A DNA stretch of 44,940 nt from Prochlorococcus sp. AG-409-F19. Lineage in GTDB: Bacteria > Cyanobacteriota > Cyanobacteriia > PCC-6307 > Cyanobiaceae. Made by a program: the position numbers and the translations under genes. The notes below the pieces were generated by a model. It searched no databases and was not told the origin of the DNA. It worked only from the letters and a program-made list of their open reading frames with translations. Positions 1 through 44,940 of this stretch are shown here, piece by piece (position 1 is the first letter of the stretch; every line of letters begins with the position of its first letter). Location of the stretch: the NCBI GenBank assembly GCA_003215795.1, contig QCJV01000007.1:1-44940 (forward strand), written 5' to 3'.

Positions 1-1312
1 CAAAGTATTCTGCCCATTTTTGTTTAGGAAGTTGATTCAATTGACTCCAATAACATTCTTCTAATAGAGATCTCATTTGTCCCATTAATAAGACATCAGC
101 TTTTGGATATCTTTGCTCATGAAGAAGAATAGATGCACCAAAAAACCAAAGAATGCTTGGCCAATGCCCTCCATTATGGTAGCTCCATGGCCAGTTTTTT
201 GGGTCTGAGCCTGTCTTGTTTTGCCATTCATCTACTTCCATTGGAGGGTGACAAATTCTCATTGGCATTTGTGCCATCAAATGTGAGCGGTTATGCAGGA
301 CTAAGCGAAAAAGAGCTCTTTGCTGAGGAGCTGTTAACACGCCAAACATGCATGCTAGGGAGTTCCCCAGGCTGTAAAACCGGAAATCGGGTCTACCAGT
401 TCGAATATTTCCAATAAGATATCCGCCTCTATTTTCTAGCCAATCTTGCAACCATGAAGGAACTATTTGAGGTTGAACGTTGAATTCATTTTGGTGCTGA
501 TCTTCACCATATTGCTCAGTAGGGCGTCTCCTAAGCACTTGCATGGTTTTACTTGTTACCCAGTAATGCTTTAAAAGAAATTGGCGAAGGTCATGCACCC
601 ATTGTCTTGTAAGTAGAAGCCTTTGATCTAATAGACGACTGATTTGGTGCTTGCTGCTTAAATCCATTAGTTCAATACAACTAGTTAGAGATGCATAAAG
701 CAGTACTTCTACCTCTAAGGGGGCTCCCCATACATCCATTGGACGATCAATCATAAACGAGCAATCCGGTACAAAAAGTACTGGTGTCCCTTCAAAGGTT
801 GGGTGTAAAACTAGGTCCAACAGTAGCTGGATCCCTCTTTGAACTTTTTGACTAATTCCAAATGTGGTATCTTTGCTTTTTCTTACGTACAGCCAGCATA
901 GAATTGGCCACCATAAGCTTGCATCAGCTGAAGTGATTCTTCCTATAGACCGTTGTCCATAATCAGCAATAAGTTCATTGCTTTCTTCAACAAAACTAGT
1001 TGGGAAGACTCCTCTAGTTTGATAGCTAGTACTTTGAAGATCAAGACATACAGTTAAGAATTTTTTGACAATGCCATAGCGTTTCTGAGTAAGCAGGTAA
1101 ATCATTACAGGGACATTGTCCCTTAAAAAAATTTCTCCATAGTTGAGCGCATCATTATTTGCAGGATGTTCTAGAGCTGCAACACTTCCTGCAAATTGGC
1201 CATCAATTTTGATCAAAGAACGCTCGAAATGCTCTTGAGCCCTTTTTATGACTGCCTCTTCATTGGAGTTTGGGCGTACCCTCTGACGCTGTTGACTAAA
1301 TCGTTCTGCCAT
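1..1312 (-). CDS. Neutral/alkaline invertase, glycoside hydrolase family 100 (3' end outside window)
   Basis: The first 437 codons read leftward from an ATG at 1312-1310 without a stop, and the gene leaves the window at base 1. The translation starts MAERFSQQRQ and matches GH100 invertases, cytosolic enzymes that split sucrose into glucose and fructose. A block IGRITSADASLWW (about residues 123-135) aligns with the family signature around the catalytic aspartate, here D130. Further on, MEVDEW precedes YHNGGHWPSILW; the acidic residue of the first and the whole second block are the other strong family signatures. Sucrose is a compatible solute and carbon store in marine picocyanobacteria, so turnover of sucrose is the likely role. 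It is transcribed away from the rRNA operon. The family call is from motifs; substrate specificity is inferred. Confidence 0.9.
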   Translation of the reverse strand, partial: MAERFSQQRQRVRPNSNEEAVIKRAQEHFERSLIKIDGQFAGSVAALEHPANNDALNYGEIFLRDNVPVMIYLLTQKRYGIVKKFLTVCLDLQSTSYQTRGVFPTSFVEESNELIADYGQRSIGRITSADASLWWPILCWLYVRKSKDTTFGISQKVQRGIQLLLDLVLHPTFEGTPVLFVPDCSFMIDRPMDVWGAPLEVEVLLYASLTSCIELMDLSSKHQISRLLDQRLLLTRQWVHDLRQFLLKHYWVTSKTMQVLRRRPTEQYGEDQHQNEFNVQPQIVPSWLQDWLENRGGYLIGNIRTGRPDFRFYSLGNSLACMFGVLTAPQQRALFRLVLHNRSHLMAQMPMRICHPPMEVDEWQNKTGSDPKNWPWSYHNGGHWPSILWFFGASILLHEQRYPKADVLLMGQMRSLLEECYWSQLNQLPKQKWAEYF

Positions 1313-2006
1313 TTATGTTTTTTTTGATGCAATTCGCAAAGGCTTGTTGTGGCAAGCTCTTTATATACTAGTTAAGAAAAAGAAGATCAACTAGAGGAAG
1401 TTTTCTACTTTTCCTGTTGCGCATAAATGGCTTTGTAGTCTAAAATTGAGGACTGGATGTGAATTGGGTTACACCCGTTTCATGGCTCTCTGTAAAACGC
1501 TTGTTTTTCAAACGCTTTGTTAGTGAGCCCTTACATCACCGCTGGAGCAATCCATTCGCTGATGTAGGTTTCTAGGGTGATCGTTTTGATCACAATGCTA
1601 AGGCTCCTTGATGAAAGTTAGAGAGCTGAAGCAGAACCTGGACAACTAAAAAGTTTAGGAACTGACGCTTTTGTCGCGTTCACAGTGCTATTAGCTTCTG
1701 TGAATGTAAATGCGATAGAAGTGTGAGGTCCCGTCAAAAAATTAATTGCTAAAACCAATTGATTCCTTTAAGGATTGGAGATCACGTTCAATTCTTGAGG
1801 AGATTAATAAATGTGATAGCAATGACCGGATCTGAGATCTCGGAAAGTCACAAGGAAATATTTCTTTAGTGCACTCTTTGAACCCTTAAATAATTTAAGG
1901 AGGCTCAAACTACTCTTTTAGTACGCCAGTGCTAGATGAGTTAATGAAGCAAGTCAGACTGAGTTGAAAGCTTTGAATAAAGGCTTTCTGCAATAGGGCC
2001 TGATCT
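1313..2006 (+). promoter_or_regulatory. Promoter and leader region of the rRNA operon (no gene seen)
   Basis: This gene-free stretch of nearly 700 bases separates the divergent invertase from 16S rRNA. It must hold the rRNA promoter and the start of the precursor transcript. A possible -10 (TATACT, 1364-1369) lacks a convincing -35, so I do not assign the promoter. Structured elements are visible: ACATCA (1533-1538) can pair with TGATGT (1560-1565), and TTCACAG (1679-1685) with CTGTGAA (1698-1704), the second flanked by TCGC and GCGA that may extend the stem. A boxA-like element at 1630-1647 is listed separately. No convincing open reading frame was found. Confidence 0.6.
1630..1647 (+). promoter_or_regulatory. 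boxA-like element in rRNA leader
   Basis: The 18-mer AGCAGAACCTGGACAACT occurs here about 360 bases before 16S. It recurs with one change (AGCAGAACCTTGACAACT) in the 16S-23S spacer at 3984-4001. Paired occurrence in leader and spacer is what is expected of a boxA antitermination site (NusB/NusE binding); the spacer copy resembles the conserved cyanobacterial ITS element around GAACCTTGA. Function is inferred from position and repetition. Confidence 0.55.
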
Positions 2007-3490
<1,484 letters not shown>

Positions 3491-3665
3491 ACAGGGAGAC
3501 ATAAACTGATTATGATGTCTGATTTATAAATTTAGGCCGTAATCCTGTCACCTTAGGTCGATCGGTACCTCAGATTATTAATTGTGAAATTGAGAAATCA
3601 ATTATCATTAATCTTTAATTTCAGTTCCTAAACTTGTCTAGGTCACACCCAACAAACTTTCTCCT

Positions 3666-3739
<74 letters not shown>

Positions 3740-3748
3740 TTCGTTGTT

Positions 3749-3821
3749 GGGGGTATAGCTCAGTTGGTAGAGCGCCTGCTTTGCAAGCAGGATGTCAGCG
3801 GTTCGAGTCCGCTTACCTCCA
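3749..3821 (+). tRNA. tRNA-Ala (TGC)
   Basis: A 73-nt cloverleaf nine bases after tRNA-Ile. The acceptor stem GGGGGTA pairs with TACCTCC (one G-T pair), with discriminator A. The anticodon loop TTTGCAA contains TGC and the T arm is GGTTCGAGTCC. It is part of the rRNA precursor transcript; CCA is not encoded. Confidence 0.97.
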
Positions 3822-3983
3822 CTGATCAACTGCCTGATAACTCAACTTGGAGATTGTTATTTGTTAAATGTGATTTAGATGTTGTTCAACTGAAGGAACC
3901 TAGCTTCCTATCACTCCTGAATTAATTTTAGGCTGATAAGACGCTGGGCTCACTGACTGTTCTAAGGACAATCAGTTTGTTTC

Positions 3984-4001
3984 AGCAGAACCTTGACAAC
4001 T
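3984..4001 (+). promoter_or_regulatory. boxA-like element in 16S-23S spacer
   Basis: AGCAGAACCTTGACAACT, followed by TGCATAGG, lies about 175 bases before 23S. It matches the conserved cyanobacterial ITS element and repeats the leader 18-mer at 1630-1647 with one mismatch. The rest of the roughly 350-base spacer after tRNA-Ala (3822-4175) is AT-rich and shows no gene; it presumably pairs with sequence downstream of 23S for processing. Confidence 0.6.
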
Positions 4002-4175
4002 GCATAGGAAAATCTAGAGAATAAAGCATCTCATAGATGCATAGAAGTTATTTCATTGTTTGATGATTAGACTTTTATGTTCAATTCTTGAGTTAGAGCA
4101 AATTTTCTATTACTTAATTCACTTAATCAATTAGGTGAATTCTAATTAATTTTAGTTAAGTTTAATGGATTTAAT

Positions 4176-7049
<2,874 letters not shown>

Positions 7050-7143
7050 CTTCTTCATCTAACAATTTATTGTCTTTATTTTTTAGAATTTTAAAATTTC
7101 CTATGCAGTTCTCAAGGCTCAAACCTTGAACATGAAAATGTTT

Positions 7144-7262
7144 TCCTGGTGTTCATCGCGATGTGGACCCACTCCGATCCATCCCGAACTCGGTTGTGAA
7201 ACGCATCAGCGGCGACGATATTTGGGGGGAAGCCCCCTGAGAAAATAGCTCAATGCCAGGTA
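7144..7262 (+). rRNA. rrf: 5S ribosomal RNA
   Basis: About 119 nt. The 5' TCCTGGTGTT pairs with the 3' AATGCCAGGTA as helix I; internal blocks such as CCACTCCGATCCATCCCGAA are typical of 5S. It lies about 95 bases after 23S and completes the operon. Confidence 0.95.
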
Positions 7263-7302
7263 AAACATTTTTATAAAAACTTTAATTTCCCTGGAAAATA
7301 TT

Positions 7303-7340
7303 AATAAAGCCCTTCCTTTTTAAGGATGGGCTTTATTTTT
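7303..7340. terminator. Bidirectional terminator between 5S rRNA and mutM
   Basis: AATAAAGCCC (7303-7312) pairs with GGGCTTTATT (7328-7337), extended inward by TTCC/GGA, and a T run follows on the plus strand. The minus strand ends the stem in an A/T-rich run as well. The hairpin overlaps the stop codon of mutM, which converges on the rRNA operon, so one hairpin probably serves both transcripts. Confidence 0.8.
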
Positions 7341-8184
7341 GGCAGTTAGGACACCAGTGAGTACCTCTTCCAGATATTTTGTTTTTTATAATTGTAGAGC
7401 CACATTTCTTACAAGATTTATTGCCTCTTCCATAGACCCAAGCTTGTCCCCCATAATGTCCATTGATACCTTCCAAATCCCTAAAGTCTTTAAATGTAGT
7501 TCCTCCTTTGCCAATACTGATTTTTAATACTCTTGTGAGAGATTTGCATAATCTCGTAATTTCAATTTCATTTAGATTTCTTGATTCTTTTGTTGGTATT
7601 ATTCCAGCCTCAAAAAGACTTTCGTCAGCATATATGTTGCCCGCACCAGCAACTATTGATTGATCTAGTAAGGATGCTTTTATTGACCTTTTTCTATGTC
7701 TAAGAGAATTTTTAAGATAGACAGGATTGAATTCATTGCTAAAAGGCTCTGGACCAAGTTTCATTAGTCCATTAATTTTTTCCTTTGGTAGATGGTCAGG
7801 TGAAATCCACCACATTTGACCAAAATTTCGAGTATCTATAAAACGAATTTCATTACCCTTGCGATTCCAAAAACGTACCCTAGTGTGGCTACAAGGTATT
7901 CGCGCTGAGTTCAACCATTTAAATTGACCAGTCATTCTTAAATGAACTACTAACCATCCGGCATGTTCACAATTGTCTAGTGACTGAAGATAACAAATTA
8001 AGTATTTCCCTCTTCTACTCCAACTTCCTAAAACTAAACCTTTGATGTTTTGAATGAAAACATCACCCCCTCCTTCACTGGAGATAGTCCTCTCTGAAAG
8101 GACTTCTATATCTTCTACCTGAAAAAGTTTTAACCTGTCTTCTAAACCTCTTCGGACAGTCTCAACTTCTGGGAGCTCAGGCAA
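7333..8184 (-). CDS. mutM: Formamidopyrimidine-DNA glycosylase (Fpg/MutM)
   Basis: 283 residues, normal for the family. It removes oxidised purines such as 8-oxoguanine and nicks the abasic site. The mature N-terminus is Pro2-Glu3 (MPELPEVETV), the catalytic nucleophile and acid; K60 in RRGK is the conserved beta-hairpin lysine. The helix-two-turn-helix GAGNIYADESLF follows in the middle. A C-terminal four-cysteine zinc finger (CKKC and CPNC) ends the protein. It follows psaE with a gap of only five bases, so the two are probably co-transcribed. Linking repair of oxidised bases to a photosystem gene is common in picocyanobacteria, but any regulatory meaning is inference. Confidence 0.97.
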   Translation of the reverse strand: MPELPEVETVRRGLEDRLKLFQVEDIEVLSERTISSEGGGDVFIQNIKGLVLGSWSRRGKYLICYLQSLDNCEHAGWLVVHLRMTGQFKWLNSARIPCSHTRVRFWNRKGNEIRFIDTRNFGQMWWISPDHLPKEKINGLMKLGPEPFSNEFNPVYLKNSLRHRKRSIKASLLDQSIVAGAGNIYADESLFEAGIIPTKESRNLNEIEITRLCKSLTRVLKISIGKGGTTFKDFRDLEGINGHYGGQAWVYGRGNKSCKKCGSTIIKNKISGRGTHWCPNCQK

Positions 8185-8189
8185 CCGAG

Positions 8190-8399
8190 TTAAATTGCCT
8201 CAAGTTCACTTTCGGCAAAGTTATTGGTGTTATTGCCACCATCTATCCCGCTGAATGCAGAATAATTTACCTTGTCAAAACGAACCACAACTGGGTATTT
8301 GATACCTGAAGTATCAACCGATGCTACTTTCCCCACTTCGTTGAACCAATAGGATTCAGGCCTTTTGACTCTAACCTTGTCTCCTCTTGAAATAGCCAT
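8190..8399 (-). CDS. psaE: Photosystem I reaction centre subunit IV (PsaE)
   Basis: 69 residues, the usual size. PsaE is a stromal-side PSI subunit with an SH3-like barrel that helps dock ferredoxin and supports cyclic electron flow. The N-terminus [20 protein letters not shown] and the segment [20 protein letters not shown] are diagnostic. It leads a two-gene unit with mutM. The divergent gene starts 120 bases away, so the promoter lies in 8400-8518. Confidence 0.97.
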
Positions 8400-8518
8400 T
8401 TTTTTTAAGCTGTTATTTCATTAATAAGATTATCGTGGGATAAGTAAATTTTCGCTTTTGCGTCACAGAATGTCGTCCCTTTCTGCTTGTATTAGTAGTA
8501 TTTTCAAGTTCACTTTCT

Positions 8519-9568
8519 TTGGACAGTTTAGTTAGCCCAGATCTTACGAACTTTCAGTTGGATTTACCTGATCCCGATAAGGATGATATTAGTTCTATTG
8601 AGTTCTCTGATCGTTTGCAAAAAGCTTGGTCGATCTGCGAAAGGTTTGATCTGCATACTGATATATGGAGGGGAAGAATATTGCGTGCAATTCGAGATAG
8701 GGAGAAGAGAGGTGGAGAAGGAAGAGGTGCTGGTTTTTTACAATGGTTGAGAGAAATGGAAATAAGTAAAACAAGAGGTTATTCATTGATTCAACTGGCA
8801 GAATCAGCTGATGAGCTTGTTGGAGAGGGTATTCTTGATGAAAAAAGCGTAAATAACTTTTCAAGGAGATCTTTTATCGAAACTGCTCAGTCTTCACCAG
8901 AAGTTCAGCAGATGATCGCTGAAGCCGCTAATAAAGGCAATGAGATTACGCGTAAGCAAGTTAGAAGATTATCTGATGAATTTACATCCGTTACGAGTCC
9001 TCTTTTGCCGGTTGAAATTCGACAACGTACACAAGAGAATCTACTTCCACCGAAAATAGTCGCTCCTTTAGCAAAAGAATTATCAAAACTTCCTGAGGAT
9101 TTGCAAAAAGACCTAAGTACTATTTTAAAGCAATCACCTAACGTGGATTCTATTAAGGAGGTTACTATCGCAGCAAGATGCATAGGAAAATCAAATGATG
9201 CATCATTATCTTTAAGAGCTTTACAGCGTGATGATCTGGATTTAGATAAGGCAACTCAAGAAGCTCAGAGAATTGATGCTTTAGGGTATTTGGCAGATGC
9301 TTTGACCCAGGCAAAAAGTATTGAAGCTGCTGTACTACGGTTACATTCCTCTTGGCGGAGGCTAGGAGATATTAATGAAAGATTGTGGGTGGAAAGTGGA
9401 AGTAGCACTCCTTATCTTAGAGATGTACTTAACGCACTTCAGACTTTAAGTGGTGCAACTATGAGAGTTTCTTTGGGGGAAATTTATGGAGGAAAGAAAA
9501 TCAGATTACAAATAGTAGAAGAACAAGCTGATCAAATAGAGCCACCTGAAATTAGAAAACTAAGTTAA
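8519..9568 (+). CDS. Conserved picocyanobacterial protein of unknown function
   Basis: 349 residues from a TTG start. The frame is open further upstream but offers no ATG or GTG, and the ATG at 8470 is out of frame. The protein is soluble, acidic at both ends and rich in helices. Residues about 45-85 (WRGRILRAIRDREKRGGEGRG, then FLQWLREMEISKTRGYSLIQLAES) look like a helix-turn-helix. EITRKQVRRLSDEF (about 142-155) resembles the helix-turn-helix stretch of ParB/KorB-like proteins. This suggests DNA binding, but no named family could be assigned. It is divergent from psaE and stands alone. Confidence 0.8.
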   Translation: MDSLVSPDLTNFQLDLPDPDKDDISSIEFSDRLQKAWSICERFDLHTDIWRGRILRAIRDREKRGGEGRGAGFLQWLREMEISKTRGYSLIQLAESADELVGEGILDEKSVNNFSRRSFIETAQSSPEVQQMIAEAANKGNEITRKQVRRLSDEFTSVTSPLLPVEIRQRTQENLLPPKIVAPLAKELSKLPEDLQKDLSTILKQSPNVDSIKEVTIAARCIGKSNDASLSLRALQRDDLDLDKATQEAQRIDALGYLADALTQAKSIEAAVLRLHSSWRRLGDINERLWVESGSSTPYLRDVLNALQTLSGATMRVSLGEIYGGKKIRLQIVEEQADQIEPPEIRKLS

Positions 9569-9580
9569 TAGTTTCATTGT

Positions 9581-10414
9581 TTAAAACTCACTAGTGTTTT
9601 CACATAAGTCATCTAATAAATTAAATTCAAAATCATTTCTGGGTGTAAGCCATTGATTCCATTCCCCATTTATTTTTTTCCAATTGATTTTACTTGAATA
9701 GCAATTGACTGCTAAATATAATGGCTTGCCTTTATCATTAAAAGCCAAAGCAATTGAATTATCTTTGAACTTCTTCCAACTTGACCAGTTTACTTTAAGA
9801 ACACCATACCTGCGCAAGCCTTGCTTCTTATCCTTAGTGGACATCTCAACTTGTTTCTCATAATTATTACTATCCAAGAGAATCTTTAAACCTGGATTTA
9901 GATTATTCGGATCTTTAATATCGTTAACCTCTATTATATGGTCAAGAGGCAGTTTATATTTTTTTGATATATGATAAAGAGTCTCACCTTCTAAAACTAT
10001 ATGATAACTTGGACTTTTCTTTCTAATTAGATTAGTTGGATTGGGTATTAAGATTGATTGGCCCTCATATATTAGGCTTGGCTTTTCAAGGTTATTTAAC
10101 TTGATAATATCTATTTTATCTATTTTATATAAGATGGAAATTGATTCAATAGTTTCACCTCTCCTAATGATATGTTTTATGCTTGCATATTCCTTCTTTA
10201 TTTCATTTTGGTTAGGAATTGTTAGCTTTTGGCCAACTCTTAAACTATCTGGATCCTTTATCGCATTAGAATCAATAATTGATTCTAAACTGACATTATA
10301 ATAATTTGCTAAACTTGAGAGTGTGTCACCAGGCTTCACTACTACTTCACCTGCCAATGAAGATAATTGAGCTGATAACGTTATAACAATCATTGATAAG
10401 GAATATTTATTCAT
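9581..10414 (-). CDS. Exported protein with three LysM domains
   Basis: 277 residues. An N-terminal signal peptide (MNKYSLSMIVITLSAQLSSL, cleavage near AGE) is followed by three LysM repeats at about 24-67, 81-127 and 137-182. Each begins with a V/I-x-x-G-(D/E)-T core and ends in a G-x-x-(L/I) strand. LysM domains bind N-acetylglucosamine in peptidoglycan. The C-terminal 85 residues, with several tryptophans, match no family I know. No peptidase domain (M23 or NlpC) is present, so it may be a wall-bound adaptor or inhibitor rather than a hydrolase. It converges on the preceding gene with a gap of 12 bases. Confidence 0.85.
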   Translation of the reverse strand: MNKYSLSMIVITLSAQLSSLAGEVVVKPGDTLSSLANYYNVSLESIIDSNAIKDPDSLRVGQKLTIPNQNEIKKEYASIKHIIRRGETIESISILYKIDKIDIIKLNNLEKPSLIYEGQSILIPNPTNLIRKKSPSYHIVLEGETLYHISKKYKLPLDHIIEVNDIKDPNNLNPGLKILLDSNNYEKQVEMSTKDKKQGLRRYGVLKVNWSSWKKFKDNSIALAFNDKGKPLYLAVNCYSSKINWKKINGEWNQWLTPRNDFEFNLLDDLCENTSEF

Positions 10415-10489
10415 TCTTTCGATAAATATTTAAATTGATTTCTATTTAATAGATTATCCTAGCCTTTAGGTAATTTCAATATGAAAATT

Positions 10490-11860
10490 TCAACTTATAA
10501 GCTTATTAATAAATGAGATGTCTACTTTATATGGAGGATACCTGAAATTTATGTCTAGCCAAAATGGCCTCTTTACAACAGATTTTAAATGTGAAAATGC
10601 TTCAAAACCTGCCTTGCCATGATAGCTACCTGTTCCACTTAGCCCCACTCCTCCAAAAGGCAGTTCTGGTATTCCTGCTTGAATAATCACATCATTGAAG
10701 CACACACCTCCAGAACTGGTCGAATCCAATACTTTTTGTTGATCCTCTTTGTCACCCCCAAACATATAAATAGCAAGAGGCTTGGCTTCTTTCTTGATCA
10801 TATCTAACCCTGATTTAAGATTTTTGATAGTTAAAATAGGTAGGACAGGGCCGAAAATTTCTTCTGATATTAGTGGATCATTTATATTGTCTATTTTTAT
10901 TAATGTAGGACAAATTTTTTGACCTGAATAATTTATAGAACCACCAAATATTATTTTATTTTCATCACGGGCCTTTTTAATTAAGTTAACAACCTTTTCA
11001 AACTGCCTGATATTTACTTTGGCTAGATCTGCTGACTCTTCAGGAATTTCGCCATAGGAATTTTTTATAGTTGACTTAAGTTTAGAAATCAAGTTATCAT
11101 TCAATTCTTCCTGTACTAGAAGATGGTTAGGTGCTAAACAAGTTTGACCAGAGTTTAAACCCTTTCCCCATACAATTCTTTTAGCGGTAATATCTAAATT
11201 TGCCCCTTTAATTACTAAGGCAGGATTTTTTCCACCAAGTTCAAGGGTTACAGGTGTTAAATAACTTGCTGCAGATCTCATAACCTTTTTTGCAATTTTG
11301 CTACCACCTGTAAAAAAAATATGATCAAATTGATTTTCTAAAAGGCTTGCTGCAAAATCTGAGTCTCCCTGCCAAACTTGGACAATGTCTTTTGGAAAGA
11401 AATTTTGAATAAGGGTTGCTATTAATTCTGAGGTGAATGGGGCAAACTCTGAAGGCTTAAGAATAGCTGTATTGCCAGCTGCCAGTGCAGATATCAAAGG
11501 CTGTAAGGTCAGCATAAAAGGGTAATTCCATGGTCCAATGATCAAAACGCAGCCTAAAGGTTCTGGTTCAACAGTCGCTGTTCCTGGCTGAAGCCATAAT
11601 GGAACTTTTACTTTCCTTGGGTGCATCCAGTTTCTAAGATTATTATTGGCCACCTTTAGCTCTTGCTTTAAAGCAAGAATCTCAAAGAAGGCTTCTGTCG
11701 CAGGTTTTTGCAGGTCCTCAGCTAATGCTTTTATTATTTGAGCTTCATTTTTTTCTAGAAGGTGTTTTATTCGACTTAGTTGAATTCTGCGCCAAGCTTC
11801 AGATCTTGTGTAGCCTTCAAGAACCGTGTTTCGTAGATCGTCGATTGTAAATTCGTCCAA
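10490..11860 (-). CDS. Aldehyde dehydrogenase (class 3 / fatty-aldehyde type)
   Basis: 456 residues. NAD(P)-dependent oxidation of aldehydes to acids. Visible active-site elements are the oxyanion Asn in PWNY (N112), FTGG of the cofactor site (about 183-186), the general base E207 in LELGG, and the nucleophile C241 in NSGQTCLAPN. The short N-terminus and the C-terminal tail resemble the class 3 fatty-aldehyde dehydrogenases that in cyanobacteria clear aldehydes made from acyl-ACP. The substrate is inferred only. The start codon is ATG; the downstream gene on this strand is the LysM protein about 75 bases away. Confidence 0.92.
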   Translation of the reverse strand: MDEFTIDDLRNTVLEGYTRSEAWRRIQLSRIKHLLEKNEAQIIKALAEDLQKPATEAFFEILALKQELKVANNNLRNWMHPRKVKVPLWLQPGTATVEPEPLGCVLIIGPWNYPFMLTLQPLISALAAGNTAILKPSEFAPFTSELIATLIQNFFPKDIVQVWQGDSDFAASLLENQFDHIFFTGGSKIAKKVMRSAASYLTPVTLELGGKNPALVIKGANLDITAKRIVWGKGLNSGQTCLAPNHLLVQEELNDNLISKLKSTIKNSYGEIPEESADLAKVNIRQFEKVVNLIKKARDENKIIFGGSINYSGQKICPTLIKIDNINDPLISEEIFGPVLPILTIKNLKSGLDMIKKEAKPLAIYMFGGDKEDQQKVLDSTSSGGVCFNDVIIQAGIPELPFGGVGLSGTGSYHGKAGFEAFSHLKSVVKRPFWLDINFRYPPYKVDISFINKLIS

Positions 11861-11905
11861 TTACCAAACTCCAGGAAAACAAGACTCTAGTTGCCGATAG
11901 GTTAA

Positions 11906-12082
11906 TTAGCGCCTACGAATTCTGCTTCTTTGTTGAAATTTTCTTTTGTATTTTTCTATAGGGGTTTCATGATGGCGAAGACGTTTAAGCTCCCCAAAAA
12001 TCCCAGCTTTAGATACTTGACGTTTAAAACGTCTAAGAGCTGATTCAATCCCCTCGCTCTCCCCAACAGTTACTTGCGTCAA
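11906..12082 (-). CDS. rpsU: 30S ribosomal protein S21
   Basis: 58 residues, translated by eye: it begins [20 protein letters not shown] after a TTG start and ends in QQRSRIRRR. This is the S21 signature, including the basic C-terminus. A ribosome-binding site AAGGA lies eight bases upstream of the TTG (minus strand). The alternative of an upstream ATG is not available in this frame. S21 sits near the mRNA exit on the 30S platform and contributes to initiation. It is located 45 bases upstream of the aldehyde dehydrogenase start. Confidence 0.95.
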
Positions 12083-12153
12083 AGGAAATCCTTATTTCAA
12101 GAGTCCTATTGTACCAGTGCAGGTCAGGTTAAGTGGAGTTCTAAAAGGTTTTT

Positions 12154-12543
12154 CTAAGTTACTTGTGAAAAAATCAACCCATCTTCTCGATTAAAAACTG
12201 CACTCCAAATTCCATTGCAAATACTTTGAAGTTCAGCCATAAGTTTTTCATTATCACCTGACTTGATCCATCTTGATTTAATTAACGGGATTTTTTCTTG
12301 CATTAATTCCATCGGTAACTGAATTAATAGTAGACTTTTATCTCCATTGATTCTTCGTATCCACCCAGATTCGCTTTTTTGAAAAACCCTGAGGAGTAAC
12401 TCTGAAGCAAGGGCTTCTCCAGTAACTCCTGGGTCGTTTTTTGTATCAATAAATTTGTTAATTGATTTTCCACCTAATGGCATGAACCTTTTACCTTCTT
12501 GCTCAATTAAGGCGAGAGCAATAAGATATAGATGCTCGTTCAT
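12154..12543 (-). CDS. Conserved cyanobacterial protein of unknown function
   Basis: 129 residues, ATG start. Soluble, no signal peptide or membrane segment. The N-terminal third (MNEHLYLIALALIEQEGKRF) is helical. The middle holds RIKxDKS-like basic residues and LLIQLPMELMQEKIPLIKSRW. I do not recognise a family. It is upstream of rpsU on the same strand with a 71-base gap. The position between rpsU and the HI0933-type flavoprotein gives no functional clue. Confidence 0.75.
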   Translation of the reverse strand: MNEHLYLIALALIEQEGKRFMPLGGKSINKFIDTKNDPGVTGEALASELLLRVFQKSESGWIRRINGDKSLLLIQLPMELMQEKIPLIKSRWIKSGDNEKLMAELQSICNGIWSAVFNREDGLIFSQVT

Positions 12544-12678
12544 CTGAAATCTTTTTTAAAACAAGTTCAAGTAGAACAATACTTTGAATTAATATTTTAA
12601 AACTGCTTAAATTAATAATTGATATACTTTACTTCTTTATATTAAGTTACCTTTTTATTTAATCTTGCTATTGAGGAA

Positions 12679-13917
12679 TTAATTGTTGCTTCGAGAAATT
12701 GCCCTTCCTGCGATCCAGCCACTTGTCCAGCAGTGTTGGAAGTTAAATCCACCAGTTACACCATCAACATTCAAGACTTCCCCTGCAAAATAAAGCCCTT
12801 TACAAATAAGGCTTTCCATAGATTTCAAGTCTATTTCATTTAGATTTATGCCCCCAGCTGTTACAAACTCCTCTCCAAAAGGACCTTTACCTATTATTAA
12901 TTGCTGGTTTTTAGTTAAGTATTTGCATGCTAAATCTCTCTTCAAATTCGAAAAGTTTGACCACTTCAGATTTTTTTCTATATTGAGCTTTTCTAGAAAA
13001 GCAAACCACAATCTTCTAGGAAATATATCATTAAAAGGATAGTATTTTTTTATGCTATAAGTTGGAAAACTTGATCTGTATGATTCTAGGAGTTTTTTGA
13101 CTTCGTTGAAATCTTTATTAACCCAGTTAATAGATAGATTAGAATTGTATTTGTCTAAGCTTAGATCTCGAGCAGCAAAGGCAGATAACTTTAGTGTAGC
13201 AGGACCACTTAATCCCCAATGTGTAATTAAAATCCTTCCAAATTGTTCAAATTGTTTGCCATTAGCAATTAATTTTAACCTAACCTTGTCAACTGAAATA
13301 CCAGAACAGGATGTGAGCCATTTAGCATTAAGCTTAAAAGTGAATAAAGATGGAACTGTATTGATTAATTGATGCCCAAGGTCATTTGCAATTTTTTTTC
13401 CACTAGGACGACCACCTGTAGCGATTAGAACTCGCTTAGCAAAAAAAAACTGCTTGTTTTGACACTCTAATTGAAAAATCTTATTGCTAAGCTTTTTTAC
13501 AGTGTTAACTTTTACTCCTGTTAGACATTTAATCCCTGAAGCTTTAGAAGCCTTGTGGAGACAATGGATGACTTCAGTTGAAGAATTTGATTTAGGGAAA
13601 ATGCGTCCATCATCTTCGATCTTTAATTCTAACCCTCTTTTCTCAAACCAATCAATTGCATCTCCAGTAGAGAATCGACTAAAAGCACCTAATAAAGCTT
13701 TCTCCCCTCGAGGGTAGTTTGTCGCCAACTCTCGCGGATCCCAGCATGCATTCGTAACATTGCATCTTCCACCACCACTAATACGTACCTTTTCAAGTGT
13801 TTTAGATGTTTCTTCTAGAACAGCAATTGAAGAAGCTCTTTTTTCAGCTGCGGTAATTGCAGCCATAAAACCTGAGGCTCCACCACCAACTACGATTAAA
13901 TCAAATGTTGCTTCCAA
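12679..13917 (-). CDS. NAD(P)/FAD-dependent oxidoreductase, HI0933/YhiN family
   Basis: 412 residues. The Rossmann motif VVGGGASGFMAAI (about 9-21) binds FAD. GGGRCNVTN near residue 50 and a C-terminal GGINLNEIDLKSMES and GLYFAGEVLNVDGVTGGFN are family signatures. The final TSGWIAGRA closes the FAD site. The biochemical substrate of this widespread family is not established with certainty. The gene stands alone. The 283 bases beyond its start (13918-14200), up to the next gene, show no reading frame of note and must hold two divergent promoters. Confidence 0.92.
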   Translation of the reverse strand: MEATFDLIVVGGGASGFMAAITAAEKRASSIAVLEETSKTLEKVRISGGGRCNVTNACWDPRELATNYPRGEKALLGAFSRFSTGDAIDWFEKRGLELKIEDDGRIFPKSNSSTEVIHCLHKASKASGIKCLTGVKVNTVKKLSNKIFQLECQNKQFFFAKRVLIATGGRPSGKKIANDLGHQLINTVPSLFTFKLNAKWLTSCSGISVDKVRLKLIANGKQFEQFGRILITHWGLSGPATLKLSAFAARDLSLDKYNSNLSINWVNKDFNEVKKLLESYRSSFPTYSIKKYYPFNDIFPRRLWFAFLEKLNIEKNLKWSNFSNLKRDLACKYLTKNQQLIIGKGPFGEEFVTAGGINLNEIDLKSMESLICKGLYFAGEVLNVDGVTGGFNFQHCWTSGWIAGRAISRSNN

Positions 13918-14200
13918 TTGGATTCCGCTAACCCTGCCAATGTAAAGATAAATTGTTGCTTAATCCAGGCTGCTTAAAAAAATTGACTCAACATATTCTT
14001 CCCACAATTCTATGATTTGCAATTCGTAGGAATGTAATAGCAGTAGAGAATGGCTTTAATACAATATTCTTGAGAAAAAGGCTCAAATCTAGATGCCTTT
14101 TAAAAAATTAGTGTCACACTAAACCTTTAAAATTACTTCGACCTGAAGCTTGACTACTCAAAAGAAAAGATTCAAAATCAACACCTTCTGAAACTTTTTT

Positions 14201-14953
14201 ATGAAAGGTGGCTCGGAGATTAAAGGAGCTCCTATATATCTAGTAGCTGCTTGTTTGCTTTTTATTTTAGTAGTTAGTAATAAACTTTTTGACGTGAACT
14301 TAATTAATCAGTTATTTGAAGACCCTAATAATACCTTGGATAATCAAGTCCTGAATGCAGCCTTTCTGCTATTTGCTCTAAGGAGCTTGAGCATTGTCAT
14401 ACCTATTATACCTGGCACTTATTGCTCTGTAATTGCTGGCTATTTCTATGGAATTAAAATGGGTATGATATTGATTTTTTTTGCTGATTTAATTTCATGT
14501 AGCTGTTCTTTTCTTTTATCTAGAAGGTTGGGCAGAAATTTTGTCAGAAGACTTTTAGGTTTAAAACAAATGCAAAGAGTTGAAAAAATAAGTCAGAGGT
14601 ATTTAGAACAGAATTTCTTTTTGATGACAGGTTTTCTAATGTCCCAATTCTTTGATTTTGTTTGCTATGCAATTGGATTAACAAAGGTACATTGGAAGAG
14701 ATTTATGCCCGCACTTATTATAAGTATTATAATTTCAGATTTACCCTTTGTTGCAGGTGGCTATACTCTCAAAGCTCTTAATGGCGTAACTCTTTCACAA
14801 TTATTAAATGGAGAAGTCAACGCTCTCAGTGGAAAATATTTAATATTATTTATAATAACTATTCTTGTTATATTTGGATTGGGAATATTAAGTCACTTTC
14901 TTAAAAGAAAGCACATAGATGACTCATTAATTAATCATAGGAACCATTATTAG
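14201..14953 (+). CDS. TVP38/TMEM64 family (VTT domain) membrane protein
   Basis: 250 residues with about five to six hydrophobic segments. The core segment IPGTYCSVIAGYFYGIKMG followed by SCSCSFLLSRRLGRNFVRR is the VTT/DedA-like signature. Proteins of this superfamily are thought to act as lipid scramblases or transporters in the membrane. The C-terminus is basic (KRKHIDD). Its immediate neighbours are unrelated, so the physiological role is not inferable from context. Confidence 0.88.
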   Translation: MKGGSEIKGAPIYLVAACLLFILVVSNKLFDVNLINQLFEDPNNTLDNQVLNAAFLLFALRSLSIVIPIIPGTYCSVIAGYFYGIKMGMILIFFADLISCSCSFLLSRRLGRNFVRRLLGLKQMQRVEKISQRYLEQNFFLMTGFLMSQFFDFVCYAIGLTKVHWKRFMPALIISIIISDLPFVAGGYTLKALNGVTLSQLLNGEVNALSGKYLILFIITILVIFGLGILSHFLKRKHIDDSLINHRNHY

Positions 14954-15042
14954 GTTAATTAAACTTTTCTGTCCAGACGGCACTAAGCCTTGTCTGTTGA
15001 TATTGTGGATAAATTATTCAATTTAGAAAAACAGCATTTTGT

Positions 15043-15219
15043 TTACAAGGGTTTAAATCTCTTTTTACTGGCTTTGCAAATAGGGCAGAGCCATGTATTT
15101 GGTAAGTCTTCAAATGCTGTTCCAGGTTGGATACCTTGAGAAGGGTCCCCTTTCAAAGGGTTATAGGCGTAAACACAATCTTTGCATTGATACTTTCTTC
15201 TAGTGAGCGTTGATGCCAT
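15043..15219 (-). CDS. Small rubredoxin-like iron protein (atypical knuckles)
   Basis: 58 residues, translated by eye from an ATG at 15219. Cysteines C12 and C15 (CKDC) and C45 and C48 (CPIC) give the paired CxxC knuckles of rubredoxin with normal spacing. The middle PLKGDPSQGIQPGTAFEDLP is a textbook rubredoxin segment with the conserved DLP before Trp. Oddly, the glycines that normally follow both knuckles (CxxCG, CPxCG) are V16 and K49. This is a soluble electron carrier with one Fe(Cys)4 centre by family. It has no membrane anchor, unlike the RubA that acts in PSI/PSII assembly. Confidence 0.9.
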   Translation of the reverse strand: MASTLTRRKYQCKDCVYAYNPLKGDPSQGIQPGTAFEDLPNTWLCPICKASKKRFKPL

Positions 15220-15294
15220 TGCCTTTTTGTGAATTACTTTAAAAATGTCAAAGAAGCTTTAACTTGGCAATTGAAACCTTTTTATGGTTACTTT

Positions 15295-16461
15295 CTAAGA
15301 AGATTGACGAATCATGTACTCACTACCAACTAAGAAGATACCCACTGGTGCCCATGCGGCCACAATAGGATGCAAGGTCCCAGAAACCCCAAGAGCACTG
15401 AATAGAAATGAGACAGTGTAGTAAATAAGGATCAAAATAATACTCATGCCAAATGCTATTGATTGCCCACTCCCTCTTGTTTTTGCTTTCCTTATAGCCA
15501 ATGTGCTTCCTATGATTGAGAAAACCAAGCAAGATAAAGGAACTGTAAATTTCTCTTGAATCCTTACCTTTAACCTATTCTCTTCTTTAAGATTTCCTGA
15601 GAGATTGTATAGCTCTAAAGCACTATATGCCTGATTTAAGTTCATATTATTGGAATTATTGGGTATTTTTGCAATCATGAAAGGGCCATATCCTAGATTG
15701 TACGAATACTGGAGGAAATTTTCTTTTGTCTTGGCTTCATTCTTGTCAAGATAAAATATACTTCCATCACTTAAGAGCCATTCCTTTTTATCAACTTTCC
15801 ACTTACCTTCTTTAGCTAAGATTAGCCTATTTTGTTTGCCATTATCATATTCAACTAATGTTAGTTTATGCATTACTTTGTCTTTATATTCTTCTGCATA
15901 AAAAAGTGCTTCTAAATTCTTTTCATTATCAAACTGGCTGTAAATTATATCTCTTTTAAAAGAAATATCTGAAGATTGACCTAGTCCTTTTCTGAATATT
16001 GAATCGGCTTTTAAGTTTGAATTAGGGGCGATATAGTTGCTAAAGCTAAATGTGATAAATGACATTATTATTCCAATATATATAGCTGGCAAAAGGATTC
16101 TTCTGCAGCTTATACCTAAACTTGTTAATGCTTTTATTTCACTATTGTTATAAAGTTTCGAGAATGCCAAAAGGCATCCAAGAAGCGTAGCCATAGGTAA
16201 AGCTATAGTTAGATAACCAGGGAGTTTCAGAAATAAAATTTCGATGGCTATAGACCAAGGTAAATTTGAATTTATAACCATTCTAATTAAATAGAGCAGT
16301 TCACCAAAAGATAGACAAAGAACTATAAATGAGGAGACACTAAATATTAGTGGAGGTATAATTTCTGAAATCAACCATCTATCAAGTAATGGTAGAAATT
16401 TAATAATTTTATCTATATACTTTCTGACCAAATAATATGCTTTTGATTTATAATCAATCAT
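15295..16461 (-). CDS. LptF/LptG-family permease (YjgP/YjgQ)
   Basis: 388 residues from the ATG at 16461 (MIDYKSKAYYLVRK); an upstream ATG at 16473 would add four residues. Three transmembrane segments sit in the N-terminal part (about 35-120), then a periplasmic domain of roughly 150 residues, then three more segments at the C-terminus (FSIIGSTLAIRKAKTRGSGQS is the family signature). This is the inner-membrane part of the lipopolysaccharide export ABC machine with LptB. I chose the inner start because it overlaps the upstream small gene by eight bases in an arrangement typical of translational coupling. Cyanobacteria usually have a single LptF/G-like protein. Confidence 0.9.
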   Translation of the reverse strand: MIDYKSKAYYLVRKYIDKIIKFLPLLDRWLISEIIPPLIFSVSSFIVLCLSFGELLYLIRMVINSNLPWSIAIEILFLKLPGYLTIALPMATLLGCLLAFSKLYNNSEIKALTSLGISCRRILLPAIYIGIIMSFITFSFSNYIAPNSNLKADSIFRKGLGQSSDISFKRDIIYSQFDNEKNLEALFYAEEYKDKVMHKLTLVEYDNGKQNRLILAKEGKWKVDKKEWLLSDGSIFYLDKNEAKTKENFLQYSYNLGYGPFMIAKIPNNSNNMNLNQAYSALELYNLSGNLKEENRLKVRIQEKFTVPLSCLVFSIIGSTLAIRKAKTRGSGQSIAFGMSIILILIYYTVSFLFSALGVSGTLHPIVAAWAPVGIFLVGSEYMIRQSS

Positions 16462-16639
16462 TTTCTGGCCCAATTATTAAAATATCTTTTGAATTAACGG
16501 AGAAACTATTGATAATTGAATTAATACTATTCACGATTCCATCAAGATGATCGTAAGAATTAATTGAGAAAGCCAATATCTTTCTTCTGACTCTTAGAAA
16601 GTACCGAAAATCTTGGAGCAAGTCTAGAAACGTTTCCAT
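16454..16639 (-). CDS. Possible small protein overlapping the LptF/G start
   Basis: 61 residues, ATG start, ending in ILIIGPEND. Its TGA overlaps the permease ATG (AATGATTGA). The protein is helical with a basic patch (RVRRK) and has no membrane segment or signal. I do not recognise it. The tight overlap with a clear gene favours a real, coupled reading frame; the small size and lack of any family keep confidence low. The 160 bases upstream (16640-16799) hold G/C-rich runs but no gene or RNA I could name. Confidence 0.45.
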   Translation of the reverse strand: METFLDLLQDFRYFLRVRRKILAFSINSYDHLDGIVNSINSIINSFSVNSKDILIIGPEND

Positions 16640-16799
16640 GAACTTAACAGATCCTACCCAAGTCTAACCTTGGACCTTGTTTGCTTCCTTCTTAGTTGGG
16701 TGGGTGCCCCTTCCTTCCCCAGATATAGAAAAATCTAGAAAGGTTAAATGTTTTGTCGGGGGTGCTGTGATTTCATTTCAATCGTCCTTTTAAGTTCTT

Positions 16800-17072
16800 T
16801 TAACTCCCTTTGACTGATGCCTTCTTTCTTTTCTGTAGCTTATATCCAAACTCTATTAATTGATGGTATGTCATTCTTGCTTGCTGTTCTTGGAGTGAAA
16901 GGACTCTCTCATCATCTTTTTGCAAATGGAAATTACTTGGGTTAGATTTGTCTTTTGCAATAGTGATATGGGACTTACCTTTCTTTAATTTCCAAGGCTG
17001 CTCTTGGTAGTTGCTATCTTCTATTGTCAGTTCCCAGGGAACTGGCTTTGAGCTTTTATTTCTTAATGGCAA
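16800..17072 (-). CDS. Conserved picocyanobacterial protein of unknown function
   Basis: 90 residues, ATG start, strongly basic and lysine-rich, no membrane segments. It has a tryptophan-containing N-terminal part (PVPWELTIED, EQPWKLKKG) and ends in a helical, basic segment (MTYHQLIEFGYKLQKRKK). I recognise no named domain. It stands between the divergent small frame at 17186 and the small gene at 16639. Confidence 0.6.
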   Translation of the reverse strand: MPLRNKSSKPVPWELTIEDSNYQEQPWKLKKGKSHITIAKDKSNPSNFHLQKDDERVLSLQEQQARMTYHQLIEFGYKLQKRKKASVKGS

Positions 17073-17185
17073 TCGAATAACCCTTTCAATTTAAATTCAA
17101 TTTACTTAATCGAGGGCCAAAGATACGTAATAAATAGCACTACTGAATTTTCTCAACATATATTGATTGAAAACTGTAATGGGGA

Positions 17186-17380
17186 TTGGTTCGCGAGAAA
17201 TTTTTCTTTTACTTACTCGTTTTTACAACCTTTTGTACTAAGCAGCTCGTTAGAGCAGAGCTTACTTGCGCGCATTTACCCCAAGTTGAATTGGATGCAA
17301 TAGATTCTTTCATTTCTCTGAAAAGAATTTTTGGCACTTCTATTTCTAAACTCCAAGACTTTTCCCAAAGCCTTTTTTAG
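17186..17380 (+). CDS. Doubtful short exported peptide
   Basis: 64 codons from a TTG. The first 24 residues (MVREKFFFYLLVFTTFCTKQ, cleavage possible at VRA-EL) look like a signal peptide, followed by LTCAHLPQVELDAIDSFISL. The 3' end overlaps the convergent DUF2811 gene by 35 bases, and there is no clear ribosome-binding site. It could be a decayed remnant of an exported protein or a chance frame. Confidence 0.25.
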   Translation: MVREKFFFYLLVFTTFCTKQLVRAELTCAHLPQVELDAIDSFISLKRIFGTSISKLQDFSQSLF

Positions 17381-17633
17381 AAAACATATTTTGAAAGTAG
17401 AGTCGATTAATAGATCTTGAGTGGACACCATTTTGTATAAGAAAACCTGACAGAGCAGCTTGAATTAAACGGTACTGGTCCCAATTAGGATGAGCGTCTA
17501 TGAAAGTTTCCATAGCACCCTTTATCGAAGGAGGAACTTCTGCTAAAAAACTGATCAATGTATTGTCAACATTCAAATCTGAAGCTTCTTCATTCTTACG
17601 GGGCCCCAAGATTTCTTTTGCCAGTTTTTGCAT
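17346..17633 (-). CDS. DUF2811 family protein
   Basis: 95 residues. The central part LISFLAEVPPSIKGAMETFIDAHPNWDQYRL (given here in pieces: LISFLAEVPP, then ETFIDAHPNWDQYRL) is the signature of the cyanobacterial DUF2811 family, small soluble proteins of unknown function. The N-terminal 26 residues are less family-like; in-frame TTG codons at residues 20 and 27 are possible alternative starts. ATG is preferred. The 3' end abuts the doubtful exported frame on the other strand. Confidence 0.85.
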   Translation of the reverse strand: MQKLAKEILGPRKNEEASDLNVDNTLISFLAEVPPSIKGAMETFIDAHPNWDQYRLIQAALSGFLIQNGVHSRSINRLYFQNMFSKKGFGKSLGV

Positions 17634-17859
17634 TCAGTGCTCCTCAAGAACCACTAGTACCACATATTTTTTGCGCCTAGTCAATTTTCTAAAAAAAAAC
17701 GAATCTCAGCGAATTTCAGCATGAGACTTATTCTCAGCTAACGATGTCAATAGGCCCAGGGCATTTTGGTATAAAAAGTGACTTTGCAATGTCAATATTA
17801 GGAGTAGCCATTGTCTTCTCCACATACCCTAGTCTTGAAAAGAAAAGGATTGTACTAGC

Positions 17860-18278
17860 TGTGGAAAACCTGTGGGAAAGTTGTTTGCGGTTTAGGGAAA
17901 AATCAACTGTAATTGAATGATTAAAATTTCTGATGATAGGTATAAGAATCTCTGTTGGTCTCACCTAATTTTCTAGAGAGGTGTGCTTTAAGCAGGTTGA
18001 TTTGAATCTTGAAAGAGTAGATAAGCAATACCCACTTAGTAGGGTTGCTATTTCAAGAGAGTTGCTGTTTTTGCAGAGGCATTGAAGTTACTTTGTTTTA
18101 TGGCGAGTCAATTGTTTTTCTTTTGGCTTTCAATCTAAGAATGATGTACCAAAAACTAGACGAGAGAGTTTTTTCTGACTAGAAAATCAGCATTCGCTCT
18201 CAGATTAATTTAGAAAATTTCAATTACTCTCTTAGTCGAAAATCAATTTACAGTGCAATACTCGATTGCTGTGGAAAA
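17860..18278. repeat. Three DnaA-box-like TGTGGAAAA sites
   Basis: TGTGGAAAA occurs at 17860-17868 and 18270-18278, both preceded by GC; TGTGGGAAA lies at 17871-17879. The complement TTTTCCACA is the DnaA box used at the Synechococcus origin. The first two are separated by two bases. Three sites are too few to call an origin, and no dnaN or dnaA is adjacent. Confidence 0.3.
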
Positions 18279-18514
18279 GTAGCCTGGTATACAGAATTGC
18301 TCATTGAAATATTACAAGGGGTTAGGAGGATCTGATTTTTCGAGGTGCTAACTTCTGCTTTAAACAAATTCTTAGAAATCAAAAATCTCTTTACTTGAGA
18401 TAGGTTGTTTTGAGGTCTTCGCCAATGATGCCCTCATAGGGTGTTGGAACTGAACTCGTTTGTACCTACTTAGTTCTTGAGTGGTTTTGAGAGCAGTGGT
18501 GGGGACATCTGTGG

Positions 18515-18698
18515 TTATAGATTCTTTGTGACAGCGTCGTCAAAAAATAAATAAGTACAAAACCTTTGTTGGAAGATTAACGCATTGAGACTTTCATCCG
18601 ATTGGTCGAAATTACTTTTCACGTCATTGCAAGAAGGACAAACAAAGCCGCAATCAGCCTGGTCTATATGTTTGGAGTTCTTGCAATGGGCAACTCAT
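18515..18698 (-). pseudogene. Possible decayed cysteine-rich small protein
   Basis: On the minus strand a frame ending at TAA 18515-18517 reads HCKNSKHIDQADCGFVCPSC followed by NDVKSNFDQSDESLNALIFQ and about 17 more residues. The HCxx, C and CPSC pattern suggests a small zinc-ribbon-like protein. No start codon exists in this frame; an ATG at 18698-18696 sits just upstream in a different frame, as if one base had been lost or gained. It may be a recently frameshifted gene or chance. Confidence 0.25.
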
Positions 18699-19419
18699 AA
18701 GACAAGGATCTAGAATGAGCTCCTAAGCGCTCTCTGGAGGGAGTAAGAATCTTATAAAGCACTGAAATCATAAGATAATGAGATAAAACACAAGTTATTC
18801 AATCAAATAAATTTAGGAAGTTCACATACGAAAAGTTGTATGAAGTCAACTTCAAGCAAGCTAAAATAACATTTTAGAGTTTAGAAAAAATGGTTAGAGA
18901 TAGTAGAAGTTAGATTTTACCTTACAGTATATTCAGGAAAATAAAAAAATATACTGTAGTGACATTAAACTAACATTCAATTAAATGAATAAGGCATTAG
19001 ACTTATTTTGATTAATCACTGACAGATAATGGCTAAAAAATTACTTTAATTTAACACTAATCCAATGTAACTAAATCATTAGCTTATTTACTCTAAATTT
19101 AGACTAAATACTATAACCTTATGGAAACTTAGCGAAAGGTTTCTAAAGTTAATTTAATAATCTTAATAATCTAATTTCTGAGGTTTTAAATAGTAAGAAT
19201 AATAAGACAAGGCTTTACTTAACTTGAAAGAATAGCACTTGGAATCTTAAGCATGTAAAAATCGGGATTTTAAATCCATCTGATTTGCTCAGAGGTTATA
19301 GATGATTTTAATAAAGTTCATATACCCATTGAAATAGTTACATATTGAGGCTTAGATTATTAGAATGAAGGCACTTGTGAAGTTAAACCCTGGAATCAAC
19401 TAACAAACAACCATATGAA

Positions 19420-20115
19420 GTGATTATTCTATGCGGAGGACTTGGCAAAAGGCTAAGAGAAGTCGTTAGCGATATGCCTAAACCAATGGCAACGGTACAC
19501 AATAAACCTTTTTTATATTATCTAATTAAATTTTGGATCAATAAAGGGATGAAATCATTTATCCTTTCAGTGGGTTATCTTAGTGATTCAATAAAGGAAT
19601 ATTTTGGAGATGAATTTCAAGGAGTTTCAATTAAATATGTAGAGGAAAGTATTCCTTTGGGAACAGGTGGGGCTATTAAGAGGTCTTTAGATCAAGTCAA
19701 CTATGATTTGAATAATGTAATTGTATTAAATGGAGATACGTGGAACAACATAAATATAATGTCTCTCTATTATGATTTTAGGAACTCTAGCCAGAGCATA
19801 ACAATGTCGATTAAAAGCATAAAAGAAAATGATCGCTATGGATCACTACTAATAGACGAATCAAACAGAGTTACATCTTTCTCTGAAAATAAAGGCGGAA
19901 AGTTAATAAACACAGGGTGTTATTTATTAAGTAAATCATTTATTACAGAAGAATTAAGATCATTTCCTCAAAAATTCTCCTTTGAAAGAGATTTTTTGCC
20001 AACTTTAGTTGAGAAAAAAATGTTAAATGTTAGTTGGCAAGACCATGAGTTTATTGATATTGGCATACCCTCTGATTATCATAGGTTTATTAAAGAGTTC
20101 TCTAGATTCATATAG
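19420..20115 (+). CDS. hddC: D-glycero-alpha-D-manno-heptose 1-phosphate guanylyltransferase (HddC-like)
   Basis: 231 residues from a GTG start. The usual N-terminus of the family is two residues longer (M-x-x-IILCGG), so a non-standard start just upstream is possible, but an in-frame TAA at 19384 limits the choice. The nucleotide-binding signature ILCGGLGKRLREVV, the PKPMATVHNKPFL block and VLNGDTWN (metal-binding Asp) place it among sugar-1-phosphate nucleotidyltransferases. Clustering with gmhB, hddA and the gmhA remnant points to transfer of GMP to heptose 1-phosphate. A mannose-1-phosphate role is the alternative. It begins the sugar cluster. Confidence 0.82.
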   Translation: MIILCGGLGKRLREVVSDMPKPMATVHNKPFLYYLIKFWINKGMKSFILSVGYLSDSIKEYFGDEFQGVSIKYVEESIPLGTGGAIKRSLDQVNYDLNNVIVLNGDTWNNINIMSLYYDFRNSSQSITMSIKSIKENDRYGSLLIDESNRVTSFSENKGGKLINTGCYLLSKSFITEELRSFPQKFSFERDFLPTLVEKKMLNVSWQDHEFIDIGIPSDYHRFIKEFSRFI

Positions 20116-20697
20116 TAAATACTATCAACAATTCATTAATTAAGAACTTCAAAAATACTATAAGCATATTAGAAGAAATATATCAAGATAACGAATTCAA
20201 TCCTTTTTTAAGGCTTATAAAATACTTACTATTTCTTTTATAAATTGTGGAAAGCTTTATCTTGCAGGGAATGGATGCTCAGCAGCAGATACTTCACATT
20301 TTGCAGCTCATTTAGTTTCTAGGTTTGGAATTGGAAGACCTTCAATGTCAGCAGAATCTATTACCTCTGACCCATATGTTATTACTTCTATAGCAAATGA
20401 TTGTGGATATGCAGATATTTTTTATAGGAAGCTTTAGAGTAAGATGAAAAAAGAAAATTTATTATTTGCAATTTCAATATCTGGAAATTCATTAAATATT
20501 ATAAAAACTTTGAATATACCAAAACAAAAAATATAACCTCTATTTTGCGAATAGGAAGGCATGGTGGTAAGGCAAACCCCCTTGCTGATCATACACTTGT
20601 TACCCCAAAAGATAAAAACTCTAGAGTCCAAGAATTAAATGAGATCCTAATCCATTTATTCTGTGAAGAGATAGAATATAATTTGTTTTTCAACTAA
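20116..20697 (+). pseudogene. gmhA: gmhA pseudogene (sedoheptulose 7-phosphate isomerase, SIS domain)
   Basis: A broken SIS-domain gene fills the gap between hddC and the next epimerase. Recognisable pieces are LYLAGNGCSAADTSHFAAHL (about 20259-20318), SAESITSDPYVITSIANDCG and LFAISISGNSLNII, then RHGGKANPLADHTLVTPKDK and RVQELNEILIHLFCEEIEYN, all in GmhA order. The reading frame is lost near 20220 and again near 20510-20530, and an in-frame TAG sits at 20435-20437. No normal start codon is seen in the first frame. GmhA would convert sedoheptulose 7-phosphate to heptose 7-phosphate, the first step of the pathway encoded around it. Sequencing errors could mimic one lesion but hardly all three. 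Confidence 0.88.
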
Positions 20698-20705
20698 AAG
20701 ATCAA

Positions 20706-21641
20706 ATGGTTAAGATCCTCGTTACGGGAGGAGCGGGTTACCTTGGCTCAATAGTTGTCCCTGACCTTTTAGAAAAAGGGCATAAAGTTACTGTCATAGA
20801 TAACTTTATCTATCGACAATCAAGTCTTGCTCATTTATGCATAAATAAAAATTTCCAACTTATAAGGGGAGACGTTAGAAATAAAGAATTAATAAAGGGT
20901 TTAGTTGAAAAGAATGATGTCATTATTCCACTAGCAGCTTTAGTTGGCGCACCCATTTGCTCACAAGATCCATATAACGCTGAGAGCATTAACCATGATT
21001 CAATTATTAATTTATTTAATTATATTTCTAAAAGTCAAATAATCATAATGCCAACAACTAATAGTGCATATGGAACAGGAGATAAGAATAACTTCTGTAC
21101 TGAGGAGTCACCCTTAAGACCTATTTCTAAATATGCAGTTGATAAAGTTAAAATTGAGGAGAAGCTCTTGAACCATGAAAACTCTATCAGCTTTAGGTTG
21201 GCTACAGTCTTTGGGATGTCTCCACGTATGCGAATTGACTTACTAGTTAATGATTTTGTCTATAGGGCTGTTTATGATAAATCTGTAGTTTTATTTGAAA
21301 GTAGCTTTAAGAGGAACTATATACACATTCGTGATGTGAGTAGGGTATTCATTCATGGCTTAGAAAAGTTTTCTGAAATGAAGGGAGAAATATATAACGT
21401 AGGCTTGTCGAATGCCAACTTATCAAAACTTGAGCTTTGTAAAAAGATAAAGGAACAAATTTTGGAATTTCAAATTGTAGAAGCCAAAATTGGGAAGGAT
21501 CCAGATCAAAGAAATTATATCGTTAGCAATCGAAAAATAGAAGAAACAGGGTTTAGACCACAATACTCTCTTGAAGATGGCATTAAAGAGCTTATAAAAG
21601 GATATAAAATGATAAGAGTCTCTGATTATAAAAATATATAG
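20706..21641 (+). CDS. NAD-dependent sugar-nucleotide epimerase/dehydratase (extended SDR)
   Basis: 311 residues, ATG start. The NAD-binding motif GGAGYLG (about 8-14) opens a Rossmann fold; the catalytic Tyr-Lys pair is in YAVDK (about 142-146), with upstream TTNSAYG supplying the Thr/Ser. The family modifies the sugar of a nucleotide sugar (4-epimerase, 4,6-dehydratase or similar); the exact reaction is not readable from the sequence. Its position inside the GDP-heptose genes suggests GDP-heptose or a derivative as substrate. The gap to gmhB is only eight bases, so it is in one transcript. Confidence 0.88.
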   Translation: MVKILVTGGAGYLGSIVVPDLLEKGHKVTVIDNFIYRQSSLAHLCINKNFQLIRGDVRNKELIKGLVEKNDVIIPLAALVGAPICSQDPYNAESINHDSIINLFNYISKSQIIIMPTTNSAYGTGDKNNFCTEESPLRPISKYAVDKVKIEEKLLNHENSISFRLATVFGMSPRMRIDLLVNDFVYRAVYDKSVVLFESSFKRNYIHIRDVSRVFIHGLEKFSEMKGEIYNVGLSNANLSKLELCKKIKEQILEFQIVEAKIGKDPDQRNYIVSNRKIEETGFRPQYSLEDGIKELIKGYKMIRVSDYKNI

Positions 21642-21649
21642 ATATAATT

Positions 21650-22231
21650 TTGGAAAAACAGATTTACACTAAAAAGAATAAATCTAAATCTCCTGCTATC
21701 TTTTTAGACAGAGACGGTACTATTAATGAAGAGATTGGTTATCTACATAAAATAGAAGACTGGGAGTGGTGCACTGGTGCAATAGATAGTCTAATAAAGT
21801 TAAGTGAAACCAATTATAAAATTATAATCATTACTAATCAATCTGGTATAGCAAGGGGGTACTATTCAAATTATGACGTATACAAATTGCATTCATGGTT
21901 TTATAATGAAATAAAAATAAGAAGCGGAAGAATAGATGCTATTTATTTTTGCCCACATCATAGCCAATTTGGTGAATTAAGAAATTGTAATTGCCGAAAA
22001 CCAAAACCGGGAATGATTTTTGAAGCACAAAAGGATATGAATTTGAATTTAACTAAATCTTGGCTTATTGGAGATAAAGTTAGCGATGTACAGGCAGGAC
22101 AAAAAGCAGGCTTAAGAACTATCCTGATATCAGCTGCAAAAAAACAAGAAAGCTCGCATAATTCTTATTATGCTGATTACTCTGCAATTAATTTAAAATC
22201 AGCAATTGATTCTATACTTACCCTTAAATAA
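21650..22231 (+). CDS. gmhB: D-glycero-D-manno-heptose 1,7-bisphosphate 7-phosphatase (GmhB)
   Basis: 193 residues from a TTG start. HAD-superfamily phosphatase: the nucleophile and acid are D20 and D22 in FLDRDGTINEE; TNQSGIARGYY is motif II; WLIGDKVSDVQAG supplies the metal-binding aspartates. The cysteine/histidine loop CPHHSQFGELRNCNCRKPKPG binds zinc and is diagnostic of GmhB. It removes the 7-phosphate after HddA has phosphorylated C1, giving heptose 1-phosphate for HddC. It lies between the SDR gene and hddA in a close-packed operon. Confidence 0.93.
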   Translation: MEKQIYTKKNKSKSPAIFLDRDGTINEEIGYLHKIEDWEWCTGAIDSLIKLSETNYKIIIITNQSGIARGYYSNYDVYKLHSWFYNEIKIRSGRIDAIYFCPHHSQFGELRNCNCRKPKPGMIFEAQKDMNLNLTKSWLIGDKVSDVQAGQKAGLRTILISAAKKQESSHNSYYADYSAINLKSAIDSILTLK

Positions 22232-22243
22232 ACTAGCTTAAAA

Positions 22244-23227
22244 ATGATTATAACAAGGACTCCATTCCGCATATCTTTTTTTGGCGGTGGTACAGATTAC
22301 CCTTCTTGGTTTCAAGAAAATAAAGGTGCTGTTATTTCAACTAGTATTGATAAATTCTGTTTTATATCTCTAAGGAAATTACCTCCATTTTTTGAATTTA
22401 AATATAGAGTAGCTTATTCTAAAATTGAGAATGTGAAATGTCTTGATGATCTTGAACATAAAGCAGTTAAGGCTATTATCAAGAATTCGAAAGTTGAAGA
22501 AGGTCTTGAAATACACTGTGAATCAGATTTACCTGCTAGATCTGGGATAGGAAGCAGCTCTGCATTCGTTGTTGGTTTACTAAATGCAACTTACTCTTAT
22601 CAAAACATCAGGACCAGCAAATCAAAACTAGCAATAGATGCTATAAACATAGAAACAAATATATTAAATGAAATAGGGGGGATACAGGATCAATATGCTA
22701 CATCTTTTGGAGGCCTGAATCTCATCGAATTTAACAATGATTTATCAGTTGAAGTTAAGCCAGTAGCAATTTCTGATCAAAGAAAAAAGGAATTAAATCA
22801 AAGCCTAATGCTATTTTTTACCGGCATATCAAGAAATTCCTGTGATGTTTCAAAGTTATTTATTCAAAACCTATCTGCAAATCAAGATTACCTAGATAAA
22901 TTGAAATCATATGTATATGAAGCAGAAAGAATTCTTTTCTCTAATTGCTCAATAGCAGATTTTGGATATTTATTAGAAGATGCGTGGATGATTAAAAGAA
23001 AGCTTTGTGAAGGAATTACTAACAGCACGATAGATTTAATATATAAAAAAGCAATTGAAGCCGGGGCTACTGGAGGGAAGCTGCTTGGTGCAGGCGCTGG
23101 AGGATTTATACTCTTAGTGGTGGACCCTAAGAAGAGATTTCAAGTACTAGAAGCCATGAAGGAATATGTGCATGTACCTTTTGAATTTGACTCTAAAGGA
23201 AGCCAGGTAATCTATTATGAAAATTAG
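22244..23227 (+). CDS. hddA: D-glycero-alpha-D-manno-heptose 7-phosphate kinase (HddA), GHMP kinase
   Basis: 327 residues, ATG start. The N-terminus MIITRTPFRISFFGGGTDYP is typical of HddA. The GHMP ATP-binding motif is LPARSGIGSSSAFVVG in the first third, and the C-terminal motif is GATGGKLLGAGAGGFILLV. It phosphorylates C1 of heptose 7-phosphate, the step that commits to the GDP (not ADP) branch. With GmhB and HddC it makes GDP-D-glycero-alpha-D-manno-heptose. The gene follows gmhB with 12 bases between. A gap of nearly 200 bases after it (23228-23423) may contain a promoter. Confidence 0.9.
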   Translation: MIITRTPFRISFFGGGTDYPSWFQENKGAVISTSIDKFCFISLRKLPPFFEFKYRVAYSKIENVKCLDDLEHKAVKAIIKNSKVEEGLEIHCESDLPARSGIGSSSAFVVGLLNATYSYQNIRTSKSKLAIDAINIETNILNEIGGIQDQYATSFGGLNLIEFNNDLSVEVKPVAISDQRKKELNQSLMLFFTGISRNSCDVSKLFIQNLSANQDYLDKLKSYVYEAERILFSNCSIADFGYLLEDAWMIKRKLCEGITNSTIDLIYKKAIEAGATGGKLLGAGAGGFILLVVDPKKRFQVLEAMKEYVHVPFEFDSKGSQVIYYEN

Positions 23228-23495
23228 AAATTCACTTCAACTAATCCTTTAGAATGTGATTTAATTTTCCATAAAGTATAAAGCATGCTATATAGAATTT
23301 GTTATAGGTTCCAGAGATATTCAATTTAGTGTATGCAGATTGATTTTTAAGAAAGTCTTTAATCGAATTTCATATATTAATTGATTGAATATATCTTCCT
23401 AATTTACCAGTCATTCAATTAAGTTGGACTCCGATTCTAATTATTTTGCGTTAAGTCATTCGTCATGCTACCTTAGGCATAATCGTGCTAATTAT

Positions 23496-24710
23496 ATGCT
23501 TGCATGTAGAGTTTGTGGTGGTAATCAATTAGACCTGGTAATAGACCTCGGGATTCAACCATGGTGTAATAACTTTCTTAGGCAAAATGAATTAGGTAAA
23601 GAACCTAGGTATCCGCTAAGAGTATTTTATTGTAATAAATGCACTACTACTCAATTAGATTATACTGTTAAGAAGGAAATAATGTTTGGTGACCATACCT
23701 ATCTTTCTGGGATTACCAACTCTTTGTCCGCACATTTTAAAGATATAGCCGAAGTTTCTGTCAATAGATTCTTCCCTGGTATTGATAGAGGGAAAATTGA
23801 CGTACTTGATATTGGGTCTAATGATGGAACTCAATTACAGCATTTTAAAAAAATGGGTTGCAATATTTTAGGTGTCGAATCCTCCAAGAAAACTGCTCAA
23901 ATCGCAACAAAAAATGAAATTCCTACAATAAATGATTTTTTTAATAAGAAGTTAGCTGATTCCTTAAATAAGAAATTTGATATAATTAATGCTGCTGGAG
24001 TATTTTTTCATCTAGAAGAATTACATTCAGCAACAGAAGGTATCAAATCGCTTTTAGATGACAAAGGAATATTTATCGTTCAATTTCTATATATGAAGTC
24101 AATTGTTGAAAACATTGCTTTTGATCAAATATATCACGAACATCTTCTTTATTATAATTTAAAGCCTATTTCTTTTCTTCTAGATTTATATGATTTAGAA
24201 GTATTTGATGCTTACCTTTCACCGATTCATGGCGGATCTATGATAGCCTACGTCTCGCATAAAGGTAAATCGCCATTAACTAATCGCTTACTTAAACTCA
24301 AAAAGGAAGAAGAAGAGAATAGAAGTAATGACATAAAGACCTATTTAAATTTCTCCAAACAAATTTCCAGATTAAAGGAAACGGACCTTAATTATCTCCA
24401 GAGGGCAAAAGATATGGGAAAAAGTATTTATGGTTTTGGGGCACCTGTAAAAGGTAATACTCTTTTAAATTATTTCCAGCTTGATCAGTCTACTATTGAT
24501 TGCCTTGTAGAGAAGAACCCCCTTAGGAAAGGATTGTTTAGCCCTGGCACACATATTCCAATATTATTAGAGGAGGAACTAGAAGAATTACCAGATATTT
24601 ATTATGTGCTCGCATGGAATTTTAAAAAAGAAATACTTAAACGAAACACCCAACTGATAGATTCTGGTATAGAGTTTTATTTTCCAATAAATCCAACTAT
24701 TTTTAAGTGA
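23496..24710 (+). CDS. SAM-dependent sugar C-methyltransferase with zinc-binding N-terminus
   Basis: 404 residues from ATG 23496 (MLACRVCGG); the frame is open to a TTG at 23424, but the family starts close to the first CxxC, so the inner ATG is preferred. An N-terminal zinc-binding domain (CRVCGG, later CNKCTTTQ) precedes the SAM site VLDIGSNDGTQLQ. The C-terminal third, with YGFGAPVKGNTLLNYF, is the Methyltransf_14 domain. This architecture is that of NovU/TylC3-type enzymes that add a methyl group to a carbon of a 4-keto nucleotide sugar. Hence the cluster probably yields a branched sugar. The stop overlaps the next start by four bases. Confidence 0.88.
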   Translation: MLACRVCGGNQLDLVIDLGIQPWCNNFLRQNELGKEPRYPLRVFYCNKCTTTQLDYTVKKEIMFGDHTYLSGITNSLSAHFKDIAEVSVNRFFPGIDRGKIDVLDIGSNDGTQLQHFKKMGCNILGVESSKKTAQIATKNEIPTINDFFNKKLADSLNKKFDIINAAGVFFHLEELHSATEGIKSLLDDKGIFIVQFLYMKSIVENIAFDQIYHEHLLYYNLKPISFLLDLYDLEVFDAYLSPIHGGSMIAYVSHKGKSPLTNRLLKLKKEEEENRSNDIKTYLNFSKQISRLKETDLNYLQRAKDMGKSIYGFGAPVKGNTLLNYFQLDQSTIDCLVEKNPLRKGLFSPGTHIPILLEEELEELPDIYYVLAWNFKKEILKRNTQLIDSGIEFYFPINPTIFK

Positions 24711-25633
24711 AAGTTTTTATAACCGGTGGATCTGGTTTTTTAGGTCGTCATCTAATTAGATACCTGAAAAAACAAAAAGAAATAAAATCAATCACATATC
24801 CTTCTAGTTGTGAGTGTGATTTAACGACTAAAGATTCTCTTAGAAATTATACCTCAGTTAGATATGAGAGAATATATCATTTAGCTGCATGGACTCAAGC
24901 AGGAGACTTTTGCCTAAAGCATCCTGGTGAACAGTGGATAAAGAATCAATTAATTAATACGCATGTTTTAAATTGGTGGCAGCAATATCAACCTCAAGCA
25001 AAGTTAATTTTTATGGGTACTAGTTGTTCTTATGATCCAAAGCTTGAATTAAAAGAAGAAAACTATATGCTTGGCATGCCAACACCTAGTTTGTATACCT
25101 ATGCCTTAACTAAAAGGATGTTGTTAGTTGGTGCTCAGGCACTTTCTTTACAATATAATATGACTTACTCCTGCTTTGTCCCTTCGACTCTCTATGGAGG
25201 CGACTACCACAATGATGGTAGGCAAATGCATTTTATATTTGATTTAATTAGAAAAATATATAATTCAAAAAGTAGTAATAAGTCAGTTGTTTTATGGGGA
25301 GATGGTAATCAACGAAGAGAATTAGTTCATGTAGATGATTTCGTAAATGTTATGCATAAAACGATTGCTCATTTAAATAATGATTTGCTTAATATAGGTG
25401 CAGGTGTAGATTATACTATTAAGGAGTTTGCAAGTTATATTTGCAATTATGTAGAATACCCAGAGGAACTCATAAAATATGATGTATCGCGATATGTAGG
25501 AGCCCAAAGCAAGCTTTTAGATATTACAAAATTGAGGAATCTATGTTCTTCTTATTCTCCAAGGTCACTTCAATTGGGATTGAAGGATGCAATTGACTGG
25601 TATTCATCGAATTTAACACATGAGCATAAATAA
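24707..25633 (+). CDS. NAD(P)-dependent epimerase/reductase, GDP-L-fucose synthase-like
   Basis: 308 residues from a GTG that overlaps the methyltransferase stop (GTGA). The motif GGSGFLG opens an extended SDR fold. MGTSCSYDP and YTYALTKRM contain the catalytic Ser and Tyr-Lys. VPSTLYGGDYHNDGRQMHFI resembles the GDP-fucose synthase (WcaG) block that recognises the GDP sugar. The likely job is 3,5-epimerisation and/or 4-reduction of a GDP-4-keto sugar after C-methylation. Specific product unknown. Confidence 0.85.
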   Translation: MKVFITGGSGFLGRHLIRYLKKQKEIKSITYPSSCECDLTTKDSLRNYTSVRYERIYHLAAWTQAGDFCLKHPGEQWIKNQLINTHVLNWWQQYQPQAKLIFMGTSCSYDPKLELKEENYMLGMPTPSLYTYALTKRMLLVGAQALSLQYNMTYSCFVPSTLYGGDYHNDGRQMHFIFDLIRKIYNSKSSNKSVVLWGDGNQRRELVHVDDFVNVMHKTIAHLNNDLLNIGAGVDYTIKEFASYICNYVEYPEELIKYDVSRYVGAQSKLLDITKLRNLCSSYSPRSLQLGLKDAIDWYSSNLTHEHK

Positions 25634-25675
25634 AACATTACAATTTGGCCACAATAATTTTATAGTAACTTAATA

Positions 25676-26938
25676 ATGATTGATTCTCAAAGCAAAATCA
25701 ACTTTATTATCTCTTGCAGAACATTAATCTCATTTCAGGGACATGACTATGCCTATTGTAAATCTCTAAGAAAAGAGGCATTGCAAAGAGGCTGGAATGT
25801 TCTTGTTCTAGCAAACAAGCTTTTAGATAAGGAAATAATGCAAGAACTAGATGCTATACCTTTTTATACAGTTGATTTAGGGAAGAGGTTTGATGTTCCT
25901 TTTATAAGGCATTTCTTGCCAAAGAAAATCTCTAAGCTTATCTATTTAGCATGGAACTTTATCTTGCATAATTTTTTTACATATTTAGATCTTTTTCAGA
26001 TTAAGAAATATCTTAGCAAGCTTGATCATAATTTAATATTATTTCCAACAATGACTATTTCGAATCTATTTTCTATAGTTAAGTTCTTTGAATCAATATC
26101 AACTGATTACGATAAATTAAATCTTGCATTTGTCAATCATTTTACTTCTAGGCCAGATTTAGAATCAAGTCCTTTCCCAGATAAATTACATTGCTTCTTG
26201 TATAATCAAATCAATAGAAGCAAAATAGAAAATAAGATCTTTCTATTTTGTGATACTCCCCAATTGTCAAAGGAGTTCTCTATTTATACTAAAAAGAATA
26301 TTGAAGTTTTACCTATACCTCATAATGTTGAACATGGTTTAGATTATCAAGGATGTAAAACCAAATCACTCAAGATAGGTTATTTAGGCGATGCAAGAAA
26401 TTCCAAAGGCTTTAATCTCTTGCCTGATGTGCTTCAGAAATATAACGAAAGGCATAATGTTGCAAAGGTTGATTTTCTTATTCAGTGCTCTATTAGAGTT
26501 AGAATGCAAAAAGAATGCTTGTCAGCCATTAAATTATTAGAAGCAATTGACGGTACTACTTTATTCAGAGAGTCTCTTTCCTCAAAGGACTATGAAATGT
26601 TATTCAATAGTTTAGATATTGTCCTTCTTCCTTATTCATCGAATATGTATCATAGTCAAACCTCTGGAATCTTTAGTGAAGCTAGAGCATTAGGAAAGGT
26701 ATTAATAGTTCCAGCAAATACTTGGATGTCAGAAGAAGTTTCACTCTTTGGAGGTGGCGTGATATTTAATTCTCACAATCCAGACGCTATTGAATCGTCT
26801 TTGAATAAAGCCATTCAAAATTACTCCACTTTTTCTCTGCAGTCAAAGAAAAGGAGCGTAAATTGGAAGTTATTCCACAATTCAAACAATTATTTCACTA
26901 GTTTTTTAAATTCTCTGATTTTTAAATCTAAAGCATAA
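25676..26938 (+). CDS. Glycosyltransferase, GT-B fold
   Basis: 420 residues, ATG start. N-terminal half variable, with GHDYAYCKSLRKEA as the acceptor-side start. The C-terminal half has the GT-B donor domain: KIGYLGDARNSKGFNLLPDV, then a DIVLLPYSSNMYHSQTSGIF stretch where the family places its donor-binding residues. No membrane segment except a hydrophobic patch near 88-105. It would transfer the cluster's product sugar onto a surface polysaccharide or LPS. Last gene of the cluster; the donor is inferred. Confidence 0.8.
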   Translation: MIDSQSKINFIISCRTLISFQGHDYAYCKSLRKEALQRGWNVLVLANKLLDKEIMQELDAIPFYTVDLGKRFDVPFIRHFLPKKISKLIYLAWNFILHNFFTYLDLFQIKKYLSKLDHNLILFPTMTISNLFSIVKFFESISTDYDKLNLAFVNHFTSRPDLESSPFPDKLHCFLYNQINRSKIENKIFLFCDTPQLSKEFSIYTKKNIEVLPIPHNVEHGLDYQGCKTKSLKIGYLGDARNSKGFNLLPDVLQKYNERHNVAKVDFLIQCSIRVRMQKECLSAIKLLEAIDGTTLFRESLSSKDYEMLFNSLDIVLLPYSSNMYHSQTSGIFSEARALGKVLIVPANTWMSEEVSLFGGGVIFNSHNPDAIESSLNKAIQNYSTFSLQSKKRSVNWKLFHNSNNYFTSFLNSLIFKSKA

Positions 26939-27239
26939 ACCACGATCATCTTTGACTGTTGTGCATCTGATTCATATGATCTGCACTTATCGAGATTGCT
27001 TATCCCAATGAAGACTCGATGATGCCTTGCTAGGATTTTCGCAGGGAGTTACCTTATCGATATTTTTATTAAGAGAAGGAAATTAAGATTAAATGATAGC
27101 TTTAAAGTTTCTGGGTCTACTGAAAGTAGCTGGTTAGATTGGTAATTTTGCCTTGCGAGAAGTCCTATTGAGAGAAGCGAGATTTATAAATTTTGGGATT
27201 AATTGTGGTTAAAGAACTGGCGAGAATTACTGCGGCATT
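26939..27239. other. Intergenic stretch with no gene seen
   Basis: About 300 bases between the glycosyltransferase and a convergent gene. A 40-codon frame without a start (near 27028-27148, ending TAA) has mixed composition but matches nothing known to me. No terminator hairpin was convincing. Confidence 0.4.
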
Positions 27240-27635
27240 TTAATTTGTCCCATAAGTACAAACCTGATCGATGACACCTATAATCAGTTTATCTCCATTT
27301 GGTTTTTTCCATTCCAAGTCTTTATTTTTAAACTCGTTAAATTCCTTTGCACCTACTGCAATATCTCTGAATGCGTTTCTCGAGCAATCAATATCCATTG
27401 TATAAAGTATGTCTCCCGTAATGCTAGTGGTGCTTTTAGGAAGAAATTTGCTGAATACTCTTATCGACCCGTCTTCGTTTTTTTGAATACTGTTTTTGTC
27501 CCAAAACTGCTCTCCAAACTGGCTCTTTGGAACAGCAACCCAATTATGCGACAACGCAATTGTTTCTAGAGGGTGGAAAGTAACTAGAAGTACTAGAAAA
27601 CTAATACAAATATTTTTAAGGAAATTTAGGTTCAT
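27240..27635 (-). CDS. Exported protein, surface-adhesin E-like, function unknown
   Basis: 131 residues. The N-terminus (NFLKNICISFLVLLVTFHPL) is a signal peptide, cleavage near IAL-SHN. The mature part has a tryptophan start (NWVAVPKSQFGEQFWDKNSI), a strand pattern and two cysteines (about C84 and C127) that could form a disulfide. The layout W-V-x...D-x-x-S-I...C resembles the small Surface-adhesin E domain, but the match is by pattern only. It is divergent from the rhomboid gene, 39 bases apart. Confidence 0.7.
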   Translation of the reverse strand: MNLNFLKNICISFLVLLVTFHPLETIALSHNWVAVPKSQFGEQFWDKNSIQKNEDGSIRVFSKFLPKSTTSITGDILYTMDIDCSRNAFRDIAVGAKEFNEFKNKDLEWKKPNGDKLIIGVIDQVCTYGTN

Positions 27636-27674
27636 TGCGATAGCGTTATGTTAGTTATATTAAAATTGAATTGA

Positions 27675-28424
27675 ATGAGAATACATAAATGCATAGATTG
27701 TGGTTCAACAGATATAAAGAATGACCGTTCACTTGGTGGAAGGTTGGTATGCATAAAGTGTGGTTCTTTCACAATAGGATTTAAGCAAAAGAGAAATGGT
27801 GGAAAAAAAGTTTATCAAGGATATAGATCACTTTCTTCAGGTATTACTGTTTCTATAGATGATTGGCAGTACTTAATACCTTTCCTGATATGTTTAGTTG
27901 CTTTTATAGCAACAGATATTGTAGGTTTGATTGACAAATCACATCTCGTCTATTGGTCAGGAGGACTTCTTGCTCAACCGCACAGAATGCTTACAGCACA
28001 TTTCTTTCATGGTGATTTTGGACATTTAGTATTTAATACAGGTGGAATAATAATTGCTCGAAATTTCTTTAGAACTCTTGGTTTAAGTAATAGGTCCTTT
28101 TTTCTAACATTGATTGCACTTTTGATCCCTTTGCAGGTCTCTATAAATTGGGCCTACGATATTTTTATTGCAAAAAATCCAATGTCACTTGCTTTAGGCT
28201 TTAGTGGCATTATTTATGGAATAGATGCATTTATTCTTTTGGCATCAATCTTTGGAAAGCAGAATTTTCTTGGTATTCAAATAGGTTTGAGTCGCAATTA
28301 TCAATGCCGACAAACCATGACAATTCTTACAATTATGGGAGTAATTTATTCTTTTGCACCTGATATAAGTTTGATTGGCCATCTCTCTGGATTTGCTGCA
28401 GGGGCAATCCTTTTTATCCTTTAA
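27675..28424 (+). CDS. Rhomboid intramembrane serine protease with N-terminal zinc ribbon
   Basis: 249 residues, ATG start. Residues C6, C9, C26 and C29 form a zinc ribbon (CIDC, CIKC). A six-segment rhomboid core follows. The oxyanion helper motif HLVFN contains H117 and N121; the nucleophile is S177 in GFSGI; the base is H236 in GHLSGFAAG. All catalytic residues are present, so activity is expected. Rhomboids cut single-pass membrane proteins; the partner here is unknown. The N-terminal zinc ribbon is an addition to the standard fold. Confidence 0.9.
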   Translation: MRIHKCIDCGSTDIKNDRSLGGRLVCIKCGSFTIGFKQKRNGGKKVYQGYRSLSSGITVSIDDWQYLIPFLICLVAFIATDIVGLIDKSHLVYWSGGLLAQPHRMLTAHFFHGDFGHLVFNTGGIIIARNFFRTLGLSNRSFFLTLIALLIPLQVSINWAYDIFIAKNPMSLALGFSGIIYGIDAFILLASIFGKQNFLGIQIGLSRNYQCRQTMTILTIMGVIYSFAPDISLIGHLSGFAAGAILFIL

Positions 28425-28485
28425 TTAATCAAGAGAATATTGACAATCAGCCTGGCTTTTCGCTCGCGCTTATTGATCAAGAAGA

Positions 28486-28629
28486 ATGAGGATCACTAGG
28501 GAGAAAGCTCTATCCAAAGAACTTAAGGCTAAAGGCCAGAAGCTGAAGCTAATGGTCAGTCTTAAGATGTTGGATTACACCAGTGAAAAGAAAGATTATC
28601 CACTCTTGGAATCAATTATTGGTTGCTGA
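28486..28629 (+). CDS. Possible small basic protein
   Basis: 47 codons from an ATG preceded by AAGAAG. The product starts MRITREKALSKELKAKGQKL and is strongly basic in the first half, then acidic (YTSEKKDYPLLESIIGC). No family recognised. It may be a genuine micro-protein of picocyanobacteria; comparison with related genomes would settle it. Confidence 0.35.
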   Translation: MRITREKALSKELKAKGQKLKLMVSLKMLDYTSEKKDYPLLESIIGC

Positions 28630-28743
28630 AGGGTTAAGGATTTTATTGATGATCCAAAATCTAATTTATTCTAATTGAAGTATAGAAAAATAATTTTCAA
28701 TCTTTTTTTCGCATCTTCCCAGTTATACCAAGCAATTAGCAAC

Positions 28744-28767
28744 AAAAAAGAGACCTGTTGAGGTCTC
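28744..28767 (-). terminator. Terminator of the tRNA-Tyr/tRNA-Thr transcript
   Basis: GAGACC (28750-28755) and GGTCTC (28762-28767) form a six-pair stem with a six-base loop. On the minus strand the stem is followed by a run of T residues, as expected for the tRNA genes transcribed leftward. Confidence 0.75.
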
Positions 28768-28805
28768 CTGTTAGTTATTGAGTTGCTCTCGGTAGAGGGT
28801 TTTTA

Positions 28806-28877
<72 letters not shown>

Positions 28878-28888
28878 TTGTGGAAAGG

Positions 28889-28970
28889 TGGGCCGGGTTG
28901 GATTTGAACCAACGTAGGCAGAGCCAGCGGATTTACAGTCCGCCCCCATTAACCACTCGGGCACCGACCC
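28889..28970 (-). tRNA. tRNA-Tyr (GTA)
   Basis: An 82-nt class II tRNA with a long variable arm. The acceptor stem GGGTCGG pairs with CCGGCCC (one T-G pair), discriminator A. The anticodon loop CTGTAAA contains GTA. The T arm is TTGGTTCAAATCCAA. It is the first gene of the two-tRNA unit. Confidence 0.95.
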
Positions 28971-29075
28971 TAACCACCTAAGGACATTACCAGTTAAAGC
29001 GACGTAATTACACATATATGTTGGGCGTTTTATTCTGAGGTGGATACGATTTGTGAAGTACTTGTTTTTTAAGCA

Positions 29076-29525
29076 TTGATCAATTTATTACTAATTAATG
29101 GTCCTAACCTTAATCTCCTAGGACAAAGAGAGCCTTCTCTTTATGGAGTGCAAACTCTAGAAACAATTGAATCTGAGCTTTATAAGAAGGCTGAGCAGGC
29201 AGGGATTAAGCTTGAAACTTTTCAGAGTAACTCTGAAGGATCATTGGTAGATCGAATTCAGAAAGCTATAGGTGAAATTGATGCCATCATGATCAACGCC
29301 GGTGCATACACGCATACCTCTGTGGCTTTAAGAGATGCATTGCTGAGTTCCGATATCCCTTATGTGGAATTGCATCTCACTAATACTTTTTCAAGGGAAA
29401 CTTTTCGACACAAGTCTTTATTGGCAGATAAAGCAATTGGAGTGATTAGTGGCTTTGGTCCAATGAGCTATCAGCTTGCTTTCGATGGGATTCTGTCATT
29501 TCTGAAGAATCAAGATACAAAATAA
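29076..29525 (+). CDS. aroQ: 3-dehydroquinate dehydratase, type II
   Basis: 149 residues from TTG ([19 protein letters not shown]). This is the third step of the shikimate pathway, a soluble dodecamer in the family. The N-terminal block with N11 and N13 and the catalytic Tyr (Y23 in SLYG) are present, as are [17 protein letters not shown] and [11 protein letters not shown] with the catalytic His. It shares its TAATG junction with miaE, so it leads an aroQ-miaE-cobI operon. Confidence 0.96.
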
Positions 29526-30139
29526 TGGCATTAGCATTCGAGAAATCAAAGGCACCTAAAAGGATTAAATGGTTGAATACCTCAACAAGCCAAAGCTGGT
29601 TAGATCAGGCAATTACCCACCCTGTAGAAATACTTATAGATCATGCTAATTGTGAAAGAAAAGCTGCTGGTGCGGCTATTCAAATGATGTTTAGATATTT
29701 ATGTGAACCAGGCTTAGCAGAAGCTCTTAGCCCTCTTGCCCGAGAGGAGTTAGAACACTTTGAACGTGTTCTTGAGATCCTGAAATCAAGAGGCCATTAT
29801 CTTGAACCATTGCAGGCACCACCTTATGGATCTTTATTGGCCAAAAGTATTCGGAAAGAAGAACCAGTGCGAATGCTGGATAGCTTCTTAGTGTCTGGCT
29901 TGATAGAAGCGAGGAGTCATGAACGGATGGCTTTACTTTCCTTACATAGCCCAGATAAAGAATTAAGAGCTTTATATGCTGACTTGCTTCATAGCGAGGC
30001 TCGTCATTTTTCTATTTATTGGACCTTGGCGGAAGAACGTTTTGATAAATCTGAAATTCTTACAAGATTAAAAGAGCTTGCAGAAGTTGAATCAAAGATT
30101 CTTTCTAAGCTTCATCATGAGCCAAGAATGCATAGCTAG
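29525..30139 (+). CDS. miaE: tRNA-(ms2io6A37) hydroxylase (MiaE-like)
   Basis: 204 residues; ATG overlaps the aroQ stop. A non-heme diiron monooxygenase that hydroxylates the isopentenyl group of 2-methylthio-N6-isopentenyladenosine at tRNA position 37. The carboxylate-bridged diiron ligands fall in CERKAAG (Glu), REELEHFERV (Glu-x-x-His), EARSHERM (Glu-x-x-His region) and HSEARHF. The length matches the bacterial family. Oxygen-dependent tRNA modification is compatible with photosynthetic life; no further role can be read from context. Confidence 0.92.
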   Translation: MALAFEKSKAPKRIKWLNTSTSQSWLDQAITHPVEILIDHANCERKAAGAAIQMMFRYLCEPGLAEALSPLAREELEHFERVLEILKSRGHYLEPLQAPPYGSLLAKSIRKEEPVRMLDSFLVSGLIEARSHERMALLSLHSPDKELRALYADLLHSEARHFSIYWTLAEERFDKSEILTRLKELAEVESKILSKLHHEPRMHS

Positions 30140-30141
30140 AG

Positions 30142-30930
30142 ATGATTTTCTTTAAGGATTTAAAGAAATATTTTTCTTTTTTAAATTCAAGAAAAAAAAA
30201 AGTACCTGAACCGGGCTTAACTTTGGTAGGAGTTGGCCCTGGAGATCCTTCGCTTTTAACTTTAGCGGCAGTCACAGCGATTAAAGATGCCAGTCTAGTT
30301 GCATACCCAGTAGCAGAAATAGGCTCAGAAGGCATGGCAAAACAAATAGCTTCTGAATTTCTCAAAGGGAAAAAGTGCATGGCAGTATTATTCCCAATGA
30401 TTACCGAAATAGATGTATTGAAAGATGCATGGGAAACATCAAGTAGACAGTTGGTAGAAGAAGTTGAAAGGGGAGAAAACGTCGTTTTACTTTGCCAAGG
30501 GGATCCTTCTTTATATGCAACAAGTTCATATATTTTGCTTCAAATTAAATTTAATTACCCACTTTGCCCACTGAAAATCATTCCTGGCATTTCTTCATTT
30601 AACGCTGCAGCTGCAATTGCAAAATTGCCTTTGTCTTTACAAAAAGAGGAGCTTTTAATTTCCTGCGTCCCTGATGACAATAATGCTCTCGATATGATGT
30701 TAGATGATTTCATGAGTTCAAAAAAAGTTTTGGTATTGCTAAAACTAGGTAAACGGTGGAAATGGGTTAGAAATATTTTGGAAGAAAAAAAATTGTTAGA
30801 TAATACCCTATTTGCACAAAGAGTCGGCTTCCCTGATCAGCTAGTTGTTCAAGCAAGTGATATTCCAGAGGGGACTGCACCTTATTTCTCTTTATTAATT
30901 ATTAGGAGAAGAGCAGAATTCTTGGATTAG
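30142..30930 (+). CDS. cobI: Precorrin-2 C20-methyltransferase
   Basis: 262 residues, ATG two bases after miaE. This enzyme adds a SAM methyl group to C20 of precorrin-2 in corrin (B12) synthesis. Family blocks are LTLVGVGPGDPSLLTLAA near residue 25, LLCQGDPSLYATSSYIL (the GDP/SLY block) and IPGISSFNAAAA. The N-terminal 20 residues before the core are basic and helical and are longer than usual. Prochlorococcus makes its own (pseudo)cobalamin, which fits. A gap of about 125 bases follows before the next gene. Confidence 0.94.
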   Translation: MIFFKDLKKYFSFLNSRKKKVPEPGLTLVGVGPGDPSLLTLAAVTAIKDASLVAYPVAEIGSEGMAKQIASEFLKGKKCMAVLFPMITEIDVLKDAWETSSRQLVEEVERGENVVLLCQGDPSLYATSSYILLQIKFNYPLCPLKIIPGISSFNAAAAIAKLPLSLQKEELLISCVPDDNNALDMMLDDFMSSKKVLVLLKLGKRWKWVRNILEEKKLLDNTLFAQRVGFPDQLVVQASDIPEGTAPYFSLLIIRRRAEFLD

Positions 30931-31055
30931 TTCAATAGTGCTACATAAACATAAGAATTTATACGAAACATTCCTCTTACTATCGATCTCTTGTGATTTA
31001 AGGTTTAGTAGTTAAAATAAATCTTTAAATCACTATAAATATTAAAAATATATGC

Positions 31056-31523
31056 TTGCCCATGAATAAACCTTGGCCACTAAGCAGGGATTTGCTTCTA
31101 GAAATACTTTCTGATAGAACAACTGATACTTTTGTTTGCAATCTTATTTGGGAAAGGCTTGATTACAAGTTTCAGGATGGTGACTCGGCTACCCTTATTG
31201 CAGGTTCGAATACCCCTGATTATTGGAGGGAAAAATTTCCAGAAGCACCGCAAGTAATTTCTAAGCGATCTGCTTCTGTACATCTCACTAGATCTATACC
31301 GAAGAAATATAAGCAAGCTCTTAAAAGCTGTTTAAATTTTGAGGGATATAGGATTAATGAACTTTTTCCTAGGAGAACTCGTCGAGCCACTGCGGTGAAT
31401 TGGCTTTTAGCATGGACTTTAAGTAGAGGAGATGTCTTGCCCAATACAGGCCCTTTGCCAATATTGTGTAATGCCCCTAAAGATCCTTTGTCAGGACACC
31501 CTGGAGATCCATGTGTCGATTGA
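31056..31523 (+). CDS. DUF1823 family protein
   Basis: 155 residues, ATG start. Cyanobacteria/plastid family of unknown function. Recognisable by PWPLSRDLLLEILSDRTTDT, CNLIWERLDY, YWREKFPEAPQVI, and the C-terminal RRTRRATAVNWLLAW. Soluble, no signal peptide. It precedes der by about 105 bases, which hold a possible promoter. Function unknown. Confidence 0.88.
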   Translation: MPMNKPWPLSRDLLLEILSDRTTDTFVCNLIWERLDYKFQDGDSATLIAGSNTPDYWREKFPEAPQVISKRSASVHLTRSIPKKYKQALKSCLNFEGYRINELFPRRTRRATAVNWLLAWTLSRGDVLPNTGPLPILCNAPKDPLSGHPGDPCVD

Positions 31524-31627
31524 TTATTTTGTTTGAGATATTGATGGCCTTGCTTTCCTTGTGACATAAAAGTTGGTTTATTTCTCTATAACTAAGTATT
31601 CTCAATAAAGCACTATGTGAGGACAGA

Positions 31628-32998
31628 ATGGCGCGACCTATCGTCGCCATAATTGGTCGACCTAATGTTGGCAAGTCGACTCTTGTTAATAGGCTATGCC
31701 GTAGTAAAGATGCAATAGTTTATGATCAGCCTGGTGTTACTAGAGACCGTAGTTATCAAAATGGTTTTTGGGGAGACAGGGAGTTTAAATTGGTTGATAC
31801 TGGTGGGCTTGTTTTTGATGATGAGAGTGAATTCCTTCCTGAAATACGTGAACAAGTAAATTTGGCGATGTCAGAAGCTGCAATAGCGTTGGTGATAGTG
31901 GATGGGCAACAAGGGATCACAGCTTCAGATCAGGCGATTGCCGAATGGCTTAGAAATTACAAATGCTCAATTCTTTTGGCTGTTAACAAATGTGAGTCTC
32001 CTGAATTGGGACTTGCTATGGCTGCAGATTTCTGGCAATTAGGACTTGGTGAGCCTTATCCGGTTTCGGCTATTCATGGTGCTGGTACTGGGGACCTTCT
32101 TGACCGCTTAATTGAATTGCTTCCTCCTAAGGATAGGTTTGAAAATGAAGAGAGCCCCATTCAGCTTTCAATCATTGGGAGACCAAATGTAGGCAAGTCA
32201 AGTCTCCTGAATGCAATATGTGGCGAGAATCGAGCAATAGTGAGTCCTATTAGAGGTACGACACGTGACACCATTGACACTTCGCTCATGCGAGAAAATC
32301 AAGTATGGAAATTAATTGATACTGCAGGTATTCGTAGACGTAAAAGTGTTAATTATGGGCCTGAGTTTTTTGGTATTAATCGAAGCTTTAAAGCTATTGA
32401 ACGGAGTGACGTATGTGTTTTGGTTATAGATGCATTGGATGGTGTTACGGAACAAGATCAACGCCTTGCAGGTAGAATTGAAGAAGAAGGAAGAGCTTGT
32501 TTGGTTGTTGTTAATAAGTGGGATGCAGTTGAAAAAGATACATATACGATGTCAGTCATGGAAAAAGAACTGAGATCAAAACTTTATTTTCTAGATTGGG
32601 CTGAGATGTTATTTGTTTCAGCATTGATGAAACAAAGAGTAAACCCTATTTTTCAGTTTGCTTCTTCAGCTGTGGAACAGCATCGGAGAAGAGTCTCTAC
32701 TTCAGTAGTTAATGAAGTAGTTACAGAAGCCTTAAGTTGGCGAAGCCCGCCTACTAGTAGAGGCGGTAGACAGGGTCGTCTTTATTATGCAACTCAAGTA
32801 GCAAGTTCCCCTCCTAGCTTCACTCTTTTTGTAAATGACCCAAAGCTATTTGGTGATTCATATAGAAGATATCTAGAGCGTCAATTAAGAGATGGTCTTG
32901 GCTTTAAAGGTACTCCTATAAAACTTTTTTGGCGAGGAAAGCAACAACGAGAAGCCGAAAGAGATTTGAAACGTCAACAAATTAACTCTTCGACTTAA
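31628..32998 (+). CDS. der: GTPase Der (EngA), ribosome assembly
   Basis: 456 residues with two tandem GTPase domains, the hallmark of Der. Domain 1: G1 GRPNVGKST (8-16), G3 DTGG, G4 NKCE. Domain 2: G1 GRPNVGKSS near 184, DTAG, G4 NKWD. A KH-like C-terminal domain ends in a basic tail ([14 protein letters not shown]). It acts in 50S subunit maturation. The ecfT gene starts three bases after its stop, so the pair is co-transcribed. Confidence 0.97.
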
Positions 32999-33001
32999 GA
33001 G

Positions 33002-33889
33002 ATGGAGCTTTTGAGAAATGTCCCTATAGGACAGTATGTATCTGGAACATCAGGTTGGCTGAGAAATTTGGACCCCAGATTGAAATTCGCATGGGTGTTA
33101 ATGTTTTTGGTGTCGCCAGTACTTGCAGGACCATTTTGGAGAGTAGCTTTAGCCCTTGCTCTTCTGCTAATTACGGTGCTTGGATCCTTGTCTTTAAGGA
33201 TTATTTGGCGGCCTTTCTTGCTTTTAATAATTTTTTCAATTTTGTGTGGTTCTTTAGCAACTTTTTTGCCAACTAATGAAACTGTTTTAGCATTCACAGT
33301 TCGTTCTCCACAAGAACTCCCTGATTTGCTGGTTAAGGGCAGTCATTGGGAAATAATGAAAATAGGTACATTTGCAATAGACAGACGATCGGCTGAATTA
33401 GGTCTCAATACTTCAACATTAATTTTTACTGTTGTCCATAGTGTCAACTTGATGCTCTGTACTACCTCTCCGGAAGATTTGATGTGGACATTGAGATGGT
33501 ATATGAAACCTATTGCGCTATTAGGCTTCCCATTAGATCGGATGAGTTTCCAATTGCTTTTAGCATTACGTTTTATTCCTTTGGTCCAAGAGGAATTTCA
33601 GAATCTTATACGATCGATAATTAATAGAGCTATTAACTTTAAAGAACTTGGATTTAAAAAATCCATTGTCTTAATACTCTCTGTAGGGGAAAGGTTGTTA
33701 TCAAATATTTTATTGAGAGCTGAACAAGGAGCAGAATCTCTGTTGATTAGAAATCATGGAATGATCTTACATCCGGGCTCATTAAAGCCTAAAGGTCTTA
33801 TGAATAGAAAGACTGCTTGTCTTAATTCAATTGCTATTGCTGCACTTCTTATTACTATAATTCTGCGAAAAGAATATGGCGCATTTTGA
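33002..33889 (+). CDS. ecfT: Energy-coupling factor transporter transmembrane protein (EcfT/CbiQ-like)
   Basis: 295 residues. N-terminal LRNLDPRLKFAWVLMFLVSP is typical of EcfT. About five membrane segments. The coupling motif with an A-R-A-type loop is seen as RIRAxG-like ILLRAEQGAESLLIRN near the C-terminus, where EcfT contacts the ATPases. In cyanobacteria this gene is regularly next to der. No S-component gene is here, so the substrate (vitamin or metal) is not readable. Confidence 0.85.
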   Translation: MELLRNVPIGQYVSGTSGWLRNLDPRLKFAWVLMFLVSPVLAGPFWRVALALALLLITVLGSLSLRIIWRPFLLLIIFSILCGSLATFLPTNETVLAFTVRSPQELPDLLVKGSHWEIMKIGTFAIDRRSAELGLNTSTLIFTVVHSVNLMLCTTSPEDLMWTLRWYMKPIALLGFPLDRMSFQLLLALRFIPLVQEEFQNLIRSIINRAINFKELGFKKSIVLILSVGERLLSNILLRAEQGAESLLIRNHGMILHPGSLKPKGLMNRKTACLNSIAIAALLITIILRKEYGAF

Positions 33890-34040
33890 TTCTTGATAAT
33901 CTAATAGTAATGGATTCTTATTTCTGACTTCCAAACTCATTGATTCCTCTAAGGTTCAATATTAGGAATTAATATCATAAATTTATATTTTGATCGGTTC
34001 GAAGTAGTCTATTTGTATATTTATGGCTTTTGTTTGAAAA

Positions 34041-34313
34041 TTGCTTGCAAAATCTGAGTCTTATCTTAATCACCCTAATTTTGGGATGCTTTATTTGCTA
34101 ACCCCTGTTGAAAAGGGCAGAGATATTTATGCAACATTATATGCTCAGAAGATGTTCTTCTTGGTGACTCTTGAGTCTTATGGAGCTGAATTTGAGGCTA
34201 TTCCTTATATGGATGCACGTTACTACGCTGAGATGAATCTTTCACGCTGTAGAAAAAATAGGTCTCTAGATTTAGAGTTTTGGCAAAAATTGTTCAAGCA
34301 GACTTTTATTTAA
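34041..34313 (+). CDS. pipX: PipX, coactivator of NtcA
   Basis: 90 residues from TTG (LLAKSESYLNHPNFGMLYLL). The N-terminal Tudor-like part, with the YLNHPxFG start and TLYAQKMFFLV, is the PipX signature; the C-terminal two helices follow. PipX binds 2-oxoglutarate-bound NtcA to activate nitrogen genes, and is sequestered by PII (GlnB) when 2-oxoglutarate is low. It is followed after 18 bases by pipY, the known PipX-PipY arrangement in cyanobacteria. Confidence 0.94.
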   Translation: MLAKSESYLNHPNFGMLYLLTPVEKGRDIYATLYAQKMFFLVTLESYGAEFEAIPYMDARYYAEMNLSRCRKNRSLDLEFWQKLFKQTFI

Positions 34314-34331
34314 GAGGTTTTTAAAATTGTT

Positions 34332-34958
34332 ATGAATCTGAAAGAATTGCGTAATCATCTGCCAAGCAGAGTAAAAGTTTTAGCAGTTAGTAAAGGACAA
34401 GATATTAGCTCAATTCGGTTACTTGCTTCTAGTGGTCAAATTGATTTTGGAGAAAGTAGAGTCCAAGAGGCATTGCCAAAGGTGGATTTATTAAAAGACC
34501 TAATAGATATTAGATGGCATTTTATTGGAGGTTTGCAAGCCAATAAGGTCAGACAGGTTGTACGTACTTTCGATGTCATACATTCTGTTGACTCTTTGAA
34601 ATTAGCTAAAAGAATTTCAAGAATTGCTGGTGAAGAATGTAAGAAACCAATTGTGATGGCTCAAGTTAAGTTTCGCAATGACCCGAATAAAGGTGGCTTT
34701 AATTCTGAGGATCTTTTAAATTCTTGGAATGAACTTATTGAGCTGCCAAACATTGATTTAGTGGGCCTTATGACTATTGCCCCTCTTTCGTTTGATTTAA
34801 CTCAGAGAAAACTATTATTTAAAGAATGTAGGCTTTTTGCAGATAAGTTGCGATTAGAGGATTGTTCTATGGGAATGAGTGCGGACTGGAAGGAGGCTGT
34901 AGAGAGTGGGGCTACATGGATTAGGTTAGGTACTTCTCTGTTTGGATCAAGATTGTGA
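34332..34958 (+). CDS. pipY: PipY (YggS/PLPBP), pyridoxal phosphate homeostasis protein
   Basis: 208 residues, ATG start. Fold-type III PLP-binding protein. PLP Lys in LAVSKGQDI (K20); IDFGESRVQEALPKVD and WHFIGGLQANK follow; near the C-terminus CSMGMSADWKEAVESGATWI gives the phosphate-binding loop. It holds and balances PLP and amino-acid pools. Adjacency to pipX is conserved and functional in cyanobacteria. The family is often about 220-230 residues; this one is a little short at the N-terminus. Confidence 0.94.
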   Translation: MNLKELRNHLPSRVKVLAVSKGQDISSIRLLASSGQIDFGESRVQEALPKVDLLKDLIDIRWHFIGGLQANKVRQVVRTFDVIHSVDSLKLAKRISRIAGEECKKPIVMAQVKFRNDPNKGGFNSEDLLNSWNELIELPNIDLVGLMTIAPLSFDLTQRKLLFKECRLFADKLRLEDCSMGMSADWKEAVESGATWIRLGTSLFGSRL

Positions 34959-35126
34959 TTTCAATTGCGGCGAGATATCAATAAACCCAATTGAAAACCT
35001 TGCCCGTATCTTAAAATAACGCTATTTAGGTAATTAAGGAATATATTTATTCTTCTTTCAAGGGGGAGACTCTTGAAGCTCGGTTTTAACCGAAACAGCT
35101 CAAAATCATTCAGAGAGGATTATCAG

Positions 35127-35702
35127 GTGTCGCTTATTTCACGTCTTAGAGCCGTTGTTGCTGGTGATGATTATCTAGACGGTGACTTCGATGAGCTTGA
35201 CTATGGAATGGCAGATGATTTTGATGATGAGAATAACTCAGGAGGGAATTATTCAAGTGGTCTTGCATCGCGTTCTTCTAATCCTTTCGACAAAAGAGGG
35301 ACCTCTTCTAACGTGATAGGGATGCCTGGGATTGCAACTGCGACAGCAGAGGTAAGCCTAATGGAGCCAAGAAGTTTTGATGAAATGCCCCAAGCAATTC
35401 AGGCTTTGAGAGAAAGGAAAACGGTGATTTTGAATTTGACAATGATGGAACCTGACCAGGCACAAAGAGCGGTTGATTTTGTAGCAGGGGGTACTTTTGC
35501 AATTGATGGCCATCAAGAACGTGTAGGAGAAAGCATTTTCCTTTTTGCACCTAGTTGTGTAAAGGTAACAAATTCATTCCAAGAGGAGCCTTCTCCTTCT
35601 AGCGTTATGAACAAAGATCCTGAAACCAGTACCACTGAAACAGTTAGAGCACCTGAACCAGCCTGGGGTGCTAATAGCACTTCTATGACATCAGTGATCT
35701 AA
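35127..35702 (+). CDS. sepF: SepF, FtsZ-ring assembly protein
   Basis: 191 residues from GTG 35127, giving the usual start [20 protein letters not shown], an amphipathic membrane-targeting helix, with AGAGGA seven bases upstream. The frame stays open to a TTG at 35073 with its own strong AGGGGGAG, four bases upstream; that would add 18 residues. I prefer the inner start by family comparison. The linker is acidic and serine-rich; the conserved SepF core ([20 protein letters not shown] to [14 protein letters not shown]) is present. It bundles FtsZ and links it to the membrane. proC follows in 10 bases. Confidence 0.92.
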
Positions 35703-35712
35703 TTCTTTTAAA

Positions 35713-36540
35713 GTGACCTTGTCTCTTGGTGTAATTGGTTTAGGAAGAATGGCTCAGCTTATTCTTAGGAGTTTGTTTGAGGCAGGTCAATTTAAATCGG
35801 AAGATGTGATTGGAGTTGTTGGACATCCAAGGAGTATCAAAAGTGCAGCTAAATATTTCTCGACTAATTTTGATATTGTTGATGCAAAGGACTCGAAGGC
35901 AACCCAAGTTTGGGATTTGCCAGTGAAGCTTTTAGCTGTGAAGCCACAACAGTTAAGTCAGATTAAAGAAAATTGCACCTCGCTAATTCAATCAGCATCT
36001 GATCAAAAGCCTTTGTTGATTTCTATTCTTGCTGGAGTGAAGTTGGATAGATTGCAAACATTGTTTCCTTCTCATGCTTGTGTTAGAGCTGTTCCTAATA
36101 CCCCTGCTCTTGTAGGTTCAGGAGTAACAGGACTGGCTTGGGGTGATGATGTCTCAGCAAACCAGCAAAAATTAGTTTTGGAATTTTTTCATCCAATTAG
36201 TAAGGTATATGAATTACCTGAAGAACAATTAGATGCTTTTCTAGCTTTAACTTCTTCTGGACCGGCATATCTAGCTCTTGTCTCAGAAGCACTAGCTGAT
36301 GGTGCTGTGGCAGCAGGGTTGCCACGTAATTTATCTAACACCTTGACACATGCAACTATAGAAGGAACAGTGCGATTGCTTAAGGAAAAAGAGTTGCACC
36401 CAGGTCAGTTAAAAGACATGGTTGCATCACCTGCTGGAACGACTATTAGGGCCTTGCGTCATCTCGAAAAAGAAGGTGTTCGCTCAGCTTTGATCGAGGC
36501 TGTTGTTTTGGCTGCTAAGAGAAGTAGGGAGCTCTCCTAG
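35713..36540 (+). CDS. proC: Pyrroline-5-carboxylate reductase
   Basis: 275 residues from GTG (or the TTG six bases later). Last step of proline synthesis: NADPH reduction of pyrroline-5-carboxylate. The Rossmann motif GLGRMAQ is at the N-terminus, VKPQQL and SILAGVKLDRL follow, and the C-terminal signature ALTSSGPAYLALVSEALADG with LKDMVASPAGTTIRAL is intact. It is the last gene in the co-oriented run from der; the next gene converges on it 11 bases away. Confidence 0.96.
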   Translation: MTLSLGVIGLGRMAQLILRSLFEAGQFKSEDVIGVVGHPRSIKSAAKYFSTNFDIVDAKDSKATQVWDLPVKLLAVKPQQLSQIKENCTSLIQSASDQKPLLISILAGVKLDRLQTLFPSHACVRAVPNTPALVGSGVTGLAWGDDVSANQQKLVLEFFHPISKVYELPEEQLDAFLALTSSGPAYLALVSEALADGAVAAGLPRNLSNTLTHATIEGTVRLLKEKELHPGQLKDMVASPAGTTIRALRHLEKEGVRSALIEAVVLAAKRSRELS

Positions 36541-36551
36541 AGTCAAGGATC

Positions 36552-37709
36552 CTAAAGGAGTTTCTTGTAAAGACACTCAAGGGAATTAATATTGTTTTTA
36601 AGTGTATATTGCGCAAGCACTCTTAGTCTGGCCTTTCTGCCTAGCTGAGAAGTTAAGGACTGGTGCTCTCTTAGGACTGGCAGAAGAGTTCTCAGTTGAG
36701 ATGTAACATTTTCTGTGCTTAGGGTGATTCCTGCTCCATTCTTGAGGACTTCTCCATCTGCGCCTGCATCAGTAGCTATACATGCTGTCCCTGTAGCCAT
36801 TGCCTCTAGTAAGGCTATTGAAAGCCCTTCAACTAAGCTTGGAAGAATAAAAACCTCAGCACATTTGAGAAGAGCGACTCTGGTTTTTAAATCTGCTTCA
36901 TAACCCCACCAGAGGATCTCACACTCATCAGTTGATAAAAAATTGTTTTCTAGCGTTGGCCTTAAAGGGCCATCTCCAACTATAACAAGTTGACATCCAT
37001 TGGTATTGATTGATTTCCAGGCCTTTAGAAGAGCTTCAACATTTTTCTCTGTAGCAATCCTTCCCATGTATAAAAAGACTCTTTTGCGACCGAGCCTTTT
37101 TTGAACTCTTTTCTCTTCTGTCCCTATGGATTTTTCAGACTTAGGTGTCCATAGATTTGTGTCAACTCCATTAGGAATGATTTCTATTCTTGTTTCTTTG
37201 ACTCCTAGCTTGTTAAGCACATCAGCTTGTATTTCCGAGAAAACTATCACTTTGTCGAAGCGAGCGAGAGACGGTGCATATAGTTGATAGGTGAGTTGTT
37301 GAGTACTAGCTGAAAGACTTCTAATTTTTGAATCAAAAGGTGGGTGAAATGTTGCTAGTAGGGGTACCTGGATTTGCTGACAGAGATCAGGCAGTCTAAA
37401 GTCAAGAGGAGAAAGCGTAAGACTTGCATGAACAAGGTCTGGTTTTAATCTTTCTAAAGACTCTCTCAGTTCACGCTGGGCCCTTGGAGAAGGGATTGTG
37501 TAAACCTGAGACTTGATGAGATATGGGAGACTGACATCAGGATCATTTGCCAAAAGGGATGTTTTTGAAATGTCAGAGTCACTTGGGTTGTCAAAATGAA
37601 TAAAACTTACTTGATGTCCCCTTTCTTTTAATTCTCTAGTAGTGCTTAAGCCATAGCTGACATTTCCACAAAACGGTGATTTTTTACCAAGCCAGGCTAT
37701 ATGTGCCAC
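36552..37709 (-). CDS. Glycosyltransferase family 4
   Basis: 385 residues, ATG start. GT-B fold: N-terminal KKSPFCGNVSYGLSTTRELK, acceptor side; ATFHPP; FSEIQADVLNKLGV; IIPNGVDTNLW. Donor-side YMGRIATEKNVEALLKAW, then GDGPLR and EVFILPSLVEGLSIALLEAM with the E-x7-E motif (E in LVEG, E in LLEA), characteristic of GT4. No signal or membrane segment. It may be a lipid glycosyltransferase, since many cyanobacterial GT4 enzymes are, but this is a guess. It sits next to recO in opposite orientation to proC. Confidence 0.9.
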   Translation of the reverse strand: MAHIAWLGKKSPFCGNVSYGLSTTRELKERGHQVSFIHFDNPSDSDISKTSLLANDPDVSLPYLIKSQVYTIPSPRAQRELRESLERLKPDLVHASLTLSPLDFRLPDLCQQIQVPLLATFHPPFDSKIRSLSASTQQLTYQLYAPSLARFDKVIVFSEIQADVLNKLGVKETRIEIIPNGVDTNLWTPKSEKSIGTEEKRVQKRLGRKRVFLYMGRIATEKNVEALLKAWKSINTNGCQLVIVGDGPLRPTLENNFLSTDECEILWWGYEADLKTRVALLKCAEVFILPSLVEGLSIALLEAMATGTACIATDAGADGEVLKNGAGITLSTENVTSQLRTLLPVLREHQSLTSQLGRKARLRVLAQYTLKNNINSLECLYKKLL

Positions 37710-37769
37710 CTGAAGATTGTTTTTTGAACTTCTAGAATGCTAGCTGGTGTTAAGGCGATCAATTAATAG

Positions 37770-38567
37770 TTATTCCATCCCTAAAGAATTGTTGTTTAAG
37801 TATGAGGCTTTCAGTATTCCAAAGGAGTTGACATTTTTTTTGAGGTTTGCATTGATCCAAGCTTCTAATAATTTAAGCAATTTAAGCCAAACTTCTAAAG
37901 GACCTAGAATTTGCCCTGACTCTTTTTTGCGTGGTAGATGTGGCTTCAGCAGACGTTGAAGAAGGGCGAGCTCTGAAGCATTCAAAGTAAGTTTTGAATT
38001 ATCGATTTTATCGACTGCAAAACCTTCATCTTCTATAAGGCTACAGCTCCAGTCCCAGTTCCCAATAGGAGGTTCTAGCCTTTTACCGCTTCGGCAACAT
38101 TTATGAAGTGGTAAACCATAGCCACCAAGAGCAAGTAAATGAATACATGCTTGGACACAAGTAGCCAGAATTTCCAAGGATTCAATTTTGGGCTTTTGTA
38201 ATCGCTCAAGGTGGATCAAAATCGCTTCAAGTATCTCAGGCTGTGGATCATTTGCTCCTACCAGTAACATCGATAACTCAATTAATGATTGAGCTGTTGC
38301 CAGAGTTTCTAGTTTTTCTCCTAAATTGCTAAAGCTTTTAATAACTTTAATTTGTCTTGCTCTTGGAAAATTGCTTTTTCCTCCCAGTTGAATCTCTAGA
38401 AAAGTCAGTGCAGAGGTAGCAGCAAGTTTACTTTTTGGGCGTCTAGCACCTGGCACTGCAAGGCGAAGAAGTCCTTCTTCATGGCTCAGAATAGTTAACA
38501 GTCGATCATTCTCTCCCAACGGCCCTACCTTTAAAGCAAGACCTTTAACTCTCCTGTTAAGACTCAC
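37770..38567 (-). CDS. recO: DNA repair protein RecO
   Basis: 265 residues from GTG overlapping the deoC stop by four bases (GTGA). An N-terminal OB fold (RRVKGLALKVGPLGENDRLL) and VPGARRPKSKLAA lead to the helical C-terminal part. The zinc-ribbon region shows only CCRSGKR and CSL, so the family's four cysteines look incomplete, as in several cyanobacteria. RecO loads RecA on SSB-coated DNA with RecR. Order deoC-recO in one unit with hpf. Confidence 0.9.
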   Translation of the reverse strand: MSLNRRVKGLALKVGPLGENDRLLTILSHEEGLLRLAVPGARRPKSKLAATSALTFLEIQLGGKSNFPRARQIKVIKSFSNLGEKLETLATAQSLIELSMLLVGANDPQPEILEAILIHLERLQKPKIESLEILATCVQACIHLLALGGYGLPLHKCCRSGKRLEPPIGNWDWSCSLIEDEGFAVDKIDNSKLTLNASELALLQRLLKPHLPRKKESGQILGPLEVWLKLLKLLEAWINANLKKNVNSFGILKASYLNNNSLGME

Positions 38568-39253
38568 TTGTAATTAGATGACAGTCTGAATTCTTTCATT
38601 ATCTCTGATCCTACTGAGGTGCCAATTGAAGATACCCCAGCATCTATGAGGGCTAATACCAGAGTAATCTCTTTGATCCCACCCGCAGCTTTAATGGAAC
38701 ATCGATTTCTTGTTAGCTTAATTATTTGATTGATATGACTATGAGTAATGACTGGACCAAAGCCATTGCCAGTTTGAATGCCTCTTGCACCCGAATCTAT
38801 ACATGCGTCTATAGCTATCTGAAGCTTTTCCTGTGGAAGCTTCATTGTGTCAAGGATCACTCTGAAAGGGAGACCAACGGAATCTATTGTTGAGAGCTCT
38901 TCGGCAAAGTCTTCTATTGCACCTTCATGAAGCTTCAGAAAATTAGGTACTAAATCAAGTTCATCGGCTCCATTCTCAGCAGCCCACTCAGCTTCAGACT
39001 TCTTTATTGAGCCAGGATTATTGCCGAAAGGGAAATCTATGACAGCAATAAGCTTAGTGATTTTATTTTTTCCAAGGCGTTCTCTTGCTGCTGGAATACG
39101 TATGAGATTTGTGCACAAACCTGCAAAATTAAAATGATTGCAAGCATCACAGATCTGATTTAATGAATCTAATCTTAAATGAGGTTCTAGTGCCGCCTGA
39201 TGAATAAAGGAAGAAATTTCATTTGGATTAGCTTTCCTTGCTTCGGATGGCAT
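38564..39253 (-). CDS. deoC: Deoxyribose-phosphate aldolase
   Basis: 229 residues, ATG overlapping the hpf stop by one base (TAATG). Class I aldolase, TIM barrel; splits deoxyribose 5-phosphate to glyceraldehyde 3-phosphate and acetaldehyde. LIAVIDFPFGNN, ELDLVPNF and VILDTMKL are present. The Schiff-base Lys is in SIKAAGGIKE (K188 by count approximate). It joins hpf and recO in one leftward operon. Confidence 0.93.
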   Translation of the reverse strand: MPSEARKANPNEISSFIHQAALEPHLRLDSLNQICDACNHFNFAGLCTNLIRIPAARERLGKNKITKLIAVIDFPFGNNPGSIKKSEAEWAAENGADELDLVPNFLKLHEGAIEDFAEELSTIDSVGLPFRVILDTMKLPQEKLQIAIDACIDSGARGIQTGNGFGPVITHSHINQIIKLTRNRCSIKAAGGIKEITLVLALIDAGVSSIGTSVGSEIMKEFRLSSNYK

Positions 39254-39840
39254 TAGTCCTTGGCCTGGATGAGACCATAGCCGCCATGCTTTCGTCTATA
39301 GATCACTTGTAACTGCTTACTTTTTATTTCTTGAAAGAAATAAAAATCGTGGTCTATTAGATCAAGTTGATGTCGTGCTTGATCAATGCTCATTGGTGGC
39401 ATTGGAAAGTATTTACGGCGAATCCCAGGATCAGGTAACCTAGCCTCCTTACCCTCTAATAAGGAACTTTCAATAGATTTTTCCTCTAAGACTTCTTCTG
39501 TAGTAGGAGTTGATGATGCGCTATGACCATGACTGTGATGGTGGTCGCTATGCCTTTCCTTGTACCTTTTCAATTGCCTACAAAGCTTATTTGCTACAAG
39601 GTCAATGCTTGCATAAAGATTTTGACTACGTTCTTGTGCTCGAATGACTGTGCCATTAGCAAAAACAGTAACCTCAGCAGTTTGTTGTGGAACCCTTGGA
39701 TTCTTTGCTACTGATAGGTGTACATCCGCTTCTTTTACCAAGTCCCCAAAGTGATGAATTGCTTTTTCAAGTTTGGATTGTGTGTATTCACGCAATGCTG
39801 GAGTTAGCTCAAGATTTCGCCCATGAATCAACAATTTCAT
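39253..39840 (-). CDS. hpf: Long-form ribosome hibernation-promoting factor (LrtA/HPF)
   Basis: 195 residues, ATG start. The N-terminal ~110 residues (KLLIHGRNLELTPALREYTQ, then VHLSVAKNPRVPQQTAEVTV) are the S30AE ribosome-binding domain. A His-rich linker (SDHHHSHGHSAS) precedes the C-terminal dimerisation domain (MSIDQARHQLDLIDHDFYFF, VIYRRKHGGYGLI). Long-form HPF joins 70S ribosomes to inactive 100S dimers in darkness or starvation; in cyanobacteria the gene is called lrtA, light-repressed. It is divergent from lipB, 27 bases apart. Confidence 0.96.
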   Translation of the reverse strand: MKLLIHGRNLELTPALREYTQSKLEKAIHHFGDLVKEADVHLSVAKNPRVPQQTAEVTVFANGTVIRAQERSQNLYASIDLVANKLCRQLKRYKERHSDHHHSHGHSASSTPTTEEVLEEKSIESSLLEGKEARLPDPGIRRKYFPMPPMSIDQARHQLDLIDHDFYFFQEIKSKQLQVIYRRKHGGYGLIQAKD

Positions 39841-39866
39841 GTTTACTTATCAGTATCTAGGAAGAT

Positions 39867-40544
39867 ATGCATAATTTAGCTAAAAATGATTTACTCGAAG
39901 AAGGTTCATCTACGATTCTTTTTGAACCAAGGGAATTAATTGATTTTCAGATTGCATGGAATTGGCAGAAAGATTGGCAAAAGAAACTTTTCACAGGGCA
40001 AACTCAAGATCAGGCTATTTGGATGCTAGAGCATTCTAGTTGCTATACCCTTGGGAGGAGTGCTACCACAGAAAATCTGCTTTTTGATATAGAGAACCCA
40101 CCTTTTGAGCTTTTTCGAATTGATCGAGGAGGGGAAGTCACTCATCATGTTCCAGGGCAATTAGTTGTCTATTTGGTTTTGGATCTGGGCCGATATAAAA
40201 CAGACTTGAACTGGTACTTAAGGCAATTAGAGAATGTGTTAATTGATGTTCTTGATGGGATCGGGCTAACTGGTTACAGGATTAATGGAATGACCGGTGT
40301 TTGGTGCAATAACGAGAAAGTTGGCTCGATTGGGATTAGTTGTCGTAGATGGATTACTCAACATGGCATGTCATTAAACGTAGATTGCGACCTTTCCGGC
40401 TTTAATAATATTGTCCCTTGCGGACTACACGATTACCCAACAGGGTGCCTTAAAAAATGGTGCCCTGATTTAAAAATGGAAGAAGTTCGTCTCTTAATGA
40501 AGAAATGCTTGTTAAAGCGTTTCGGATTGTTATGGACCTATTAA
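39867..40544 (+). CDS. lipB: Octanoyl-ACP:protein N-octanoyltransferase LipB
   Basis: 225 residues, ATG start. Transfers octanoyl from ACP to lipoyl domains. RGGEVTHHVPGQLVVYLVLDL is the family signature; the lysine of EKVGSIGI and the cysteine of VPCGLHDYP are the catalytic pair. Length normal. Transcribed toward the small-RNA genes. Confidence 0.96.
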   Translation: MHNLAKNDLLEEGSSTILFEPRELIDFQIAWNWQKDWQKKLFTGQTQDQAIWMLEHSSCYTLGRSATTENLLFDIENPPFELFRIDRGGEVTHHVPGQLVVYLVLDLGRYKTDLNWYLRQLENVLIDVLDGIGLTGYRINGMTGVWCNNEKVGSIGISCRRWITQHGMSLNVDCDLSGFNNIVPCGLHDYPTGCLKKWCPDLKMEEVRLLMKKCLLKRFGLLWTY

Positions 40545-40825
40545 ACAAAACTTCTAGAAGCGATAAGAATTAGTCATTGGAAAAGAAATTTCTTATTTTA
40601 ATTTTTGGGATATGGGCTTTGACATTGCAGGGAGAATCAACCAAGCGGGTGCTAAAAAAGGCTTAGCACATGCAATTTGGATCCCAGCGTCAGGATCAAG
40701 AGATGCATAAAACTCGCCAAAAGTCTTTATGGCAATTTGATCATCAATTTATTTTGTTTGCTTCAAAATCACCATTTGTCTTATTGAAAATGACAAAAGG
40801 CACTTAACAGGAGTAGAAAAGATAA
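40545..40825. other. Intergenic stretch between lipB and the small-RNA genes
   Basis: No confident gene. A 32-codon plus frame at 40612-40710 (MGFDIAGRINQAGAKKGLAH and 12 more) has no recognisable ribosome-binding site. A weak hairpin (TTTGTC 40775-40780 with GACAAA 40792-40797) is present. The promoter of the first small RNA must lie near the right end: TTGAAA (40784-40789) is a possible -35, but no good -10 is spaced from it. Confidence 0.4.
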
Positions 40826-40882
40826 GGACACTCCTCACATAATTGTCCAATAGAGCGCTGCTAGTTAAGGGCGCTCTTTTTC
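40826..40882 (+). ncRNA. Yfr10-like small RNA, copy 1
   Basis: GGAC (40826-40829) pairs with GTCC (40844-40847), presenting ACTCCTCACATAATT in the loop. ACTCCTCACA (40830-40839) is the conserved Yfr1/Yfr10 motif of picocyanobacteria. It is followed by a Rho-independent terminator: AGAGCGC (40852-40858) pairs with GCGCTCT (40871-40877), then a T run. It differs from Yfr1, where the motif is single-stranded between two hairpins and the gene sits between guaB and trxA. The 5' end is inferred from the stem. Confidence 0.75.
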
Positions 40883-40980
40883 TTGTCTGATTTTTTCAAG
40901 ACCTACAACTGGCACATGTGACAGTTTTGAGTGTTTTTAGATGATTTCTCGCGCTTTTAAAGAATATGTGGCATATTTCC

Positions 40981-41072
40981 GTTGTGAGGAGTTGAGATCC
41001 TCCAGCAGTGGAAACTAGGAAACACTTGCTTAAGATCTCCAAAAGGACCTGTCTTCGGGCAGGTTTTTTTGT
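40981..41072 (+). ncRNA. Yfr2-family (CyR1) small RNA
   Basis: An 5' stem GAGGA/TCCTC (40986-40990, 40998-41002) is followed by a second hairpin whose loop contains GGAAACTAGGAAACA, the Yfr2/CyR1 signature with two GGAAAC repeats. A UUCG-capped terminator follows: ACCTGTC-TTCG-GGCAGGT (41047-41064) then seven or more T. A possible -10 (CATATT, 40972-40977) lies upstream. The 5' part contains TGTGAGGAGT (40983-40992), the exact reverse complement of the motif in the two flanking RNAs. Confidence 0.85.
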
Positions 41073-41114
41073 GTCTTGATGAGAAATGTCTCAATAGAAA
41101 TCATCCTCAATCGC

Positions 41115-41143
41115 TTGACCAATAAAAAACCGAGTAGTAGTAT
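41115..41143 (+). promoter_or_regulatory. Promoter of Yfr10-like copy 2
   Basis: TTGACC (41115-41120) and TAGTAT (41138-41143) are 17 bases apart, close to the sigma-70 consensus. They place transcription start about seven bases later, at the first base of the ATTAGG stem. This supports the neighbouring RNA as an independent gene. Confidence 0.65.
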
Positions 41144-41149
41144 ATTTGT

Positions 41150-41212
41150 ATTAGGGCACTCCTCACATAATTAGTCCTAATTGATAAGGCACCTGTGAGC
41201 ATGGTGCTTTTT
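41150..41212 (+). ncRNA. Yfr10-like small RNA, copy 2
   Basis: ATTAGG (41150-41155) pairs with CCTAAT (41176-41181), placing ACTCCTCACATAATTAG in the loop; the motif ACTCCTCACA is at 41158-41167. A terminator follows: AAGGCACC (41186-41193) with GGTGCTT (41203-41209) and a T run. The terminator loop holds TGTGAG, complementary to CTCACA of the motif. Motif and flanks (CACTCCTCACATAATT) match copy 1 exactly over 16 bases; stems and terminators differ. Confidence 0.75.
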
Positions 41213-41237
41213 CATGTCCTGAATTATTAGCAGACGA

Positions 41238-41513
41238 ATGGTTGATCCAGTCAGGAGAGCAGTCCCTACCCCATCAGGATGGTTAATTAATCCAGAAAAG
41301 AAGTTGGTGTTATTTTTCATTAGAGATCCAAAGTCCCTCATGCGGATGCCGAAAGTGATAACTCAACTTTGGTATGCCACTGATGAAGGTATTCCCACAA
41401 AAATAAAGAACACTCGAACAATTGATTTAGAGGAAGCAAATGAAACTTGGTTTGAATTGTTGAGCAATGGTTGGGAGTTGGTAGAGCATCAAATTAATGA
41501 CGAGGTTGCATAG
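41238..41513 (+). CDS. DUF1651 family protein
   Basis: 91 residues, ATG start. The pattern GWLINPEKKLVLFFIRDP, LWYATDEGIP and a C-terminal ETWFELLSNGWELVE matches DUF1651, small proteins restricted to Prochlorococcus and marine Synechococcus, often in variable regions. No known function. It lies 25 bases after the second small-RNA terminator and its stop is five bases from the convergent integrase ruin. Confidence 0.8.
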   Translation: MVDPVRRAVPTPSGWLINPEKKLVLFFIRDPKSLMRMPKVITQLWYATDEGIPTKIKNTRTIDLEEANETWFELLSNGWELVEHQINDEVA

Positions 41514-41517
41514 ACAA

Positions 41518-42335
41518 TCACTCATTTATCATCATGCCTTCTTCGGCATCCTTATGGGAACCTAGTTCGTCGATGTTGAGAATATTGGATAAGCGGTAAT
41601 AGGTGAGTTCTATTTCTGCCTGAGAGTTGCCCACGTTATCGGCAATTACTCTTGTCCTATACCCCTTCAGGAGGGCGTGAGTAACGTGAGCAGCACGTAA
41701 AGGATGCAATGTAAATCTCTTGCCGAACTCACACTGGGGAAGGATCTCATTCATCCATCCGTTGATGTGTTCTGTGTGATAAACAGTCCTGCCATCAATG
41801 AATGGGTTCATCAAAAGAAAGTCATCCTTACCTGCTGAGTCCAGCATTGGAAGTTCATGCTTCTTAGTCCATTTAGGACGCTTACCTTCTCCACTCAAAA
41901 CCATCTCATTGTGGATTTTGATTTGCTCATTGCGAAGTTTGATTCCTTTATTCAGGTGCGATTTAACCTTCCGAAGAGTATTTCCATTCATGATTAAAGT
42001 TCTTCTTCCAGTTTTTGTAGAAGGAGAAATGGAGGTGACTCCCTTTACTTTCCCATCAGGTCTTTTTTGTACTTCAGTATCCCCAAGAAGTATTAGACTA
42101 CTTTCATGAACACGACAACCACTTTGATATTAAAATAAGACCCAGTTAATGAACCATATTTTTTCCCACTGATCAATTTCATCTACACAGTTCTGGTGTC
42201 AGTGGTCTCTAAAGAAACATTTGTGTATCTTCTGCCTTGTCTTTTGATTCTTAAATAGAAATATTCTCAATCTGCATAAGCAACAAGATCTGCCTGTCCA
42301 TTCAGTGTTGGTTCTTTGCTGTGGATTTTTAGCAT
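41518..42335 (-). pseudogene. Decayed tyrosine recombinase (phage/element integrase)
   Basis: On the minus strand an ATG at 42335-42333 opens KIHSKEPTLNGQADLVAYAD, then TGA (42267-42269), then EYFYLRIKRQGRRYTNVSLE and TTDTRTV, TAG (42183-42185). After a frameshift and a loss of part of the core-binding region, the catalytic domain reads VDEIDQWEKIWFINWVLF, TAA (42130-42132), YQSGCRVHESSLILLGDTEV and on without interruption to 41518. Catalytic Arg (GCRVHE), His-x-x-Arg (HPLRAAH) and Tyr (TYYRLS) remain. The intact 3' end is open from ATG 41991 for 157 codons, but the first catalytic Arg lies upstream of it. It is therefore non-functional, probably the trace of a tycheposon, prophage or similar element. 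Confidence 0.85.
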
Positions 42336-42360
42336 AAATGAAAAGAATTGGGGTCAGGAC

Positions 42361-42448
42361 TGTCCAAGGCCTTGTCCAACCGCTATCAGGCGACCTAGTG
42401 ATGCCAAAGTCCAATGGATTTTGTTTTCTATGTCCAATACGATGTCCA
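42361..42448. repeat. Five TGTCCA-type repeats upstream of the integrase ruin
   Basis: TGTCCA occurs at 42361, 42373, 42431 and 42443, with AGTCCA at 42408. Start-to-start spacings are 12, 35, 23 and 12 bases. The outer pairs mirror each other. They lie just upstream of the pseudogene start and could be old binding sites of the recombinase or its partner; chance cannot be excluded. Confidence 0.4.
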
Positions 42449-42454
42449 GCATTA

Positions 42455-42500
42455 AAGGCACTGCTATCACATGGTCATGGCTATGTGATAGCAGTGCCTT
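42455..42500. repeat. Perfect 18-bp inverted repeat
   Basis: AAGGCACTGCTATCACAT (42455-42472) and its exact reverse complement (42483-42500) flank a 10-base spacer. No T run follows on the plus strand and only TTTAA on the minus strand, so it is not a typical terminator. It lies between the integrase ruin and ylqD. Possibilities are a recombination site, a structured RNA, or a terminator of ylqD. Confidence 0.85.
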
Positions 42501-42560
42501 CTCACTAAAGTCTTTCCCTAATCTTAACGACCAATGGAGCAAAAAATCAAAAACAAAAAA

Positions 42561-43004
42561 TTAGTCTTGATTAATAGCCTCCACAACGCCATCTCTAACA
42601 AGTAATGAAAGTTGCATCTTGCTGACTAGATTATCCCCAACTTTAAGGTCACAAAAGCTTTCAATTTGACCCTGTTCAACAATCTGCTCCATCTCTAATT
42701 CCCTAACTTGCGCTTGCTGTTGCAGCAAGTTCCTTTTCTGCTCTTCTAATTCAGAACGCTTCGCAGCAACCTGTTGTTGTACTTGTGCAACTTGTTCTTG
42801 AATTCTTGGATCTAAAGGATTTGCACTTTGTGTCCTTAAACCATCAACAACCTGCTGTCCCTCTTTCTCTAATTGAGCTAATTGCTCATCGCTTGTTGCG
42901 ATAGCACTACTTATTTCTCTTTCAGCTTCTTCTTTCCAAGAAGGTGTAACAACTGCACGAACTGTGATGGAACGCTTAATTGAAATGGAGCTTTCTACGG
43001 TCAT
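42561..43004 (-). CDS. YlqD-family coiled-coil protein
   Basis: 147 residues, ATG start. A beta-rich N-terminus (SISIKRSITVRAVVTPSWKE), a long charged coiled coil (about 25-110, many Q, E and A), and a C-terminal beta segment (CDLKVGDNLVSKMQLSLLVR) give the YlqD architecture. The function is not established. It is downstream of the acyl-CoA/ACP synthetase on the same strand, 67 bases away. Confidence 0.85.
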   Translation of the reverse strand: MTVESSISIKRSITVRAVVTPSWKEEAEREISSAIATSDEQLAQLEKEGQQVVDGLRTQSANPLDPRIQEQVAQVQQQVAAKRSELEEQKRNLLQQQAQVRELEMEQIVEQGQIESFCDLKVGDNLVSKMQLSLLVRDGVVEAINQD

Positions 43005-43071
43005 TTTAAAACAGCTTATGCAGCAAGGTTCTCAGTGAATGTGTAATAGGTCAATGAAATTCCAAGGAAAA

Positions 43072-44940
43072 TTATCGCCCAAAAATATCTTCTATGGCTT
43101 TTTGGTCTCGTGCAACAATAATACTCCTTTTTTGTTTAAGAGTCTGCGTCAACAAACCATTCTCTATTGAGAATGGTTTAACTAAAGCCACTCCAACTAC
43201 TCTTTCATTTGAACGAGAACCTCTACGTCGAGCAAGTATTTCATTGATTTCTCTGCGTAAAAGCATCCTCAATTGACCATCTCCCCAACCACCCCCCAAA
43301 GCCTCATCTAAAAAAAGATTTCTATTTCCAGCCCAAGCCAAAACATTTTCTATGTTAGGGACCAATAACACGCCAAGTTGTCTTTCATCTTGACCAACCA
43401 CCATCGCCTGCTCAACAAGCGAACTGCTTAGCAATTCTTCTTCTAATGGGGCAGGCTCAATGTTCTCTCCAGTACTTAAAACGATAGTATCCTTTGCTCG
43501 TCCTGTGAGAACAATAGAGCCATCCTCAAGCAACATACCAATGTCCCCTGTATCAAACCATCCATTAGAGTCGAAAACTTTGGCAGTTTCATTTGGCTTC
43601 CTTAAATATCCATTCATAACCTGAGGTCCTCTAACCAAAACTCTCCCTTTTTCCAAAAAATTCATAGTTCTACCATCTTCAAGATCAACAATCCGAAATT
43701 CTGTTTCAGGCAAAGGCAAACCTGAGCTCCCGCGAATATTGCGCCAAGTCCTTCTACAACTCAAAACAGGGCTTGTCTCCGTAAGACCATAGCCAACCAA
43801 CAATTCCACGCCTAAAGCCTCAAAAAACGCATCAACATGCGGGGCTATTGCACCCCCACCATTGATAGGAAAAATTAATTTCCCACCAGAAAGTTGTTCA
43901 AGAACTTTTGGCCATAGCACAACAGATGCAAGCCTATGCATTGGCCAACGAATTATCACCTCTGCAAAAGCTAAAAATCTTATATGCTTTTTCACTTTTC
44001 TCAAAAGAAGATTTTTAGATTTCCTTAGTGCGAGCTTGAAAGCACGACTATTACTAAGAGCAGCTTTAAGAATAATTTGCCGTGAATTAGGCATTTTAAT
44101 CAATGCATCATCAAATCCAGTCTTTATTCCCTCCCAAAGTCTGGGGACAGTTGCCATCACAACGGGTTTAACTGTCTTTAAATCATCTCTTAGATGCTTA
44201 ATAGTGCTGTAATTTTGCGTACACCCACAGGAGAAAAAGTAATACTCTGCACTTCTTTCATATGAATGCCAAATCGGTAAAACACTTAATAACGCTGCCC
44301 CTGGAGTTGGTCTGGCAATACAGGCTAATGATCTCATTTGATGAAGAAGGTTTTTATGAGTAAGTGGGACCCCTTTTGGTCGACCTGTAGTACCTGAGGT
44401 ATAGAGAATAGTCGCTACAGAAGAGTTCGAAGAATGAGCAGCTAAATCATTAATTACATCTTTCAAAACTTCGCCTTCCCCTCCTCTGTCAAGGAAATCT
44501 TCCCATCCAATCAGGCCAGTCAATGGTGCACCCTCAAGCTGCAAGACAAACTTAAATCGCTGCTTTTCTTCCTCACTTAAATCAAGATCATTCCATAATT
44601 TTGCAGATTGAACTATCAAAGCAGCAGATTGAGAATCACTCAAAATATATCTAAGCTCTGAGACTGGAGCAGAAGATCCTCGCACTGCATTCGATGCTCC
44701 CACGCGCATTAAGCCTTGATCTGCAATCAACCACCTTGGACTATTTTCTGAAAACAATGAAACAACATCACCACTAACAATCCCAAAAGAACGAAACGCA
44801 GCTGCCGCAATAGAAATCTTGTCTGCCAGCTCTTGATAATTGTAGTGTTCTGGACAAGCCAAGTGGGGGGCCTTCACAGCCATAATGTGGCCATAGTTTG
44901 TTTTTAACCATGGCCACATTTGATCTACTTGATTAATTTC
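43072..44940 (-). CDS. Long-chain acyl-CoA/acyl-ACP synthetase (AMP-forming), 5' end outside window
   Basis: At least 622 codons; the frame is open through the right edge (EINQVDQ before the first ATG at 44919), so the true start is likely upstream. AMP-binding enzyme: ATILYTSGTTGRPKGVPLTH is the P-loop, GYGLTETSPVLS is motif A5, and GWFDTGDIGMLLEDG contains the conserved Asp of A7. The final SIENGLLTQTLKQKRSIIVA contains the usual catalytic Lys region near TLKQKR. In cyanobacteria this family (Aas) reactivates free fatty acids released from lipids. It is transcribed into ylqD. Confidence 0.92.
   Translation of the reverse strand, partial: EINQVDQMWPWLKTNYGHIMAVKAPHLACPEHYNYQELADKISIAAAAFRSFGIVSGDVVSLFSENSPRWLIADQGLMRVGASNAVRGSSAPVSELRYILSDSQSAALIVQSAKLWNDLDLSEEEKQRFKFVLQLEGAPLTGLIGWEDFLDRGGEGEVLKDVINDLAAHSSNSSVATILYTSGTTGRPKGVPLTHKNLLHQMRSLACIARPTPGAALLSVLPIWHSYERSAEYYFFSCGCTQNYSTIKHLRDDLKTVKPVVMATVPRLWEGIKTGFDDALIKMPNSRQIILKAALSNSRAFKLALRKSKNLLLRKVKKHIRFLAFAEVIIRWPMHRLASVVLWPKVLEQLSGGKLIFPINGGGAIAPHVDAFFEALGVELLVGYGLTETSPVLSCRRTWRNIRGSSGLPLPETEFRIVDLEDGRTMNFLEKGRVLVRGPQVMNGYLRKPNETAKVFDSNGWFDTGDIGMLLEDGSIVLTGRAKDTIVLSTGENIEPAPLEEELLSSSLVEQAMVVGQDERQLGVLLVPNIENVLAWAGNRNLFLDEALGGGWGDGQLRMLLRREINEILARRRGSRSNERVVGVALVKPFSIENGLLTQTLKQKRSIIVARDQKAIEDIFGR

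Follow-up and report, generated by a model that had tools for sequence, protein, structure and literature searches.

A Yfr10-Yfr2 small RNA tandem beside a probable DUF1651 leader with a Yfr10-like motif in Prochlorococcus sp. AG-409-F19

The direct adjacency of Yfr10-type RNAs and RNAs of the Yfr2 family was described in 2008 for MED4, in which Yfr10, Yfr12 and Yfr18 are located directly adjacent to Yfr2, Yfr4 and Yfr5, pairing between the neighbors was predicted and a 270-nt Yfr10-Yfr2 precursor was reported (PMC2518516). Experiments published in 2019 demonstrated that Yfr1 and Yfr10 are enriched with Yfr2 as bait, that Yfr2 restores a Yfr1 target in E. coli and counteracts Yfr1, and that Yfr2 is protected from RNase E, with competition involving the ppa target; in high-light strains Yfr10 is encoded upstream of Yfr2 (PMC6778093). 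Yfr1 (RF01116) shares the motif ACUCCUCACA with Yfr10, but differs in that the motif is placed between two stem-loops in the vicinity of guaB/trxA (PMC6778093). Furthermore, RNAs of this network can form the beginning of an mRNA, as is the case for the 5' leaders Yfr2b and Yfr2c of Synechocystis (PMC2662882).

We analyzed a locus of Prochlorococcus sp. AG-409-F19 (G000) within a window of 44,940 nt, which is the whole stretch of DNA under analysis and belongs to an assembly of 912 kb with about 54% completeness. The locus consists of the following parts:

40822..40885, plus strand: Yfr10-type small RNA (copy 1), a hairpin with the motif in its loop followed by a terminator
40826-40829 and 40845-40848: stem of copy 1 (GGAC and GTCC), enclosing the loop ACTCCTCACA at 40830-40839
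40853-40876: terminator of copy 1 (GAGCGCT..GGCGCTC), followed by a T run
40907..40925, no strand: near-palindrome AACTGGCACATGTGACAGT, conserved in position, a candidate and likely transcription-factor site
40978..41072, plus strand: Yfr2-family (Cyano-1) small RNA according to Rfam match and fold, with the 5' motif TGTGAGGAGT at 40983-40992, a stem with GGAAAC loop and the terminator ACCTGTCTTCGGGCAGGT with a T run
41115..41143, plus strand: promoter-like TTGACC-17-TAGTAT of the third element, with hexamers largely invariant before 7/7 DUF1651 genes of one subtype
41150..41215, plus strand: third element, Yfr10-like, reinterpreted here as DUF1651 leader
41150-41157 and 41174-41181: hairpin of the third element (ATTAGGGC and GTCCTAAT), enclosing the loop ACTCCTCACA at 41158-41167, with a subsequent terminator GGCACC..GGTGC and five T
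41238..41513, plus strand: gene of a DUF1651 protein of 91 aa (PF07864, E 4.4e-24), starting about 25 nt past the terminator of the third element

A previous reading of the sequence alone had placed two copies of the motif at 40830-40839 and 41158-41167, and both positions, on the plus strand, are exact. The same is true for the 10-nt reverse complement at 40983-40992 within the Yfr2 RNA, and folding confirmed a hairpin loop as the location of both flanking motifs, which have mean unpaired probabilities of 0.89 and 1.00; a predicted terminator hairpin with a T run follows each of them. This sequence-only reading was correct and careful, and its main claim was already known: the co-location that it considered as new was published in 2008 (PMC2518516) and is present in several genera of our data set. 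In our view the locus is fairly probably a known Yfr10-Yfr2 tandem beside a DUF1651 leader which carries a Yfr10-like motif.

Cyano-1 (RF01701, the Yfr2 family) is the sole Rfam RNA above cut-off at the locus and matches 40978-41043 with 53 bits at a cut-off of 41. The RNA displays the conserved 5' motif GUGAGGAG, the GGAAAC-type loop and its own terminator as expected for this family, with no difference of note. Members of the family accumulate as RNAs of roughly 90 nt. The Yfr10 model (RF02362), applied at a relaxed threshold to 701 bases, aligned with the third element at 41150-41222 (32.3 bits, E 0.007) and with copy 1 at 40823-40890 (21.9 bits, E 1), and because both scores are below the gathering cut-off of 43 we name the flanking copies Yfr10-type and not members of RF02362. 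They resemble this family in that a 5' hairpin carries the motif in its loop and is followed by a terminator, but the stems are unrelated in sequence. If Yfr10 is understood in the motif-based sense as an RNA encoded upstream of Yfr2 (PMC6778093), only copy 1 belongs to this group, as the third element is located downstream of Yfr2. An Rfam Yfr10 match in G013:C5 was discarded as false, having a loop without the motif.

The segment 40822-41072 is a standard Yfr10-Yfr2 tandem and represents an old conserved module. A search across the family set of 400 genomes revealed that the tandem pattern recurs in 43/400 genomes in comparison to 1/400 for the reversed control, with 32 of 41 genomes in the genus g56, which is probably LLI, 8 of 14 in the genus of AG-409-F19 and a single genome in each of three further genera. 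The pattern is almost its own reverse complement, and the orientation was checked on fetched loci, where Yfr10 precedes Yfr2 on one strand in 29 of 30 cases with the motifs 135-159 nt apart. In the high-light genus, a pattern adapted to the Yfr2 motif of MED4 was found in 7 of 41 genomes, including position 346668 in G159, which is the published yfr10 position of MED4. Within our genus (14 genomes), the exact motif is located upstream and on the same strand at 14 of the 40 Yfr2 matches (12 at a distance of 144-148 nt, 2 at 101-104 nt) and in convergent orientation about 163 nt downstream at three more. The AG-409-F19 assembly itself contains six Yfr2 matches and 11 copies of the motif (three for the reversed control), and five of the seven copies outside Yfr2 genes lie at most 250 nt from a Yfr2, which has a probability of about 8e-12 by chance in this assembly. 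The stems of Yfr10 are wholly different between genera; within the genus the stem of copy 1 shows covariation, with GGAC/GTCC alternating with CGAC/GTCG, and all 10 letters of the motif are kept in 12/12 upstream copies with a type-A terminator. A decayed upstream copy at G005:C5 has lost both the terminator and the motif identity.

In comparison to the MED4 pairs Yfr10-Yfr2, Yfr12-Yfr4 and Yfr18-Yfr5 (PMC2518516; tested in PMC6778093), the tandem has the same ACUCCUCACA in a hairpin loop, the same direct neighbor, a Yfr2-family RNA whose 5' motif is complementary, and a similar spacing, but other hairpin and terminator sequences, and it occurs in a different clade without a match for Yfr1. 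In one genome of the genus, the position of a Yfr2 (556643-556707, minus strand) agrees with that of the published yfr2 of SS120 (complement 556612..556701, PMC1242208), and we therefore assign the genus to the LLII/III clade, members of which have been reported to be devoid of Yfr1 (PMC6778093). This is in line with our search with the Yfr1 model RF01116, which gave no match in 14/14 genomes of the genus. We found no mention of these low-light tandems in the open-access papers that we consulted, and we regard the extension of the tandem to LLII/III together with the DUF1651 leader as modest additions to the known picture. The spacing of the tandem is nearly fixed despite replaced Yfr10 stems and the tandem persists in a clade without Yfr1, which favors the idea that it is important to make both partners locally.

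Several related arrangements were observed in addition. At G000:C3:42302 on the minus strand, a Yfr10-type RNA stands alone, without any Yfr2 detected in its vicinity, and similar solo copies occur in G003, G004, G005, G009 and G010. A third kind of Yfr10-like hairpin in G000 (motif at C1:12420 on the minus strand, region 11200-13500) lies about 160 nt downstream of a Yfr2 with a weak score, in convergent orientation, with comparable layouts in G005:C2, G011:C6 and apparently G004:C6. G011:C15 and G011:C35 carry near-identical Yfr10-Yfr2 tandems on two contigs, reflecting either duplication or assembly redundancy. Furthermore, a near-palindrome AACTGKCACATGTGACAGT is located 68-71 nt before many Yfr2 matches in two genera, irrespective of the presence of Yfr10, and the near-palindrome at 40907-40925 may be the GntR (PMM1637) site CGRE1.

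The perfect complementarity between the motif and Yfr2 had been regarded as a special feature, but corresponds to the ordinary 5' motif of Yfr2 in this lineage: the gap-free 10-nt match results from GUGAGGAG in Yfr2 instead of GUGUGUAGGAG in MED4. Cofolding with the local Yfr2 predicted an energy gain of -12.2 kcal/mol for copy 1 and -10.3 kcal/mol for the third element, while permuted motifs reached mean values of -4.8 and -2.7, respectively, and 0/100 permutations were as good. Copy 1 pairs with Yfr2 RNAs of other loci (-11.3 to -14.2) as well as with its own, and the tandem on C12 pairs poorly with its own Yfr2 (-4.8). A special matching of neighbors in cis was rejected, since RNAs from different loci pair no less well than neighbors, which indicates that the tandem sets where and when the RNAs are made and not which partner is bound. 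It had also been proposed that most of the complement is hidden in the 5' stem of Yfr2. The fold of the full-length RNA argues against this, with a mean unpaired probability of 0.75 for the complement; the Cyano-1 consensus of Rfam leaves the motif unpaired, and the median for the motif core over the 40 Yfr2 copies of the genus is 0.69. The GAGGA/UCCUC stem is an alternative fold, which is 0.6 kcal/mol less stable at full length and is preferred if Yfr2 is folded without its terminator.

To characterize the third element we collected the DUF1651 genes of the genus by protein model and selected the RAVPTPSGWL subtype by a sequence-motif filter. The resulting set comprises seven loci only, from related genomes, and 7/7 share the promoter (TTGAC, 16-18 nt, TAGTAT), the start TTTGTATTAG, the hairpin and the terminator 20-30 nt before the start codon of DUF1651; this corresponds to the leader layout that we propose, i.e. 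a fixed promoter, a hairpin and a terminator upstream of the coding start. The motif in the loop is exact in 2/7 leaders (AG-409-F19 and G004), one letter off in 3/7 (ACTCTTCACA once, ACTCCTCACT twice), two letters off in G005:C5 and lost in G013:C11. No Yfr2 was found beside the leader of G005:C5, and at G007:C17 the contig ends at this position. An exact motif 150-180 nt downstream of Yfr2 on the same strand is restricted to G000 and G004 among the 400 genomes. The conserved leader features in 7/7 loci and the occurrence of the triple in only 2/400 genomes indicate that the triple is a tandem which lies by coincidence beside a DUF1651 leader. We saw no conserved anti-terminator pairing by eye in the DUF1651 leader; a pairing of GGCAC with GUGCU, possible by eye in G000, was rejected as it is not kept in G004.

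The sequence-only reading suggested that a regulator and its possible sponge are encoded side by side. The roles are right and have been tested for these RNA families (PMC6778093), but novelty could be upheld neither for the co-location nor for the matching. A three-gene array, in which two Yfr10 genes flank Yfr2 so that the dose of regulator and sponge is fixed and both are passed on together, could explain the exact motif on both sides of Yfr2 in this genome and in G004 as well as the near-motifs at the same positions in G002 and G012. We consider it very unlikely, as the arrangement of Yfr2 and downstream motif is confined to two genomes of the family set, the third element goes with DUF1651 and not with Yfr2, and its motif varies between close relatives whereas that of copy 1 does not. 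The third element might instead be a stand-alone Yfr10-type RNA that stands before DUF1651 by chance and is unrelated to its expression. It has its own promoter and terminator, it gives the highest Rfam Yfr10 score of the stretch, and what we call a leader could, given that it stops at a terminator, be no more than a small RNA gene adjacent to DUF1651; however, the element stays with DUF1651 at 7/7 loci, including those that lack a neighboring Yfr2, and its promoter is better conserved than its motif, which makes this explanation improbable.

The third motif may also be a relic or a chance match in an otherwise unrelated DUF1651 leader and have no pairing function, as suggested by its exact conservation in only two leaders and its loss in G013:C11. 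In addition, cofolding of the variant leaders with Yfr2 yielded -7.0 to -8.5, which is no better than the -7.2 of the motif-less G013 leader and lends no support to selection for pairing of the third element. On the other hand, G000 and G004 retain the complete 10-nt motif with the loop fully open, and 6/7 leaders retain at least 8 of the 10 letters, and we rate a relic or chance match as rather unlikely.

We therefore return to a known tandem beside a DUF1651 leader. Yfr10 and Yfr2 would be transcribed as two separately terminated small RNAs from neighboring genes and pair through ACUCCUCACA and UGUGAGGAGU. By analogy to the binding and to the counteraction of Yfr1 and Yfr10 by Yfr2 published for MED4, Yfr2 may titrate the Yfr10 motif and prevent it from reaching AGGAG-type sites in mRNAs; in turn, the 5' end of Yfr2 may be occupied by Yfr10. 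The third element (41150-41215) would be the promoter-proximal hairpin and terminator of DUF1651, outside any dedicated three-gene array. Its loop matches the motif exactly in two genomes, one of them AG-409-F19, and nearly in four more. A short terminated RNA is the probable product of the element, DUF1651 would be made by read-through, and in this genome Yfr2 could also bind the element and possibly act on DUF1651. In Synechocystis the leader is Yfr2 itself, whereas at the present locus DUF1651 would be preceded by a Yfr10-like leader.

In Synechococcus and MED4, genes of the DUF1651 family react to infection by phages (PMC5490813), which makes their leader of interest. If Yfr2 reads the leader, a phage-response gene would be directly linked to a global small-RNA network for carbon, nitrogen and light. 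That a Yfr10-like hairpin became, or always was, the DUF1651 leader and that the global Yfr2/Yfr10 network reads or sets the expression of this gene through the leader loop is a speculative extension, which we regard as quite unlikely; together with the adjacent tandem, it would amount to a compact circuit at a single locus in a lineage from which Yfr1 was lost. DUF1651 genes recur a few kb from Yfr2 loci in several genomes; one of them, with an internal TGA (G000:C12:19132-19350), is located about 1.1 kb downstream of the Yfr10-Yfr2 tandem on C12.

The neighborhood of lipB, which had been suggested as a synteny marker, is not ancestral and arises from an inversion of 40682-44940. The order lipB, acyl-CoA synthetase gene, ylqD is shared by nine named Prochlorococcus single-cell genomes and G013, and in comparison to these ten relatives the block is inverted and the synthetase gene is split, with 71 bases after lipB (40611-40681) and the rest at 43072-44919 on the minus strand. 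After the 71-base piece comes the first part of a restriction/helicase gene in reversed orientation. At its other end the block reaches the end of the contig at 44940, which leaves the synthetase gene 52 bases short of closing. We flag the junction at 40681/40682, which has a short overlap of the ATCCCA type, and the region 42497-44940. Multiple displacement amplification mainly gives rise to inverted joins that have small deletions and short overlaps (PMC1855051), and the inversion is probably an amplification chimera of the single-cell genome rather than a real inversion. The order in G013:C11 is lipB, synthetase, ylqD, integrase, DUF1651 and restriction/helicase gene, which indicates that DUF1651 and a restriction-type gene are the natural neighbors of the third element. 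A remnant of a tyrosine-recombinase-like integrase (157 aa, 41518-41991 on the minus strand), which is intact with 445 aa in G013:C11 (L085 5554-6891), adjoins the Mrr/ResIII restriction-helicase gene and resembles a degraded mobile or defence island beside ylqD.
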